NCBI RefSeq assembly: GCF_902806695.1
Contig: NZ_CADCXN010000124.1
Coordinates: 1 to 64,000 of the forward strand
Origin: Candidatus Methylobacter favarea
Lineage (GTDB): Bacteria > Pseudomonadota > Gammaproteobacteria > Methylococcales > Methylomonadaceae
Length of the DNA: 64,000 nt
Reading direction: 5' to 3'
A model generated the notes under the pieces. That model saw only the letters and a program-made list of their open reading frames with translations, was not told where the DNA came from and made no database searches. Numbering within the stretch: position 1 is the first letter of the stretch; the number at the start of each line of letters is the position of its first letter. The translations under genes and the position numbers were made by a program. This document shows, in pieces, positions 1-64,000 of this stretch.

Positions 1-45
1 CAATTTCTGTAAAAACTTGGCTTGCAATTGGGGAGGAGTCCATAT

Positions 46-810
46 ATGACTCGACGCGATTTCGTAAAGCCTGCATTTTCACTACGCAAAAAACGCTCCG
101 TGAAAACACATGCCCTATCGCTTCTGGTGACTACTCGACTCCTGTCTCGCAGCGGAAGCGTAGAACGGCGTGAGCGTGAGTTTTTGGAATTACTGAAGAA
201 AAATAAACGTCCAGTGGTCATGTTCATCGATGAAACGCACGATCTGAACGGAAATACCCTTATCGCGCTGAAACGGCTCATCGAATTGGTGGAATATGGC
301 GACGGCAGGTTATCTATTGTGCTTGCTGTCCACCCTAAACTAAAAAATGATCTACAAGGGCCGACCATGGAGGAAATCGGTTTTCGTACTGAGGTTTTTT
401 CATTGAATAAGCTTGCCGGCAACCAGCGTGAATGTATTTATTGGCTAATTGCCTCATCATCACATGGAAAAGTCAAGACAGATGCGATATTGAATGAGGA
501 TGCGCTCGATATGATCTCAACCTTACTCCGCACCCCGCTTCAAGTCCAACGCTACTTGAAATTGGCGGTAAAAGCCGTGTACCCATCAGGTGAAAAACGG
601 GTCACGATGGAAATCCTCGAATCCGTACTGTTCAGCCAATTGAATGAGATAGAAGCGACTTTGGCTCGCAACGGCAACCGGATAAAAGATTTGGTGGATC
701 AGTTTGATGCTAAGCCCTCTGAAATCAAGGCATTGTTCAACAACATAGTGGGCCCGGTACGGGCTGCCGAATTACGCGGCAAGATGCTACAGGCAGGGTT
801 GCCGCTATAA
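46..810 (+). CDS. AAA ATPase, ExeA/TniB-like transposition helper, probably truncated
   Basis: The protein has a clear Walker B (VMFIDETHDL, about residues 62-71) followed by the segment LKRLIELVEYGDGRLSIVLA, the sensor-1 area of ExeA/TniB-type AAA ATPases that help transposases or bind DNA. No Walker A P-loop can be found in the 60 residues ahead of Walker B, and that stretch is arginine-rich and of odd composition, so the N-terminal half seems lost or frame-shifted. I chose the ATG at 46 because GGGGAGGAG lies seven bases upstream; an in-frame TTG at 22 has no such site. It adjoins a ruined restriction gene, which fits a decaying mobile region. Without a P-loop it probably does not hydrolyse ATP. 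Family assignment is by motif only. Confidence 0.55.
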   Translation: MTRRDFVKPAFSLRKKRSVKTHALSLLVTTRLLSRSGSVERREREFLELLKKNKRPVVMFIDETHDLNGNTLIALKRLIELVEYGDGRLSIVLAVHPKLKNDLQGPTMEEIGFRTEVFSLNKLAGNQRECIYWLIASSSHGKVKTDAILNEDALDMISTLLRTPLQVQRYLKLAVKAVYPSGEKRVTMEILESVLFSQLNEIEATLARNGNRIKDLVDQFDAKPSEIKALFNNIVGPVRAAELRGKMLQAGLPL

Positions 811-1108
811 AAAGATTTGCAGTTAACGTGAGTATGAGATTGTTTAATGCAAACATGTATCGATAAATGCAAGCACAGTTGCAAATAAAGTGGCTATATC
901 GCTTTCTTTATTTGCAGCTGATTTGAGCAGGAAACGCTTTTTGATTTCAAGCAGGGCAGGTTTTAAATGCAAGCGGCTACAACTAGCATTAAAATCTTTC
1001 AAGAGGGGCGTCCGATACTCGTCTGGTGATTGGGAATTTGCAAAAATTCGGTTCAGGGAGTGAAATGCTTGATGCTGATGTATTGCAAAAGCTCGCCCAT
1101 AAGCGCAT
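811..1108. other. Non-coding stretch between ATPase and hsdR remnant
   Basis: No convincing gene is visible. A minus-strand open frame across 844-1188 has a plausible-looking C-terminal part (around 850-1080), but it runs antisense into the hsdR remnant, has no recognisable motif and no ribosome-binding site, so I leave it uncalled. The 5' part of hsdR should lie here if that gene were whole, but I could not find its nuclease motif or Walker A, which suggests a deletion junction. Confidence 0.4.
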
Positions 1109-2783
1109 GTGTTTCTGACTGACGAGATCCACCGTTCCCACAGAGCGACCAGCATGAAGAAATGATAAGTACTTTCAACGAACTGCAAAACCCATTTGAT
1201 AATACTGCGTATACCACAGTTAGCACCAGAACGAGCCTGATTATCGGCTTTACAGCCACTCCAGCTGACCGTGCACAGGCTTGTTTGGGGGATTCAGCGA
1301 TTATGCCGAAAGCTAAAAACTCTGGCGGCCTTTTGATACCTATACCATGAAAGCGGCTATTGAGGACGGTTTTATCTTGAATTCTCTGAAAAAATTATTA
1401 AGCCCTTGCATCTAAAATATTGTTTGACTTACCAAGCAATCCGCCGGAAGGTTTCACTGAAAAAAATACAAAGACGCTCAGAAGAAACAGGTCTGTGAAA
1501 AATGTAAATGTATTGATGCCATCGCCCGATATGCCGCATTTTAATCAGTGAATGACCTATATTGGCAAATACGAGGTACAGGTAAGGCGATGCTCGCAGT
1601 TCATTTCATTAAAGCAGTGATTGCCTATAGCCAAGCGATGACCAAGTACTTTAAAGTGTGGGTATAATTGCTCAAATATGCCACATATACCCATGCCCCG
1701 ATGCCTATAGTGTATTCCGGCAGCCCGGACGAGCCAAGTGCCACAGGGCTAAATAACGGCTTGACGGAAGAAAAGGCCGGGGAAGTTTTGGGCTGAATAA
1801 AAATGGCTTGATGGGTGTGGCGGCAAAGCTGCAAACCGGTTTTAATGAAAAAGAGTGCATATTTCGTTTTTGGATATAGTAATTAAAGCCATCAGCGCCA
1901 TGCAAACCATTTCTCCGTGTTAATTGCACGGCTAAATATAAGAACGACTACAAGATTATTGATTTTTCTTATCATTGAGCAGTTCTCCGATGGAGGGACG
2001 AGCGAATTTGATCCGTTTGGCGATAAGAAGGCACTGCATATTCTGCTGACTAAGCTAAAAAATCGGCTGCTTTCGATAGGTTTTTCACGGGGTTTATAGT
2101 GATTTACAAAGGCCCGGCCAAGCCCGATGACCCTGAAAGCTATCTGGATTTTGAAAGCAGCTTGAAAAAATACCTCAACGCTAATCTGCCAAGCACCACG
2201 GACACTAAGGCCAAGGCCGCCCAGTATTTCATTATCCTCAAGTGCATTAAATATGCCTGAGCTGGACGCCAACTATAGGGAGCCTGATTTTTTATTATTC
2301 TGGCGCAAGTTCAATAGGCTCTATAACATAATGCATCATAGGGATGAGATGAAGAACCCGATTGAAGGTTTTTATTTCGACAATCAAATCGGCATTATTA
2401 AAGTCATCGCTTACGAGCCGGCGGACAAGAAAAAGCCGCTAGCCGCGGTAACGGATGGCGCTGAGCATGGCGATTATCAATTTGGTATTCTTGAAATCAT
2501 TGCCGCGCGTGATAAGCAAGAAGCTTTAATGGATTCAATGTTTCTGGATCTCGATGCAAAGATTAAAGATTTTTTTGAGTATGTTCGAACCGCGCCCGAT
2601 GGCAAGTGATTAACCCTCACGATGAAATTGCCCGCATCGGAAAAGGAAATCTATCATAATTTTGCCAAGCTTTACCGCCCTTACAAAACGCTAAACCGCC
2701 AGAAAATGGGAAACTATTTTTTCAAGGAAATGGATGACTTGCTTAATAAGCTGCGCGATGACTTTGAGGCAATCCTATCTTGA
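1109..2783 (+). pseudogene. hsdR: Type I restriction enzyme R subunit (hsdR) remnant, multiply frameshifted
   Basis: Scattered over all three plus frames are pieces in the order expected of a type I restriction motor subunit. VFLTDEIHRSH at 1109-1141 is the DEAH-type motif II. IGFTATPADR near 1246-1275 is motif III. WRPFDTYTMKAAIEDGFIL near 1327-1380 is the conserved block after it, and a GKAM-type segment lies near 1585. A 118-residue open piece (2253-2609) and a 53-residue piece (2622-2783, with YFFKEMDDLL) resemble the helical C-terminal part. At least five stops or frame changes separate the pieces, and the nuclease domain and Walker A are absent upstream. No hsdM or hsdS is present. The family call rests on motifs II and III plus order; the C-terminal assignment is weaker. 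Confidence 0.7.
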
Positions 2784-4382
2784 CCCGACTGATCGTTTAT
2801 TTTGCCTACTTTCTTAAAACTTCAACGCGCTATCAACGCGTCAAGCTGTTTTTCTATAATCTGTTGGAGAATCCAAACAGCCGGCTTAAGTCCTATTTTG
2901 ATATTTTTATGATTGGCCTGGTTATGCTCAGCATTTTTCTGCTTATTCAGGGAGTGGATTCCAAACAGAGCGCAGGCGAGGCGCTGTTCGAGCAAGGCAT
3001 AATCAGTCTTTTTATAGTTGAGTATCTGCTGCGGGGCTGGCTGTACAGTGACAATCATAAAATTATTCTTGAGCAGTACGAAAAAGCCGTCTACCTGAAT
3101 ATTCCTTTTCGCCTGGGCAAGGTTGCCAAACTGATGCTTGTCAGGAAAATCCGCTATGTTTTTACTCCTCTGGCAGTGGTTGACTTGCTCGCTATTCTGC
3201 CCAGTTACAGGCCGCTGCGGATATTGAGAATTTTCCTTGTATTCAGGCTGTTCAAGCTGTTCCGTTATTTCAATAGTATAAAATTATTTGCCAGAATTCT
3301 GGCAAGCAAGCGGTTTGAACTCATTACTCTCGGTATTTTTCTGGGCTTGCTGGTATTTACCGGCAGCACCGGTATTTATTTATTTGAAAATCCGGCCAAC
3401 GGCGGGCAGGTTAAAAACCTGTTCGAGGCTCTTTACTGGGCTATAGTTACTGTGGCAACGGTCGGTTATGGCGATATCACCTCCGCAGACTACGGGCGGT
3501 CGAGTCGTTGCCATGGTATTGATTTTGCTTGGTTTGGGCATTCTGTCCTTTCTTATTTCCATTATTGTCGCGGCATTTAATGAGGAAATGGACGAACTGC
3601 GCGAACACAGCGCCTATGCCGAACTGAACCGATTAGATGACTTTATTATTATTTGCGGATTTGGCCGGGTAGGGCAGCATATTGCCGCCCAGCTTGAAAA
3701 AGACCAGCTGCATTTTGCTATCATTGATAGCCGGGAAGCCGGCGTTTTGAAAGCAAGGCGGCTGGGCTATGTAGTGATACATGCCGATGCCAGTAAAAAC
3801 AGTGTAATGCAGGAGGCCGGCATTAATAACGGTGCACGGGCTGTTATTTGTACGGCGGGCGATGATGTCGTCAATGTTTACATCACCCTGACCAGTCGTC
3901 ATCTAAATCCGGATATAAAGATTATTTCCCGGGCCAACAACCAGGGCAATGTAAAAAAACTCTATCAGGCGGGCGCCAGCAATGTTATTCAGCCGTTTGA
4001 AATCGCTGCCATGGTAGCCGCTGAATATATCGGCCAGCCGGTTGCTTTTGAGGCTATTTTGGGCATTATTCATGAACAAAGCCATATTATCATGGGTACA
4101 TTATACGTCTATTCGGGTTCTTTCATCGACGGCATGACTATAGCCGGGATTGGCTTCGAACAAAGAAAACTAATGTTGATAGGCGTGATCAGCGCCAATG
4201 CCATGCAGGGAAAATATAAAAACAGTTATCCGCTACAAAATCAGCATTTTTATTTTAATCCGGAGCCGCATTTTGTAGTAGGGGATGGCGATCTGCTGGT
4301 GGTTATGGGCAGGGAGTACGCTATTGACTATTTTCGCGATCAGATTGAAGAAAACCGCTTGAAAGGCGTGGGACGGCGATGA
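2780..4382 (+). pseudogene. Voltage-gated-type K+ channel with RCK/TrkA domains, one frameshift
   Basis: The first part (TTG start at 2780) gives the transmembrane helices of a six-helix channel, including an S4-like arginine-rich segment (PLRILRIFLVFRLFKLFR), the pore loop and the selectivity filter TVGYGD at 3457-3474. After GDIT the frame is lost by one extra base, t3482. Skipping it restores PQTTGGRVVAMV and then the inner helix, an RCK/TrkA-N Rossmann domain (IICGFGRVGQHIAAQL) and a TrkA-C region to the stop at 4380-4382. Together the parts match a K+ channel of about 530 residues. The cause may be a real mutation or a sequence error; both halves keep good coding character, so the lesion is recent or artefactual. 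The 3' end overlaps the next gene by four bases (ATGA), implying one operon. GAGG at 2764 is the only candidate ribosome-binding site. Confidence 0.85.
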
Positions 4383-5077
4383 AGCGCATTGCTGTATTTG
4401 GTTACAGCACCCTGTCATTGGAAGCAATGAGCCGCTTGAATCAGCAGCAGTACAGCTTTGTTTTTATCGGCAAGAATGATGCCGAAGCCGCCCTCATAGC
4501 AGAACAGGGTTTTGATGCAAAAGTCATTGATTTTCGAAATGATGATGAGCTTAGAGCCATTGGCGTAGGGGCTGATATCGATATCCTTTTTTGCTTTTTT
4601 CCAAGAGATTTTGATAATGTATTTTTAACAATTTCGGCGCGGGCGATTGATAAAAATATTACCATTGTCGCTAGTGTCGATGATCCGGAGTCAGCTGAAA
4701 AATTATTGGCCGCAGGCGCTGATAAAATTATTGATCCTTATGAAATTTGCGGTAGAAAAACGCATGAAATATTAACCAGGCCGGAGATTACCAATATTCT
4801 CGATGATACGGTTTTTGGCCGGCATGATTTGAATATGGCGCAATTTGAAGTACCTGAAGGCTCCTGCCTGGAAACTACCAAAATCAGTGACTTGAAGCTG
4901 AATGAAAAGCATAACCTGATTCTCATCGGTGTTGTAGAGGGCGCCTTGAATGGGCAATTGCATTTTGCAATTGGAGAAAAAGAGCACCGGCTGAAGGCTG
5001 GGGATATTCTGGTGGTCATAGGGCCGGCAAGGTCAATAAAATCATTTAAAAGAGAAGTTGAACAATGTGGAGACTGA
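4379..5077 (+). CDS. TrkA-N/TrkA-C domain NAD-binding protein, K+ channel partner
   Basis: A 232-residue soluble protein. The N-terminal half is a Rossmann fold of TrkA-N type (RIAVFGYSTLSLEAMSRL replaces the usual GxGxxG with a less glycine-rich loop), and the C-terminal part from about residue 150 looks like a TrkA-C/RCK_C domain (LKAGDILVVIGPARSI). It has no membrane helix, so it must act in the cytoplasm, presumably by assembling with the channel encoded just upstream, whose last four bases it shares. It is likely a regulatory subunit gating K+ flow by nucleotide or ligand binding; this role is inferred from family and operon. Its atypical glycine loop could mean weakened NAD binding. Confidence 0.75.
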   Translation: MKRIAVFGYSTLSLEAMSRLNQQQYSFVFIGKNDAEAALIAEQGFDAKVIDFRNDDELRAIGVGADIDILFCFFPRDFDNVFLTISARAIDKNITIVASVDDPESAEKLLAAGADKIIDPYEICGRKTHEILTRPEITNILDDTVFGRHDLNMAQFEVPEGSCLETTKISDLKLNEKHNLILIGVVEGALNGQLHFAIGEKEHRLKAGDILVVIGPARSIKSFKREVEQCGD

Positions 5078-5577
5078 TAAAATTTACTCCGAGAGTCTGG
5101 TTTTTACTGGGCTTCCTGGGCTGCATGACCTTGCTGGCAATGGGGGCTTATTTTCAATTTGTGCAAGGACTGGACCCGTGTCCGTTATGTATTTCCCAGC
5201 GTCTTGCAATCCTCGCGACCGGCATGGTTTTTTTAATAGCGGCGCTGCATAATCCCAAACAGAAAGGGATAACCTGGTATGCCGTTTCAGGTGCTGTAAC
5301 GGCTTTATCCGGCGCCGCTATTTCAATCCGGCATGTCTGGCTTCAGCATTTGCCGCCTGAGGATGTGCCGGAATGCGGCCCCGGCCTGGATTATGTGCTG
5401 CAAAACTTGCCTTTAGCGGAGACTATCAAGTTAATGCTTAGCGGCACGGGCGATTGCGCCAAGGTAGACTGGACATTGTTTGGTTTCAGCATGCCCGCCT
5501 GGACGTTGGCGGCCTTTTTAATGCTGGCGACGCTAAGTCTTTTGCAAATCCTGAATCGTGAAACCAACCAGTCTTGA
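5065..5577 (+). CDS. dsbB: Disulfide bond formation protein DsbB
   Basis: DsbB is the inner-membrane quinone reductase that reoxidises periplasmic DsbA. The 170-residue product has four hydrophobic segments. The first cysteine pair is C39/C42 in the motif CPLC, followed by the conserved arginine R46 (CISQR). The second periplasmic pair is C104 and C131 (PECGPG and GTGDCAKVDW). Length and spacing match the family. The gene starts 13 bases before the end of the TrkA-type gene, so it is probably cotranscribed; AGAAG ahead of the ATG may serve as the ribosome-binding site. No dsbA is in the window. Confidence 0.93.
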   Translation: MWRLIKFTPRVWFLLGFLGCMTLLAMGAYFQFVQGLDPCPLCISQRLAILATGMVFLIAALHNPKQKGITWYAVSGAVTALSGAAISIRHVWLQHLPPEDVPECGPGLDYVLQNLPLAETIKLMLSGTGDCAKVDWTLFGFSMPAWTLAAFLMLATLSLLQILNRETNQS

Positions 5578-5591
5578 GCGGAATTAATGCA

Positions 5592-6398
5592 ATGAAAAAA
5601 ATTTTATGGATATTAGTGCTTGTAATCGGTTTTTCGCCCGTACAAGCGGCAGATCATTTGACCTCTTTACAGCAAGCGGTGGCCGGGAAACATCGCTCTG
5701 CAGCTCATAAAACCCGCGATATCTACCGGCATCCGGAGCAGACGCTGGCATTTTTTGATGTCAGGGATACGATGACTGTCGTCGAAATCTGGCCGGGGGA
5801 AGGCTGGTATACGGAAATTCTGGCCCCCTATTTGAAAGCTAAAGGCAAGCTGTATGCCGCGCATTTTTCAGCTGATGCCGAGTTGCCTTATTACAAAAAG
5901 AGCCTAAGTGAATTTATTAAAAAGTTGCATCAATATCCAAATCTGTATGGAGAGGTCAAGCTGGCTGTGCTGCAGCCGCCCGCGTTAATGAAAATAGCGC
6001 CGGATGGCTCTGCAGACCGGGTGTTAACCTTTCGTAACGTCCATAACTGGATGAAAAACAACCAGGCATCGGCGGTCTTTAGCGCCATCTACAGGGCCTT
6101 AAAACCAGGGGGCATTTTAGGTGTTGTAGAGCATCGAAACAGCACGGTAAAGCCTCAGGACACCCAGGCGTTATCGGGTTATGTGAGTCAGGATTATGTC
6201 ATTGCGCTGGCCAGAAACGCCGGTTTTGAGTTTCTGGCAAAATCTGAAATTAACGCCAATGCCAAAGATACAAAAAATTATCCTGAAGGCGTCTGGACAT
6301 TGCCGCCGAGCTTAATACTTAAGGATAAAGACCGGGAAAAATATCTGGCTATCGGCGAAAGCGATCGCATGACGATTAAATTTATCAAGCCCAGGTAA
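5592..6398 (+). CDS. Exported class I SAM-dependent methyltransferase-like protein
   Basis: The protein begins with a Sec signal peptide (MKKILWILVLVIGFSPVQA) and continues as a methyltransferase-like fold. There is a motif I-like segment (TVVEIWPGEGWYTEIL, about residues 62-77), then LRNVHNWM-like and LKPGGILGVVEHR segments of the Rossmann core. It resembles the predicted methyltransferases of COG4798, which often carry signal peptides. S-adenosylmethionine is not known to be abundant in the periplasm, so either the signal is a membrane anchor or the enzyme works on something unusual; substrate unknown. The ATG at 5592 is preferred over the TTG at 5574 because GAGCGGA precedes it. It follows dsbB by 14 bases, suggesting cotranscription. 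The protein is 268 residues long. Confidence 0.75.
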   Translation: MKKILWILVLVIGFSPVQAADHLTSLQQAVAGKHRSAAHKTRDIYRHPEQTLAFFDVRDTMTVVEIWPGEGWYTEILAPYLKAKGKLYAAHFSADAELPYYKKSLSEFIKKLHQYPNLYGEVKLAVLQPPALMKIAPDGSADRVLTFRNVHNWMKNNQASAVFSAIYRALKPGGILGVVEHRNSTVKPQDTQALSGYVSQDYVIALARNAGFEFLAKSEINANAKDTKNYPEGVWTLPPSLILKDKDREKYLAIGESDRMTIKFIKPR

Positions 6399-6639
6399 AT
6401 TGGATCCGGGACTATTAAATCTGCGTTTAGCCTTTATTAGCAGCTTAGTTTGTCAGCTTAAATATACACATCAAACAGCTTGATTTTTAACTAAAGCTGA
6501 AACACAGCAGGATAGCTGTTGCAGCTTGTCGAGGTTTAATTAGGTTATTGAAAATTAATGACTTATTTTTAATGTAGCAAAAGTATTCAAAGTAACAAAA
6601 CCGTAATAAAAACCGTCAGTAAGGTATTTTGAAAACCTC

Positions 6640-6676
6640 TTATCCCCAGAGTTATCCACAGTTTCTGTGAATAACT
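6640..6676. promoter_or_regulatory. Cluster of three DnaA-box-like 9-mers in a palindrome, upstream of priA
   Basis: Within 37 bases there are TTATCCCCA (6640-6648), the consensus DnaA box TTATCCACA (6652-6660) and, on the opposite strand, TTATTCACA (6666-6674). The last two form a near-perfect 12-bp inverted repeat (6650-6661 and 6665-6676, one mismatch, three-base spacer). The cluster sits 43 bases before the priA start. The rest of the 6399-6718 gap is AT-rich and holds nothing else I can name. DnaA control of priA is an inference. Confidence 0.6.
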
Positions 6677-6718
6677 GAAATAATTTAAAGCCCGGTAATA
6701 ACTTAGCTCTAAATCATC

Positions 6719-8965
6719 ATGAATTACTTAAAGACTATGGCTAAGTTAGGCAGAGGAAATGAACTGATTTTCAGAGTTGCTGTATCAGTGCCTGTTTACC
6801 GGCTGTTTGATTATCTGGCGCCGGATAATTTTGAACCCGCTGCTATTAAAGCCGGAATACGGCTGGAGGTTCCGTTTGGTAAAGGTAAAAAAATCGCCTT
6901 CCTGGTTGAAGTTGCCGATTACAGTGAACTTGATAGCAGTAAATTAAAACGTGTGAGCCGGATACTGGATGAAAAATCCCTGTTACGGGCAAAAGATTTA
7001 CGCTTGCTGCACTGGGCCAGCCGCTATTATCATCATCCTTTGGGCGAAGTGATCGGCGCCGCCTTTCCCGTAGCATTGCGCCAGGGCAAGCTGGCCGTAG
7101 TTCAAACTGAAAAATACTATAACTTGACTGAATCCGGCAAAACTGTGGACGCAAATCAATTGCAGCGGGCGCCGAAACAAAAAAGCCTGCTGGAAAAACT
7201 TCAACAGGAGCAACTTCCTCTGTCTGAAACCGAACTTTCGGCCTGGAATAAGAACTGGCGGCCGTTAGTAAAACCGTTGCTGGATAAGCAGTTAATACAA
7301 CTTGCCCAGCCTGAGTCAAAGGTTATGTTCGCCGCCTCTCTAGTCAGGGATGATACCTTGCAGCTTAATCCGCAGCAGATGTCGGCGGTAGCGGCCATAA
7401 AAGAAGGCTTGGGGCGGTTTGGGGTTTTTTTACTGGAAGGGATTACCGGCAGCGGCAAAACAGAAGTGTATCTGCAGGTCATTCGTGCCGTTTTGGAACG
7501 CGGGCAACAGGTATTGATATTATTACCGGAAATCACCTTGACGCCGCAGCTTGAGGAGCGCTTCGGGCAGCGTTTTGCAATAGCGCAATGCCTGTCTCAT
7601 TCCAAATTAACAGACCGGGAGCGGCAAGCAGCCTGGCTGAAAATGCAGCAGGGCGACTGCTTCATAATGCTCGGTACGCGATCGGCTTTATTTACGCCCT
7701 TAAAAAATCCGGGGCTGATTATTCTTGATGAAGAACATGATGTTTCCTTCAAGCAACAGGAGGGTTTTCGTTTTTCTGCCAGGGATGTCGCCGTGGTGCG
7801 TGGGAAAATACTCAATATTCCGGTATTGCTGGGTTCGGCTACGCCATCCCTGGAAAGCCTGCATAATGTTGATAAAAAGCATTACTGTCTGCTGCACTTG
7901 CCCGAAAGAGCGGGAAATGCGATAGAGCCGGTTTTGCAGTTGCTGGATATCAGAAATAAACCCATGCAGGAAGGTCTGTCGGAACAGCTTATTGAAGAAA
8001 TTAAAATAACCTTGGCAAAAAAAGAACAGGTGCTGTTATTTTTAAACCGGCGCGGTTTTGCACCTACCTTGATTTGCCACGGCTGCGGCTGGGTGGCGCG
8101 CTGCCGGCGCTGTGACGCCAATCTGGTGATTCATTATGCTGAAAAAATGCTTCGCTGCCATCACTGCGGACATGAACAGCGCCTGATTGCTCACTGTCCG
8201 GCTTGCAAGACCGGGGAGTTGACGGCGCTGGGATTGGGCACAGAGCGGGTGGAGAAAGTACTGACTGAATTATTTGCCGATAAAACCATAATCCGCCTGG
8301 ATCGTGATTCCATTCAACGCAAAGGTTCGCTGGAAGGCTACTTGCAGCAAATTAATCAGGGTAAGGTGGATATTATTCTGGGCACCCAAATGCTGGCTAA
8401 AGGCCATCATTTTCCGAATGTTACTTTAGTAGCGATTCTTGATGTCGACAGCGGCCTGTTCAGTATTGATTTTCGCGCCGCCGAAAAACTTGCGCAAATG
8501 ATTGTGCAAGTCTCCGGCCGGGCCGGACGCTGCGAAAAGCCCGGCAAAGTCATTATGCAGACGCGAAGGCCTGAGCATCCCTTGTTAACTACGCTGCTCA
8601 GGCAAGATTACAGGAGTTTTGCAAAAACGGCCTTGGCGGAGCGAAAGGAAGCAGGGCTGCCGCCCTTCAGTCATCAGATATTGTTAAGGGCGCAAGCTGT
8701 TGACGCTCAGATGCCGCAGCTTTTTCTTCAGGCCATCGTCGAATTGGTGCGGCCCTGTAATAAAGGTCATATTCAGGTTTTAGGCCCGGTCGCAGCGCCC
8801 ATGGCCAGGCGGGCAGGCCTTTATCGTTACCAATTGCTTTTTCAAAGCGCGAAACGCCGGGAATTGCATAAATTATTTGATGATGCGGTGCCGGAAATTG
8901 AAAAACTCAAACAGGCAAAAAAAGTGCGCTGGTCACTGGATGTTGACCCCGTGGATTTGTATTAA
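6719..8965 (+). CDS. priA: Primosomal replication restart helicase PriA
   Basis: PriA recognises abandoned forks and loads the replicative helicase. The 748-residue protein has the N-terminal DNA-binding part (VPFGKGKK about residue 45), Walker A GITGSGKT (about 240-247), the DEEHD box (about 337) and the later helicase motifs (ILGTQMLAKGHHFPNV, QVSGRAGR). Between them lies the zinc-binding region with eight cysteines in CxxC-type pairs (CHGCG, CRRC, CHHC, CPAC; about 452-500). The length is normal. The start is uncertain: neither ATG 6719 nor ATG 6737 has a good ribosome-binding site, and homologous N-termini would fit either. A DnaA-box palindrome lies just upstream. argS follows after 58 bases. 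Confidence 0.96.
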   Translation: MNYLKTMAKLGRGNELIFRVAVSVPVYRLFDYLAPDNFEPAAIKAGIRLEVPFGKGKKIAFLVEVADYSELDSSKLKRVSRILDEKSLLRAKDLRLLHWASRYYHHPLGEVIGAAFPVALRQGKLAVVQTEKYYNLTESGKTVDANQLQRAPKQKSLLEKLQQEQLPLSETELSAWNKNWRPLVKPLLDKQLIQLAQPESKVMFAASLVRDDTLQLNPQQMSAVAAIKEGLGRFGVFLLEGITGSGKTEVYLQVIRAVLERGQQVLILLPEITLTPQLEERFGQRFAIAQCLSHSKLTDRERQAAWLKMQQGDCFIMLGTRSALFTPLKNPGLIILDEEHDVSFKQQEGFRFSARDVAVVRGKILNIPVLLGSATPSLESLHNVDKKHYCLLHLPERAGNAIEPVLQLLDIRNKPMQEGLSEQLIEEIKITLAKKEQVLLFLNRRGFAPTLICHGCGWVARCRRCDANLVIHYAEKMLRCHHCGHEQRLIAHCPACKTGELTALGLGTERVEKVLTELFADKTIIRLDRDSIQRKGSLEGYLQQINQGKVDIILGTQMLAKGHHFPNVTLVAILDVDSGLFSIDFRAAEKLAQMIVQVSGRAGRCEKPGKVIMQTRRPEHPLLTTLLRQDYRSFAKTALAERKEAGLPPFSHQILLRAQAVDAQMPQLFLQAIVELVRPCNKGHIQVLGPVAAPMARRAGLYRYQLLFQSAKRRELHKLFDDAVPEIEKLKQAKKVRWSLDVDPVDLY

Positions 8966-9023
8966 TAGTGTTTTCATGGATAATGTACGGCTATTTATTT
9001 GATCTGACAAACGCAGTGAAGCA

Positions 9024-10784
9024 ATGAAACAAAAGATAGAGGAGCTTATCCTTCAAGCCGTTGAAACCCTGAAGGCAGACGGTGTTTTAAGCCGGGAAAT
9101 TACCCCCAATACTGCGGTTGAACGCAGCAGGGATGCACAGCATGGCGATTTTGCTTCAAATCTTGCCCTGGCGCTGGCAAAACAGGCCAAAGCAAATCCC
9201 AGGCAGCTGGCTGAAAAGATCATTTCCGCGCTGCCTCGGCATGATGCAGTGTCCAGGGTCGAACTGGCGGGCCCGGGCTTTATCAATTTTTTTGTCAATT
9301 CCAATTCCCGGCATCAGATTATCAGCCGAATCCACAGCGAAGGCCGGGAATTTGGCTTAAGCAAGGCCGGTGCGGGTAAAAAAGTCCAGGTTGAGTTTGT
9401 TTCAGCCAATCCCACCGGGCCCTTGCATGTGGGACACGGCCGCGGCGCAGCCTATGGCTCGGCGGTCGCCGACTTATTACAGGCGGTCGGTTTTGAAGTG
9501 CATCGCGAGTATTATGTCAATGATGCCGGACGGCAGATGGATATACTCGCCGTCAGTATCTGGCTGAGATATCTTGAAGAGTGCGGGGAAGTTGCACATT
9601 TTCCAAGCAATGGCTATCGCGGCGATTACGTGCGGGAAATTGCCCGGGACATCCATAAAAAAACCGGCAATGACTACCGCAGGCCTATAATGCTGGTATT
9701 GGAAGATCTGCCGGCGGATGAACCGCAGGGCGGAGACAGGGAACTCTACATCGATGCGTTGATTGACCGGGCAAAAACCTTGCTTGGCCTTTCGCTCTAC
9801 CGGGATTTTTTCCGGGTCGGCCTGAATACCATTCTGCAGGACATCCGGATTGATCTGCAAGAGTTCGGCGTGGATTATCAGCAATGGTTTTCAGAACGTC
9901 AGTTGATGGATGACGGTTCAGTCGAAAAAGCCCTTGAGCGCTTGCGCGCCGGCGGACATCTGTATGAGCAGGAGGGCGCGATATGGTTTGCCTCCAGCCG
10001 CCTCGGCGATGAAAAAGACCGGGTTGTAGTCAGGGAAAACGGCCAGTCCACGTACTTTGCTTCGGACATTGCCTACCATATGAACAAGCTGGAGCGCGGT
10101 TTTGATACAATAATTGATATTTGGGGCGCCGATCATCATGGTTATATTCCCAGGGTCAGAGCCGCCCTGCGCGCCCTGGGCGCTGATGAGGCCAGATTGA
10201 AGGTGCTGCTGGTGCAGTTTGCAACGCTTTACCGCGGCGAGGAAAAAGTGCAAATGTCCACACGCTCGGGCGAATTTGTTACCTTAAGGCAATTGCGCAA
10301 TGAAGTCGGCAAAGATGCAGCGCGGTTTTTTTATGTGCTGCGCCGCTCTGAACAGCATATGGATTTTGATTTGAAACTGGCGACCTCGAAATCCAATGAA
10401 AATCCGGTCTTTTACGTGCAGTACGCCTACGCCAGAGTATGCAGCGTATTGCGTCAACTCGATGAGAGGGGCTGGGAAAGAAACCTGCTTTCCGGTATGG
10501 AAAATCTGCAGCTGTTAACCGAAGAGCACGAAATTAATATCGTCGAAACCCTGGCCCGCTACCCGGAGATACTGGAACGCGCGGCGCTGCACCATGAGCC
10601 GCATCTGCTAATCCATTATCTGCGCGAATTGGCCAATGCTTTCCATACTTACTATAATGCCCATCAGTTTCTGGTTGAGAATGCCCCGCTCCGCGACGCC
10701 CGCTTGAATTTGATATGCGCTGTAAAACAGGTATTGGCAAATGCATTGGGCTTGTTAAATATCAGTACACCTGAATCAATGTAA
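9024..10784 (+). CDS. argS: Arginyl-tRNA synthetase
   Basis: This class I synthetase charges tRNA-Arg. The 586 residues show the N-terminal additional domain, the HIGH-type signature as HVGHGRG (about residues 135-141) in [12 protein letters not shown], and the KMSKS-equivalent VQMSTRSG (about 409-416). The latter lacks the first lysine, as is usual for many ArgS proteins. The anticodon-binding DALR domain occupies the C-terminus (about 470-586). The ATG follows a weak GTGAAG site. The SPOR-domain gene begins one base after the stop, so the two are an operon. Confidence 0.96.
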
Positions 10785-10785
10785 T

Positions 10786-11415
10786 ATGGCCAGGGATTAC
10801 AAATACAGAGCCGAAGGCAGACGCGCTGCTTCGCGCCGGCAAAACTACGGTCGTCAGCAAAGCGTCGGCCTGTGGAAATGGATGCTGATTACGGCCCTGA
10901 TTATTGCCTTTGTGGTTTTTCTGGTGTATCTGCGGAGTTCAGCGCCCCGACAAGCGCCTACTGCTCATATTTCACAAACCCTGCCGGCGCCAGGATCCGC
11001 AACGCCCGCTGCAGCAAAAAAACAAGCGCCCAGGCAGGGAAAAAAGATTGAACCCGAACTGGGACCCAAGCCGCCGCAGTTTGATTTTTACACCATTTTG
11101 CCCGAAAAAGAAGTCGTAGTGCCCGATTACGAGATCAAGACCCGCGCCCGGGAAGAGAGGATCGGCAAGGCCAAGGATAGCCGCTATATAATGCAGGCCG
11201 GCTCGTTCAAGAAATTTAAAGAAGCCGACCAATTAAAAGCACGGCTCGCCTTAATGGGTATTGAATCCAAAATCGAAAAGGCAAAAGTAGGAAACGTGAC
11301 CTGGAGCAGGGTTAAACTAGGCCCCTATGCCCGCATGTCCAGTGTCAGCACCCTCAGGGCCAGGTTAAGACAGAACGGCATTGATGTTGTAGTTACCGAG
11401 AAAAGCGAGCAATAA
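10786..11415 (+). CDS. SPOR-domain membrane protein, FtsN-like
   Basis: A 209-residue bitopic protein: a basic cytoplasmic head (residues 1-30), one transmembrane helix (about 31-49, WMLITALIIAFVVFLVYL), a proline/alanine-rich periplasmic linker, and a C-terminal SPOR domain (about 132-205; YIMQAGSFKKFKEADQLKARL). SPOR domains bind denuded glycan strands at division septa, so it probably acts in cell division like FtsN. The location directly behind argS is seen in other gammaproteobacteria. It lacks the longer helical region of E. coli FtsN, so whether it is the true FtsN is open. Confidence 0.85.
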   Translation: MARDYKYRAEGRRAASRRQNYGRQQSVGLWKWMLITALIIAFVVFLVYLRSSAPRQAPTAHISQTLPAPGSATPAAAKKQAPRQGKKIEPELGPKPPQFDFYTILPEKEVVVPDYEIKTRAREERIGKAKDSRYIMQAGSFKKFKEADQLKARLALMGIESKIEKAKVGNVTWSRVKLGPYARMSSVSTLRARLRQNGIDVVVTEKSEQ

Positions 11416-12334
11416 GGAAACAGGCCGTTGGGAATGAAGCCCATGATCGGGACGGGGGCTGTATTCGGGCCCATCCGCGCTTAGGATAGCATGGCGCTTT
11501 GACTGCCGCCGGCGCTCTGAGGCATTTAGGCTGAGATATGAAACCTGCAAGTCGATTTGATTAAAAAAGAAGAGGCTTCGCTAATAGCCTGAGAAAAGAT
11601 GCCAAGGTTCAGAGAAAAGTATTTAACTCAGCGGATTTGAGTCTATATAAACTTAATCCAAATAATCCAGAAAAATCGATAACAGACTTATAACAGGTCT
11701 GCGCAAATTTAATTCATCATGGGAAAGCTGTGGCACATGAGGGTGCAACAATAAAACCATCTTTAAAGGAGCTTCTTGCCATATTTAGAGAAGTCTTAAA
11801 AAGCATTCAAGAAATGAGACACTGATAAGTCACAGCCTTGATTCATAGGATGTTAATAGGGCCCACAATCAAATAACATCGTGGCAAGGTGACGCATTTT
11901 TTATGGGTTGCCAAATGAATATCCCAAACTACAACCCATCGAATTGGCGCCCAAATGTTGGGTTACGCGATAGGCCCCTAACCCAACCTACATGCTCCAT
12001 ACTGCCGTTTATCCTGATCATGCCCAACATATAGTGTCTGAAGAGGTAGCTGGTCCGGCCTCCAGCAATCCGCACCTCTGTTTTCATAGCGGTGAGAATC
12101 AAGAGGCCCCTGACTTAAGCCATTACCCATAAAATGCAAAAATTTACATTGTTTGTCTAGCACATCGGCACGTCAGTATGAAATAGCATGTGCTGACAGC
12201 CAGCGCAGTGTCCAAAAATGGCCAGCCGGAGCAGACAGTTGTAAATAATTGCTGGTTGAACGCGGTGATTTTTTCGGGGCGCGCATAAAGCTTTTTATTG
12301 CCTATGCTCACGATCCAGTTAGAAATTTTCCTCG
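11416..12334. other. Long gene-poor stretch with a coding remnant
   Basis: No intact gene is visible across about 900 bases. Around 11700-11826 one plus frame reads like the tail of a protein (NLIHHGKAVAHEGATIKP, then KELLAIFREVLKSIQEM and a stop), with no start codon and a stop just upstream, so it may be a fragment of a lost gene of unknown type. A palindrome lies at 11957-11987. The rest carries stops in all frames. Confidence 0.4.
11957..11987. repeat. Intergenic palindrome with GTTGGGTTA arms
   Basis: A perfect 9-bp inverted repeat: GTTGGGTTA (11957-11965) and TAACCCAAC (11979-11987) enclose 13 bases. Such GTTGGGTTA...TAACCCAACCTAC hairpins look like dispersed REP-type elements. Only one copy is in this window, so the repeat status is inferred from form. 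Confidence 0.5.
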
Positions 12335-12372
12335 AGATATAACTTGCAGTTATATCTTGTCTTTTGATTATT
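12335..12372 (+). promoter_or_regulatory. Palindromic operator overlapping a promoter of the fae remnant
   Basis: A perfect palindrome with 10-bp arms, AGATATAACT (12335-12344) and AGTTATATCT (12348-12357), is separated by TGC. A plausible sigma-70 promoter overlaps it: -35 TTGCAG at 12344-12349, 17-base spacer, -10 ATTATT at 12367-12372. The broken fae start codon lies 48 bases after the palindrome. An operator lying over the -35 box is typical of repression; the regulator is unknown. Confidence 0.5.
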
Positions 12373-12404
12373 GTTTAACCGCGAACTTAAGAGGAGAGAC
12401 TACC

Positions 12405-12754
12405 ATGCAAACGTTTAAAATCGATAAGATATCTGTAAGTGGAGCACTGATGGGCACAGGTAATGAATTGGCGCACATTGAGCTGATTATGGGCCGCGAG
12501 GCAGCGCTACAGAAACTGCGTTTGGCATCACGCTGACCAACCAGAAGCAGGGAGATAATGCCTTGCTTGCCCTGGCTGCCCCCAATCTCATGGCTAAACC
12601 CAATACCGTAATGTTCAATAAAGTCGAAATCAAGAATGAGCAGCAGGCAAGCCAAATGTTCGGGCGTGCGAAAAGAAGGGAGTTTTTTTGGGGATTTTTT
12701 ATTGTGGCGCTTTTGCGGGTCAATATCCCGATTCAGGAAAGCCTATTTGAATGA
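12405..12754 (+). pseudogene. fae: Formaldehyde-activating enzyme (fae) remnant
   Basis: Fae condenses formaldehyde with tetrahydromethanopterin in methylotrophs. The start is well formed (GAGGAG 5' of ATG 12405), and the first 34 codons match Fae, including [12 protein letters not shown] with the conserved catalytic-site histidine. At about 12507 the frame shifts (net loss of one base). The new frame reads [20 protein letters not shown] and [22 protein letters not shown], unmistakable for Fae, to QMFGRAK near 12675. After that the similarity ends and a stop follows at 12752-12754, so the last third of the family's roughly 170 residues is missing. The gene is thus broken twice. A functional fae, if present, must be elsewhere in the genome. 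Confidence 0.85.
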
Positions 12755-12830
12755 CTCTTTAATCGTTTGTTGTAACTGAATTTAAAAAGGCCAGCTTAGG
12801 CCAGACGTTTTCCCTGCGCCTCTGTCAAAA

Positions 12831-15218
12831 TTAAGGCCCCTCCTCTTTATCCTCATCAACAGTCATATCGGATATTTCCCTTAATCTGGAAATAGCTTTG
12901 AAATTAATGCTGTTTTCAGGATAGTTGCCTGTGCTGTCGGCCATACCCGCTTCTTGGCCGGTCAGTAATTCCAGAGTTTCATCGACGCTGGAGACGGCAT
13001 AAATTGAAAATAAACCTTGTGCTACCGCATTGATAACGTCCTGCTTCAATATCAGGTTGCATTTATTGGCGGCGGGAATAATGGCGGCCTGTTGCCCGTT
13101 AAGTCCGCGCGCCTGACAAAGCCTGAAGAAACCTTCTATTTTCTCATTTACACCGCCTATCGCCTGGACTTCGCCGTATTGATTAATGGAGCCGGTAACG
13201 GCAAATGTTTGTTTTATGGGGGTTCGCGTCAATGCTGAAATAAGACAGCAAAGCTCCGCCAGAGACGCGCTATCGCCGTCAATATAACCATAAGACTGCT
13301 CAATGGCGATACTGGCCGAAATTGCCAAAGGAAATTGCTGGGCGTAGGAATGCCCAAGATAACCGGTTAATATCATTACGCCTTTGGAGTGAATGGCCTG
13401 GCCCAGCTCGGCTTCGCGTTCGATATCAACGATACCCCGGGAGCCTGGATAAACGGTGGCGGTGATGCGCGCCGGCGCGCCAAAACTGCTGCCGCCCACT
13501 TCCAGAATGGTCAAACCGTTGACCTTGCCGATTGCTTCCCCTTCTGTGTCAATAAGAATAGTGCCGTTAAGCATTTCTTCGAGAATGTTCTCGGCCATTC
13601 TGCCGTTGCGCTGTTCTCTTGCCGCCAAGGCTTTTTCAATATGGAGCCTGTCGATATGGCTGCTGCCGGATAGTCTGCAAAACAGGTTGGCTTCGCCAAT
13701 GACTTCCAGCGAATCCTTGATCCGGGCAGAAAAATGCTGCCGGTTTTCTGAAAGTCGGCAGCTATGTTCAATCAGGCTCTCAATTGCAGTCCGTGTTAAC
13801 GGCTTTGCTCCGGAATCCGCCGCGTGCTTGATCATCAGCATGGCAAACTTTTGCATGGCTTCATGGGTGCGCGGAATGTAGCCCTCAAAATCGGCCAGAA
13901 TTTTGAACATTTCGTTAAATTCATTATCCAGCACTTCCAGAAAATAATGGGTATCCGCAGAGCCTACCAGAATCACTTTAACATTTAATGGAATAACTTC
14001 AGGTTTCAAGGTAATGGTGTTAATGCCCAGTTCGGAATAAGGTGATTCGATTTCAATGCAGCCCGATTGCAGTGCGCGTTTAAGGCCTTCCCAGACAAAG
14101 GGACTGGTCAGCAGCTTTTCGGCGTCGAGAATCAGATAGCCGCCATTGGCCCTATGCAATGAACCGGCGCAAATCCGCCGGTAAGTGGTAACCAAAGTGC
14201 CCTGGTCGCTACTATATTCTATGCGGCCAAACAGGTTCTGATAAGTCGGATGCGCTTCGTAAATGACCGGTGCGCCGCTTTCATCCCTGTTATCGACCAG
14301 AATATTAGGCACATACTGCTCGGCCAGTATTATCTTTTTTTTCAAAGGGTTGGCGGCCTCCAACGGCTGCTCCGGCAACAGATAGTCCGGAATGGTGTTG
14401 TCGAGGTTTTTTCTGATTTCTGATAAATAGGTGATGGCATCATCGATATTCTGGTATTTATCATTCAGTTCGGCAAACAGGGGAGCTATCGCGAGGCTGA
14501 TGGTGTCAGTATCAAGCTGTTTGATCTTTTCAACCATAGTCCTGCGCCACTGCGGCAATTCCAGCAATACCTCACTGAGATAGTCTTCCAGTTCTCCCAC
14601 ATGCCTGTGAAACGCCTCCCGCTCCGCTTGCGGCAAACGCATGAATTGCTCTTCATTCAAAGCTTTATTATTTCTGATGGGCGAAAAAGTAATGGCTTCA
14701 CCGTCTCTGAACAGGGCAATGTTTATGGACTGGGCTTTTTTATCAACCAGCTCGATCCTGGTGGTATAAAGGTGATTAAACTCTCGCTCAATGGCATTTT
14801 TTTTTTGTTGATAGGCAGGGCTTTCAAATGCGGCCGGGAAAGTTGCCAGCAGATCATCAATCAGCTTTTCAATATCCCTGCCGAATTTCTGACCCTGTTC
14901 TGCCGGCAGCTCAACGGCTACGGGTTCTCTGGGATTATCAAAATTATCAACATAGGCATAGGAGGAAGGCGCGGGCAAGGTCGGAGCGAGAGATTCCAGG
15001 TAATTAGTAATCAGGGACAAGCGGCCTAATCCAGGGTCTCCCATTACAAAGATGTTGTAACCCGGATTCGGCATGGCGACGGCAAATTCCAGCGCCGACT
15101 GAGCTCTTGATTGTCCTAAAATGGCCGACTGTAATCGGGGCGCTTCAGGCAATTCAAAATCAGCCAGATTGACATTCAGTTGCAGTGACTCAAGTGGAAG
15201 TTTTGCAGGATTAGGCAT
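12831..15218 (-). CDS. Lon-family ATP-dependent protease, YcbZ/LonH-like
   Basis: A 795-residue protein of the Lon-like group with an N-terminal AAA-derived region (FVMGDPGLGRLSLITNYLE, about residues 56-73, is the degenerate P-loop). A coiled middle part, a second ATPase-like block (GYLILDAEKLL) and a C-terminal Lon protease domain follow. The catalytic dyad is Ser about 648 in GDSASLAEL and Lys about 691 in GGVNEKIEGFF. It differs from classical Lon by lacking the N-terminal LAN domain. Such proteins are soluble quality-control proteases; the natural substrate is unknown. It stands alone, convergent with the fae remnant and divergent from slyD. No strong ribosome-binding site is seen before the ATG. 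Confidence 0.9.
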   Translation of the reverse strand: MPNPAKLPLESLQLNVNLADFELPEAPRLQSAILGQSRAQSALEFAVAMPNPGYNIFVMGDPGLGRLSLITNYLESLAPTLPAPSSYAYVDNFDNPREPVAVELPAEQGQKFGRDIEKLIDDLLATFPAAFESPAYQQKKNAIEREFNHLYTTRIELVDKKAQSINIALFRDGEAITFSPIRNNKALNEEQFMRLPQAEREAFHRHVGELEDYLSEVLLELPQWRRTMVEKIKQLDTDTISLAIAPLFAELNDKYQNIDDAITYLSEIRKNLDNTIPDYLLPEQPLEAANPLKKKIILAEQYVPNILVDNRDESGAPVIYEAHPTYQNLFGRIEYSSDQGTLVTTYRRICAGSLHRANGGYLILDAEKLLTSPFVWEGLKRALQSGCIEIESPYSELGINTITLKPEVIPLNVKVILVGSADTHYFLEVLDNEFNEMFKILADFEGYIPRTHEAMQKFAMLMIKHAADSGAKPLTRTAIESLIEHSCRLSENRQHFSARIKDSLEVIGEANLFCRLSGSSHIDRLHIEKALAAREQRNGRMAENILEEMLNGTILIDTEGEAIGKVNGLTILEVGGSSFGAPARITATVYPGSRGIVDIEREAELGQAIHSKGVMILTGYLGHSYAQQFPLAISASIAIEQSYGYIDGDSASLAELCCLISALTRTPIKQTFAVTGSINQYGEVQAIGGVNEKIEGFFRLCQARGLNGQQAAIIPAANKCNLILKQDVINAVAQGLFSIYAVSSVDETLELLTGQEAGMADSTGNYPENSINFKAISRLREISDMTVDEDKEEGP

Positions 15219-15721
15219 GGCTATATAAATGGCATCGAGTTACAGGTAATCAAACGTTTCAGACTTCGGCATGCAAGCCACAGAGCGCCTGCATAAAGCG
15301 CCGCTTCCCTGGCGCCTATGGAGGCCCTTGCCCCAGCATTGGCTTCATCCCCTAAGGGATGTGTCCTTATTGCTTAATAATTTTATCATTTTTAAACTGT
15401 CGGGTTATTTAAAAGCTTGAGCGTTGCTGGCCGGGTAAATTTTATTATGATTAAAATAAGCTTCAGGGCAATAGCGGGTTGGCGGCTTCAGGCGCCTCCA
15501 GGGCGCGTTGTTATTGAGGAGGCTGAAGGGTTATTGGCGATCTATTCCTTCCGGACCATGCCTGGAGCGTCCATTGTGCTCACCTTCTGCATATCCAGGG
15601 GGAGATGCGGGATTATTTATCGAATTAAAAAAACCCGCTCGAGTCTCAGTATTTTTTCAGACAAACAGGCTATAAATCTGTATTATCGTTGGCCTTTTAA
15701 CAGGCAATAAAGAGGTTTATC
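15219..15721. other. Intergenic region between protease gene and slyD
   Basis: About 500 bases with no convincing gene. A plus frame open from 15417 to 15710 has no recognisable motif, no ribosome-binding site and unusual composition, so I do not call it. The promoters of the two divergent genes must lie here, but I see no box good enough to mark. Confidence 0.4.
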
Positions 15722-16201
15722 ATGCAAATAGCCGCCAATAGAGCTGTTTCCATCCACTATACGCTCACTAATGATGAAGGCGAAGTGCTTGATAGTTCAG
15801 TGGATGATGACGCATTAGTCTATCTTCACGGCGCCGGAAATATTATTTCCGGCCTGGAAAATGCGTTAACCGGCAAGAGTGCGGGCGACAAGTTTAAAGT
15901 GCGCATTCCGGCCAAAGAAGCTTACGGGGAAGTTGAAGATGACAGGGTTCAGGTTATCTCCAGAGATATGTTTGAAGGCATAGATAAGATTGAAGTGGGC
16001 ATGCAGTTTCAGGCGGAGGTAAGTTCCGGCCCGGCTGTGGTCACGGTAGTTGATATTCAGGGAGACGACATTACTATCGATGGCAATCACCCGCTCGCAG
16101 GACAAGCCTTAACCTTTGATGTGGAAGTCATGGATGTCAGGACCGCAACTGAAGAAGAAACGGCTCATGGGCACATTCATGGCGCCGGATGCCATCATTA
16201 G
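15722..16201 (+). CDS. slyD: FKBP-type peptidyl-prolyl isomerase SlyD
   Basis: SlyD is a cytoplasmic proline isomerase and chaperone that also binds nickel. The 159-residue protein has the FKBP core interrupted by the IF chaperone domain (about residues 70-125; AYGEVEDDRVQVISRDMF to TIDGNHPLAGQALTFDVEV). The metal-binding tail is short, ending HGHIHGAGCHH, compared with the long His/Cys tail of E. coli SlyD. GAGG lies eight bases before the ATG. The gene is convergent with the salvage operon on the other strand. Confidence 0.93.
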   Translation: MQIAANRAVSIHYTLTNDEGEVLDSSVDDDALVYLHGAGNIISGLENALTGKSAGDKFKVRIPAKEAYGEVEDDRVQVISRDMFEGIDKIEVGMQFQAEVSSGPAVVTVVDIQGDDITIDGNHPLAGQALTFDVEVMDVRTATEEETAHGHIHGAGCHH

Positions 16202-16233
16202 ATCGCGTTTACGGCGCAGGCTTCGATGTCCTT

Positions 16234-16977
16234 TTATTTATCCAGTCTTGTAAATGCCTTCAGTAATTCAGCCGTATTCGCCATGCCTTTATGGAGATGC
16301 TGCTCAATTTCCGCCATTGATATTTCCCCTGCCGTTTGACCGGCCGCCCAGTTGGCAATGACCGAAATAGCGGCATAATCCATTGCCAGTTCTCTGGCGA
16401 GGGCGGCCTCCGGCATGCCGGTCATGCCTACCAGGTCGCAGCCGTCCCTTTCCATGCGCCTGATTTCCGCAGCCGTTTCCAGGCGCGGGCCCTGCATGCA
16501 GCCATAAGTTCCCATCGGCGTTATTTTTATCCTGGCCTGGGCCGCGGCTGTAATCAGGCGTGAGCGCAGCTTTTGGCTGTAGGGATAAGTAAAATCTATA
16601 TGGGTGACCGTATCATTCTCATCGTCAAAAAAAGTGTGCATGCGGCCGTAGCTGTAATCGATAATCTGATCGGGTATGGCTATATGCGCAGGCCCCATTT
16701 CATGGGTAATTCCGCCTACGGCGGCTACGGCAATAATCTGTTCAACACCCAGCTGTCTAAGTCCCCAGATATTGGCCCGGTAATTAATTTTATGCGGGGC
16801 CAGCCTATGCGGATTACCATGCCTGGCCAAAAAAATAACGTTCCTGCCGTTAAGCTCGCCGGTAATAAATTCGGCTGAAGGCGCGCCGTAAGGCGTAGTC
16901 AGCTGATCGCGCCTGATAATTTTCAAGTCATTAATCCGGGTCAGGCCGGTGCCGCCGATAATAGCGAGTTGCGTCAC
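16234..16977 (-). CDS. S-methyl-5'-thioinosine/thioadenosine phosphorylase
   Basis: A 247-residue purine nucleoside phosphorylase of the MtnP family. Features are the phosphate-binding start (LAIIGGTGL), ARHGNPHRLAPHKINYRAN, and the methylthio-substrate region GPRLETAAEIRRMERDGCDLVGMTGMPEA. In Pseudomonas aeruginosa the homologue PA3004 prefers methylthioinosine and lies beside nagZ, as here, so the same specificity is likely, but sequence alone cannot exclude methylthioadenosine. It cleaves the polyamine by-product to hypoxanthine or adenine. Its ATG overlaps the hpt stop by four bases, and the product hypoxanthine would be used by Hpt: a neat salvage pair. Confidence 0.85.
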   Translation of the reverse strand: MTQLAIIGGTGLTRINDLKIIRRDQLTTPYGAPSAEFITGELNGRNVIFLARHGNPHRLAPHKINYRANIWGLRQLGVEQIIAVAAVGGITHEMGPAHIAIPDQIIDYSYGRMHTFFDDENDTVTHIDFTYPYSQKLRSRLITAAAQARIKITPMGTYGCMQGPRLETAAEIRRMERDGCDLVGMTGMPEAALARELAMDYAAISVIANWAAGQTAGEISMAEIEQHLHKGMANTAELLKAFTRLDK

Positions 16978-17531
16978 GATAGTTTCTCGGCAGCCTTCTT
17001 GCAGGCGTAAATGCCCGGGGCATTGCGCAGGTAGCCTTTGTAATCCATGCCGTAGCCGAACAGATAGCGGTTTTCTACTTTCAGGCCGATGAAATCAGCT
17101 TTTACCAACTTTTCGCGGCCGAGGATTTTATCCACCAGGACAGCGCTGTAAACCGCTGTCGCGCCCTGTTCCAGGCAGTAGTTATAAATCGCCGCCAGGG
17201 TAAGACCTTCATCGAGTATGTCATCGATGATCAGGACGGTTCTGCCTTTAAGCGGCGTTGCCGGTTTAAGTATCCATTCGATGCGGCCGCCTGAGGTCTG
17301 GTTTTGATAACGGCTGGCGTTAATGGCATCAATATTCAGCGGCATGGTCAGGCGGGTTAACAATTTACCGGCGGTGACTATGCCGCCGTTTATGACGCAG
17401 AGTATTAGCGGATTGGCAGCGGCGAGCATCAGGTTAATCTCCCGGGCCATCCTTTCCAGGGCGGCCTCAACTTCTGCTTCGCTGCACAACAAATCGGCGG
17501 TTGACTGGATGTGTTTGATTTCTTCAAGCAT
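16974..17531 (-). CDS. hpt: Hypoxanthine-guanine phosphoribosyltransferase
   Basis: A 185-residue type I phosphoribosyltransferase converting hypoxanthine or guanine with PRPP to IMP or GMP. The PRPP-binding motif is VLIIDDILDEGLTLAAI (about residues 95-111), and the base-side loop is VKADFIGLKVENRYLFGYGMDYKGYLRN, typical of Hpt. It sits between nagZ (8-base overlap) and the methylthioinosine phosphorylase gene (4-base overlap), so all three are translated from one message, and it consumes the hypoxanthine the phosphorylase releases. Confidence 0.9.
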   Translation of the reverse strand: MLEEIKHIQSTADLLCSEAEVEAALERMAREINLMLAAANPLILCVINGGIVTAGKLLTRLTMPLNIDAINASRYQNQTSGGRIEWILKPATPLKGRTVLIIDDILDEGLTLAAIYNYCLEQGATAVYSAVLVDKILGREKLVKADFIGLKVENRYLFGYGMDYKGYLRNAPGIYACKKAAEKLS

Positions 17532-18540
17532 GGCTGTCGATGCTAGTGATGAGGCTTGAAACGGTTTGCCATTTTTCGGTCTTCATTAATTGTTCCCGAT
17601 TCAGCTGCGGCTTGCCTTGCATGTGCCCAAGCCGCTGCTCCCTGATGGGATCGCGGGTGACCGGCAAGGCCTCCAGCACCTGTTCGGCGGCAAGCGGGTT
17701 GTTGCAGATCAGGATCATATCGCAGCCGGCTTCCTGGGCAAGCCTTGCGCGCTTCGGGAAATCGCCCACGGAGGCAGCGCCTGCCATATTTAAATCGTCG
17801 CTAAAAACCGTTCCGCTAAAATTAAGTTCTGTGCGCAAAATTTGCTGAATCCAGAACCGCGAGAAACCCGCCGGCTTGGGATCGCACCTGGGATAGAGCA
17901 CATGGGCCGGCATAACGCCTTCCAGCCCTTCATCTATCAATTGCTTGAAAGGCAGCAGGTCTTTTGCCCTGATGCTGTCCATATCACGGTCATCGACCGG
18001 CAAGGCGAGGTGAGAATCGAGTGCTACGGCGCCATGGCCGGGAAAATGTTTCCCAGTCGCCGCCATGCCTGCCTGTTTCATGCCTTTTCTGAATGAGCTG
18101 GCAAGCCGGGTTGCAAGCTTATGATCTGTTGAAAAAGAGCGGTTGCCGATGATTTTACTGATACAGCAATCAATATCCAATACCGGCGCAAAGCTGAAAT
18201 CGACACCCACCCCTAATAATTCGGCCGCCATAAGCCAGCCCGCCGGTTCTGCAAGTTCCGGGCTTTGCCCATAGCTGGATGCCGGCGGCAGGCGCGTGAA
18301 ACCGTGTTGAAAGCGCTGTACCCTGCCGCCTTCCTGGTCAACGGCAATCAGCAAGGTTCCGCTGCGGGCGCGGCGAATGCTGCTGATAAGCTCGGTTACC
18401 TGTTCAGGGCTTTGATAATTGCGTGAAAACAAAATAACCGCCCCGGTGTTGGGGTGGTTTATTTTTTCTTTTTCGGCTTGCGTCAGCGTTAAGCCCTCAA
18501 CATCCAGCATTATCGGGCCGATAGGGTAGTTACTTGGCAT
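17524..18540 (-). CDS. nagZ: Beta-N-acetylglucosaminidase NagZ
   Basis: NagZ is a cytoplasmic family GH3 enzyme that removes N-acetylglucosamine from anhydro-muropeptides in wall recycling. The 338-residue protein shows the GH3 signatures IAVDQEGGRVQRF and KHFPGHG (His about 175), with the flexible-loop His/Asp region AVALDSHLALPVDDRD that supplies the general acid. The aspartate nucleophile is in VFSDDLNMAGA. The start ATG follows the spacer to the divergent FliL-like gene. It heads the nagZ-hpt-phosphorylase operon, and links by function to murU and amgK at 30341-31986. Confidence 0.95.
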   Translation of the reverse strand: MPSNYPIGPIMLDVEGLTLTQAEKEKINHPNTGAVILFSRNYQSPEQVTELISSIRRARSGTLLIAVDQEGGRVQRFQHGFTRLPPASSYGQSPELAEPAGWLMAAELLGVGVDFSFAPVLDIDCCISKIIGNRSFSTDHKLATRLASSFRKGMKQAGMAATGKHFPGHGAVALDSHLALPVDDRDMDSIRAKDLLPFKQLIDEGLEGVMPAHVLYPRCDPKPAGFSRFWIQQILRTELNFSGTVFSDDLNMAGAASVGDFPKRARLAQEAGCDMILICNNPLAAEQVLEALPVTRDPIREQRLGHMQGKPQLNREQLMKTEKWQTVSSLITSIDSHA

Positions 18541-18612
18541 TATGGCTTGGCGTCATTGTTAGGATGTTGACCTATACTTTAAATCAATTTTTAAGTTAAA
18601 AGGATGTCTGCT

Positions 18613-19002
18613 ATGCGTTTACTGGTTTTATTACTGGGTATTATTTTTATCCCTGCCCTGGCAGTTGCTGAAGAAAAACCATCCGGAGCGGCTATAGAAT
18701 ATCTGCAAATGAGCCCAAAGTTTACCGTTAATTTGGAAGAACCCGGAAAATATCTGATGATTAATGTTCAATTACTGGTGGAAGGCGCAGACGCTGTGGA
18801 AAAGGTAAAAAAACATCTGCCTGCATTAAGGCATGAATTGATCATGCTTTACAGCGGCAGGTCAATGGAAACACTGCAAGCCCCGCAGCAGCGCGAGGCC
18901 TTGCGGCAGGAAACATTTAAAGCCTTCAAGCGGGTCCTGGAAAAATATGAAAATAGCGACGGCTTCAAGGGGGTATTTTTTACTGAGTTTTTGGTAGGTT
19001 AA
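18613..19002 (+). CDS. Secreted FliL-like protein
   Basis: A 129-residue product with a signal peptide (MRLLVLLLGIIFIPALAVAEE) followed by a domain that resembles the periplasmic part of FliL (YLQMSPKFTVNL, YLMINVQLLVEG, then RQETFKAFKRVLEKY and GVFFTEFLVG at the end). True FliL is a membrane-anchored flagellar stator protein; here no flagellar gene is near, so this is probably an independent envelope protein. I chose ATG 18613 because AAAAGG lies nine bases before it, while ATG 18604 directly abuts that site. The function is unknown. Confidence 0.7.
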   Translation: MRLLVLLLGIIFIPALAVAEEKPSGAAIEYLQMSPKFTVNLEEPGKYLMINVQLLVEGADAVEKVKKHLPALRHELIMLYSGRSMETLQAPQQREALRQETFKAFKRVLEKYENSDGFKGVFFTEFLVG

Positions 19003-19031
19003 ACAGCCGATATTTTTTCGGTATTGGAAGA

Positions 19032-19445
19032 TCATAAATTTAACCGATTTTTCAACAGAGTGATGTTATCGGTTATTTCCTGTTCCGTATAAGGGACGGC
19101 ATCAAATTTTCCCCACACCGGCGCCGGCCATGCTTTATCGGTTTGATAGCGTACGATGTGATGGATATGCAATTGCGGCACCAGGTTGCCTATAGCCGCA
19201 ATATTGATTTTATCCGCTTTATACAGGGCCGCGAGATGTTCTGCCAGGTAGCTCGATTCCTCAATCAGCAGTTTGCGCTCGGCCTTGTTCAATTGATAAA
19301 TTTCCACTAATTGCGCTTTTTCCGGCACCAGGACAAACCACGGGTAGCGGCTATCGTTCATCATTAATAATTGACATAATTGAAGCCGGCCGATGACAAT
19401 GCAGTCCTGCTGCAGGCGAGGGTGTAACGTGAAGGTTGTAGCCAT
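19032..19445 (-). CDS. HIT family nucleotide-binding protein
   Basis: A 137-residue histidine-triad protein, with the active-site motif written HIHHIVRY (about residues 91-98), which is HxHxx with the last histidine of the triad replaced or shifted. The N-terminal segment contains NDSRYPWFVLVPE, typical of the small HIT hydrolases found in methanotrophs and pseudomonads. The family hydrolyses nucleoside phosphoramidates or dinucleotides. It converges with the FliL-like gene. The substrate is unknown. Confidence 0.85.
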   Translation of the reverse strand: MATTFTLHPRLQQDCIVIGRLQLCQLLMMNDSRYPWFVLVPEKAQLVEIYQLNKAERKLLIEESSYLAEHLAALYKADKINIAAIGNLVPQLHIHHIVRYQTDKAWPAPVWGKFDAVPYTEQEITDNITLLKNRLNL

Positions 19446-19535
19446 TTTTAAGGAAAATCAAGGCAATGCCTTAAAGCAGATGAAAAATCGGTATGTTATA
19501 TTTTGTTTGAATATAAGCCATTAAAGGATAGTTCC

Positions 19536-20582
19536 ATGGTTGCGCAAATAATCCCGGCTCAAGATCTGCCTGATGACAAAAAGATGACTGTCTCATTCCG
19601 GTTGTTGTTGGGCCTGTATTCAATAATCCCGCTTTGTCTGGCCTTGCAATTCGTTGACAGCTCATTCTGGAACGGCTATCTGCGCGAAAATCTGCCCAGC
19701 AGCCCCAATCATTTTCTATTATTCCAGATTCTTTTCGGAACGCCGCATATTATTGCCAGCGCCATTGTGCTGGCAAGCAACACAGAATACCTGAAGTTTT
19801 ACCGGCTGAACATTATTTTGATGACGCTTGCCATCGCCGTTGTTTTCGGCCTGGGCAGCCTGTTTATTCCCTACCGCGCGCTCTATGTGCTGGTAGCCTG
19901 CTGGACTGTCTTTCATGTGCTCAAGCAGCAGCATGGCATTGGCCGCGGCATCTGTCGTCTGCCTGAGTGGGCGTTTCAGCTTCTGTTATGGCTGAGCGTG
20001 GCGGCGGGCATTTTTATCTATATAGCCATTTTTCTTAAAAACAGCCTTGCAATGCAGCAGGCGGAATGGCTCAGGCATAGCGCCGGCGGCTTATGCGCAG
20101 CACTGGTGCTGTGCGGGTTCTATTGCCAGCGCAAGGTGCCTACTGTATTTGGCAAGTGCTTTCTCTGGTCGAATATCTTTCTGGTATTAAGCAGTTTTTA
20201 TTTGTATGTTCAGCAGTATTATTTTTTTGCGATTCTGGTGCCGAGGCTGGTGCATGATGCGACGGCCTATATTTTCTACATCACGCACGACTACAACAGG
20301 CATCACGGTCATCCGCAGAATTTTATTTACCGCTATGCCGAACGCTGCAATATCCATGTCTTTGTGGTGCTGCCCGTGTGTTCATTTTTTCTGGCGTTTG
20401 TGTTGCAGGCTTATGGAGATGCATGGGTCAGTCTAATCACCCATTTCTTTTTTGGCGTGGAAATCCGTAAAGCCGTCACCTTGGGATTATTGGGCTATCT
20501 GGCTCTAATGCACTACTACACGGAGGCTTTTACCTGGAAGCAGGGCTCGCCCTACCGGCGCTTTATTGCCTTTTCAAAATGA
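19536..20582 (+). CDS. Unknown polytopic membrane protein with histidine motifs
   Basis: A 348-residue protein with about eight hydrophobic helices and no family I can name with confidence. Histidines recur in ordered motifs: FGTPHI (about residues 67-72), FHVLKQQHGIGRG (about 126-138), LVHDATAY (about 238-245), ITHDYNRHHGHP (about 249-260) and MHYYTEAFTWKQGSPYR near the C-terminus. This layout of His/Asp/Glu residues at membrane faces resembles metal-dependent membrane enzymes such as the Brp/Blh carotenoid dioxygenases or desaturases, but that is inference. AAAGGA precedes ATG 19536; an upstream in-frame start at 19503 lacks a site. It stands alone between a HIT gene and a two-component pair. 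Confidence 0.7.
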   Translation: MVAQIIPAQDLPDDKKMTVSFRLLLGLYSIIPLCLALQFVDSSFWNGYLRENLPSSPNHFLLFQILFGTPHIIASAIVLASNTEYLKFYRLNIILMTLAIAVVFGLGSLFIPYRALYVLVACWTVFHVLKQQHGIGRGICRLPEWAFQLLLWLSVAAGIFIYIAIFLKNSLAMQQAEWLRHSAGGLCAALVLCGFYCQRKVPTVFGKCFLWSNIFLVLSSFYLYVQQYYFFAILVPRLVHDATAYIFYITHDYNRHHGHPQNFIYRYAERCNIHVFVVLPVCSFFLAFVLQAYGDAWVSLITHFFFGVEIRKAVTLGLLGYLALMHYYTEAFTWKQGSPYRRFIAFSK

Positions 20583-20692
20583 GATCATGAATTTGGTCTC
20601 GATGCTGTTGGGAAGCTGTTCACTATCTCTTGGATCAGCAGGAAGAAAGCGGGAACGACGCTGTTGAGGCTTGCGATGAGTTTTCGAAAGCA

Positions 20693-22045
20693 CTATCCCA
20701 GCTTCCGGTATAAGGTGCTGCGATCCAGGCCGAGTATCCGGGCCGCCTGAATTTTATTGCCGCCGGTCATTGCCAGGACATGGCGAATATAGGCTTGATT
20801 AATGTCCTCCAGCGACCATCCTTGCATCATTGCCAATTCAAAAAAGCTGGTATCGTTGACGGGCAGTTTCGAAGCCTGCGCCAGATCTTCCAGCAAAAGG
20901 GTATCATGGTCGGCAAGCACAATAGCCCTTTCAAGCGTATTGGCAAGCTCCCGGACGTTGCCTGGCCAGTGATAGGCCCGAATCCAGCGCAATACTTCCA
21001 CCGAAATATTGACCGGCCCCTGTTTGCCAAGGCGCAGGCAAACGGTGTCGATCAAGGTTTTGGTTAAGGCGTCAAGATCTTCCTTGCGCTCTCTTAACGG
21101 AGGCACTTCAAGGCTGATTACATTCAACCGGTGATACAGATCGAAACGAAACAATCTATCGTGGATGCGCTGCTCCAGAGGCTGATGGGTAGCGGCGATC
21201 AAGCGTATGCTGACCCTGGTTTCTTTGGTATCACCGAGCGCTCGGACTTTTCCGGTTTCCAGCGCCTGCAGCAGCTTAGGCTGAATTTCCAGGGGCAGTT
21301 CAGCGATTTCATCAAGGAATAATGTTCCGGAGTCGGCCTGTGAAAACAATCCCGGCCTATCCTTGCTGGCATCGGTAAAAGCGCCCTTGCGAACGCCGAA
21401 TAACTCACTTTCCACTAAACTGTGCGGCAATGCAGCGCAATTAACGGCGATAAAAGGGCCTGAATGATTTGGACTGTTGTCATGAATCCAGCGGGCTACT
21501 GCGCTTTTACCTGTGCCGCTTTCTCCGGTCAGGAGCACTGTAGAGTTTACTGCGGCGGCCCGTGTTGCCATGCTGACCAATCGCTGCATGCCGGGACTTT
21601 GAGTTATAAAAATGCCCGTAGCGCTGTTTTTATCATCAGTAAAGCCTATTTTTACAGCCGTGCGCCGCATTTGCCGGTCTTCAAGCGCCCGTGCTACTGC
21701 TGTATAGAGTTCTTCAATGCGAAAAGGTTTGGTTAAAAAGTCGCAGGCCCCTGCGCGCATGCTTTGCATCGCCAAATCAATACTGCCGAAAGCGGTTATC
21801 AGCAATACCAGCTGTTCAGGCCGTTTACGGTGTATAGCCGCCATTAACTCCAGGCCGCGCATCCCGGGCATAATGACATCGGATATCACCAGATCAAAGG
21901 ACTCGTTTTCTATAGCATTGAGCGCATCAGCAGTATCAGTGAATCCAGCGGCCGAATAATTAACCTGGCGCAGCATGTCGATTAGATAATCAACAATACC
22001 GGGATCATCATCGATCACTATAATTCGACGACTTGCTGTCATCAT
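20693..22045 (-). CDS. Sigma-54-dependent NtrC-family response regulator
   Basis: A 450-residue activator: receiver domain (about 1-120, phospho-acceptor Asp in DLVISDVIMPG), AAA+ domain with Walker A GESGTGKS, Walker B GTLFLDEIAEL and the sigma-54 contact loop, and a C-terminal Fis-type helix-turn-helix (GGNKIQAARILGLDRSTLYRKL). The contact loop reads GAFTDA instead of the canonical GAFTGA. It should activate RpoN promoters on phosphorylation by the kinase encoded upstream: the kinase stop and this ATG share one base (TGATG), with GGAG before it. No target genes or sigma-54 promoter could be identified nearby. Confidence 0.93.
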   Translation of the reverse strand: MMTASRRIIVIDDDPGIVDYLIDMLRQVNYSAAGFTDTADALNAIENESFDLVISDVIMPGMRGLELMAAIHRKRPEQLVLLITAFGSIDLAMQSMRAGACDFLTKPFRIEELYTAVARALEDRQMRRTAVKIGFTDDKNSATGIFITQSPGMQRLVSMATRAAAVNSTVLLTGESGTGKSAVARWIHDNSPNHSGPFIAVNCAALPHSLVESELFGVRKGAFTDASKDRPGLFSQADSGTLFLDEIAELPLEIQPKLLQALETGKVRALGDTKETRVSIRLIAATHQPLEQRIHDRLFRFDLYHRLNVISLEVPPLRERKEDLDALTKTLIDTVCLRLGKQGPVNISVEVLRWIRAYHWPGNVRELANTLERAIVLADHDTLLLEDLAQASKLPVNDTSFFELAMMQGWSLEDINQAYIRHVLAMTGGNKIQAARILGLDRSTLYRKLG

Positions 22046-23547
22046 CAGGCTTTTCTCCACGGCAAATGAATGATAAAAAGGCTGCCTTTTCCGGGTTCTG
22101 ATTCGGCCACGACGGTGCCGCCCATTTCAGTAACTAACGACTTGACGACAGCTAAACCAAGGCCGGTGCCTCCTTGTTTGCCGCGCGTGGTAAAGTAGTG
22201 TTCAAAAAGCCGGGATAGATGCTCGGGCGCAATGCCTGTACCCGTATCGGCGACGCTAAGCTTTAGCACTGGCATTGTTTGTTCGGCATGGCTAATCGAA
22301 GTCCGGGACAACTCGATGGTTAAGGCGCCGGTATTGATATTGGCGGCCAAGGCATTGGTGAGCAAGTTTAAAACAATCTGCTGGATGCCGTCCTTGTTGA
22401 TCGATATCAAGGGCAGCGACTTCGGGTGGACAAAAGTCATTGTGACTCCCTGACGCCGTGCTTCAAAGCCCAGCATATCAATAACCTCGGCTATAGCCGT
22501 GATGACATCGCAACTCATAGGCTCAGTCGGATGGCGCGGGGCAAACTCCAGAAGACGGTGGACAATGCGCGTGATACGATCGGTCTGGTCCACTAATATA
22601 TTGGCAATGCGGCGAACTTCTTCATAATCATCGTTGCAGGCCGCGAGCGCTCTCGCCCTGCCGTTGACGATTTGCAAGGGCGAGCCGATTTCGTGGGCAA
22701 GCCCCGCCGATAACTGACCGATCGTAATCAATTTATTCGCATCCTGTAAGGCCCGTTGCAGTTGTCGTCTATGCTGCGTTTCAACATCCAGGCGGCGGTA
22801 AGCCGAAAATAACTCGGCAGTCATCCGGTTAAACTCTTGCGCCACGGCAGCAAATTCATCCTTGCCGGATACAGGTAAAGGCTTCGGGGGCTCCGTGCTG
22901 TTTCTGAAATTCCGCATGGCCTCGCGAAGCCTCTGTAGAGGCACTGAAATATAAATATGGCCCAACAAAAGGCAAAGCAGGGAAGTAAACAGAATGAAAG
23001 CAATGAAAGATAAAAGAATATAGGTTTTGGTTTTACTTAAATTTTCATGCATCGTTTGCAGCGATTTGACGATAGCCACATTGCCGTTTAAATTGCTTGA
23101 CCTCTCATAAAATGGCAAGGACAAAATGAATAAGCGGGGTTCATCGGCCGGGTAATAGAACTGTTTCACTTCGCCCTCTCTTGCCGCCTGGTATAAGCCC
23201 TGTTCGACTTGTTGCGGCCATACCAGGCTTTCCGCGTTCGAGCGGATGACATTGCGATTTTGAATATAAATGCGGATATCGACAGACGGTTTGATCCGTT
23301 CTAATTGCTGCATGAGTTTTTGCAGATCTTCAGTCTGATGATCCCGCAAGGCGTTTTCGACCGAAACCAGCAAGCTGTTGGCTAACAGACGGGTTTCCTG
23401 TTCGACAGTATTAAGTAAATCTCGCGCTTCGGTATGTAGATGATAGGTCCCGTAAATGCCAAAAACCATCCAACTTAAGGCAAACAAGGAAATGGCCAAT
23501 TTATAAATAGCGGACATAGCGTTGCATCTTGCACTCCATTGTCGCAA
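22045..23547 (-). CDS. Membrane sensor histidine kinase
   Basis: A 500-residue kinase with two transmembrane helices (about 11-31 and 176-198) bracketing a periplasmic sensor of about 140 residues, then a HAMP segment, a coiled region, the H-box IGQLSAGLAHEIGSPLQIVNG (His about 285) and the ATPase domain (N-box NLLTNALAANI, G1 DTGTGIAPE, G2 GGTGLGLAVVK). The sensor has no motif I recognise. It forms a pair with the NtrC-type regulator just downstream. A long inverted-repeat element lies 40 bases upstream of its start, between it and the efflux operon. Confidence 0.93.
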   Translation of the reverse strand: MRQWSARCNAMSAIYKLAISLFALSWMVFGIYGTYHLHTEARDLLNTVEQETRLLANSLLVSVENALRDHQTEDLQKLMQQLERIKPSVDIRIYIQNRNVIRSNAESLVWPQQVEQGLYQAAREGEVKQFYYPADEPRLFILSLPFYERSSNLNGNVAIVKSLQTMHENLSKTKTYILLSFIAFILFTSLLCLLLGHIYISVPLQRLREAMRNFRNSTEPPKPLPVSGKDEFAAVAQEFNRMTAELFSAYRRLDVETQHRRQLQRALQDANKLITIGQLSAGLAHEIGSPLQIVNGRARALAACNDDYEEVRRIANILVDQTDRITRIVHRLLEFAPRHPTEPMSCDVITAIAEVIDMLGFEARRQGVTMTFVHPKSLPLISINKDGIQQIVLNLLTNALAANINTGALTIELSRTSISHAEQTMPVLKLSVADTGTGIAPEHLSRLFEHYFTTRGKQGGTGLGLAVVKSLVTEMGGTVVAESEPGKGSLFIIHLPWRKA

Positions 23548-23586
23548 AATGCAACACGATATGAGCTGAATTATTTAATTTCTCTT

Positions 23587-24004
23587 GATCAGCAAGAATT
23601 TTTAGCTAGGCGCGGCTCTCGCCGTTATACACACGTTTGTTCAAGCCCGTCATTCCGGCTGGGAGTCCTGTCAGGCTGTCCTGCCTGACACCCTTCGGGT
23701 AAATGCAAATCCGTTCCAGACGGATTTGTGCCGGACTAATTCGCCGGGAGCGAATTTGGACATGCGCAGCAGGGGGCGAAGCCCGAACCGCAAGGAGGCG
23801 GTGAGCAATCCAGGCTACATGGAAGTATTTAAGTTCGCCATTCATGGCACTGGATTCATGCGGGGCTTTCCTGCCCCGCACCCCAAGGGATAAATGCCAA
23901 TCTGTTCCAGACAGATTGGTCCCGCTTCCCGGCGGGTATGACGAATTACCCGCGTAATTGTATATAACGGCGAGAGCCGCGCCTGGGGAAGATTCCTGCT
24001 GATC
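23587..24004. mobile_element. MITE-like element with 21-bp perfect terminal inverted repeats and paired hairpin units
   Basis: The ends are inverted copies: a perfect 21-bp repeat (23609-23629 and 23963-23983, core GGCTCTCGCCG), flanked outward by an imperfect match to GATCAG at both tips (about 44 bp each). Inside are two copies of a unit about 190 bp apart. Each has an 8-bp hairpin (23669-23690; 23859-23880), a CCC/GGG mini-hairpin, and a 9-bp hairpin with loop TCCAG (23706-23728; 23897-23919). The stems differ between copies at five pairs, every time on both sides, so pairing is kept. A further hairpin is at 23738-23756. No protein is encoded. It is probably a non-autonomous element or a structured RNA carrier. 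Confidence 0.7.
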
Positions 24005-24365
24005 AGGTAAGTGCTTAATGTAACCTTATTAAATAGCGTAAAAGTTTCTGGATAAGTAACTGGCGTGCATTTTGCTTATATTTTAATTTATAAATACTGA
24101 ATTCCTATTACCATCAGGATTTTATTAATACATCAATTGTTTTTTTTATGTACATCACGCTTGCTTCCGATAATCGCTTCTTTCCTTCCCCGCCTAATCC
24201 TGCCCAATCATTAGCTGGCGCCCGTAAAAAGCCGCCGTTTAGTGAACAGATCATAACTTTTGCACCCAAATTCATCTGTTTGGAAAAGCCTCATCGGTGA
24301 TCGCAAGAACCTGTCCCGGCATTTGCGCCGCGGGTCAAAATTTTAATTTGCATAAGCGCCCAATA
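24005..24365. other. AT-rich leader before the efflux operon
   Basis: About 360 bases between the repeat element and the fusion-protein gene. It is AT-rich at 24060-24150 and contains a run of eight T at 24141. I see no gene. The promoter of the efflux operon is expected here, but no clear -35/-10 pair or repressor palindrome was found, and no tetR or other regulator gene adjoins the operon. Confidence 0.4.
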
Positions 24366-25478
24366 ATGAAAATTAGCCAACTACTGTTTATTTCAGTCTG
24401 CTTAATCATCGCCGCCTGCAGCTCAAAAAAAGAAGCCGAGACCGTCGATACCCATAAGGTAGTAAATCCTGTCCTGGAAGACATTACCTACAGCAACGAC
24501 TATGTAGCCAACATTCACTCGGTGAAATATGTAGAGATCAGAAGCAAAATCAAAGGCTATATTGAAAAAATTCATGTCGATGAAGGGCAGCCCGTCAAGA
24601 GAGGACAGTTGCTGTTCACGCTCAGCTTTCTGGTATTTGAAAAGGAATTGCAAAAAGCGGATGCGGCTTATAAAAACGCCATAGCCGATTTGAAGGCGGC
24701 CGAAGTTGAATTAATCAATGTGAAACTGCTGGTAGCAAAAAATATTGTATCCGGGACAGAGCTGGATGTAAAAAAAGCCAAAGTAGAGGCGTTAAAAGCC
24801 ACTGTGGAAGAGGCTAAGGCGCACAAAGAGCAGGCCGCTTTAAAACTTTCATTTGCACATATTAAAGCGCCCTTCGACGGCGTCATCAACCGTATTCCCA
24901 ACAAGGTCGGCAGCTTGATAGAGGAAGGCGGGCGGCTGACCACTATTTCCGACAACCGCGAGGTATTTGTTTATTTCAACCTCTCAGAAATTGATTACCT
25001 GAATTATATGGCTAATGGCGAACAGAAAACAAAAACCGTAAGTTTAAAACTGGCAAATAACAGGCCCTATGGGCACGAAGGAAAAATAGAAATGATTGAA
25101 AGCGAATTCGATCAATCAACCGGTAATATTGCGTTCAGAGCGAGGTTTCCAAATCCCGATGCAATTTTAAAACATGGATCAAACGGCAAGGTTATTGTCA
25201 AAAAACAGCTTAAAAATGCGTTGCTCGTGCCTCAAAAGTCAACCTTTGAAATTCAGGATAAACTGTATGTTTTCGTGGTAAATCAGGAGGATGTGCTGGA
25301 GCAAAGGAACATCGTCCCCAAACTGCGCTTACCTGATTTTTATGTTGTGGAGTCCGGCTTGACCAACGAAGAAAGGATCCTGTTCGAGGGCGCAGGCAAT
25401 GAGAGAGATGGCAAGAAAATACATCCTGCACCTGTCGATCTGGCAAAAGCCATGTCTTTAAACGGCAAAGATTCATAA
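24366..25478 (+). CDS. RND efflux periplasmic adaptor (membrane fusion lipoprotein)
   Basis: A 370-residue adaptor linking the inner-membrane pump to the outer-membrane channel. It has a lipoprotein signal (LIIAACSS, lipidated Cys about 19), a biotinyl-lipoyl-like hairpin start (KGYIEKIHVDEGQPVKRGQ), a coiled-coil helical hairpin (about 80-150) and the returning barrel segment (IKAPFDGVINRIPNKVGSLIE). Length is typical of AcrA/MexA proteins. ATG 24366 is chosen as it begins the signal peptide; an earlier in-frame start at 24297 adds 23 unlikely residues. The pump gene follows 12 bases after the stop. Confidence 0.9.
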   Translation: MKISQLLFISVCLIIAACSSKKEAETVDTHKVVNPVLEDITYSNDYVANIHSVKYVEIRSKIKGYIEKIHVDEGQPVKRGQLLFTLSFLVFEKELQKADAAYKNAIADLKAAEVELINVKLLVAKNIVSGTELDVKKAKVEALKATVEEAKAHKEQAALKLSFAHIKAPFDGVINRIPNKVGSLIEEGGRLTTISDNREVFVYFNLSEIDYLNYMANGEQKTKTVSLKLANNRPYGHEGKIEMIESEFDQSTGNIAFRARFPNPDAILKHGSNGKVIVKKQLKNALLVPQKSTFEIQDKLYVFVVNQEDVLEQRNIVPKLRLPDFYVVESGLTNEERILFEGAGNERDGKKIHPAPVDLAKAMSLNGKDS

Positions 25479-25490
25479 ATCAGGATCATC

Positions 25491-28400
25491 ATGACTTCCC
25501 AATTCATTCATCGTCCGGTACTGTCGATCGTAATATCCATTCTCATTACCTTGATAGGCTTGTTGTCTTTAAGCCGGCTTCCTGTTACCCAGTTTCCCGA
25601 TATCGCGCCTCCCGAGGTCAATGCCACAACCAAATATATAGGCGCCAATGCGGAAGTGGTCGTCAAGGCCGTGATCACGCCGCTGGAGAGAGCGATCAAC
25701 GGCGTGCCCGGCATGGCCTATATGTCGTCTGTTTCCGGCAATGACGGCAGCGGTGAAATCCAGATTATTTTCAAGGCAGGCACCAATCCTGATGTCGCCG
25801 CCGTCAATGTGCAGAACCGGGTATCTTCGGTGCTGGACGAGCTGCCAGCAGAAGCCATTAAAGCAGGGGTTATTGTCGAGAAAGTACAAAACGCCATGCT
25901 TTTATATATCAACATACTCAGCTCGGACCCCACGCTGGACGAGAAATTTCTTTACAACTTTGCCGACATCAATGTTCTAAAAGAGCTCAAAAGAATAGAC
26001 GGGGTCGGTTTTGCTGAAATCCTGGGCTCCAGGGAATACGCCATGCGCGTGTGGCTGAAGCCCGATAAACTGTTGATGTACAACATCTCGGCGATCGAGA
26101 TAGTCGAAAAATTGAAGGCTCAGAACGTAGAGGCGGCGCCGGGAAAGATTGGCGAAAGCTCGGGCAAGAGGGCGCAGGCGCTGCAATACGTTTTAAAGTA
26201 CACGGGCAAATACAATACCAGGAATGCGTATGAAAACATCGTCCTGAGCGGCAAGGAGAATGGCGAAATCCTGCGGCTCAAGGATGTGGCCGAAATTGAA
26301 TTCGATTCCCAGGATTACAACGTCCTTTCCAAAGAAAACGGCCGGCCTTCCGCCGCCATTTTGTTAAAGCAGCGTCCGGGCAGCAATGCCAAGGAGGTGA
26401 TTAATAACATTAAAGCAACAATGGCGACGATAAAATCAACTTCCTTCCCGCCGGGCATGGACTATACCCTGAGTTATGACGTTTCCGAGTTTCTGGACGC
26501 ATCCATTCATGAAGTCGTTAAAACCCTGGTGGAAGCCTTCCTGTTGGTTGCCCTGGTGGTGTTCATCTTTTTACAGGATTTTCGCTCCACCCTCATACCC
26601 ATTATTGCCGTGCCGGTGTCGCTGGTCGGCACCTTTTTCTTCATGCAGCTGATGGGCTTTTCCCTCAATCTCATTACCCTGTTTGCACTGGTTTTGGCTA
26701 TCGGTATTGTCGTGGACAACGCCATTGTGGTCATCGAAGCCGTTCACGCCAAAATGGAACATTCCGGCATAGGGTCGATAAAAGCAACCGAACAGGCCAT
26801 GCGCGAAATCAGCGGGGCAATTATCGCCATCACGCTGGTGATGGCGGCCGTGTTTTTGCCGGTGGCCTTCATGGAAGGCCCCGAAGGCGTTTTTTACCGG
26901 CAGTTTTCCCTGACCATGGCGTTTTCCATCGTCCTCTCGGGGATCACGGCGCTCACTCTGACTCCCGCGCTGTGCGCCTTGTTTCTCAAGCATATTCATG
27001 GTTCCGGGCATGCTGAAAAATCGGGCTTACAGCTTTTCTTTGCGGGATTTAATAACTGGTACGACAAGCTGTCCGATAACTACAAAAAACTGATCGGCGC
27101 CATCGCTGACAGAAGGATTATAACTTTTGGGGTATTGGTTGGATTTTCTGTAGGATCCGGTTTGATAGGAACTTATGTCCCTACAGGCTTTATCCCTGAA
27201 GAAGATCAAGGGACTATCTACGCAAATATCACGGCGCCATCGGGAGCAACCCTTGAGCGCACCGAAAAAGTGTCGGATGAGGTGCAGCGCGTTGCATCGG
27301 GCCTGGACGGTGTGATTTCGGTTTCCAGCCTGGCAGGGTTCAGTCTGCTCTCCGAAGGTACAGGCGCCGTGTACGGCATGAATCTGATCAGCTTGAAAAA
27401 TTGGGAGGAAAGACCGGCTTCCGATAAAGACATCATCCGTGATCTGGAAGAAAAAACCCGCTATATCAAAGATGCCAGCATCGAGTTTTTCACGCCGCCG
27501 CCGGTGCCGGGTTATGGTAATTCCAGCGGCTTCGAAATGCGCTTGCTGGATAAAACCGGTTCGGACGATCTTCAAAGATTGCAGAAAGTGGCCGATGCCT
27601 TTGTGGAAGAGCTCAACAAGCGGCCCGAGATCCTGAATGCCTTTACCACTTTCAACGTCGGTTTTCCGCAGTTTCTGCTGTATATTGACAATGATAAGGC
27701 CGCGCAAAAAGGCATCACCGCCGAGAACGCCATGAATACGCTGCAAACCCTTATCGGCAGTGAATATGCCACCAACTTTATCCGTTTCGGCCAGATGTAT
27801 AAAGTCATGGTGCAGGCGCTGCCCGAATATCGCGCCCAGCCCAATGATCTGATGAAGCTGTATATCAAAAATGATGCAGGAAAAATGGTGCCTTTTTCTT
27901 CTTTCATTCGTGTTGAAAAGGTCTATGGCCCTGAGCAGGTAACGCGTTACAACATGTACACCTCGGCTATGGTCAACGGCCAGCCGGCGCCGGGATACAG
28001 CAGCGGGCAGGCGATCGCCGCCATCAAGGACGTGGCCGCGCAAAATTTGCCGAAAGGCTTTGGCTACGATTGGGCGGGCTCATCCAGGGATCAGGCCCAG
28101 GCGGGCAATCAGGCGATTTATATTTTTATGATTTGCCTGTTGTTCGTTTATCTGCTGCTTGCCGCCCAATACGAAAGCTTCCTGTTGCCCATGCCGGTGA
28201 TTCTCTCGCTGCCGATCGGCATTTTCGGCGCCCTGTTTTTTCTGATGATCATGGGCCTTGAAAACAATATCTACGCGCAGATCGCGATGATTATGCTGAT
28301 CGGCATTCTCGGCAAGAACGCCATTTTGATCATTGAGTTTGCCACGATGCAGCACCGGCTGGGAAAAACGCCGCTCGCAGCCGCCATTGAAGGCGCAGCA

Positions 28401-28649
28401 CTGCGTTTGCGTCCCATTTTGATGACCTCATTTGCCTTTATTGCCGGTCTTATTCCGTTAATGTTTGCTTCGGGCGCCGGCAAGATAGGCAACAATACCA
28501 TCGGCTCGGCCGCGGCAGGGGGGATGCTTTTCGGGACAATTTTCGGGGTCGTTGTCATCCCGGGTTTATATGTGGTGTTTGCAAGCATTGCAGAGAAGCG
28601 TCATCGCGCCGGAAAAAAAGAAGATGCGGCATTCACTGAAACTATCTAA
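25491..28649 (+). CDS. RND multidrug efflux pump, HAE1 (AcrB/MexB) family
   Basis: A 1052-residue inner-membrane proton antiporter with the usual twelve helices and two large periplasmic loops. Family marks: the N-terminal helix FIHRPVLSIVISILITLIG, TLFALVLAIGIVVDNAIVVIE in helix 4 with the two aspartate-type proton-relay position, EEDQGTIYANITAPSGATLERT in the second loop, and GILGKNAILIIEFA in helix 10. AGGA precedes the ATG. It lies between its adaptor and outer-membrane channel genes, six and twelve bases apart, so a complete tripartite pump is encoded. The substrate range cannot be read from sequence. Confidence 0.95.
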   Translation: MTSQFIHRPVLSIVISILITLIGLLSLSRLPVTQFPDIAPPEVNATTKYIGANAEVVVKAVITPLERAINGVPGMAYMSSVSGNDGSGEIQIIFKAGTNPDVAAVNVQNRVSSVLDELPAEAIKAGVIVEKVQNAMLLYINILSSDPTLDEKFLYNFADINVLKELKRIDGVGFAEILGSREYAMRVWLKPDKLLMYNISAIEIVEKLKAQNVEAAPGKIGESSGKRAQALQYVLKYTGKYNTRNAYENIVLSGKENGEILRLKDVAEIEFDSQDYNVLSKENGRPSAAILLKQRPGSNAKEVINNIKATMATIKSTSFPPGMDYTLSYDVSEFLDASIHEVVKTLVEAFLLVALVVFIFLQDFRSTLIPIIAVPVSLVGTFFFMQLMGFSLNLITLFALVLAIGIVVDNAIVVIEAVHAKMEHSGIGSIKATEQAMREISGAIIAITLVMAAVFLPVAFMEGPEGVFYRQFSLTMAFSIVLSGITALTLTPALCALFLKHIHGSGHAEKSGLQLFFAGFNNWYDKLSDNYKKLIGAIADRRIITFGVLVGFSVGSGLIGTYVPTGFIPEEDQGTIYANITAPSGATLERTEKVSDEVQRVASGLDGVISVSSLAGFSLLSEGTGAVYGMNLISLKNWEERPASDKDIIRDLEEKTRYIKDASIEFFTPPPVPGYGNSSGFEMRLLDKTGSDDLQRLQKVADAFVEELNKRPEILNAFTTFNVGFPQFLLYIDNDKAAQKGITAENAMNTLQTLIGSEYATNFIRFGQMYKVMVQALPEYRAQPNDLMKLYIKNDAGKMVPFSSFIRVEKVYGPEQVTRYNMYTSAMVNGQPAPGYSSGQAIAAIKDVAAQNLPKGFGYDWAGSSRDQAQAGNQAIYIFMICLLFVYLLLAAQYESFLLPMPVILSLPIGIFGALFFLMIMGLENNIYAQIAMIMLIGILGKNAILIIEFATMQHRLGKTPLAAAIEGAALRLRPILMTSFAFIAGLIPLMFASGAGKIGNNTIGSAAAGGMLFGTIFGVVVIPGLYVVFASIAEKRHRAGKKEDAAFTETI

Positions 28650-28654
28650 TCCCA

Positions 28655-30085
28655 ATGAAGCGTAGAATTTATCACTCCCTGACCCGTTCGTTAATCGTTA
28701 TAATTTTTACTGGCTGCACCACACTCAATACCGACTTGTCTATTTCTGAAAAGACAATACCTGCCAGTTTCCCGCAGCAAAAAAGCACCACGACGATTGC
28801 CAGCATCAACTGGCGACGGTTCTTCGCCGATGCGCATCTGGTAAAGCTGCTGGACACTGCAATAAAAAACAACATCGACTTGGAAACAGCTTTGCAACGC
28901 ATTGAAATCTCACGCTCAAGCGTGAAGCTGGCCAATGCCGCCCTGCTGCCGCGAGTTGAGCTGGCAGTCGGCGGCGGGGTTCAGAAATTCGGGCTGTACA
29001 CAATGGACGGCGCAGGCAACGCTTCCACTGAAATTACGCCAGGTCGAATTGTGCCCGAAAATTATACCGACATCTTTCTGGGCTTGCAGTCATCGTGGGA
29101 AGTTGATATTTGGGGAAAATTGCGAAATCAGCGCAAGTCCGCTATTTCATACTATCTGGCCAGCATTGAAGGAACCAATTTTGTCATTTCAAATCTTGTT
29201 GCCGGCGTTGCGATTTTCTATAACGAATTGCTGGCGCTGGATAATGAGCTGGACATTATCCGGCAGACCATCCGCAAACAGCAGGAGGCCGTCGATGTCA
29301 TCAAAATACAGAAAGAAGCCGGCAGGGCAAATGAATTAGCGGTGCAGCAATTCAAGGCGCAACTGCTCAACAGCCGGGTACTGGAAAAAAACGCGCTGCA
29401 ACAGATCACCGAAATCGAAAACAAAATGAATTTCCTGCTGGGGAGCTATCCGCAACCCATTGAGCGGGCCAAAAACGTTTTTTTCGAGGAAATTCCGCAG
29501 CAAATTTCAGCGGGTTTTCCTTCGCAATTGTTGGCAAACCGCCCGGACATTCGGGAAGCGGAATTTCAGATCGAGGCCAGCAAATTCGATTTGAAAGCGG
29601 CAAAGGCGGCGTTCTTTCCGAATTTCAATATCACGGCCACCCTGGGTTATCAGGCATTCGATCCCGAGTTTTTATTTGTATCGCCGGCCTCGCTCGCATA
29701 TTCGCTTATGGGCACCTTGGCTGCGCCGCTGATCAACAGGAATGCCTTGAAAGCACAGTTCAACACAGCCAAGGCAAACCAGTTGAGCGCTATGTACAAT
29801 TATCAGCGCACTATTTTGAACGCCTATGTTGAAGTGGCGAATCAACTCTCAAATCTTCGGAATTTACAAAATATCCATGCGCTGAAAAAACAACAGAGCG
29901 ACGTGCTGAAACAGTCTGTTGAAACCTCTAACGCGCTTTATAAATATGCCAGGGCCAGCTACCTGGAGGTGCTTATTGCGCAACAGAATGCCTTGCAGGC
30001 GAACCTCGAATTAATCGATGTCATCAAACGCCAGCGCCTGGCGACAATAAACATCTACAAGGCCCTGGGAGGAGGCTGGAAATAA
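28655..30085 (+). CDS. Outer-membrane efflux lipoprotein, NodT/OprM family
   Basis: The 476-residue trimeric channel partner of the RND pump upstream. It starts with a lipoprotein signal (VIIFTGCTTLN, lipidated Cys about 21), then the two repeated OEP halves: WEVDIWGKLRNQRKSAISYYLAS in the first and LLANRPDIREAEFQIEASKFDLKAAKAAFFPN in the second, both NodT/OprM signatures. It begins six bases after the pump gene stop. No terminator is obvious downstream. Confidence 0.93.
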   Translation: MKRRIYHSLTRSLIVIIFTGCTTLNTDLSISEKTIPASFPQQKSTTTIASINWRRFFADAHLVKLLDTAIKNNIDLETALQRIEISRSSVKLANAALLPRVELAVGGGVQKFGLYTMDGAGNASTEITPGRIVPENYTDIFLGLQSSWEVDIWGKLRNQRKSAISYYLASIEGTNFVISNLVAGVAIFYNELLALDNELDIIRQTIRKQQEAVDVIKIQKEAGRANELAVQQFKAQLLNSRVLEKNALQQITEIENKMNFLLGSYPQPIERAKNVFFEEIPQQISAGFPSQLLANRPDIREAEFQIEASKFDLKAAKAAFFPNFNITATLGYQAFDPEFLFVSPASLAYSLMGTLAAPLINRNALKAQFNTAKANQLSAMYNYQRTILNAYVEVANQLSNLRNLQNIHALKKQQSDVLKQSVETSNALYKYARASYLEVLIAQQNALQANLELIDVIKRQRLATINIYKALGGGWK

Positions 30086-30138
30086 CAGCGGCTTTTACGA
30101 TGATCAAAACGGGAGGAACAGGTAATCAGGATCTTCCT

Positions 30139-30348
30139 TTACTCAACCAAAGTAAAGCCGATTTTGATAGTGACCTGCCAATGGGAAATCTTGCCGTCGG
30201 CTATATGGCCGCGGGTTTCGACGACTTCCAGCCAGCGCATGTCGTGGACAGTTTTTGATGCTTTGCTGACTGCATTTTCGATGGCATCCTGTATGCCGAC
30301 TGTTGATGAGCCGGTCAGTTCTAGTTTTTTGTAAATATGATCATTCAT
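30139..30348 (-). CDS. Dodecin flavin-storage protein
   Basis: A 69-residue dodecin, a small protein whose twelve subunits form a hollow sphere that binds flavin. Recognised by IYKKLELTGSSTVGIQDAIENAVSKA and the central WLEVVETRGHI, with the flavin-stacking tryptophan at 39, and the end HWQVTIKIGFTLVE. The ATG at 30348 lies inside the end of murU: the genes overlap by eight bases, so it is the last gene of the amgK-murU-dodecin operon. Confidence 0.93.
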   Translation of the reverse strand: MNDHIYKKLELTGSSTVGIQDAIENAVSKASKTVHDMRWLEVVETRGHIADGKISHWQVTIKIGFTLVE

Positions 30349-31024
30349 GGTCTCTTTCCCCTTGGGTGTAATAAAAATCCAGTTCCTGCAAACGCTCCGG
30401 GGTGCCGATATCCATCCAGAAGCCGTTAAATATTTGCCCTGAAACCCTTCGTTCCGGTATGACCAGGCGCAGCAGAGGCGCCAGTTTGCTTTTTCCGGCG
30501 GGTATGCTGCGGAACAGTTCAGGTCGGTACAAGCCAATGCCGCTAAAAGTGAACCTGGCAGTGCCATTATCCACGACTATGCCGGCGCTATCCAGGCCAA
30601 AATCGCCCTGAACATGATGCATGGGGTTATTGACCAGCACCAGATGGGCCAAATCGACAGGCACATTTTTGAGCAGGATAAAGGGGAAGTCGGTGGCAAT
30701 ATCGCCATTGACTACCAGAAACACCTCATCACCCAACAAGGGCAAGGCCTTAATGATGCCGCCGGCAGTTTCAAGGGCTTGTTCGCCTTCCGGAGAATAG
30801 CTGATATGCGCATCAAGCCTGTGGCCGTCGCCGAGCTTTTCTTCTATTTGCCGGCCCAGACGGGCATGATTGATGACTATATCGCTAAAGCCGGCCGCAA
30901 CCAGCTGGTTAATGGTATGTTCGATAAGAGCTTTGCCTGCGACTGACAGTAAGGGTTTTGGAATATGGTCAGTTAATGGCCGCATTCTTTCGCCGCGCCC
31001 TGCGGCCAGAATCATCGCTTTCAT
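30341..31024 (-). CDS. murU: N-acetylmuramate-1-phosphate uridylyltransferase MurU
   Basis: A 227-residue sugar-1-phosphate nucleotidyltransferase (MKAMILAAGRGERMRPLTDHIPKPL with the signature GRGxRxxPLT and a K of the active site). The position directly downstream of an AmgK-type kinase, with a four-base overlap, identifies it as MurU of the cell-wall recycling shunt described in Pseudomonas putida. There MurU makes UDP-MurNAc from MurNAc-1-phosphate, bypassing de novo synthesis and fosfomycin. NagZ, which releases the recycled sugars, is also in the window. Confidence 0.88.
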   Translation of the reverse strand: MKAMILAAGRGERMRPLTDHIPKPLLSVAGKALIEHTINQLVAAGFSDIVINHARLGRQIEEKLGDGHRLDAHISYSPEGEQALETAGGIIKALPLLGDEVFLVVNGDIATDFPFILLKNVPVDLAHLVLVNNPMHHVQGDFGLDSAGIVVDNGTARFTFSGIGLYRPELFRSIPAGKSKLAPLLRLVIPERRVSGQIFNGFWMDIGTPERLQELDFYYTQGERDHE

Positions 31025-31986
31025 GCTGTTACGCCGTATATCGGTAAAACCTGGCTGTGCAGAAAATTACTAAAGTCAGAAAATTCAGGATAAGCTTGCG
31101 CCTGGGTCATGACATAGTTCAGGGTGCGGGGTATGTCCTTAAGATAATCGGGCTTGCCGTCCCTTAAATGCAGACGGGAAAAAATGCCGATGGCCTTAAG
31201 GTGGCGCTGCAGTCCCATCAGGTCAAACCAGCGTTTAAACTGAGCCCGACTGCAAACGATAAGCCCGGCATGAGAAAGACGCTGGAAATACCCGGTCATC
31301 CATGCCTCCACCTGCTGCTCAGGCCAGGCTATATAGCAATCCCTTAACAGGGATACCAGATCGTAGGTAATCGGGCCGATAACCGCATCCTGAAAATCCA
31401 GCACGCCGGGCGAATCCTCATTTAATACCATAAGATTGCGGGAATGGAAATCCCGATGTACGCATAGCCTGGGCTGCTCCAGCGCCGAGTCGATAAGCAC
31501 GGTATGAATTGAGCTTCGTATGTGCTCCGGAAGCTCAATGCCGAGTAACTTATCCAGAAACCACTCGTCAAAGATAGCCAGTTCTCTCTCAAGAAGAGGC
31601 TCATCGTAACCGGACAGGCCGCTGTTTTGTAAGGGCGTTTGCCTTTGCAGCTTGAATAAACTGTCGAGAGCGCTTTGATATAAAGCTGTAGCGTTGCCGG
31701 CAGTGAGCTGATCCAGAAAGCATTGCGTACCGAAATCCTCAAGCACTAAAAAACCTTCGCTCGGGTTTTGATGAAAAATGGCCGGCACCTTGACATTAGA
31801 GCGGGCCAGCAAGTCAGCGATTTTTATGAAAGGCTCAACGTTTTCCTTTAGCGGCGGCGCATCCATGACAATGAATTGGCCCTGCGGCGTCCTGATTCTG
31901 AAGTAACGCCGGAAACTGGCATCGCTGGAAGCCGGCTCGCAACAATTGATAGTCAGCAACAGATCGTTTTCAAGCCAATCGAGCAT
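31021..31986 (-). CDS. amgK: N-acetylmuramate/N-acetylglucosamine kinase AmgK
   Basis: An aminoglycoside phosphotransferase-fold kinase of about 321 residues. Motifs: an ATP-binding N-lobe (ASFRRYFRI, with VMDAPP), the catalytic loop CVHRDFHSRNLMVL, and the metal-binding GVLDFQDAVIGP. Its partner murU follows with a four-base overlap, and lptD is divergent upstream, the same arrangement as in Pseudomonas. AmgK phosphorylates recycled MurNAc at the anomeric position. The start at 31986 (AAGAG upstream) is preferred; an in-frame ATG at 32019 is possible. Confidence 0.88.
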   Translation of the reverse strand: MLDWLENDLLLTINCCEPASSDASFRRYFRIRTPQGQFIVMDAPPLKENVEPFIKIADLLARSNVKVPAIFHQNPSEGFLVLEDFGTQCFLDQLTAGNATALYQSALDSLFKLQRQTPLQNSGLSGYDEPLLERELAIFDEWFLDKLLGIELPEHIRSSIHTVLIDSALEQPRLCVHRDFHSRNLMVLNEDSPGVLDFQDAVIGPITYDLVSLLRDCYIAWPEQQVEAWMTGYFQRLSHAGLIVCSRAQFKRWFDLMGLQRHLKAIGIFSRLHLRDGKPDYLKDIPRTLNYVMTQAQAYPEFSDFSNFLHSQVLPIYGVTA

Positions 31987-32123
31987 AGCTATTGCTCTTA
32001 AGTCTCCAGGCATCATCATGGGCAGGCGGATTAGTTATTATGCGGCAGTGAATATAAGGTAAAATGACTTTCAGGCATTTTATTCGATTTACGATTCATT
32101 AAGCTAATAAACTTATATTTTCT

Positions 32124-34973
32124 ATGCTCCGCCGTTTATTTCTGGTTTTTTTACCCTCATTTTACCTCCCTGTCAGTTTTGCCAATGAAGCCTCATGGAA
32201 TTGTCAACAAGATAAAAATAGCAAGGAATGGGTTTGTGTTGGCGATAAAAAACCTGCAAGTAAAACTGCTGAAAGCCCTCCTCCGGAGCAACCTGAAGCC
32301 ATTAAAAATGCCCGGCCGGCGCTGTCAAAACCTGTTGATACTCAACCCGCACCAGCGGAACCTGAACAGATTGAAAAATCCGCGGTCTCTGAAGCGGAAG
32401 AAAACATTCCTGCAAAGAGGCCGTATCCGGTTCAGGACTCGTCACCGGGAGAAGCCGCGCCTCAGGCTGAAACCAGGCGTCCGGGCTGGAACTGTAATGT
32501 TGATGAGGAAAATAAAGGCTGGAATTGCAATCTGTCCGGCACTGATCCTAAAGGCGAGGCCAGGATTGTAGGAACCGATGAAGCCGGATTCAGTCTTCTG
32601 AATCCGGCGTTTGATTATGAACAGGAGCGAACCTTTAGCACTTTAAAGTCACGGCTGAAATATGATCCCTGGGAAAATTGCACTATACAGCTTGGAACCC
32701 GGCCTGTTTTTGTGCCAGGCAAGGATTTACGGAATGTATCGCCGTTGGATGTGAAATCTGATTATTCCGAAATATTCGAGAATGAAATCGGCAGTTATTA
32801 CGGCAATGTCCAAATAAGCCGCGCCGATCAGAGCTCATCTTCCGATATAGCTAATTACGACAGTGTTTCGGAGACCTTGAATCTGCAGGGAAATGTCTAT
32901 TACAGCGAGGATGAATTGAGTTTGTATAGTGAGGCCGCCACGCTCAAATTGACTTCCGATGAAGCCAGGCTGCGGAATACGATTTTTATTGCTCCTGCGA
33001 CGCCGCTCAGAGGCCGGGCAAAAGCGGCTTATCGCGATAGCAAAGCCTTGTCCCGCTATAAAGATGTGGCTTATACCAGCTGCCAGCCCGGCAATCAGGA
33101 CTGGGTCGTGCATGCGTCCGAGTTGAAACTGAACAAGACTACCGGCAAGGGCGCCGCTAAAAACGCCTGGCTTGAATTCAAGGGGCTGCCGGTCTTTTAT
33201 TCGCCTTATCTGTCTTTTCCGACCGATGACAGAAGGCTTTCGGGTTTTCTGGCGCCGGCATTCGGCACGACGCGCACGGGCGGATTTAACTTTTCCGCGC
33301 CTTATTACTGGAATATAGCGCCAAATTTCGATGCGACCCTGAAGCCTCGTTATTTCACCAAGCGAGGCATTATGCTGGGCGGCAATTTCCGTTATCTGAC
33401 CGAGCACTTCAGAGGAATTATAAGCGGGGAATATCTGCCCAATGATGAGCTCAGAAAGAAGCCGCGGTTTCTGGCTTCAAGTAAAAACAACAGCGTTTTT
33501 ACTCCCGAGCTGTCGTTAAACTGGGACTTGAATTTTGTTTCCGATAAAGATTATTTTGCCGAGCTGGGCAATGCGCTCAGTTTCCCCAACTTCAGTTTTA
33601 TCAGAAGCACTGCCGATTTTAATTATATAAGACCGGGCATTGCCTTTGTCAGCCGGCTCGAGAACTACCAGACCGTTGACCCGGCTTTAAGCGGCCGGCA
33701 AATCCCTTATCGCCGCTTGCCCCAGTTTAATTTGAACCTGAACCATTCGTTCAGTTTCATGCCGCTGGATACAGCGATGGAAAATGAACTGGTGTATTTT
33801 CAGCATAATAATGACTTGCCCACGGGACAAAGATTAAATGTCAAACCCTCGTTCAGTTTTCCATTGAAAACCGCCAGCGCTTTCCTGACGCCCAAGGCGT
33901 CATTGCAATACACGCAGTATCTGCTGCAGAATCAGGTAGCGGGCAGGCCCGACAATATTTCCAGGGCGCTGCCTATTTTGTCTGTAGACAGCGGTTTGTA
34001 TCTGGAGCGGGATATTAATCTGGCCGGCAAATCCATGCTGCATACGCTGGAGCCCCGGCTGTTTTATTTATATATTCCCAAAAAGGATCAGAGCGATATT
34101 CCGATCTTTGATACGGCCCTGTATGACTTCTGGTACAGCAGTCTATTCCGGGAAAACCGCTTTAGCGGCACGGATCGGGTGCAGGATGCCAATCAGGTAA
34201 CCGTTGCCTTAACTTCGCGATTGCAAGATCCTGCAACCGGCAGGGAAAGGCTGAGGCTGAACATCGGTGAAATCCTGTATTTTCGTGACCGGGAAGTTAC
34301 GGCGCCCGTCATTACCGTCAGTAAAAACGGCAAGTACCTGGAAGGCCCCGTTGAAACCAGTACGCTATCGCCCCTGGTTTCAGAATTATATGCCCAGCTG
34401 ACCGATCATGTTTCTATGGAAACCGGCTTGCAATGGGATCCTGACCAGAATGATATTGTCCGGGGCAAGGCAGTGCTTCATTTTATCAACCAGCCGGATG
34501 AGATTATTAATGTGGGATATCTTTACAGAAAAAACAACCTGATTGAGAATACCCTGAACAGCAATAATATCCCTCTGAATGATCCGTTAAGAGATACCAG
34601 TTTTATAAGAAGCAATGACATTATCCAGACGGACGTGTCGTTTCGCTGGCCGATATACAATAACTGGTATGCGGTAGGACGCTGGCAATATTCGCTGCTC
34701 TACAACACCACCCAGGACAGCTTTATCGGCCTGGAAAAAGAAAATTGCTGCTGGCGTTTTCGCGTCATCGGGCGGCGCTACATTAACAGTATTATCAATA
34801 ATAACCTCATTAATACCACTAGCGATCTCAATAGCCTCAATACCACAGTCAGCGGCACCAGCCAGACCGGTGTATTTTTCCAGATAGAGCTTAAGGGCTT
34901 GACAGGGATAGGAGAAAAACTGGACCGATTCTTCGAGCAGAGTATTTACGGTTACCGGAAACCTCAACAATGA
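32124..34973 (+). CDS. lptD: LPS-assembly outer-membrane protein LptD
   Basis: LptD inserts lipopolysaccharide into the outer leaflet together with LptE. The 949-residue protein has a signal peptide ([15 protein letters not shown]), an unusually long N-terminal extension of about 150 residues rich in Pro/Glu, then the OstA/LptA-like jellyroll (about 170-330; [12 protein letters not shown] and [21 protein letters not shown]) and the 26-strand barrel to the C-terminus. The extension holds two similar Trp-Asn-Cys motifs (about residues 26-40 and 124-142). Cysteines are present near both ends, as needed for the interdomain disulfides. surA overlaps its stop by four bases, which couples the chaperone to its client. 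Confidence 0.94.
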
Positions 34974-36274
34974 TAGATCAGAAAAAAATGACCAGGGTGA
35001 TTGCATCTGTCCTGTTTTGCAGTTTTTTATTCAGCAGCTTTCCAGTTCAGGCTGAAGTGCTGGATACCATTATTGCCGTGGTTGAAGATGACGTTATTCT
35101 GGAGCACGAGCTGCAGCGCGAGGTAGCGGCAATCGAGCAAAGAATTCAAGCCGCTAAGGCGGCGATGCCGCCTGCGTCCGTGCTGCGCAGACAAGTGCTG
35201 GAAAAGATGATTGTCGATAAGCTGCAACGGCAGCTGGCCGAAAGAGCCGGAGTTAATGTTACCGAGGAAATGCTCAATAGTTCAGCGGCTGATATTGCCC
35301 AAAGAAATAATATGAATTTGCAGGAATTCAGGGCGGAACTGGAAAGCCAGGGTATTAGCTATAAAAGTTTTCTGGATAATATGCGCAATGAAATTATCAT
35401 AAATCAGCTGCGGGGCAGAGAAATAGGCGGGCGTATTAAAGTAACGGATAGAGAGGTCGATCACTACCTGGAAACCCAGGATAAAATCGGTGAACAGGCT
35501 GTTCAGTATCATTTAGGCCATATACTGATTGCCGTGAAAGAAGCCGCCTCTGCAGCGCAGATACAAAAAGCTCGCAGTAAAGCTGAAGTCATTGTCAAGA
35601 ACCTGCGGGCAGGACAGGATTTCACGCAAAGCGCAATCAGCGAGTCGAATGACGCCAATGCGCTAAAAGGAGGCGATTTGGGTTGGCGGACGATGGGCGA
35701 CATCCCCACATTGTTTGTGGATGTGGTCGGTAAATTGGCTCAAGGCGAGGTGGCGGAGCCTATCCGCAGCCCAAGCGGTTTTCATATTATAAAAATGCTG
35801 GAGCTAAAAGGCCTTGATGCCCACATGGTGACCAAAACCAAGGTCCGGCATATCCTGATAAAAACCAATGAGCTGATTGATGATGCGGAGGCAAAAAAAC
35901 GCCTGCTCGCCTTAAAAGCGCGTATTGCTGACGGCGATGATTTTGCAGCGCTCGCACGCGCGCATTCCGATGACAAAGGTTCGGCATTAAAGGGCGGATC
36001 ACTCGACTGGGTTGGGCCCGGAGACCTGGTTAAGCCGTTTGAAGAAGCTATGGGGAAACTGGCCGTCAATGAAATCAGCGAACCTGTACAGACTCAATTT
36101 GGCTGGCACTTGATTCAGGTGCTGGACCGGCAAAATAAAGACAACAGCGAGGAGTTTAAAAGAAATCTGGTTCGGGAGGCAATCCGCAAACGAAAAATTG
36201 AGGAAGAAACAGAACTTTGGCTGCGCCGCTTACGGGACGAAGCTTTTGTAGAAATCTATCAGGACCGGCTTTGA
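34970..36274 (+). CDS. surA: Periplasmic chaperone and peptidyl-prolyl isomerase SurA
   Basis: A 434-residue outer-membrane protein chaperone with a signal peptide ([19 protein letters not shown]). The N-terminal SurA domain ([23 protein letters not shown]) is followed by two parvulin domains: first about residues 173-275 ([23 protein letters not shown]), second about 285-385 ([25 protein letters not shown]). It ends with the short C-terminal helix of the family. The ATG overlaps the lptD stop (ATGA). LptD is a known SurA client, so the gene order makes functional sense. Confidence 0.95.
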
Positions 36275-36318
36275 ATAACGCAGCGGCGATCAACCGTTCG
36301 AAGAGCATGAAATAGAGG

Positions 36319-36921
36319 ATGAATATCAGCAATAAACCGGCCGCATCCCGGCAAGGCGCGAAGACTCAGTTGAAAACTCTTTTGCAGCCGATACTTCAGG
36401 GTAAAACCATAGAGTCTGAGCGTACGCTAATCAAGGAAGTAGCGGCTGAACTGCACACTGATATTCTGGATTGCGCCGCCGCGTTGCTGATCTGTTTAAA
36501 TCAGGAAGCCCCTGCTTTTAAACATGCATTCTGCTGCACGCCGCAAAAGCCGGATAAATTAACCGCTCTTGAAAGTCTCCAGACGAGCACGAAAATGGTC
36601 CGCTATCGTCTGGATGTGGGGCGTAAAAACCAGCTTACTCTGGAAGAACTCAAGAAGGTATTGGTTGAGGAGTCAGGCGTCGATAAAAATAATATCCGGA
36701 ATGTTAATATACAAGCGGATTACACGCTTATCGAACTGCCCGATAAAATGCCGCTGGATATATTCGAGCATTTAAAATCAGTGGAAATTAATCACCATAA
36801 GCTCGATATAAAGCGGGTAAAATCCCGCCATAAAAAGCGCCGGAATCCTCGTTCCAGACAGACATTGCAGCCTAAGCCTAGATTAATTGATGACGGTGAT
36901 AATAAAATCGGGGTTGAGTAG
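36319..36921 (+). CDS. Stand-alone DbpA-type RNA-binding domain protein
   Basis: A 200-residue protein without helicase motifs. The C-terminal half (about residues 95-170) reads as a DbpA/CsdA RNA-binding (RRM-like) domain: VGRKNQLTLEELKKVLVEES, then IRNVNIQADYTLIELPDKMP and IFEHLKSVEINHHKLDIKRV. Normally this domain ends DEAD-box helicases. A very basic tail follows (KSRHKKRRNPRSRQ). The N-terminal part (about 20-90) is helical and resembles the segment ahead of that domain in DeaD-like helicases (LLICLNQEAPAF). It could be an RNA chaperone or a helicase-derived regulator of ribosome assembly. It begins 44 bases after surA. Confidence 0.75.
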   Translation: MNISNKPAASRQGAKTQLKTLLQPILQGKTIESERTLIKEVAAELHTDILDCAAALLICLNQEAPAFKHAFCCTPQKPDKLTALESLQTSTKMVRYRLDVGRKNQLTLEELKKVLVEESGVDKNNIRNVNIQADYTLIELPDKMPLDIFEHLKSVEINHHKLDIKRVKSRHKKRRNPRSRQTLQPKPRLIDDGDNKIGVE

Positions 36922-37043
36922 CCAATTAAATAGGGCATTTAAGCAAGCCCTTTCCGCGCCGTCCATATGATTGCCTAAGAAAAATAATGCAATTCCCGGA
37001 GCGACTCCCTTAAGAAGTTGAAGCATGCGCCTAGTTAATTTTA

Positions 37044-38237
37044 ATGACAGCTAATTTAAGCAAAATGACAGAAATTCAATATATAAACACGCCTGCTCAA
37101 CTGGCGGAGCTGTGTAAGCAGATAAAGAAAGAACCCTGGCTGGCTCTTGATACCGAATTTTTACGCGAAAAGACCTATTATCCGAAGTTCTGCTTGCTGC
37201 AAATAGCAACGCCGGAATGGGTGGCCTGCATTGATCCTTTGGCACTGCCTGATCTGGATAGTCTTTTTGAAGCCTTATACAGTCCATCAATTGTCAAAAT
37301 ATTTCATTCCTGCCGCCAGGATCTGGAAATTTTTTATCAACTGACCGGCAAATTGCCGACACCTGTTTTTGATACCCAGCTAGCGGCGCCGCTGCTGGGT
37401 TTTCAGGAAAATCCCGGTTATGCGATGCTGGTTTCCAGTTTATTGAATGTTAATCTGAACAAAGCCCATACCAGAGCGGATTGGAGCCGGCGGCCATTGA
37501 CCGGCGATCAAATTCAATATGCTGCAGATGATGTGATTTATTTATGCAAGATTTATCAATTAATGGCCAGTAAATTAACTGAGCTGGGCAGGATGGATTG
37601 GCTCAGGCAGGACTTTGCCGAGCTGGCCAATCCGAATCTTTATGAGGTGACGCCGGAAAAAGCCTGGCTGAAAATCAGAGGCAAAAACAAACTGACGGGA
37701 AAGCAGTTGTCAATTGTTCAGGCACTGGCTGAATGGCGGGAAAAATCGGCGCAGTCCGAGAATCGCCCCAAGAGCTGGCTGCTGCGGGATGAATTGCTGT
37801 TTGATTTGGCCAAACTGCAACCGGAAACGGTTAGCCAGTTAGTCAATGTGCGGGGCGTCAATGAGCGCGTCGTTAATCGTTATGGACAGGAACTGTGCCG
37901 GTTAATCACCGCCGCCAAGCAACGTCCGCCGAGTCCTTTAAATGCCAAAGGGCGGCCGGTTAAAAAAACCCAACAGCAGGAAGCCGTACTGGATATTTTA
38001 ACGGCATTAGTAAGAATACGGGCTGAAGAGAATGCCTTGAATCCCGTCATTCTCGCCGCCCGTAAAGATCTGGAAGCGCTGCTGTTTAATGATGAAGAGG
38101 AGGAGTGCTTATTACTGCACGGCTGGCGCTTCAGCATGGTGGGCAGGGAATTGGTAGGCTTATTAAAAGGCGAACTGCTGCTTGGCGTTAAGTCGGAAAA
38201 ACTCAATATTATCGAGAAAGCAGTGCTTGATTACTAG
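37044..38237 (+). CDS. rnd: Ribonuclease D
   Basis: A 397-residue 3'-5' exoribonuclease acting in tRNA 3'-end maturation. The DEDDy motifs are visible: Exo I LALDTEFLRE (about residues 31-40), Exo II HSCRQDLEIF (about 90-99), and Exo III YAADDVIYL (about 159-167). One HRDC domain follows (about 215-290; ALAEWREKSAQSENRPKSWLLRDELL) and a second, weaker C-terminal one. Neither ATG 37044 nor ATG 37065 has a good ribosome-binding site, and the second fits homologue N-termini equally well. Confidence 0.94.
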   Translation: MTANLSKMTEIQYINTPAQLAELCKQIKKEPWLALDTEFLREKTYYPKFCLLQIATPEWVACIDPLALPDLDSLFEALYSPSIVKIFHSCRQDLEIFYQLTGKLPTPVFDTQLAAPLLGFQENPGYAMLVSSLLNVNLNKAHTRADWSRRPLTGDQIQYAADDVIYLCKIYQLMASKLTELGRMDWLRQDFAELANPNLYEVTPEKAWLKIRGKNKLTGKQLSIVQALAEWREKSAQSENRPKSWLLRDELLFDLAKLQPETVSQLVNVRGVNERVVNRYGQELCRLITAAKQRPPSPLNAKGRPVKKTQQQEAVLDILTALVRIRAEENALNPVILAARKDLEALLFNDEEEECLLLHGWRFSMVGRELVGLLKGELLLGVKSEKLNIIEKAVLDY

Positions 38238-38258
38238 GGCGGCGAAATGCCTCAGCCC

Positions 38259-38729
38259 TTAGGGTCGGAGAGAAACGGCGGTGATGCTGTTTTTTGGAGA
38301 TCCTTCAATAACTCTATCGCTATAAACCAGATAAACCAGAGCATTTCGCTTTTTGTCATAGAAACGTACGACCTGCATTGATTTAAATATTAACGAAGTG
38401 CGCTGCTTGAAAACCTGTTCATTGTCACGTTTGCCGCTCCTGATATCATCAGGGAGGGTGACAGGGCCGGTCTGCTGACAGGAAATGGACGCATCCGATT
38501 TATCCTCGGCCACACCGATACCTCCCGAAATACCTCCCGTCTTCGCCCGGCTCAGATAACAGGTCACGCCGGCTACTGCCGGATCATCGAAAGCTTCAAC
38601 GACAATCTTGTCATCGGGTCCCATCCATTTGAATTTTGTATCAACATGGCCCAATGTTTCCGCACCGGCTGTTAACATGTTAAGTACCAGAGCAAGGCTT
38701 AGCAGCGACCAAAAAATTAGCTTTTTCAT
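38259..38729 (-). CDS. creA: CreA family secreted protein
   Basis: A 156-residue exported protein with a clear Sec signal peptide ([24 protein letters not shown]). The mature part matches Cre[39 protein letters not shown] is the family's hallmark run, and [20 protein letters not shown] closes it. CreA has no known biochemical function despite its name from the cre locus; here it has no creBCD neighbours. The ATG at 38729 follows AGGAG by ten bases, which decides the start over an upstream in-frame ATG at 38774. Confidence 0.92.
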
Positions 38730-39225
38730 TGGAAAGAAACTCCTGAATGTTGGAAATGGAACAGTTTTAGGCAAGTATGTTAATCGTGCTGTGCATTGTT
38801 ACATTTGATTTTAATTGTAGCGAGTATTTTTTATGTAGGTTCTGTTTTTCTATTCAGCCAGATTAAATTGACGAGGCCATGCAGGATTATTAAATAAATC
38901 ATGAGCCATCTTTGACAATTTATTTTAAAGCATAAGGTGCAATGGCCGGAAAGACTGCCGCTTTTTTCCAGGTTTGCTTTGCTAAAACGATTTATGAAGT
39001 TTAGAAATGACCGATTTATATCAGCTACTGTAATAATCTTCCGTAATAGCACCCGTTTAATTTGTTTTTATAGGGAATTTAATGCAAAGCAGCGAATCTC
39101 TGAAACAGCGTTAATGCTCAAAAGTTTTAGCTTAAAATGCTGGCATGGCTTTGTACCAGATCTGCTGCCGGCTGAATTTCCTGACCTGACTTTTTATACA
39201 ACTCTTTACAAGGAACCTAAACATT
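38730..39225. other. Intergenic region, nothing recognised
   Basis: About 500 AT-rich bases between creA and the DUF4112 gene. Short open frames exist on both strands, but none has a motif, a ribosome-binding site and codon use like its neighbours. The promoters of both flanking genes should be here; I can mark none with confidence. Confidence 0.4.
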
Positions 39226-39678
39226 ATGAAAAATATAAAACAACTGGAGCGTTGGGCATGGTTGCTGGATAATTCAATTCGTATTCCTGGAACTTCTATC
39301 CGGATGGGGCTCGATAGTCTGATAGGCTTAATTCCGGGCATAGGTGATGTAACGGGGGGAGCTTTATCCAGTTATCTCCTGCTGCAGGCTGTTAGTACGG
39401 GAGTTCCTACTGTAGTTATTGCCCGCATGGCCGTAAATATCGTATTTGATACGCTCATAGGCATGATCCCTGTAGCCGGCGATATTTTTGATATTGTTTT
39501 TAAAGCAAATCAAAAAAATATTGAACTGATGACCGCTTACCATAATTCACCCCGAGAAGCGGTCAGAAGAAGTGCGGTCTCTATCGCGATAATATCAATT
39601 TCCCTTATTAGCGGGCTGGCGCTTGTTATTTGGGCAGCTGTTAAGATATTGATATGGCTGATAAATGCCATTAATTAA
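39226..39678 (+). CDS. DUF4112 membrane protein
   Basis: A 150-residue protein of the DUF4112 family, recognised by WAWLLDNSIRIPGTSIRMGLDSLIGLIPGIGD and its repeat-like second copy FDTLIGMIPVAGDIFDIVFKANQKN. The two GLIPGIGD/GMIPVAGD loops look like an internal duplication. Two or three hydrophobic helices include a strong one at the C-terminus (IIAIISISLISGLALVIW type, about 123-145). The function is unknown; family members are widespread. AAGGA precedes the ATG. A terminator-like hairpin follows. Confidence 0.88.
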   Translation: MKNIKQLERWAWLLDNSIRIPGTSIRMGLDSLIGLIPGIGDVTGGALSSYLLLQAVSTGVPTVVIARMAVNIVFDTLIGMIPVAGDIFDIVFKANQKNIELMTAYHNSPREAVRRSAVSIAIISISLISGLALVIWAAVKILIWLINAIN

Positions 39679-39734
39679 CCGGTATTCAGTCTTAAGCCTT
39701 AGCAATCTGCCTTAAGTCTGCTGAACGGTTTTCA
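39677..39734 (+). terminator. Imperfect long hairpin with T-rich tail after the DUF4112 gene
   Basis: AACCG (39677-39681), TTCAG and CTTAAG pair with CTTAAG, CTGAA and CGGTT (39726-39730) across small bulges, and TTTTCATTT follows. It sits directly after the DUF4112 stop and before the methyltransferase gene, so it probably terminates the first. Confidence 0.45.
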
Positions 39735-39758
39735 TTTATAACCCACGAGGAACAGATA

Positions 39759-40448
39759 ATGGCCAATATGCAATCTCCCACTATAAATAATCCCAGCGTT
39801 TTAATTCCGGTTAATCCGGCCATTGAAAAGTATATGCGCACTTTAACAAGTCAAACTGATCATCCGGTATTGACGCAGATGGAAACTCTGGCGGAAGAGA
39901 AAAGTTTTCCTATCGTTGGGCGATTAGTAGGTATTTTTCTTGAGACTCTGGCAAAGACCGCCAATGCCAAACGGGTATTTGAATTTGGCAGCGGCTATGG
40001 TTATTCCGCTTACTGGTTTGCAAGAGCAGTTGGGCCTGATGGCCAAGTGATTTGCACAGACGGCGATGCGGCGAATAAGGTAAAAGCGCAGCTATATCTT
40101 GATGCTGCCGGTTTATGGGACAGAATTGATTTCCGGGCGGAAATCGCCCAGGAAGTTTTTGCCAGGACTGACGGTCTATTCGACATTTGTTACAATGATG
40201 TTGATAAAAATGAATATCCGGAAGTTTGGCAAATGGCTAAAGACCGGATTCGTCCAGGCGGGCTTTATATTGCCGATAATGTACTGTGGCATGGACGCGT
40301 AGCGGTGGACAACTATGTTGATGTATTTATCGGCTGGACCGAAGCCATAATGGAGCATAATCAGCTCATATTTAATGATCCTGAATTTGACGCTTTTATA
40401 AATCCGACCAGGGATGGAGTTATTGTCGCGCGCAAAAAGACAGTATGA
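39759..40448 (+). CDS. O-methyltransferase, class I SAM-dependent
   Basis: A 229-residue member of the catechol/caffeoyl-CoA O-methyltransferase type (Methyltransf_3). SAM motif I is VFEFGSGYGYSAYWFARAV (about residues 74-92). The acidic metal/SAM position follows in ICTDGD. The second metal-site segment is FDICYNDVDKNEYPE, and the characteristic RIRPGGLYIADNVLWHGRV follows. These enzymes are cytoplasmic and divalent-metal dependent; the substrate is not predictable from sequence. GAGGAA precedes the ATG. Confidence 0.9.
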   Translation: MANMQSPTINNPSVLIPVNPAIEKYMRTLTSQTDHPVLTQMETLAEEKSFPIVGRLVGIFLETLAKTANAKRVFEFGSGYGYSAYWFARAVGPDGQVICTDGDAANKVKAQLYLDAAGLWDRIDFRAEIAQEVFARTDGLFDICYNDVDKNEYPEVWQMAKDRIRPGGLYIADNVLWHGRVAVDNYVDVFIGWTEAIMEHNQLIFNDPEFDAFINPTRDGVIVARKKTV

Positions 40449-40473
40449 GTTCTAAAATAATGCATCGGCAAAT

Positions 40474-40692
40474 TTAAAGAACCTGGCGCTTTATTGCTTT
40501 TTCAAGCTGCCGTAGTTGCCCTGAATCCAGCCATTTTTTGCACCAGACATTAAGCGCAGTGGCGTTGGCTTTCATTACATTAAACTCCTGGCGAGCCTGG
40601 CCCGGTTGCTCTTTAGGCCACCAGGAGTGGGCTTCCAGTTGTTTTTGTAAAAAATCACGCGCCGGTGCAAATTCTGATTCATTTATTTTCAT
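40474..40692 (-). CDS. Small hypothetical protein
   Basis: A 72-residue cytoplasmic protein, mostly helical by composition, with several tryptophans (SWWPKEQ, NVWCKKWLDSG) and an even charge mix. I do not recognise the family. It has a reasonable ATG with GGA nine bases upstream and typical codon use for the window, so it is probably real. It converges with the O-methyltransferase gene and is divergent from the transporter gene; nothing in the context suggests a role. Confidence 0.55.
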   Translation of the reverse strand: MKINESEFAPARDFLQKQLEAHSWWPKEQPGQARQEFNVMKANATALNVWCKKWLDSGQLRQLEKAIKRQVL

Positions 40693-40953
40693 AATGTATT
40701 TCCATCTGTATTAATCGGTTTTGGCTAAGAATGAGTGCTGAAAAATCATAAGTTTAAACTGGCTTTGCGGTAGAAGTCAGGCAATTTTCTGTTCACGCCT
40801 TGGAGTTACACTTGCTCATCAAGTTCCTGATCGGTGTATGCTTGGAATTGCTCCGAAATTTTTCTTATGGCTGGATGCAACTTAAATGACAGTTTTTAAG
40901 CTACTGACTATTGCCATGCTCTCATTATTTATTGTGCAGGTATTTTTAATCTG

Positions 40954-41856
40954 ATGCGTATAGCCCTGGCTTATATTAGCGTCATTTTGCTTTGGGCGAC
41001 AACGCCGCTGGCCATTAAATGGAGCGGCGAAGGTTCAGGCTTTCTATTTGGCGTTACCGGACGGATGGTAATAGGCGCCGCCTGCATATTATTCGTAATG
41101 GGAATAAAGGGGCAGCGCCTGGCCTGGCACCGTAAAGCCGGATTGACTTATTTGGCCGTGGCCGTACAGATCTATGGATCCATGCTGGCTGTTTATTGGG
41201 CCGCGCAATTTATTCCTTCCGGCTGGATTTCAGTAATATTTGGCCTGACACCTTTGCTCACGGCTTTACTGGCGGCAATGTGGCTGGGAGAACGCAGCTT
41301 GAAAGCGGGCAAGTTGTTATCGTATGTTCTGGGCAGTAGCGGCCTGGCCATTATGTTCGGTTCGGCCTTGCAGCTGGGTCATAATGCTGTGCTGGGCATT
41401 ATCGGCGTGCTCACCGCCGCCTTGCTGCAATCGACAAGTGCAGTCTGGATAAAACGCATTGATGCAAAAGTCCCTGCTTTATCTCAGGTAGGAGGGGGGC
41501 TAACAGTGGCAATACCGCCTTATTTGCTAACCTGGGCGATAATGGATGGTCATTGGCCGGCAGTAGTATCGCCCCTCAACTTGATAGCCATTATTTATCT
41601 GGGCGTAATCGCTACTACCATAGGTTTTGTGCTGTATTACTATTTGCTTACCCGGCTTGCGGCTACGCGTGTCGCGCTGATTACCATGGTTTCGCCGGTG
41701 TTGGCCCTGATTATTGGAAATGCCATTAATAATGAACCACTGACTTTAAAGGTTATAGCGGGTACTTTTCTAATTCTAATAGCGCTTATTACGCATGAAT
41801 TTGTTGATCGATCAAGTGCCGGTAAGTCAGGAAGTATCATTAAGGAAGAGGCATAG
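40954..41856 (+). CDS. EamA/DMT family transporter
   Basis: A 300-residue inner-membrane protein of ten helices, with the two EamA repeats typical of the drug/metabolite transporter superfamily: YISVILLWATTPLAIKWSGEG at the N-terminus, the conserved GWISVIFGLTPLLTALLAAMWLGE near residues 89-112, and its second copy ATRVALITMVSPVLALIIGNAINNE. Members export metabolites such as amino acids; the substrate is unknown. It sits alone ahead of the cold-shock gene. Confidence 0.9.
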   Translation: MRIALAYISVILLWATTPLAIKWSGEGSGFLFGVTGRMVIGAACILFVMGIKGQRLAWHRKAGLTYLAVAVQIYGSMLAVYWAAQFIPSGWISVIFGLTPLLTALLAAMWLGERSLKAGKLLSYVLGSSGLAIMFGSALQLGHNAVLGIIGVLTAALLQSTSAVWIKRIDAKVPALSQVGGGLTVAIPPYLLTWAIMDGHWPAVVSPLNLIAIIYLGVIATTIGFVLYYYLLTRLAATRVALITMVSPVLALIIGNAINNEPLTLKVIAGTFLILIALITHEFVDRSSAGKSGSIIKEEA

Positions 41857-41900
41857 ATAAACTGTTAGATAAAAAATAATCAAGAAGAGTTAAAATGTTT

Positions 41901-41990
41901 TTGCTCAAGTTACATTTTTAGTGCTACTATTTGGACGCTGTGAAAGTTTGAGCCGGCTTTAATTTAATGAAGCTGGGATTTGTAAAGCCG
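41901..41990 (+). promoter_or_regulatory. Promoter and structured leader of the cold-shock gene
   Basis: A -35 TTGCTC (41901-41906) and -10 TACTAT (41925-41930) are spaced by 18 bases, giving a transcript start near 41937 and a leader of about 90 bases. The leader contains an 8-bp stem, CGGCTTTA (41954-41961) with TAAAGCCG (41983-41990). Long structured leaders are usual for cspA-type genes, where they control translation by temperature; whether this one does is inference. Confidence 0.5.
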
Positions 41991-42025
41991 ACCAAAATTG
42001 GCGTTTTTTTAAGTAAGAGTGTGAT

Positions 42026-42235
42026 ATGTCAGATCAAGTTGTAGGTACTGTTAAATGGTTCAATGATGAAAAAGGTTTTGGATTTATTGAGCAAGAAGGC
42101 GGCAAAGATGTTTTTGTTCACCATAGCGCAATTAACGGTTCCGGCCGCAAAACCTTGCGGGAAGGCCAAAGAGTTACGATGCAGGTAACTCAGGGTCAAA
42201 AAGGCCCGCAAGCAGAGAATGTAACCCCCGCGTAA
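42026..42235 (+). CDS. Cold-shock protein, CspA family
   Basis: A 69-residue single-domain nucleic-acid chaperone. RNP1 is KGFGFIEQ and RNP2 is VFVHHSAI, in the standard order, with the opening [14 protein letters not shown]. It melts RNA structures in the cytoplasm. Length and motifs match the family exactly. Its own promoter and leader precede it, and a strong hairpin follows the stop, so it is a single-gene unit. The paralogue number in the genome cannot be judged here. Confidence 0.96.
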
Positions 42236-42246
42236 CAAACCGATAA

Positions 42247-42278
42247 GCGAACCCAAAGTCAACTGACTTTGGGTTCGC
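42247..42278. terminator. Strong hairpin after the cold-shock gene
   Basis: Arms of 14 perfect base pairs (GCGAACCCAAAGTC, 42247-42260, with its complement 42265-42278) enclose AACT. It begins twelve bases after the csp stop. The following T content is modest (TCTTTG), so it may act as terminator or as a 3' stabiliser. Confidence 0.6.
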
Positions 42279-42731
42279 TCTTTGAATGTAATGACTCGGA
42301 CAACTCCCTGCCATTGTCCAGTGGCAAGGGATTGCTAAAAGCGCCACTGTGCGAATCGGTTTGGCAAAGACTTAAAGACAGGCTATTCTATTTGTACTTT
42401 TTGTATTAATAGCTATATATGTTGTAACTAAAACCGGCTTGTCCATTTCTGCGTAAGATGAATACCGGTGGCAGTGTTTTATGCTGGATAAATTTCGCCG
42501 ATATCCGCTGCTAGCCCCTGGCGTTCTTTATTAATATTCCGGACTTCCGAAAGCCGCGCCAAAGCAATTCGCCTTGCCTGTCTTCAATCCTCGACACATT
42601 ACACGCACAGACTGTGCCTGAGCAAGATATTTGTCAGTAAGAAGGACTGCCTACCCGCTTCCCTGCCGCTGCTCTTGTTTTATTAGCAAAAAACCATACT
42701 ATACCTGCATGATAAATAAACCTTTGCCTGC
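42279..42731. other. Intergenic region, nothing recognised
   Basis: About 450 bases between the csp terminator and the SRPBCC gene. No open frame with supporting signals, tRNA-like fold or clear repeat was found. Confidence 0.4.
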
Positions 42732-43205
42732 ATGCCCAAGTTTCACTTGACTACATTCTGGCTGATTCCTGCGCCTGTCAAAACGGTTTGGTCATGCCTG
42801 GTCGATACTGAAACATGGCCATCCTGGTGGAAATACGTGATTGCAGTCGAGCAAATGGAAGAAGGGGATATAAATGGAATTAACAATGTCAGACGTTATT
42901 ACTGGCGTACCTGTTTGCCGTATAGCCTGATGTTGAATTTGCGGGTAACGCAAATTCAAGCTAATCGCTTCATTAATGTTGAAGTAACAGGCGATTTACA
43001 GGGGGAGGGCATTTGTCAATTAACTTCCGCAGGCTCGACAAATCAAACTCAGGTTGAATTTAAGTGGCGGGTATATACCTGCAAACCCTGGATGAACTGG
43101 TTTGCTTCCTTGACTCGCCCAATTTTTGCCTGGAACCATGCGCGGGTCATGAAAAAAGGTGAGCAAAGTTTGATTCAGCATCTGGCAACCATGAAAAATT
43201 CATAA
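42732..43205 (+). CDS. SRPBCC (START-like) domain protein
   Basis: A 157-residue single-domain protein of the SRPBCC/polyketide cyclase superfamily, recognised by the opening TTFWLIPAPVKTVWSCLVDTETWPSWWKYV and the alternating beta-strand/turn pattern ending in a long C-terminal helix (SLTRPIFAWNHARVMKKGEQSL). Such folds bind hydrophobic ligands in a deep pocket. The ligand is unknown. It lies 63 bases before ettA on the same strand; a functional link is not obvious. Confidence 0.8.
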   Translation: MPKFHLTTFWLIPAPVKTVWSCLVDTETWPSWWKYVIAVEQMEEGDINGINNVRRYYWRTCLPYSLMLNLRVTQIQANRFINVEVTGDLQGEGICQLTSAGSTNQTQVEFKWRVYTCKPWMNWFASLTRPIFAWNHARVMKKGEQSLIQHLATMKNS

Positions 43206-43268
43206 TTCCTATGGAATACTAATCTTTATCAGGTTAACCTGTTCAATTTACTATTTTTGTCAAAAATC

Positions 43269-44936
43269 ATGGCGCAATACATTTATTCAATGAATCGGGT
43301 CGGCAAGATTGTCCCGCCCAAAAAATACATACTCAAAGACATATCTCTTTCTTTTTTCCCCGGTGCAAAAATCGGCGTACTCGGTTTAAACGGCTCGGGT
43401 AAATCTACTCTGCTGAGAATCATGGCGGGTATAGATAAGGATATTGAAGGCGAAGCCATCCCGCAAAAAGGCATTAATATCGGCTATTTGCCACAGGAAC
43501 CGCAACTCGATTCCACTAAAACCGTGCGCGGCAATGTTGAAGAAGCAGTCGCTGAAATCAAGGCGGTATTGCAGCAACTGGATGCGGTTTATGCCGCTTA
43601 TGCCGAACCGGATGCAGATTTTGACAAACTTGCTGCAGAACAGGCGCGCCTGGAGGATATTGTCAATGCCTGTGACGGCCATAATGTGGAGCGTAAACTT
43701 GAAGTCGCAGCCGATGCGTTGCGGTTGCCGGCTTGGGATGCCGATGTCAGCAAATTATCAGGCGGTGAAAAACGCCGCGTCGCCTTATGCCGTTTATTAT
43801 TGTCCAATCCCGATATGCTGTTGCTGGATGAGCCTACCAACCACCTGGACGCAGAATCAGTGGCCTGGCTCGAAAGGTTCCTGCACGATTATCCCGGAAC
43901 CGTCGTCGCGGTAACCCATGACCGTTACTTCCTGGACAATGTCGCCGGCTGGATTCTGGAGCTGGACAGAGGCTCCGGCATACCGTGGGAAGGCAACTAT
44001 TCAAGCTGGCTGGAGCAAAAAAGCGCTCGTCTGCTGCAGGAAGAAAAACAGGAATCCTCTCGCCAAAAGGCCATGAAAGCTGAACTCGAATGGGTGCGTT
44101 CCAATCCCAAAGGCCGACACGCCAAAAGCAAGGCCCGGCTGACGCGCTTTGAAGAACTGTCTTCATCCGATCTGCAAAAGCGCAACGAAACCCAGGAAAT
44201 CTATATTCCGCCCGGCCCGCGCCTGGGCGACATTGTTATTGAAGCAGACCATATCTGCAAGGGTTTTGGCGACAGATTACTGATTAACAACCTGAGCTTT
44301 AAATTGCCTCCGGGCGGCATAGTCGGCATCATCGGCCCTAACGGCGCCGGTAAAACCACGCTGTTCCGCATGATGGCCGCTCTTGAGCAGCCTGATTCCG
44401 GCGCTTTAACACTGGGACAAACGGTGCAGCTCGCCTATGTTGACCAGTTGCGTGATGACATGGACCCGAAAAAAACCGTCTTTGAAGAAATCTCCGATGG
44501 TTTGGATATGATAACCGTAGGCAAGTATGAAACACCATCTCGCGCTTATGTAGGCCGCTTTAATTTTAAAGGCGCGGACCAGCAAAAACGCATCGGCGAT
44601 CTTTCCGGCGGTGAACGTAATCGTGTGCATCTGGCCAAGCTGCTGAAAAGCGGCGGTAATGTGCTGTTGCTTGATGAGCCGACTAACGATCTGGATGTGG
44701 AAACCCTGCGCGCACTCGAAGAAGCATTACTGGCTTTTCCCGGCTGCGCCGTGGTTATTTCACATGATCGCTGGTTTCTGGATAGAATCGCTACCAACAT
44801 GCTGGCCTTTGAAGGGGACAGTACTGTTGTCTGGTTTGAAGGCAACTATGCGGATTACGAAGCCGACCGCCATCGCCGCCTGGGCAGTGATGCCGATAAT
44901 CCACATCGCCTAAAATATAAAAAATTGTCGCAGTAG
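43269..44936 (+). CDS. ettA: Energy-dependent translational throttle protein EttA (ABC-F)
   Basis: A 555-residue cytoplasmic ABC-F protein that binds the ribosomal E site and gates the first elongation step by ATP/ADP ratio. Two ATPase domains are present: Walker [10 protein letters not shown] and signature LSGGEKRR in the first, GPNGAGKTT and LSGGERNR in the second. Between them is the basic P-site interaction motif region ([17 protein letters not shown]). The start at ATG 43269 gives [19 protein letters not shown], colinear with E. coli EttA and of equal length; a TTG at 43257 is less likely. Confidence 0.96.
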
Positions 44937-45106
44937 TATATTTCCATACCTGCAGGGAAGCAGGGCACACTATTCATTGCTCATGCCTGAATAATAAATC
45001 TTTTACCCAAGATGGCTACTGTAATTCCGAGCATACCGGCATTTACCAACAGCTATCTGTCAGTCTAATGCAGAGTTTAATAAGCAATTGTCGATGACCA
45101 AGGTTT

Positions 45107-46546
45107 ATGCGAGCCGTAAATTTTAATTCGAATTACAGTCTGTCCAGCCCCTACTTTTCTAATAAAATGATTTCCCATTCTCTCAAGTCAGAAGATGCAG
45201 CCCGGCAAAACCTGAAATGGATTTATGTCCTCAGGAATCTGATGATGCTCATTGAGTCCTTTCTGATTTTTTTATCGATACACGGTCTTGATTTTCGCCT
45301 GCCGGAGCAGAAGCTCTGGCTGGTAATATTAGCGATAGGTTCAGTTAATATCTATACCTCGATGCGCTTGCAGACAGACGAGCCGGTTACCGAGTTTGAG
45401 ATTTTTTTCCAAATAATGATAGATGTCCTGTCTATCGCGGCATTATTGTATTTGACAGGGGGGGCGTCAAATCCTATTACCTGGGTTTTCCTGTTGCCCG
45501 TCATTATTACCACCATCATGCTGCCCCAATCCTATTCCTGGTATATGGTGATTTTAACTACCTCCATATATACTGTTTTAATTGCCTTCAATGTTCCCCT
45601 GCCATCTATAGAACCGCATATACCGGATCCGGCGCTGCTGCACTCGGATATGGCGCATTATCAAGTGCTGCAGCAAGCCCATGCCATGAGCGACAAAAGC
45701 TATTTCAGCCTGCATTTGTTTGGCATGTGGTTTGGTTTTGTATTTAGTGCCGGATTGGTCGCATTTTTTGTTGCTGAACTGGCCAAGACCCTCAAGAACC
45801 AGGAGCGAAATCTGGCCGAAGCCCGGGAAAATTCTTTAAGGGACGAGCGTGTTGTAGCGTTGGGCACCCTGGCTGCCAGCGCTGCCCATGATATGGGAAC
45901 ACCGTTAGGAACTATTGCCATCGTGGCTCACGAACTGGAGCAGGAGTACCCCCTTCATCGTTTTCCCGATTTGCATGAAAAAACACTCATCATGCAGCAA
46001 CAGATCAATCGATGCAAGGAAGCTCTTTCGGTAATGTCAGCCTCGGCCGGCGAACTGCGCGCGGAGTCAGGCAAAATCACGCTGGTGGCCGATTATATTG
46101 ATGCGGTACTCAATCAATGGCGCGTTCATCAACCTACGGCAAAACTGAACTTCTTCATCAATCCCTGCGTTGCGACCCAAGCGAAAATCATTGCTGAACG
46201 TACACTCACTCACGCCATCATTAATATTTTAAATAACGCCGTGGAAGCGTCACCGGTTGAGCCGGGCATTGAATTTCATGCGTCATGGGATCTGGATTTT
46301 ATTACCATTAAAATTCGGGATTTCGGCTCAGGGCTTCCGTTGGAAATAGCCGAGTTGGCAGGCAAACAACCGATAGCCAGCAAGAAGCGGGGATTGGGCG
46401 TAGGATTATTTTTAACCTATTCCACAATCAATCGCTTAGGCGGTAGAATTACGATCTCAAATGTGGAATCAGGCGGAGCCTGTGTAGCAATCACGCTACC
46501 GTTATTAAAGGCAGAAAATAATGATGAGAACTCAGGAATTGGATAA
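45107..46546 (+). CDS. regB: Redox sensor histidine kinase RegB/PrrB family
   Basis: A 479-residue membrane kinase with six hydrophobic helices (about 35-220). Between helices 3 and 4 is the RegB quinone-binding heptad, here GGASNPI instead of the usual GGAxNPF. The H-box is AASAAHDMGTPLGTIAIVAHELE (His about 261), followed by the redox-active cysteine region QINRCKEAL (Cys about 302) and the ATPase domain (NILNNAVEAS, GLGVGLFLTYS). It phosphorylates RegA according to respiratory redox state. The regA start lies 26 bases inside this gene, so translation is coupled. Confidence 0.92.
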   Translation: MRAVNFNSNYSLSSPYFSNKMISHSLKSEDAARQNLKWIYVLRNLMMLIESFLIFLSIHGLDFRLPEQKLWLVILAIGSVNIYTSMRLQTDEPVTEFEIFFQIMIDVLSIAALLYLTGGASNPITWVFLLPVIITTIMLPQSYSWYMVILTTSIYTVLIAFNVPLPSIEPHIPDPALLHSDMAHYQVLQQAHAMSDKSYFSLHLFGMWFGFVFSAGLVAFFVAELAKTLKNQERNLAEARENSLRDERVVALGTLAASAAHDMGTPLGTIAIVAHELEQEYPLHRFPDLHEKTLIMQQQINRCKEALSVMSASAGELRAESGKITLVADYIDAVLNQWRVHQPTAKLNFFINPCVATQAKIIAERTLTHAIINILNNAVEASPVEPGIEFHASWDLDFITIKIRDFGSGLPLEIAELAGKQPIASKKRGLGVGLFLTYSTINRLGGRITISNVESGGACVAITLPLLKAENNDENSGIG

Positions 46547-47072
46547 GCCGCGGTTATTGCTGGTTGATGATGATGAAACTTTTTGCCGGGTACTGAAAAC
46601 CGCCCTGGAAAAAAGAAATTATGAAGTGCTGGTGGCTAATAATGTAAAAGACGGCATCATGCTTGCCGAGCAAAATGTCCCGGAATATGCAGTGATTGAT
46701 TTGCGCATTGGCCATGAATCCGGGCTGGAACTGGTAAAAAAACTCATCTCTCTGGATGCCAACACGCAGATTGTCATGCTAACCGGCTTTGCCAGTATTG
46801 CCACAGCCGTTGAGGCGATAAAGCTGGGAGCCATACATTACTTGACCAAACCTGCCAATGCTGATGAAATCGTTAATGCCTTAAATAAAAATGAAGGCGA
46901 CCCCTCGGTGCTGATTAGTGAGAACCCCTTATCGGTAAAACGTCTGGAATGGGAGCATTTGCAAAAAGTATTGATGCAGCATGACGGCAATATTTCGGCC
47001 GCAGCCAGGGCCCTGAGCATGCATCGGCGCACCTTGCAAAGAAAACTGGATAAAAAACCGGTGAGAGAATAA
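46521..47072 (+). CDS. regA: Redox response regulator RegA/PrrA family
   Basis: A 183-residue regulator: receiver domain with the phosphorylation Asp in YAVIDLRIGHESGLELV (about residue 59), the switch Thr and Lys in VMLTGF and YLTKPA, then a short proline-free linker and a Fis-like helix-turn-helix (GNISAAARALSMHRRTLQRKL). This is the RegA/ActR architecture, a global activator or repressor of redox-related operons. In methanotrophs it could control respiratory or nitrogen genes; targets are not visible here. It overlaps regB by 26 bases, and a hairpin follows. Confidence 0.93.
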   Translation: MMRTQELDKPRLLLVDDDETFCRVLKTALEKRNYEVLVANNVKDGIMLAEQNVPEYAVIDLRIGHESGLELVKKLISLDANTQIVMLTGFASIATAVEAIKLGAIHYLTKPANADEIVNALNKNEGDPSVLISENPLSVKRLEWEHLQKVLMQHDGNISAAARALSMHRRTLQRKLDKKPVRE

Positions 47073-47074
47073 AG

Positions 47075-47102
47075 CCGCCAAGCCAATCTGGCGGTTATCT
47101 TT
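47075..47102. terminator. Hairpin with T-rich tail after regA
   Basis: CCGCCA (47075-47080) pairs with TGGCGG (47089-47094), followed by TTATCTTTG. It begins right after the regA stop, and lies between convergent genes, so it may serve both. Confidence 0.45.
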
Positions 47103-47129
47103 GTTTACAAATCAGTCTGCCCGCCAGCC

Positions 47130-47984
47130 TCATAATTTTCCAGTCTTAAAGGTATCGCACTGCTTCGGATCGCCGGTTTTTATGCCGATGCTGAACCAGC
47201 GCATGCGCTGTTCAGAGGAGCCGTGGGTAAAAGATTCGGGCACTACATAGCCGCGCGCCTGTTTTTGCAGGCGATCATCACCCACTCCGCTGGCCGCAGC
47301 CAGCGCTTCCTCGATGTCGCCGGGTTCGAGAATTTGCCGGGATTTATCGGCGTGATTCGCCCATACGCCGGCGAAACAATCGGCTTGCAATTCCATGTGC
47401 ACCTGTAATTGATTGTTTCGCGCCGGATTGCCGCGTTGCCGAGCCTGATAGACTCTGTCCGCAATGCCCAGCAGATTTTGGACATGGTGGCCTACCTCAT
47501 GAGCGATGACATAGGCCTGGGCGAAGTCGCCGGGCGCGTTATGGCGGGCGGCCAGATCGTTGAAGAAACTCATGTCCAGGTAAAGTTTGTGATCACCCGG
47601 ACAATAGAAGGGGCCCATCGCCGCTTGGGCGAAGCCGCAGGCCGATTCTACCTGGCCGCTGAAAAGCACCAGTGTGGGCTGTTCATAATGGCCGCCTGAT
47701 TTTTGAAATATCTCGCCCCAGGTGTCTTCGGTGTCAGCCAGCACGACAGCAATGAATTTTTTAAGCCGCTCTTCTTCCGGGTTTAAAGGCACAGGCTGAG
47801 CCTGTTGCTCAGGAGGCGCGAGATTAACGAGCTGATTCAAAACCACGGCTGGATCAACGCCGAGCAACATCGCGATAACGGCCATGACGATTGCTCCCAG
47901 TCCGCCGCCGATTATTCCTCTGCCGCCCATGCGCAGGCCGCGCCGATCTTCAATATTACTGCTTTCACGTCCATCTTCACGCAT
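47130..47984 (-). CDS. Neutral zinc metallopeptidase, YpfJ family
   Basis: A 284-residue protein with an N-terminal membrane anchor (GGGLGAIVMAVIAMLLG, about residues 25-43) and a zinc-protease domain. The zinc site is AHEVGHHVQNLLG (HExxH about 163-167), with the downstream glutamate/aspartate region ELQADCFAGVWANH; PFYCPGDHKLYLDMSFF is another family hallmark. The active domain is probably periplasmic. The physiological substrate of YpfJ is not known. AGGAG precedes the ATG. It is convergent with regA. Confidence 0.93.
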   Translation of the reverse strand: MREDGRESSNIEDRRGLRMGGRGIIGGGLGAIVMAVIAMLLGVDPAVVLNQLVNLAPPEQQAQPVPLNPEEERLKKFIAVVLADTEDTWGEIFQKSGGHYEQPTLVLFSGQVESACGFAQAAMGPFYCPGDHKLYLDMSFFNDLAARHNAPGDFAQAYVIAHEVGHHVQNLLGIADRVYQARQRGNPARNNQLQVHMELQADCFAGVWANHADKSRQILEPGDIEEALAAASGVGDDRLQKQARGYVVPESFTHGSSEQRMRWFSIGIKTGDPKQCDTFKTGKL

Positions 47985-48040
47985 AATGCTTTCTCCTTAC
48001 CGCTTCAAAATCAGAACGAATACGTCTAATGGAGTTTATT

Positions 48041-48841
48041 TTACCGCTTCATTAAAGCCTTTTTTGCTGCATTCCAGAATGCGTCCAGCTCAGCCAGATC
48101 GCAGTCCCTTAAATCTCGATCTGATGCCCTAGCCTGACGTTCTACATATTGAAATCGTCTGGAAAATTTTTTCGTGCTTTCCTTGAGGGCGATTTCAGGA
48201 TTAACCTTTAAATGACGGGCCAGGTTAACGACGACCAGCAATAAGTCGCCAATTTCCTCCTTGATATGAGCCTGATCGCCGGATTCCCACGCTTCCCTGA
48301 CTTCCTCCATCTCTTCCCTGACTTTATCAAAAACCGGCAACACTTCAGACCAGTCAAATCCGTAATTTGCTGCACGGTCCTGTATTTTTTCACATTCCAT
48401 CAGGGCCGGAAGATTGCCGGCCACCCCGGCTAAAACGCTGTCCTGCTCAACGGTTTTGTTTTTTCTTTGCCGCTCTAGTGCCTTAGCCTGTTCCCATGCC
48501 CGATGGCGTTCCTCATCGCTGTTAAAAACCGTATCTGAAAAAACCTGCGGATGCCGGTGTATCAGTTTTTCGCAAATAGCCCCGGAAACTTCTTCGAAAT
48601 CGAATAGCCCCAGCTCCTCGGCGATGCGGGAATGGAAAACTACCTGTAACAATAGATCGCCCAACTCCGAACGCAAGTCATCCGGATCATTGCGCTCGAT
48701 AGCGTCCGCCACTTCGTAGGCTTCTTCGATGACATAGGGCATCAGGCTGGTAAAATCCTGCTTGACATCCCAAGCACATCCGGTTTCCGGATGGCGCAGT
48801 CTGGCCATGATAGCCAACAGGTTCCGGGTATTTTTCAGCAT
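48041..48841 (-). CDS. mazG: Nucleoside triphosphate pyrophosphohydrolase MazG
   Basis: A 266-residue housekeeping MazG that hydrolyses noncanonical or excess NTPs to NMPs. The tandem MazG domains are visible: RLRHPETGCAWDVKQDFTSL and YVIEEAYEVADAI with LGDLLLQVVFHSRIAEE in the first, and EMEEVREAWE with EEIGDLLLVVVNLARH in the second; both carry the EExxE and ExxD metal sites. Start 48841 gives MLKNTRNLLAIMARLR, like homologues; a longer frame reaching 48922 would overlap the upstream kinase gene. No mazEF pair is nearby. Confidence 0.93.
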   Translation of the reverse strand: MLKNTRNLLAIMARLRHPETGCAWDVKQDFTSLMPYVIEEAYEVADAIERNDPDDLRSELGDLLLQVVFHSRIAEELGLFDFEEVSGAICEKLIHRHPQVFSDTVFNSDEERHRAWEQAKALERQRKNKTVEQDSVLAGVAGNLPALMECEKIQDRAANYGFDWSEVLPVFDKVREEMEEVREAWESGDQAHIKEEIGDLLLVVVNLARHLKVNPEIALKESTKKFSRRFQYVERQARASDRDLRDCDLAELDAFWNAAKKALMKR

Positions 48842-48866
48842 CAATAACTCATCAGTGCTCGAACTA

Positions 48867-49799
48867 TCAAAACGAGGTTCCAAAGTTTTCGCGGTAGCGT
48901 TGTTTGAAACTGTCCAGGTCAAAGGAATGGTTCTGGGTGCCGTTATGTTCTATTTTAATTGCGCCCATTAATGATGCAATCCTGCCGGTAATTTCCCATC
49001 CCAGCTCATTCAGCAAGCCATATAAAAGACCGGCTCTATGGGCATCGCCGCAGCCTGTGGGATCAAGCAGCACATAGGGTTTGGCCGGCGGAATAGTAAT
49101 ACATTGTCCCTGCGTATAAATTTTGGAGCCCTTGCCGCCCAGCGTAATAATTAATGCATCTACATGTTCAGCTATTTGTGCTAATGTCAAACCGGTGCGC
49201 TCCTGCATTAACTCTGATTCATAATCGTTTAAAGTCACCCAGCTTGCCTGATCCAGAAATTTAATCAGTTCATCGCCGTTAAACATCGGCATGCCCTGGC
49301 CCGGATCAAAAATAAAAGGTATGTCCAATTCCTTGAATTGTTCGGCATGCACTTGCATGCCTTCCTTGCCGTCAGGTGATACGATGCCCAGGCTGATGCC
49401 TTTGTCTGTAGGCACTGAATTCAGATGCGAGTAATTCATTGCGCCCGGATGAAAGGCGGTAATCTGGTTATCGTCTTCATCCGTGGTAATGTAGGCTTGG
49501 CCGGTATAAGTATTATCCAGAATACGAATGAATTCGCTGGACAATCCGTTCTGGCACAGCCATTGCGCGTAGGGCTCAAAATCATGACCTACGGTAGCCA
49601 TCATTAACGGTTCTTCACCCAGCAATTTCAGATTATAGGCGATATTGCCGGCGCAGCCGCCGAACTCGCGGCGCATTACCGGCACCAGAAATGACACATT
49701 CAGGATGTGGACTTTTTCCGGCAAAATATGATTTTTAAATTTGTCATGAAAGACCATGATGGTATCGTAAGCCATGGATCCACATATCAATGCACTCAT
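48867..49799 (-). CDS. PfkB-family carbohydrate/nucleoside kinase
   Basis: A 310-residue ribokinase-fold enzyme. The N-terminal PfkB signature region is FGGCAGNIAYNLKLLG, and the C-terminal catalytic motif is LDPTGCGDAHRAGLLYGL, with the Asp base in GCGDAH (the usual GxGDAF has His here). This form resembles adenosine-kinase-like PfkB proteins. The substrate could be adenosine or a sugar; sequence does not decide. AGAGGA precedes the ATG at 49799. It lies between dgkA and mazG on one strand, 25 bases from mazG, and may be cotranscribed. Confidence 0.88.
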   Translation of the reverse strand: MSALICGSMAYDTIMVFHDKFKNHILPEKVHILNVSFLVPVMRREFGGCAGNIAYNLKLLGEEPLMMATVGHDFEPYAQWLCQNGLSSEFIRILDNTYTGQAYITTDEDDNQITAFHPGAMNYSHLNSVPTDKGISLGIVSPDGKEGMQVHAEQFKELDIPFIFDPGQGMPMFNGDELIKFLDQASWVTLNDYESELMQERTGLTLAQIAEHVDALIITLGGKGSKIYTQGQCITIPPAKPYVLLDPTGCGDAHRAGLLYGLLNELGWEITGRIASLMGAIKIEHNGTQNHSFDLDSFKQRYRENFGTSF

Positions 49800-49810
49800 C
49801 GCGTTCCTCT

Positions 49811-50170
49811 TTAAAGTAAAATCAATGTCCAGGTTATGGCTGCCCAAACCAGTGACATCATGACCGCTGCAGAGCCGATATCTTTGGCCCTGCCGGATAA
49901 TTCATGATGTTCAAAGCCGACTCTGTCAACGATAGTCTCTATGGCTGAATTTAACAATTCAACCAGCAGGACCAGAATCATAGTGCCGATCAACAGAACT
50001 TTTTCAATATTTGTCTTTCCCAGCCAGATAGCCACCGGCGTAGTTACCACAAACAACAATACTTCCTGCCTGAAGGCCTCTTCATGTTCCCAGGCTGCTT
50101 TAAAACCGGCTATTGAGAAAATGCAGGCATTGATCAGCCGTTGTAAACCTCTCGCATTCTGATTTGCCAT
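49811..50170 (-). CDS. dgkA: Diacylglycerol kinase DgkA
   Basis: A 119-residue trimeric inner-membrane kinase that phosphorylates diacylglycerol to phosphatidic acid in lipid recycling. It has the expected amphipathic N-terminal helix, three transmembrane helices and the active-site signature VELLNSAIETIVDRVG with catalytic glutamates (about residues 69-85), followed by HHELSGRAKDIGSAAV. Length and motifs are normal. The kinase gene follows 11 bases downstream. Confidence 0.95.
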   Translation of the reverse strand: MANQNARGLQRLINACIFSIAGFKAAWEHEEAFRQEVLLFVVTTPVAIWLGKTNIEKVLLIGTMILVLLVELLNSAIETIVDRVGFEHHELSGRAKDIGSAAVMMSLVWAAITWTLILL

Positions 50171-50271
50171 TGTTTGTTACGATCAGTGTTTTCGAAGTGT
50201 TTTATACAAAATGGACTGGAAAAGGCGCATTTTCAAGGCGGAAAACCATCCGCCTGGCCTTGCCATTTAAT

Positions 50272-50655
50272 TTAGTGCTCTATCATCTGGGCATAGTCAG
50301 GCGCATCCATCAACTGATCCAGATCCGCTACCGCGTCCGCTCTTATGCAAAAAAGCCAGGTGTGATAAGCATCCTTGTTTATTTGCTCCGGCTCATCCAC
50401 CAGCGCCACATTGACGGCGACAATTTCACCTGCGGCCGGACTGAACAAGTCTGAGGCTGTTTTAACCGACTCTACTACGGCGCATTGTTCTCCGGCCTGA
50501 ACTTTTCGCCCCAGTTCGGGCAGCTCGATATAAACCAGATCGCCCAACTCTTCCTGAGCAAAATCAGTTATGCCGACACGAACGATATTATCATCTTCCA
50601 GTTGCGCCCATTCATGGGTTTTCGTGTATTTTAAATTTTCCGGTAAATCACTCAT
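50272..50655 (-). CDS. gcvH: Glycine cleavage system H protein
   Basis: A 127-residue lipoyl-carrier protein. The lipoylated lysine lies in AVVESVKTASDLFSP (about residue 63), and the family opening KYTKTHEWAQLEDDNIVRVGITDFAQEELGDLV is complete. H shuttles the aminomethyl group between P and T proteins. No gcvT or gcvP is adjacent, which is common in this group. The ATG at 50655 is preferred because GAGAG lies six bases upstream; ATG 50661 directly touches that site. Confidence 0.95.
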   Translation of the reverse strand: MSDLPENLKYTKTHEWAQLEDDNIVRVGITDFAQEELGDLVYIELPELGRKVQAGEQCAVVESVKTASDLFSPAAGEIVAVNVALVDEPEQINKDAYHTWLFCIRADAVADLDQLMDAPDYAQMIEH

Positions 50656-50802
50656 GTTCATCTCTCAAAAAAACTTTGGGGTTATCCGCTTGATTCTTCA
50701 CAAAAGGATAACCTGCTATTTTTTAAAAACAACAAAAAATTTATTTAACTTAGCGGTTAACCTTATAATTTATGCCTATTTTCAAACCTGCTTTTCGACA
50801 GT

Positions 50803-51828
50803 ATGCTTTTTCCCGCCGATAGTAATGGGCTGCTGATGCCCTGTATTTTTCTATTCAGTCTGCTTCCAGCCTTTGCAACCTTTGCCAATGACGATGAGCA
50901 ACCGTCAAAAGTACAGGTCAGGGCGGCTCAGCCGGTTATCCATCTGGACGATAAAACGCAGTCGATTTCAGGCATACAGACTGCGACGCTTCAGTCTGTC
51001 AACTATCATACCGAATTCACGGCTAATGGAAAGGCTATCAATATACAGCCGTTACTGGCTTTGCATAATCAATATATACTGGCCCTGGCCGAACGCAGAA
51101 GCGCCGCGGCAAAGTTCAACCATGCCGAGCAGAACATCAAGCGCCAGCAGAATTTATATCGTCATGGAGTCACTTCAAAGCACAATTTGCAAAGTCAGCA
51201 AGCGCAATGGCAAACCGATAAATCCCAACTGGACGCCGTGCGCTTTCAGGGCCAGGCCATTTACAATGAAGTACTGCTTAACTGGGGTAAAAAGCTCGCC
51301 GACTGGGTAGTGTCTGCCGATTCGGACAAGCTGAATGATTTTTTATCCGGCCGTCAGGCGCTGCTGCAAATTACCCTGCCGGCCGATAAACATTTAGCGG
51401 ACGACATTCAAACTATTTACATAGAGCCGTCAGGCGTGCGCAATTCGGCCCAAAAAGCCAGCCTGATTTCGCCCGCTCCGCAAACCGATAATTCCATCCA
51501 GGGTGAGAGCTATTTTTTCCGGACTGCGGCTGACGCCCGCATAAGAACAGGCATGCGCATCGCGGCCTGGATACCTGAGCAAAATGAGGAGCGGCCCGGC
51601 GTTGTTATTCCCAAATCCGCTTTACTCTGGTATCTGGATCAGGCATTTGTCTATATTAAAACCGGCAGGGAAAAGTTTAGCCGCCGTAGCATCGATCATT
51701 TTTCAGCTGCAACTGACGGTTACTTTGTCAGTGAGGAACTCAAGCCCGGCGACCAAGTCGTCATCACAGGAGGGCAAATGCTGCTGTCCGAAGAAATTCG
51801 CGGGCAAATTCCTAATGAAGATGATTAA
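50803..51828 (+). CDS. Membrane-fusion-type periplasmic adaptor, orphan
   Basis: A 341-residue exported protein (hydrophobic segment MPCIFLFSLLPAFATFA, about residues 12-28). The order of elements matches efflux adaptors of the CusB/HlyD type: opening strand, a helical hairpin (about 90-150; RRSAAAKFNHAEQNIKRQQNLYRHGVTSK), then barrel strands and the end segment LKPGDQVVITGGQMLLSEE, a common MFP signature. The lipoyl half-motifs are poorly preserved. No RND pump or outer-membrane channel follows, so it is an orphan or the survivor of a lost system. The start is uncertain (ATG 50803 or 50836; neither has a good ribosome-binding site). Confidence 0.65.
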   Translation: MLFPADSNGLLMPCIFLFSLLPAFATFANDDEQPSKVQVRAAQPVIHLDDKTQSISGIQTATLQSVNYHTEFTANGKAINIQPLLALHNQYILALAERRSAAAKFNHAEQNIKRQQNLYRHGVTSKHNLQSQQAQWQTDKSQLDAVRFQGQAIYNEVLLNWGKKLADWVVSADSDKLNDFLSGRQALLQITLPADKHLADDIQTIYIEPSGVRNSAQKASLISPAPQTDNSIQGESYFFRTAADARIRTGMRIAAWIPEQNEERPGVVIPKSALLWYLDQAFVYIKTGREKFSRRSIDHFSAATDGYFVSEELKPGDQVVITGGQMLLSEEIRGQIPNEDD

Positions 51829-52024
51829 GCGGCTAGCCCTGAATTTGCCATGCCGTTTGCTTTTCATCCCGGTAATTGGTCTGCGATTTCCAGGCTATGC
51901 CTGTCTGGACGCTAGTTGGGAACTGCGATCCGGCAGCGTTGCTGATATGGATGACATTATCACGGCGCGAGCCGGTAGACTTTTTGTTACTGTAAATAAC
52001 TTTAAGCGATCTTTATCCCCTTGA
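51821..52024 (+). CDS. Small hypothetical open frame after the orphan adaptor
   Basis: A 67-residue frame overlapping the adaptor gene stop by eight bases. Its opening MIKRLALNLPCRLLFIPVIGL resembles the very start of RND pump proteins, which usually follow such adaptors (a positively charged head, then the first helix), but the rest does not continue as a pump. It may be a degraded pump gene or chance. I rate it low. Confidence 0.3.
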   Translation: MIKRLALNLPCRLLFIPVIGLRFPGYACLDASWELRSGSVADMDDIITARAGRLFVTVNNFKRSLSP

Positions 52025-52157
52025 TCCTATAGGCTAAGCTGCGACAATATGCCACATTTTTATTTGCAATAAGTGTTGCTATTATTAACCTAACTTTTAG
52101 GGTTTTAACAAGCCCGATAGCTGAAAGTTGCGTTATATCCTTCCTAATATTATTTAT

Positions 52158-52184
52158 GGCAGTTTTATAAACTGCCTTTTTTTT
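52158..52184 (+). terminator. Strong rho-independent terminator
   Basis: GGCAGTTT (52158-52165), loop TAT, AAACTGCC (52169-52176), then eight T. It reads only in the plus direction. It lies 330 bases after the adaptor gene and 134 after the small frame, just before the convergent msrA stop, so it ends the adaptor transcript or an unrecognised small RNA. Confidence 0.8.
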
Positions 52185-52202
52185 GCCTGCTGTAATCCTG
52201 TT

Positions 52203-52835
52203 TTAGTCAAAAGCCACGCCCAGACCTCCTATGCCGCAATATCCCCCCGGTTGTTTGGCCAGGTATTGCTGATGGTAATCTTCAGCATAATAAAATTCGC
52301 CTGCCGGCATTATCTCCGTGGTTATTTGGCCAAAGCCCGCCTCAGTGAGCCGCTGCTGGTAGTATTTTTTGGATTCAAGCGCTGTCTGATGTTGTTCTTC
52401 AGTATAAGTATAAATTCCGGACCTGTATTGAGTGCCAAGATCGTTGCCTTGCCTCATTCCCTGCGTCGGATTATGCGATGTCCAGAACAGCTCAAGTAAT
52501 TCATGGTAGGGAGTTAATGCCGGATCGAAAATAACTTTTACAACTTCGCTATGTCCGGTTAAACCGCTGCAGATTTCTTCATAAGTCGGGTTGGGGGTAT
52601 AGCCGGCGCTATACCCGACCGCCGTGCTGAAAATATTCGGATATTGCCAGAATTTCCGTTCAGCTCCCCAAAAGCATCCCAGGCCAAACACTGCCTGTTC
52701 CATGGTTTCAGGAAATGGCGGAAGCATGGGATTACCGTTCACAAAATGCCTGTTTGAAACAGGCATGGGCGTATTTCGGCCCGGTAAGGCATGGGCCGGA
52801 TCAGGCAAAATCAGTTTTTTTGATGAAAAGATCAT
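52203..52835 (-). CDS. msrA: Peptide methionine-S-sulfoxide reductase MsrA
   Basis: A 210-residue repair enzyme reducing the S-epimer of methionine sulfoxide. The catalytic motif is [14 protein letters not shown] (Cys about 52); [29 protein letters not shown] and the resolving region [14 protein letters not shown] are present. Length equals that of E. coli MsrA. Start 52835 (MIFSSKK) is like homologues; an upstream in-frame start at 52883 adds unlikely residues. No signal peptide, so cytoplasmic. No msrB is adjacent. Confidence 0.94.
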
Positions 52836-52935
52836 GGCAAATATGCTATTTTGTCCATTAAATTCAAGGGCGGTCTGACCCAAGATTACTACGATTATTA
52901 ATTTTAATAAAGTCTAAATCTTTAACTGGAGAGTG

Positions 52936-53805
52936 ATGATAGAGCAAGATTTTTTACGCCGCTTTTTATTCGAAGAACTGGGCGTGCGCGGGGAATGGGT
53001 CAAATTAGGAGCCAGCTGGCAAGCAGCCAAACAACATCAGCACGGGCCGCAAATCGTGCAGCAGCAGTTAGGGCAGGCGCTGGCCGCCGTGGTTATGTTG
53101 TCGGCGACGATCAAATTTAAAGGCTCAATTATTCTTCAGGCCCAAGGTTCAGGCGATTTTAAAGCCCTGGTCGCCCAATCGACTCATGACCGGAAAATAA
53201 GAGGCCTGGTCAAAAGCAGCGACAATGTGCCAGCCGGATCATTAGCGAAAATGTTCGGGCAGGGACGTCTGGTTTTAACCATCGAATCAGAAAATGCCGA
53301 CCCATATCAAGGCATAGTTCCGTTGCAGGGAAGTAATTTAGCCGCCGCCCTGCAAACCTATTTTGTCCAGTCCGAGCAGCTTGAAACCCGTTTGTGGCTG
53401 TTTTCCAACGACACCCATGCCGCCGGTTTGTTATTGCAGGAATTGCCGGAGCACAAAAGTTATAAAGCTGATTGGGAGCGTATTGAGATATTGGCAGACA
53501 CCGTCACTGAACAGGAACTGCTGGAGCTGGATTGTGAAAAAATGTTGTACAGGCTGTTTAATGAAGAAAAAGTCAGATTATTCAGCCCCGAACCGGTTGA
53601 ATTCAAATGCGCCTGTTCCCGGCTAAAAATCGAGCGGACCCTGCGCCTATTGGGAAGGGCGGAAGTGGAAGCTATTCTGCAGGAGCAGGGCATTATTCAA
53701 GTAAACTGTGAATTCTGCAATGCACAGTACTGCTTTGATAAAATTGATGTTGAAAGTATCCTGTCTCAGGAGTTCGTGGTTAATGAATCTGCAACCCGGC
53801 ATTAA
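52936..53805 (+). CDS. hslO: Redox-regulated chaperone Hsp33
   Basis: A 289-residue chaperone switched on by oxidation. The zinc/redox switch is FKCACSRLK (CxC, about residues 228-230) and VNCEFCNAQY (CxxC, about 261-264). The N-terminal substrate domain has GSGDFKALVAQ and the family's LSATIKFKGSIILQAQG. GGAGAG precedes ATG 52936. A lipoprotein gene begins inside its last 23 bases. msrA, another oxidative-damage gene, is divergent from it, with 100 bases between. Confidence 0.95.
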   Translation: MIEQDFLRRFLFEELGVRGEWVKLGASWQAAKQHQHGPQIVQQQLGQALAAVVMLSATIKFKGSIILQAQGSGDFKALVAQSTHDRKIRGLVKSSDNVPAGSLAKMFGQGRLVLTIESENADPYQGIVPLQGSNLAAALQTYFVQSEQLETRLWLFSNDTHAAGLLLQELPEHKSYKADWERIEILADTVTEQELLELDCEKMLYRLFNEEKVRLFSPEPVEFKCACSRLKIERTLRLLGRAEVEAILQEQGIIQVNCEFCNAQYCFDKIDVESILSQEFVVNESATRH

Positions 53806-54583
53806 TAAAAGTTTGAAAACTGAAGCAATTAAACGGGGCCTGCGCCTCATTTTTATAATAGTGCTGGCCGCGTCGTTATCCGGCTGCATTTATTGGTGGC
53901 GGGCTTACCAGACCTATTTGCAGATGGATGAATTTGACCGCTATTTCAGCGTTGCGGTAAGCGATGATTTTACCTTGCACTTTAAAAAGCCGATTCTTTA
54001 CAGCAAGGATTTTGTTTCGCTCTCGAAACTGCAGCCCAGCCTGAATAGCTACACCTCTGAAGGCAGGCACTGGCGGTACTGGTTTCGAAAGATTGACGCC
54101 AATAACAAATTAATAAGGCCTGAAGTCAGATTTTATTCCGATCTTGATTTTAACAAAGAAGACCGCATAGCGGCCTGGTCATTTTCATCCTTGTTTTTAC
54201 AGATCGCTCCGCCCAAGTTTCTAGAGATTTCCCTGCGCTCGCTTGGCGGCGCTGAAATCAATAAGGATAAAATGCAGCTGCGGGCCGATACCAGCTTGAT
54301 AGACAAAATTTCTGCGGACTTGCCGAAAAAGTCAGACGTTCTGGCGCAATTGGGAGCGCCTTTGGAAATCCGGGATGAAAAGGAACAGGAGGTGTATATT
54401 TATCATTTTCTTCTGGAAACACCCAGTATAGAAGAAGGCTATGAAGACCGCGCATTGAGCGAGGTTAAACTCACGTTTGATAAATCGACCCAGGAATTGA
54501 TTAAAATGGCAGGCCGTTTTGCAGGGCTTAAAGTCTCAATCAATTATCGAAAATTTCTTGAAGAACCCCCAACCGAGTCCTAA
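53783..54583 (+). CDS. Conserved hypothetical lipoprotein
   Basis: A 266-residue protein with a basic N-terminal head and a lipobox-like end of its hydrophobic segment (LAASLSGC, Cys about 33). The rest is a soluble, presumably periplasmic domain of mixed strands and helices with the repeated aromatic pattern HWRYWFRKI. I do not recognise the family. ATG 53783 follows AGGAG by ten bases and overlaps hslO by 23, so the two are cotranscribed. It may be linked to envelope stress, but that is guesswork. Confidence 0.6.
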   Translation: MNLQPGINKSLKTEAIKRGLRLIFIIVLAASLSGCIYWWRAYQTYLQMDEFDRYFSVAVSDDFTLHFKKPILYSKDFVSLSKLQPSLNSYTSEGRHWRYWFRKIDANNKLIRPEVRFYSDLDFNKEDRIAAWSFSSLFLQIAPPKFLEISLRSLGGAEINKDKMQLRADTSLIDKISADLPKKSDVLAQLGAPLEIRDEKEQEVYIYHFLLETPSIEEGYEDRALSEVKLTFDKSTQELIKMAGRFAGLKVSINYRKFLEEPPTES

Positions 54584-54638
54584 GCGGCATCAATACCTCA
54601 GTTTTGCTTTAGGGCATGTAAGACCGCGGAGATTAATT

Positions 54639-55229
54639 GTGAACAGTCAGATTAAAAAACATCAAGCCTGTTATACCGTAGCGGATTATATGAGCTGGCC
54701 GGACGACGAGCGCCTGGAATTAATTGCAGGACAGATCTTTGACATGAGCCCTGCACCTTCTATTAAGCACCAAAATATTACAGGAGAGTTTTACAGCCAG
54801 CTAAAACAAAAATTAAAAGGCAAATCCTGTGTTCCTTTCATCGCACCGGTGGATGTGGTGTTATCGGCTAACGACGTCGTGCAGCCGGATGTGCTGGTTG
54901 TATGCAATCCTGACAAAATCACTGAAAAAAATATTCAGGGCGCTCCCGATTTGATTGTCGAAGTTTTGTCGCCGCGCACTGCGCTCAAAGACCTGCGCGA
55001 AAAGAAATTGTTATACGAACGATCCGGGGTGCAAGAGTACGTAATAATCGATCCGCTGGAAGAATACGTGCAGCGCTGCTGGCTGCAAAATGACGGCCAT
55101 TATGGCGCCAGCGAGATTTTCGGTTCGCCTGAAGCACTGGCCTTACAAAGCTTGCCGGAAGTTGAACTGCCGTTATGGGAAATATTTGGCCTGGAGCCGC
55201 CGGAGCCCGCTATCATCTGGTCTGGATAA
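54639..55229 (+). CDS. Uma2 family (PD-(D/E)XK) putative endonuclease
   Basis: A 196-residue DUF820/Uma2 protein. The nuclease core is visible: VTADYMSWPDDERLELIAGQIFDMSP-type opening with the conserved Glu, then QPDVLVVCNPDKI (catalytic Asp), DLIVEVLSPRTALKDLREKKLLYERSGVQEYVIIDP (Glu and Lys). The family is widespread in mobile or repeat-rich genomes, and its biological role is unclear. The start is a GTG at 54639 with GGAG seven bases upstream. It lies at the border of the toxin-antitoxin island. Confidence 0.85.
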   Translation: MNSQIKKHQACYTVADYMSWPDDERLELIAGQIFDMSPAPSIKHQNITGEFYSQLKQKLKGKSCVPFIAPVDVVLSANDVVQPDVLVVCNPDKITEKNIQGAPDLIVEVLSPRTALKDLREKKLLYERSGVQEYVIIDPLEEYVQRCWLQNDGHYGASEIFGSPEALALQSLPEVELPLWEIFGLEPPEPAIIWSG

Positions 55230-55239
55230 AATCCGAACG

Positions 55240-55306
55240 GGTAGGCAGCGTTTTTCTGCCTACCATATTGATGATCCATGCTTTTGGTATTTTAAACGGT
55301 GCAAAA
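55240..55306. repeat. Palindromic repeat, copy 1 of the TA-island family
   Basis: A perfect 9-bp inverted repeat GGTAGGCAG (55240-55248)/CTGCCTACC (55256-55264), followed by a module (to 55306) reading CATATTGATGA, CTTTTGGTATT and TAAACGG. The same module recurs after 56074 and, more degenerate, after 58735. Confidence 0.6.
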
Positions 55307-55356
55307 ACACCACCCTGCATGACTCGCAGCCTGCATTGCCAGAAACAATGGCAAAT

Positions 55357-55372
55357 GCATATAATTATGTGC
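55357..55372 (+). promoter_or_regulatory. Near-palindrome before brnT, possible autoregulation site
   Basis: GCATATAATTATGTGC is a 16-bp palindrome with one mismatch, 12 bases before the brnT start, and contains a TATAAT-like -10 sequence. BrnA antitoxins repress their own promoter by ribbon-helix-helix binding, so this is the likely operator. Confidence 0.45.
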
Positions 55373-55384
55373 ATAATATGACTC

Positions 55385-55661
55385 GTGGAATTTACTTGCA
55401 ACCCCATCAAAAACGAAACCAATATCCGTGATCGGGGCTTGCCGTTACTGGTTGCCCGCCTGCTGTTCAATAGCCATCTGCTGGTGCGTGAAGATACCCG
55501 CAAGGTGTATCCGGAGCGGCGTTTTATCGGATATAACACCATAGATGGGCGTTTGGATGGGGGTGGTGTTTTGCGCGCCGGCTGATGACCGTATTCACAT
55601 TATTTCTTTTAGAAAGGCGAACCAACGTGAGCAGAAAAAATTTAAAAACCAAACCCTTTGA
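55385..55661 (+). pseudogene. brnT: BrnT family toxin, frameshifted
   Basis: BrnT is a RelE-like ribonuclease toxin. From the GTG at 55385 the frame reads MEFTCNPIKNETNIRDRG, like BrnT, up to IDGRLDG. In a run of five G (55559-55563) the frame is lost: with four G it would continue VVFCAPADDRIHIISFRKAN, the conserved BrnT end with the catalytic-face arginine/lysine pattern, to the stop at 55659-55661. The present frame instead ends at 55583-55585. The toxin is therefore truncated by about 25 residues unless the run is a sequencing error or is slipped during transcription. brnA starts 35 bases inside the ancestral frame and is intact. Confidence 0.8.
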
Positions 55662-55965
55662 AATCGATTGGACTGCGGTGGATGCCGCGTCTTTAGCGGA
55701 TGTGCCGGATGAGGATAGCCCAGAATTGACCGCAACAGAGTTTGCCGAGTTGCGGCCAGTGTCCGAAATGTTGCCGGGATTGGGTCTGGGTAAACAGCGC
55801 ATCACCATTATGCTGGATGAAGCGGTGGTGCAGGCATACAAGGCCAAAGCGGGCGGTCGGGGGTACCAGACACTCATCAATGATACTTTGCGCCGGGCAT
55901 TGGAGGCAGATAGCGTGAAAGAAGCGTTGCGGGAGGTGATACGGGAAGAGCTACACCGGGCTTGA
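55627..55965 (+). CDS. brnA: BrnA family antitoxin
   Basis: A 112-residue antitoxin. The C-terminal ribbon-helix-helix reads QRITIMLDEAVVQAYKAKAGGRGYQTLINDTLRRAL, typical of BrnA, which binds both the toxin and its own promoter. The N-terminal 60 residues are acidic and probably disordered, forming the toxin-wrapping part. A GTG at 55627 with AAAGG about ten bases upstream is the start. It overlaps the original brnT frame by 35 bases. The last 25 residues (EADSVKEALREVIREELHRA) are a charged helix longer than in many BrnA. Confidence 0.85.
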   Translation: MSRKNLKTKPFEIDWTAVDAASLADVPDEDSPELTATEFAELRPVSEMLPGLGLGKQRITIMLDEAVVQAYKAKAGGRGYQTLINDTLRRALEADSVKEALREVIREELHRA

Positions 55966-56055
55966 TGATATTCAATGAAGAATGGGTTAGCCCGGGATTT
56001 TGTGGATAAGCCAGTCTAAATGTACAAAATTGCACTGCAACCCATTAATGTTGTA

Positions 56056-56127
56056 TAGGAGGGCAACGCTAAGCTGCCTATCATATTGATGAGCCCGGCG
56101 TTTGGTATTGTAAACGGCGGGAAAATA
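56056..56127. repeat. Palindromic repeat, copy 2 of the TA-island family
   Basis: Contains AGGGCAACGCTAAGCTGCCTATC and then the shared module CATATTGATGA, GTTTGGTATT and TAAACGGCGGG (to 56121), matching the copy at 55256-55306 closely. The hairpin arms are degenerate here. It lies between brnA and the next toxin. Confidence 0.55.
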
Positions 56128-56158
56128 AGCTTGACCACCTACATGGCTGCTTTTACAG

Positions 56159-56437
56159 CTATCGCTTCAAATCCCGGTAGAAGTTTTCATGACTGCCCAG
56201 CAACAGCAACAGAAGAGTTTTGGGATCGTATTCATAAGCCAACAACGTTGGCTGACCGTTACACTTGAACTTATGCACAAACACCCCAGCCAAGTCACCT
56301 TTCTTGGCCTCGCCAATTGTCGGATCTCGCACAATGTCGGCCACGGCATCATCCACATCGGCTTTCTGGCTCGGATGCAAGCGTTTGTACGCCCGTTTAA
56401 ACATCGCGCTTTGCTGAACCTGGAGAGAACCACCCAT
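56159..56437 (-). CDS. RelE/ParE superfamily toxin
   Basis: A 92-residue basic protein with the RelE/ParE fold order: FKRAYKRLHPSQKADVDDAVADI (helical hairpin), then strands KKGDLAGVFVHKFKCNGQPTLLAYEYD and a hydrophobic strand LLLLLLG followed by HENFYRDLKR with the catalytic-face histidine/tyrosine/arginine. It is probably an mRNA interferase or gyrase toxin. Its ATG shares one base with the stop of the antitoxin gene upstream, the typical module form. An unusual feature is the run of six leucines. Confidence 0.85.
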   Translation of the reverse strand: MGGSLQVQQSAMFKRAYKRLHPSQKADVDDAVADIVRDPTIGEAKKGDLAGVFVHKFKCNGQPTLLAYEYDPKTLLLLLLGSHENFYRDLKR

Positions 56438-56664
56438 CAGCTACGCTTTCCTTCAGGCACAAACGGTGTAGCAAGCGTTGGCCCTTCCGCGCGCGCAATC
56501 AACAAGTCGCGCACAAAATCAATGGGAAGATCGGGATTGTCCAAGGCAGTTCTCCCCACCAGAGCCCAAAATTCTATTTGACCGGCTATGGTGCGCCTCT
56601 CGGCCTGCGCTTGCGCTCGTGCTTGTTCGTACAAGGCGTCATCTATGCGTACTGGTATTCCCAT
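56437..56664 (-). CDS. ParD-like antitoxin
   Basis: A 75-residue antitoxin: an N-terminal ribbon-helix-helix (PVRIDDALYEQARAQAQAERRTIAGQIEFW) of the ParD-like type with the aromatic tail of helix 2, then a helical toxin-binding stretch (DFVRDLLIARAEGP). It is translationally coupled to the toxin downstream (one-base overlap). It should neutralise that toxin and repress the operon. Confidence 0.85.
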   Translation of the reverse strand: MGIPVRIDDALYEQARAQAQAERRTIAGQIEFWALVGRTALDNPDLPIDFVRDLLIARAEGPTLATPFVPEGKRS

Positions 56665-56950
56665 GGCTTCACTCCGAAATTATCTGCTACAAAAGTAGTT
56701 TCATGATAGATGGAACGTAACCGAAACGCAAGGACACCCGGATATCTCCACCCAGCTTTTAAAAGTAAATCCGTTCGTCCTGAGCTCTTAGGCTCTCCCC
56801 ATGAAAGCCTTGTCAAAGCATGATCGGATGTACTTAATTGTAAACGGCGGGCAAAAAGGCCTGCCCAGCCGCCTGGCTAAAGCGAAACCGCCTTTGGGGT
56901 TATTTGCCCAGAGGTATTAAATCCCCGCATACATCGTCAAAATTCAGCGG
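56665..56950. other. Spacer in the toxin-antitoxin island
   Basis: A non-coding stretch. At 56838-56870 it contains TTGTAAACGGCGGGC followed by CAAAAAGGCCTGCCC, a partial copy of the repeat module seen at 56108 and 55290. No gene is visible. Confidence 0.4.
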
Positions 56951-57044
56951 GTAGGGTGGGCAAACAGCTTTATCGTTTGCCCACCTTTTGCCGGTGAAAG
57001 GTGGGCAGTAAAAGTGGTGGGCAGCTTAGCGCTGCCCGCTCTAC
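56951..57044. repeat. Multi-hairpin repeat, TA-island copy A
   Basis: Three stems are possible. Stem 1 is GGTGGGCAAAC (56955-56965) with GTTTGCCCACC (56975-56985). Stem 2 is GCCCACCTTT with AAAGGTGGGC, using the same GCCCACC strand, so it excludes stem 1. Stem 3 is GGGCAGC with GCTGCCC around 57019-57037. Copy B at 58788-58866 keeps all three. Confidence 0.65.
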
Positions 57045-57071
57045 TTGGCATCAAAAGAGATGCCGCGTTTT

Positions 57072-57416
57072 TTACCGATTGCTGCATTCAAAGTACTTGC
57101 AAAAAGTTCTTTTAACTTCTATCAAGCATTCTTCGTTGAGTGAACCGTATTTTTTGACCGGATTGTTTTTAGAAATCACAAAAGCTTTACGAACCATAAC
57201 TTTTGATTCAACAGGTAAACCACCCTCCGACAAATTTTTGTTGGTAATGATAATTTCATCACTTTGAAGCTTTAAGGTTTTACTGCTTACCGGAAGCCCG
57301 ACAAAATCATTAAACGGCAGATTATCCTTAAATACTAAAACAGGTCTATTCTTGCTTGTCTGAAGATCACTGAAATAGAATTTACACAACAAAATATCGC
57401 CAATGTTTATATCCAT
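57072..57416 (-). CDS. PemK/MazF family toxin
   Basis: A 114-residue endoribonuclease toxin of the PemK-like group: INIGDILLCKFYFSDLQTSKNRPVLVF is the family opening with the conserved Arg-Pro, followed by LPFNDFVGLPVSSK and GGLPVESKVMVRKAFVISK, the second half of the barrel. It cuts mRNA at short motifs; specificity is unknown. Its start overlaps the antitoxin gene by ten bases. Composition is AT-richer than the chromosomal genes around the island, suggesting transfer. Confidence 0.88.
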   Translation of the reverse strand: MDINIGDILLCKFYFSDLQTSKNRPVLVFKDNLPFNDFVGLPVSSKTLKLQSDEIIITNKNLSEGGLPVESKVMVRKAFVISKNNPVKKYGSLNEECLIEVKRTFCKYFECSNR

Positions 57417-57616
57417 ATCTGATCTTCATTTTCGTCTTTCCAGTCTTCAATGATTGCTGCGCTGTGGCTGGAGAAAGCTTGAATTTCGGCTTCTTCATTA
57501 TTAACTGCACTTTTTTTTATCGGAAAAACTAATATCTCAACTTCCTGCTCAAGATAATCTTTAGGTATTCTGATGGTTAAAAATTCAGAATGTGGCACTG
57601 TTATTTCTCTTAACAT
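57407..57616 (-). CDS. Antitoxin of the PemK-type module
   Basis: A 69-residue acidic protein with the opening REITVPHSEFLTIRIPKDYLEQEVEILVFP, a pattern common in small antitoxins paired with PemK-like toxins, and an acidic disordered end (IIEDWKDENEDQIWI) fit for covering the toxin surface. I see no strong DNA-binding fold, so autoregulation may need both proteins. It is coupled to the toxin gene by a ten-base overlap. Confidence 0.75.
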   Translation of the reverse strand: MLREITVPHSEFLTIRIPKDYLEQEVEILVFPIKKSAVNNEEAEIQAFSSHSAAIIEDWKDENEDQIWI

Positions 57617-58055
57617 TTTTAAATATTCCTTCTGCGTTAAAAATTACTTGTTGCGTGGGCTGCCCAGCCAAGAATCAGCAAATCTGATTGTATTTCAGTA
57701 TAACAAAGATAATAGCCGGTTTTTTTCTATTCAATAATGCGCGAGAACAACTTGCTGGAGTGTTTGCTGCATTCATTTTAGATACTGCACTTCTGCCCTT
57801 ACTGAGAAATTTTAAATATCAGAGCATGAAAAAAGCTTAAGATTCCCCGCTCCATTCGGAATGACAAAAACTGAATAGTTAAGCCTTTTGTTAAAGGGGT
57901 GGAGGAGCTATGGGGGATGGTTGTATCAATTGCTTAATAAAAGTGGCGGGCAGAAAAGCGCTGCCCACCCTGCCTGGCGGTAAATATATCCTTGTAGGCT
58001 GGATCTCCACACGAGATGACGAGTGTGTGTTGCAAACAGGTTACGGATGGGGGCC
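57617..58055. other. Spacer with a partial hairpin repeat
   Basis: About 440 bases without a convincing gene. A short stem GGGCAG (57948-57953)/CTGCCC (57961-57966), preceded by GTGGC, is a shortened member of the island repeat family. An open plus frame at 57910-58119 covers this repeat and I treat it as chance. The remainder is AT-rich. Confidence 0.4.
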
Positions 58056-58355
58056 TTACGTATTATTTGTAGACTTAGCGGGCAAAACATCACGTAAACT
58101 TCCAGAAACATATTTATGAATAATACTGGAAACCAGGGCTTGATAAGGGATGCCTTCCTCAAGCGCTCTTCGTTGAATAGTGGACAAATCGCGACTTGAT
58201 AGTTTGATATTGATTCTTTTGTCTTTTTTAAAGGTTGCTGCGGCGGACTTTGCAATAAACTTCTTTCTTTCAGCCGTTAAGCTCGACTCAAACTGACCCG
58301 TTTCAAACGCTTCCAAAAGTGCTTGTTCATCCTCATCTAATTTAAATTTTTTCAT
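58056..58355 (-). CDS. BrnA/CopG-type antitoxin
   Basis: A 99-residue antitoxin with a ribbon-helix-helix in its middle: RINIKLSSRDLSTIQRRALEEGIPYQALVSSIIHKYV, a form seen in antitoxins paired with BrnT-like toxins. The N-terminal 45 residues are acidic and helical (LDEDEQALLEAFETGQFE). The ATG overlaps the restored stop of the toxin frame (ATGA), so the two were one module. The last 18 residues are unremarkable. It is intact although its toxin is broken. Confidence 0.85.
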   Translation of the reverse strand: MKKFKLDEDEQALLEAFETGQFESSLTAERKKFIAKSAAATFKKDKRINIKLSSRDLSTIQRRALEEGIPYQALVSSIIHKYVSGSLRDVLPAKSTNNT

Positions 58356-58629
58356 AAATTACCTCCAAAATATTGCTTGGTCGCCTTTCTGGCAGGAATA
58401 ACTGTTTTCAGAAAATCTCATCTTCTGTTTCAACATAGGGAACCAAATAGACATAATCATCAATAGCGGCCACAAAAACACGCTGATGGGCATACCTTTC
58501 ATCATTCGGGTGGGAAATGTCATCCAATAACCCGCCGCTTTGTAAACAGAACACAACATCCTCAAAAGAGATGCCGCGTTCTTTTATAAGCTTATAATTT
58601 TTATCGGAATTCCAATTAAAAGGCTTCAT
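58352..58629 (-). pseudogene. brnT: BrnT family toxin, second copy, frameshifted
   Basis: The frame from ATG 58629 reads FNWNSDKNYKLIKERGISFED, a clear BrnT opening, to YVETEDEIF, then meets TGA at 58410-58408. One base inserted there would continue LKTVIPARKATKQYFGG, the conserved end of the family, and finish at TGA 58354-58352, overlapping the antitoxin ATG by four bases. That perfect overlap shows the restored frame is the ancestral one. The lesion removes about 20 C-terminal residues, including the ARKAT segment that holds active-site-face basic residues. Confidence 0.82.
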
Positions 58630-58734
58630 AATTTGAATAATAACATGGGTATGCCTTGGGGCGCCGTATGATTTTTAAACTTTTGGGGGGATTTGCATCT
58701 TGGATTTTTCATAGCAAGGTGGGCAATACTTTTT

Positions 58735-58866
58735 TGCCCCACATTGATAAATCCATACCTTTGGTTGTTATAAAGGAGGGCCGAAAAGTAGGGTGGGCAA
58801 ACAGCTTTATCGTTTGCCCACCATTTGCCGGTGAAAATGGTGGGCAGCTTAGCGCTGCCACCCTAC
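58735..58866. repeat. Module plus multi-hairpin repeat, TA-island copy B
   Basis: A degenerate module (CCACATTGATAAATCC, CCTTTGGTTGT, 58738-58780) leads into the hairpin repeat 58788-58866. Outer arms are GTAGGGTGG (58788-58796) and CCACCCTAC (58858-58866). Stem 1 is GGTGGGCAAAC (58792-58802)/GTTTGCCCACC (58812-58822). Stem 2 is CCCACCATTT with AAATGGTGGG. Compared with copy A, stem 2 has gained one matched base on each side. Confidence 0.65.
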
Positions 58867-58874
58867 CTGGTTAG

Positions 58875-61004
58875 CTAGCAGCCGCTAGTCTCTCTTTTCA
58901 AAGTAATATCGAGCATTGGTGCAGGGGAAGGCGCAGTGGAATAAGTGTATGTATAAGTTGCCGACTCACTCGTTGTGCCATCATTCGCGTAGACAACCGC
59001 CGCATTTGGATTACCATCAGATTCAGGACATACATGATTATTTTTACTGTTGGTACTTATGCTTCCAAAGATAATTTTATTAGTTTTACCGGATACATCA
59101 AGAAGGCAATCAAAATTGCCATCAACGGATGAGCCATTTGCTGTTCTATTACAGACAGTACTTGAAATTGGAGTTGGAGTTGCACCACTATAAATTTCCA
59201 CAGTGACTGTTATATCGTTCGGGTTTTTGCCTGTATCTGTTGGGCCTCTACCAGACACAGCAATTGAGCCGGTTAAGTGTGTACCAGTTGGCGGAGGTGA
59301 GCCTCCAGTAATTGCCAGTGTAATATCGTCTGCTATGGACTGGCTTTTGTCTTCGGGATCAAGGGTGATTGTATCTGTTAACCCTGTATTGCTTTTTTCT
59401 ATGGTAGCCTTAATATTGGGCGTACCCGCTGCAATCGTAGTCACCACTCCTCGACTATGTGTATTGTTATCCTGTACAGGCTCGCTGGTCACTAATGCCT
59501 GAGAACTGTCCGAACTCCCCCATGTAGCCAATTTAGTGACGTTGACTTCATAAAACGGAATTAGCTGAAGAACCGTATCTGGATGACTCACAGCCTGATC
59601 TTTTATGGTCTTAACCATGTTTGAATCCATAAAATCTATATAAATTGCACGGGCCGACATGGTTCTGTCATTGGCATTACTGCTATCATTGACTCCTGCC
59701 TGAAGCGCTATGTCATGGGGTTCATTTGTGAATGTTGTTTCCGTGCTGATCGTGCCGGCATTACTGCTACCGTCAGGAATGCTTGACACATAATCTTTAA
59801 CAAACTGGCTTATAAAAGTTTGATAGTTTGCCAGGCCACTACTATTCAGCAAGAAAGATGACGGCATAACTTTAAGTTTTTCTATGCGCCAATCCTGCAG
59901 AACGCGCCAATTGCCATCTATACGTTTCATACGGCAGGCTTCGAGATAAGTCTCCCCAGCACTACTTGCCAGGACCAAATTGCCTGAATTATTAAGAGCA
60001 TAATGATTATGATCTCCATTGCTGTAATAAATGGGTAAGCGGAAAGGATCATACAATACCGCACCAGTTGGGCCGTCACTATCATGATGGTCTCGACAGC
60101 AATCCGTACAAAGCTCCGATTGCTGACCACTTTGACCAGTACTGATACGTGAACCGATAATTTTCCCGTCTACTTTTTCACCCGTGACATAAGCAAGATG
60201 ACTTTCTCCATTGTTAGTCTCAATGGTTTGTCTGCTGGGCGCCCGGCCGGCGGTTCCCGAAGACACAGAGCCAGCAGTACCTAATGTGCATTCGCAATTC
60301 AGAGTCAAAAACTCTTCTTCGCGTACCAGTTCATTGCCGCCACCTGGCTTGTATGTATCAACTGTAAATTTGGTTTCTACAAATTGGTCATTTTGACTCA
60401 CCTCGGGAAGTGGTTTGCTGGTCTCCTTGCTTTGCCCATTTCCAACGGAAACAGGCACAACATCCGGCAGCAACCCCGGATTATGAATTCTTACCGGTTT
60501 TTCTCCGCTGCCACCGGGTGTGTATCCTACTAATGTACTGGAAGCATCTGAGGGATTCTTGTTAATAACATGAGTCAAGGCTACTGTGTTATTGTTGGTA
60601 TCAGGATCATTCCATGAAACTGTTACGGTAATCGCTTTTTGATCAACGCTGCATGGACTACCGCATGGGGTTAAAACACCTGCGTTGTAATAGTAATCTG
60701 TTGAAGTCCAGGTTCTCGCATAGGTGAATGCTGTGCCACTAGACGGTATAGAATTATCTGTGACGCCATCCGGTCTTGGATTATCTGTGCCAGCGGCAAT
60801 GGCGGAAAAATCAGTGGCGCGAAGTTCATCCAATTTTGCTTGAGCCATACTGACTGCCGTGGCGCGGGCATTGGCATTGCTGCCGCTCTGAAAAAAAGTT
60901 CCTTGTAATTTAACGACCGCACCAATGCCAACCGCAAATACCAGGGCAGCTACCAGCACTTCGATTAGCCCCACGCCCCGTTGTTTTTTGCTTTGACTGT
61001 TCAT
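58875..61004 (-). CDS. pilV: Oversized PilV-like type IV minor pilin
   Basis: The N-terminus is a class III signal and pilin helix of the PilV type (RGVGLIEVLVAALVFAVGIGAVVKLQ), cleaved before the second glycine-type position by PilD. PilV proteins are usually 150-200 residues; this one has 709. After the first 200 residues comes a region with CEC (about 236-238), a C-x-x-CC-x-x-HH group (about 299-307) and further His (SNGDHNHY), then Ser/Thr-rich strand-like repeats to the end. The extension could be a surface-exposed tip domain binding metal or a surface. It is the last gene of the fimT-pilW-pilX operon, 33 bases after pilX. AAAGG precedes its ATG. Confidence 0.82.
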   Translation of the reverse strand: MNSQSKKQRGVGLIEVLVAALVFAVGIGAVVKLQGTFFQSGSNANARATAVSMAQAKLDELRATDFSAIAAGTDNPRPDGVTDNSIPSSGTAFTYARTWTSTDYYYNAGVLTPCGSPCSVDQKAITVTVSWNDPDTNNNTVALTHVINKNPSDASSTLVGYTPGGSGEKPVRIHNPGLLPDVVPVSVGNGQSKETSKPLPEVSQNDQFVETKFTVDTYKPGGGNELVREEEFLTLNCECTLGTAGSVSSGTAGRAPSRQTIETNNGESHLAYVTGEKVDGKIIGSRISTGQSGQQSELCTDCCRDHHDSDGPTGAVLYDPFRLPIYYSNGDHNHYALNNSGNLVLASSAGETYLEACRMKRIDGNWRVLQDWRIEKLKVMPSSFLLNSSGLANYQTFISQFVKDYVSSIPDGSSNAGTISTETTFTNEPHDIALQAGVNDSSNANDRTMSARAIYIDFMDSNMVKTIKDQAVSHPDTVLQLIPFYEVNVTKLATWGSSDSSQALVTSEPVQDNNTHSRGVVTTIAAGTPNIKATIEKSNTGLTDTITLDPEDKSQSIADDITLAITGGSPPPTGTHLTGSIAVSGRGPTDTGKNPNDITVTVEIYSGATPTPISSTVCNRTANGSSVDGNFDCLLDVSGKTNKIIFGSISTNSKNNHVCPESDGNPNAAVVYANDGTTSESATYTYTYSTAPSPAPMLDITLKRETSGC

Positions 61005-61037
61005 GATAGCTTCGCCTTTTGAAGATAGATGTGTAAA

Positions 61038-62348
61038 TTAGAAATCGCGCCAGCTGCCTGGTATAGAGGCAACTTGCCGATAGTTTTCATCGGAGTTGTT
61101 TTGGATGTTGGCAAATATGTCTGGATCCCAAACGACAGCAAACGTGCCCGTACCCCCACTAATACCGGTATCAGTAATCAATGAGCCTCTGATTACCGTA
61201 CCGCCGCCGAGAGCAGGCCCCTGAACATCACCATCTGTCGCTGGAGTATCATCAAATACGAACACAATGCCATTGATAGTCGCATTACCGCCGGTTTGTA
61301 GTTGATGATTCTGAACCACAAGAATAACGGGATTCGCAACGCTGCCGATGACCCCTCCATTAATTTGGCAATCTCCCGTAATCCAGATAAGGCCTTTAGA
61401 GCTTGAATTTAAACTATTGCAGTCTGAATAAACCTGGGAAGGGTCTAGATTTTCTGCCGCTGATTTAATAGATTGCCACTCGGTATAAGGCACACCAAAG
61501 ACAAAATCAAATAAATCTGGGGGGAAATGCCCTGGAGTGGGATCAGTTGTATAATGATCGCTTGCGACAATATCAACGCCTTGATAAGTACCATTGGTTA
61601 TTTGGGCGTGCAAAGGATCACTGGTAGGATTGGGGCATTGTCCGCCGGAAAAGCCTTGAATTTGGCAGGTAGAAATGGAGCTGGAAGTATTAACCGTATC
61701 ATGCGTCCATATTGAAACCGCACAGCCGCTATCTGAGGTGCCATCCGGACACGAAGCGTTGGGATTAGGCACAACATGCATGTTGCCGGTTACCGCCATG
61801 CTGCCGCCTGCAATAACCGGTGTATCAGGGACATTACCCCCGGTGATATGCCGAAAAACTACCTGTTCACTAACCGATGCCGAACCTGTTCTGTCTATCG
61901 ATTCACCTGCTGAAGTAAAAGTATACACAGTTACACCGCCCACGGCGGGGGGGATTGCAATCGTCGCTGTAAATCGTGCCTCACTGGCACTGGCAACTCC
62001 GCCAACCAGATTATTTTTACTCAGAAATGGATATGGAATGGCGTTTGGGATGCCGTTTTTATCAGGGTCGTATATATAATTTCCGTCGGCTCCAACGCTA
62101 ATATTTTCAGAAAATTGCTGAACTGCGTATTCCAAACCGCCATCAGCGGCGGCAAAAGCCTCTTTATAGCGGTATTCATTAGCGGACATCCGCTGATCAA
62201 ATATGCCCACTTTGGCCGCAAAGATGACCATTAAAGTAATGATTGTTAATACGACGAGACTTACGACTAAAGTTGCCATTCCTTTTTGATGGATGCGAGG
62301 TGCACCTTGGAAAATCCGCTTTACTGTATCGTGTTTAGTATTCATCAT
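61038..62348 (-). CDS. pilX: PilX-like type IV minor pilin
   Basis: A 436-residue protein with the PilX N-terminus (QKGMATLVVSLVVLTIITLMVIFAAKVG) followed by the family motif SANEYRYKEAFAAADGGLEYA. Typical PilX is under 200 residues; here a long Gly/Thr/Asn-rich C-terminal region follows, with several cysteines (SCPDGTSDSGC, CQIQGFSGGQC) and strand-like repeats. It joins the initiation complex of the pilus with PilV, PilW and FimT. It begins 14 bases inside pilW and is followed by pilV. Confidence 0.85.
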   Translation of the reverse strand: MMNTKHDTVKRIFQGAPRIHQKGMATLVVSLVVLTIITLMVIFAAKVGIFDQRMSANEYRYKEAFAAADGGLEYAVQQFSENISVGADGNYIYDPDKNGIPNAIPYPFLSKNNLVGGVASASEARFTATIAIPPAVGGVTVYTFTSAGESIDRTGSASVSEQVVFRHITGGNVPDTPVIAGGSMAVTGNMHVVPNPNASCPDGTSDSGCAVSIWTHDTVNTSSSISTCQIQGFSGGQCPNPTSDPLHAQITNGTYQGVDIVASDHYTTDPTPGHFPPDLFDFVFGVPYTEWQSIKSAAENLDPSQVYSDCNSLNSSSKGLIWITGDCQINGGVIGSVANPVILVVQNHQLQTGGNATINGIVFVFDDTPATDGDVQGPALGGGTVIRGSLITDTGISGGTGTFAVVWDPDIFANIQNNSDENYRQVASIPGSWRDF

Positions 62349-62973
62349 TTCGAATCTCCACTATCTCGCTAATAGTTCGGGTAACGGAATTGTCACGAAC
62401 CAGCTGTCCTCTCAAGGTTATGGTTATTTGGTGGGTAGTAATGCCAGCGGAGGTCGTAGGGCTATCTTTAACGATGAAGGCGTTTATTTGTACCAGATTT
62501 TCGTCGGTTATATTGTCCCAGTTTGTAGCCCCGGCGCAGTTTTCACCGCTTTCCCTGCTTTCAATGGCTCCGCCGTTTAAGCGAAAGCCGAAGCGTTCGC
62601 TATTGCCGTCATCTACGCCATCGTTGTCCGCATCGTAGGTATAAGTGACGCAGGTTGCGTTGTTAATAGGAGGGGTGAGGATGTCGAATTTCATATCCTG
62701 AAACGGATTATTACCAGCCATTACTGCTGCAGCCGCCGCGCCGTTATATCCGGAGCGGCGTAGATCCCGTGTAATCAGACTCATCGCAGACCTCAGCTCC
62801 TGGTTGAGCCGTATGGATTTTAAATTGTCATTATCAGATTTGATCATGGTAACGAACATGCCGAGGACAGCAGCGAGGACGATGAGCCCTATTACCATAG
62901 AAATCAAAAGTTCGATTAATGTAAAGCCTCGTTGTTTATATTTCATTGCTTTTAAATTGGCGGTTATATTCAT
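62335..62973 (-). CDS. pilW: PilW-like type IV minor pilin
   Basis: A 212-residue pilin with the leader-helix RGFTLIELLISMVIGLIVLAAVLGMF and the PilW-type sequel NQELRSAMSLITRDLRRSGYNG, which marks this family. The mature domain contains a calcium-site-like YDADNDGVDDGNSERFGF and two cysteines that could form a disulfide (C about 110 and 146). It starts on the ATGA that ends fimT and overlaps pilX by 14 bases. Function: minor pilin of the priming complex. Confidence 0.88.
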   Translation of the reverse strand: MNITANLKAMKYKQRGFTLIELLISMVIGLIVLAAVLGMFVTMIKSDNDNLKSIRLNQELRSAMSLITRDLRRSGYNGAAAAAVMAGNNPFQDMKFDILTPPINNATCVTYTYDADNDGVDDGNSERFGFRLNGGAIESRESGENCAGATNWDNITDENLVQINAFIVKDSPTTSAGITTHQITITLRGQLVRDNSVTRTISEIVEIRNDEY

Positions 62974-63512
62974 GGGCAGGCCCCACTGTCGTTATAGCTA
63001 GGGATTGTCGAAGTAGTGTCTTTACATATCCGGATTCTGCCAATCGTAGTAGTGGTAACGCCAAGGGTTTTGTTATTGCCGGCAGAAAATCTAATGGTGC
63101 CTTGTGTTCCTGTGCCGCGCAAAGGGCTAAAGGCCCGCGAATTTGATGTATTGAAATTGACAGTGATGCCTGTAAAATCAGCGCTTTGCACAACGCTTCC
63201 TGATGCACAATCATTGGCTACAGTGCAATCACAAGTCGCAGCGCCAGCCGGCGTCATGCCATAACACCAAGTGTTAAGATCAGTGCCTGTTGTTGCCGGC
63301 GTAAAAACAATGCCCATATTATTGTTGGTTTTAATTGCCTCGGCTTTGGCATTTTGCAAAGCTGCCACCAATCCTTCCGCTGCACCCTCCACGCGCTGTT
63401 GTTTCATGAGTTCGCTGAATGATGGCACTGCCATTGCTGCTAATATGCCGATTATGGCAATCACTATCATGACCTCAACCAAAGTAACGCCGGAGCTCGT
63501 TTGTTTGTTCAT
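62970..63512 (-). CDS. fimT: FimT/GspH-type pseudopilin
   Basis: A 180-residue GspH/FimT protein. The class III leader is short (MNKQTSSG), then VTLVEVMIVIAIIGILAAMAVPSF, and the conserved EGLVAALQNAKAEAIKTNNNMGIVF follows, the family hallmark. Four cysteines in the mature part (CYGM, CDCTVANDC, and the final ICKD/GACP) suggest two disulfides. FimT homologues in some species bind DNA for natural transformation; here no basic C-terminal patch is obvious. GGAG precedes its ATG. It heads the minor-pilin operon and is divergent from pilE. Confidence 0.9.
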   Translation of the reverse strand: MNKQTSSGVTLVEVMIVIAIIGILAAMAVPSFSELMKQQRVEGAAEGLVAALQNAKAEAIKTNNNMGIVFTPATTGTDLNTWCYGMTPAGAATCDCTVANDCASGSVVQSADFTGITVNFNTSNSRAFSPLRGTGTQGTIRFSAGNNKTLGVTTTTIGRIRICKDTTSTIPSYNDSGACP

Positions 63513-63677
63513 ATCTCTCCACCTTTTATGTATGAGTTAACTATAGATTAATATTGTTTTCTTACCCGGAAGCTAATCTACAATTCGTCTATTGAAGGAG
63601 AGGTTAATCGAATGGCCTTCCCTAGCGCCGGTTATGCTAAGCTTGGATGAACCAAATAACTTTACAGGGGTGAAACG

Positions 63678-64000
63678 ATGTGCAGATTCAAACGGCCTGC
63701 GGGTTTTACATTAATTGAACTGATGATTGTGGTGGCCATCATTGGCATTCTTGCGTCCATTGCTTATCCGGCCTATCAGGAATATGTAACGCGAGCCAAA
63801 CGTGCGGATGGCAAAGCGGGATTGTTAAACTTACAACTGGCGCAAGAGAAATACAGGGCGAACTGTCCTCAATATGCTGATGGCATTCATGCCACAACGT
63901 TCACTTGTGTTGCAGGCGGCGCGCACAATCTGGTCGGCAGCACTGATTCGCCGGACGGGAAATATACGCTTGCTATAACTGCTGGTTCTGCAACGTCTTA
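63678..64000 (+). CDS. pilE: PilE-like type IV minor pilin, runs off the window
   Basis: The visible 107 residues begin with a class III leader and pilin helix ([37 protein letters not shown]), then [26 protein letters not shown], the pattern of PilE minor pilins in gammaproteobacterial fimT-pilVWXY1-pilE clusters. A first cysteine pair appears (CPQYA and TFTCVAGG). Start ATG 63678 with AGGGG about seven bases upstream. It is transcribed away from fimT, with 165 bases between. The 3' end is not in the window. Confidence 0.88.

Follow-up and report, generated by a model that had tools for sequence, protein, structure and literature searches.

Two-hairpin mobile units nested within a CGTC-tagged REP dimer in Methylobacter, with copies inserted in frame inside conserved genes

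Palindromic repeats inserted in frame within genes are familiar above all from Rickettsia, whose intracellular lifestyle, with its relaxed selection, offers an easy explanation for them. Rickettsia palindromic elements (RPEs) are short palindromic repeats that lie between genes and also in frame within functional genes, to which they add a conserved peptide (PMC10969869, PMC3733652). A second kind of short repeat is the REP, and a CGTC tag beside the palindrome, often in inverted dimers, marks one REP superfamily in the scheme of Di Nocera et al. (PMC3733652). Here we analysed a 418-bp stretch within 64,000 nt of DNA from Candidatus Methylobacter favarea (the window) and find that it is a mosaic of nested repeats, in which a degenerate outer inverted repeat encloses a CGTC-tagged REP dimer, which in turn holds three copies of a two-hairpin unit of ~63 nt in the order A (+), a weak inverted B and A' (+) (Table 1). 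The host palindrome carries the tag of that superfamily, with CGTCATTCCGGC..GCCGG and ..CCCGGCGGGTATGACG in inverted orientation. A first-pass annotation had read the hairpin series as the internal architecture of one inverted-repeat element. This was not borne out: each hairpin copy is a separate mobile unit, and such units also stand by themselves, in tandem arrays, within genes and in REP hairpins.

Table 1. Features of the nested mosaic, in window coordinates
Feature	Position	Strand	Remarks
Whole nested mosaic	23587..24004		Extent as in the first-pass annotation
Outer inverted repeat, left arm	23587..23633		Holds 21-mer 23609-23629 (+); unit-free related arms in G015, G004, G011
Outer inverted repeat, right arm	23959..24004		Holds 21-mer 23963-23983 (-)
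CGTC-tagged REP palindrome, left half CGTCATTCCGGCTGGGAG	23648..23665	+	Interrupted by unit A; uninterrupted relatives CGTCATTCCGGCAGGGATTGCCGG
Unit A, 63-nt two-hairpin mobile unit, subtype 1	23666..23728	+	R1 match 23665-23731, 90.1 bits
REP palindrome, closing half TGCCGGA	23729..23735	+	Empty relatives
Unit B, inverted divergent third copy, longer middle	23733..23809	-	R1 match, 21.9 bits
Central spacer of REP dimer (AATCCAGGCTACATGG..GGCACTGGAT)	23807..23855	+	In several genomes module 221-269 is matched by itself
Unit A', 64-nt two-hairpin mobile unit, subtype 2	23856..23919	+	R1 match 23855-23922, 79.7 bits
Second REP palindrome of dimer (CCCGCTTCCCGGCGGGTATGACG)	23921..23943	-	Module 335-357 matched alone; intact CTGGATACCCGCTTCCCGGCGGGTATGACG in relatives

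The 21-bp terminal repeats are perfect, as had been claimed: GGCGCGGCTCTCGCCGTTATA is exact in both arms, and its own genome holds no further site at up to three mismatches. Beyond the 21-mer the outer arms pair imperfectly (39 nt at 82% and an outer 17 nt at 88%), and the terminal TGATCAGCARGAAT of the outer repeat is present at three other places. A check for target-site duplication at the ends of 23587-24004, which the annotation had proposed, found none evident, and a search in the sister species for an empty site of the whole 418-bp element found the flank not alignable there. The left arm contains TTATACACA at 23625-23633, which is identical to a DnaA-box sequence of E. coli oriC, and the right arm in the window reads TTATATACA; relatives in G015 (arms in L148-L167) keep TTATACACA in both arms (..GTTATACACAAG / CTTGTGTATAAC..). 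Within 20693-25478 the mosaic is flanked by a sigma-54-type two-component pair on the - strand and by an RND efflux adaptor gene on the + strand, and so separates divergent promoters. The sister species differs in that its kinase gene does not adjoin the efflux genes or operon.

Searches with the element support its composite make-up. Its own genome yielded 33 partial matches, each over different modules, and 20 of 41 genomes were matched, the sister species (G001) with 26 pieces; recurring match breakpoints bound element positions 62-149, 143-240, 221-269, 264-339 and 335-401. Outer arms and a CGTC..GACG core free of hairpin units are present in G015, G004 and G011, and the core is contiguous there (CGTCATCCCGGCAGGGATTGCCGGGATCCAG..CTGGATACCCGCTTCCCGGCGGGTATGACG); these unit-free REP dimers serve as paralogous empty sites. 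The REP and its three units also recur together as a block in G001 (C7:77843-78138 and C17:37454-37756), matching element positions 56-357 at 83-85%. The match of unit B to model R1 is weak (E = 7.8e-6 locally, 6.9e-4 over the window), and its form also recurs at other loci. The composite is probably without a function of its own.

We collected ~110 copies of the unit and aligned 59 (alignment A1). The consensus begins with TCAY, continues with an 8-bp stem (loop TNTCCT), then CCCTTCGGG and TAAATGC, and closes with a 9-bp stem (loop TCCNG) and TTTG(T); in A1 the ends are TCAY on the left and TTTGT on the right. Units are 63-65 nt long and contain two covarying stems and a short CCC/GGG stem. 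Copies are found in both orientations and inside genes. Among 142 copies examined, 26 lie in open reading frames that continue for 40 codons or more beyond each end. One frame is common to 20 of the 26, although these counts are inflated by orthologues and some of the open reading frames arise by chance. The shared frame reads TN(L/P)(S/P)G(T/A)DLHLPEGxxAGxPxx, a 21-aa peptide of the TNLSGTDLHLPEG type. Predicted fusions involve HrcA, aminopeptidase N (pepN), the ribosome GTPase YlqF/RbgA, ComF/GntX, TrhP, TilS, a spermidine-synthase-like protein, a P-type ATPase, a VTT-domain protein and a DUF4912 protein. HrcA has 0, 1 or 2 unit copies depending on the genome, and TrhP at L367:6742-7998 (+) begins with four tandem 21-aa units, a predicted N-terminal extension of 84 residues. 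Among the papers searched, none has this peptide or mentions such a repeat in Methylobacter.

To locate empty sites, the joined flanks of gene-embedded copies were searched in 121 genomes of the family, and orthologues were found to align through the junction. Orthologues of three genes lack exactly 63 nt: 16 of the 20 comparisons that span the site in hrcA are gap-free, as are 7 of 8 in rbgA and the single one in pepN, with filled and empty sites compared between species in all cases. Neither pepN nor rbgA has a target duplication, and the TCATGC on both sides of the unit in hrcA could be a 6-bp target duplication or chance. Target sites outside REP hosts resemble GWT^TSMNG, a consensus inflated by orthologous copies. 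The right flanks resemble the left end of the unit itself, with T in 46 of 48 sites (orthologues included), then C/G, C/A, any base and G in 40. Units also form tandem arrays at 63-65 nt spacing, which show insertion beside a unit or duplication of the unit. A hairpin loop or palindrome as the general target was rejected, as such sites are not enriched outside REP hosts (8.5% vs 7.8% in shuffled pairings).

As a whole, the locus is best explained as a nest of short non-coding mobile repeats whose unit is mobilised in trans via its hairpins, a reading in which we place moderate confidence. The mobility of the unit is well supported; its mechanism we infer. Three ~63-nt units would have been inserted into a CGTC-tagged REP dimer that itself lies inside the outer inverted repeat. 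A trans-acting enzyme would recognise the two hairpins, probably as single-stranded DNA, and would move the unit to short sites resembling GWT^TSMNG, and this recognition in trans would keep the stems covarying. Insertion into genes would be tolerated because it adds 21 residues in frame. With its two same-orientation hairpins, its lack of inverted ends, at most slight duplication and a probable short target, the unit resembles IS200/IS605 chemistry, and for this reason we favour a single-strand route in trans. Y1/RAYT genes were considered as mobilisers and set aside, as 26 Y1_Tnp loci in five genomes have no unit ends nearby, and no autonomous version or parent with separated unit ends was found among the fetched loci. 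In the genome of Ca. M. favarea, a RAYT-like Y1 gene at L135 (G000:C105:194-490) has beside it a classic GTAG-type REP, which contains AGTAGCCTGGATGAAACGC and has no relation to the 63-nt unit. L124 (G000:C79:5780-6109), in the same genome, is an IS605-like locus where a Y1 gene with an internal TGA stands beside a divergent tnpB-looking gene, and its end hairpins (CCCCTCCCTAAAGGAAGGGG) are unlike those of the unit.

The core common to the unit end and the target fits a site-specific recombinase as well. On this alternative, a circular form would recombine at a short core (TSMNG) shared by the unit start and the target, through an IS110-type or tyrosine recombinase and not a single-strand transposase. 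Such a route would predict tandem arrays, and both the likeness of the right flanks to the left end of the unit and the TCATGC on both sides in hrcA are consistent with it. However, the flank consensus is inflated by orthologous copies and no IS110-type or tyrosine enzyme is linked to the unit, and we regard this route as unlikely.

Mobilisation in trans via hairpins would also bear on the stems, for which the first-pass annotation had reported five compensatory changes without a broken pair. Direct reading of both stem pairs confirms them. The 9-bp stems, CAAATCCGT/ACGGATTTG (23706-23728) and CCAATCTGT/ACAGATTGG (23897-23919), share the loop TCCAG and differ by A-T to C-G and C-G to T-A, and the 8-bp stems, TGTCAGGC/GCCTGACA (23669-23690) and TGCGGGGC/GCCCCGCA (23859-23880), differ by T-A to C-G, C-G to G-C and A-T to G-C. 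Units A and A' represent two subtypes that are found separately elsewhere; the five changes are therefore older than the 418-bp element and did not arise inside it. By itself the A and A' pair is weak evidence for selection on the fold, but the stems also covary across 59 and, in a larger set, 116 distinct copies. In the 59 aligned copies, 92.3% of stem cells pair in the named structure, vs 81.5% when shuffled and 24-48% when slid, and two-sided changes number 153 vs 56 shuffled. For the 116 copies, in an alignment made by the model that favours the structure by construction, pairing is 96.1% vs 84.0% shuffled and two-sided changes are 322 vs 104. The loops keep TCC while the stem letters vary. 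Further copies sought in Methylococcales genomes, as had been advised, thus change their stems with compensation. The proposed selection on the fold gains from pairing preserved over so many more copies, and the same support covers another pairing-preserving process.

The annotation had left the folded molecule as RNA or single-stranded DNA, and the evidence leans towards DNA. Selection on RNA should tolerate G·T but not A·C mismatches, so their equal rarity in the stems of 45 non-redundant copies (17 vs 15, small numbers) speaks for DNA, or else for a mutational process by which hairpins are re-paired; over all rows the counts are 27 vs 49. If the units instead acted in transcripts, in stability, termination or regulation, RNA selection would make the stems covary. 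The covariation and the strong predicted fold suit such a role, the folding of 23587-24004 lying far beyond chance against shuffles (z = -10.7 as DNA and -13.0 as RNA), and REPs in general are often transcribed (PMC3733652). However, G·T is not above A·C, copies lie in both orientations and inside genes, and the 418-bp stretch matched no family in Rfam, so that a structured RNA seems improbable. Pairing might also be kept by mutation, through hairpin-templated repair in replication (quasi-palindrome correction) that rewrites one arm from the other. Such a process would leave compensated changes with wobble intermediates scarce and with G·T and A·C mismatches occurring symmetrically, but stem correction does not account for the conserved loops and the CCCTTCGGG motif and leaves dispersal and exact insertion unaccounted for, and we rate it as improbable as the structured RNA. 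The comparison of G·T with A·C offers a simple test of whether constraint acts on RNA or on DNA, and other repeats can be tested in the same way.

With model R1, 25 unit copies are found in the genome of Ca. M. favarea, and 81 of the 151 genomes sampled from the order are matched, the named ones being Methylococcales methanotrophs. Public records with the exact core are, among the matches listed, nearly all from Methylococcales (Methylobacter, Methylomicrobium, Methylovulum, Methylotuvimicrobium and Methylococcus), with two contigs labelled no more precisely than Gammaproteobacteria. Of 369 genomes drawn from across the class, 70 match, among them three from the order of the unit, and the rest do so weakly; the weak matches that were read have the same plan, similar loops and often an extra hairpin. 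A tRNA origin of these weak matches was rejected, no tRNA being present at them. Common descent of the class-wide relatives with the Methylococcales unit is likely. Carriage by phages or plasmids was likewise rejected, with no exact-pattern match in viral contigs and no blastn match in phages and plasmids. In G457, from another family of the class, many near-identical 77-nt relatives lie within one larger dispersed repeat (L289-L302; CCCTCACCCCATCCC..GGGAGAGGG). We tentatively suggest, at somewhat less than even confidence, an undescribed Gammaproteobacteria superfamily of mobile elements that have two or three hairpins but no transposase gene, and that would serve as mobile in-frame peptide cassettes in housekeeping proteins and be moved by an enzyme acting on the hairpins. 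Its forms would be 63 nt long in Methylococcales; those of other families would measure 65-88 nt, have similar loops and in many cases include one more hairpin.

A larger repeat can carry the unit as a passenger, as it has in G107, where an element of ~320-370 bp that ends in CTAGAGCATTTTCATATCGC is present ten times (L222-L231), each time with the same unit at the same REP position. That units spread only as passengers of such amplified elements and by tandem slippage, which fits the tandem arrays, is the least probable alternative, because single units inserted exactly into unrelated genes, the orthologues of which are empty, require mobilisation of the unit alone.

The confirmed stem changes thus lead from a proposed design to a mobile and sometimes gene-embedded family of palindromic repeats. 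As the family occurs in free-living methanotrophs with filled, empty and multi-copy alleles of the same gene, its mobility, the tolerance of the proteins and the missing enzyme would be testable in culturable strains. The earlier remark that no named element has this design holds for the exact combination only, since its parts resemble CGTC-tagged REPs and RPEs. Like RPEs, the unit is dispersed and also inserted in frame inside conserved genes, but it differs in sequence and host and has 63 nt with two separate hairpins, whereas RPEs are palindromes of ~100-150 bp. At the protein level, at which alone RPEs were compared, no RPE model of NCBIfam or Pfam was among the matches of seven host proteins. 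As with REPs and REPINs, we are dealing with abundant non-coding palindromic repeats that also occur in tandem and in open reading frames, here with a host palindrome that carries the CGTC tag. However, the unit has no GTAG or CGTC tag at its ends, its 63 nt form two same-orientation hairpins whereas REPs are single palindromes of 20-40 bp and REPINs inverted pairs, and it does not flank the 26 Y1_Tnp loci as in a REP with RAYT system. Non-autonomous IS200/IS605 elements are like the unit in their two hairpins close to the ends, their lack of terminal inverted repeats and at most slight target duplication, and probably also in a short target, but among the fetched loci there is no related transposase or longer element with the ends of the unit. 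The outer repeat is MITE-like in having terminal inverted repeats and no coding capacity; in contrast to MITEs, it has no evident target duplication and the 63-nt units have no terminal inverted repeats. In kind the unit comes closest to RPEs and REPs, and the features tested place it in neither group.
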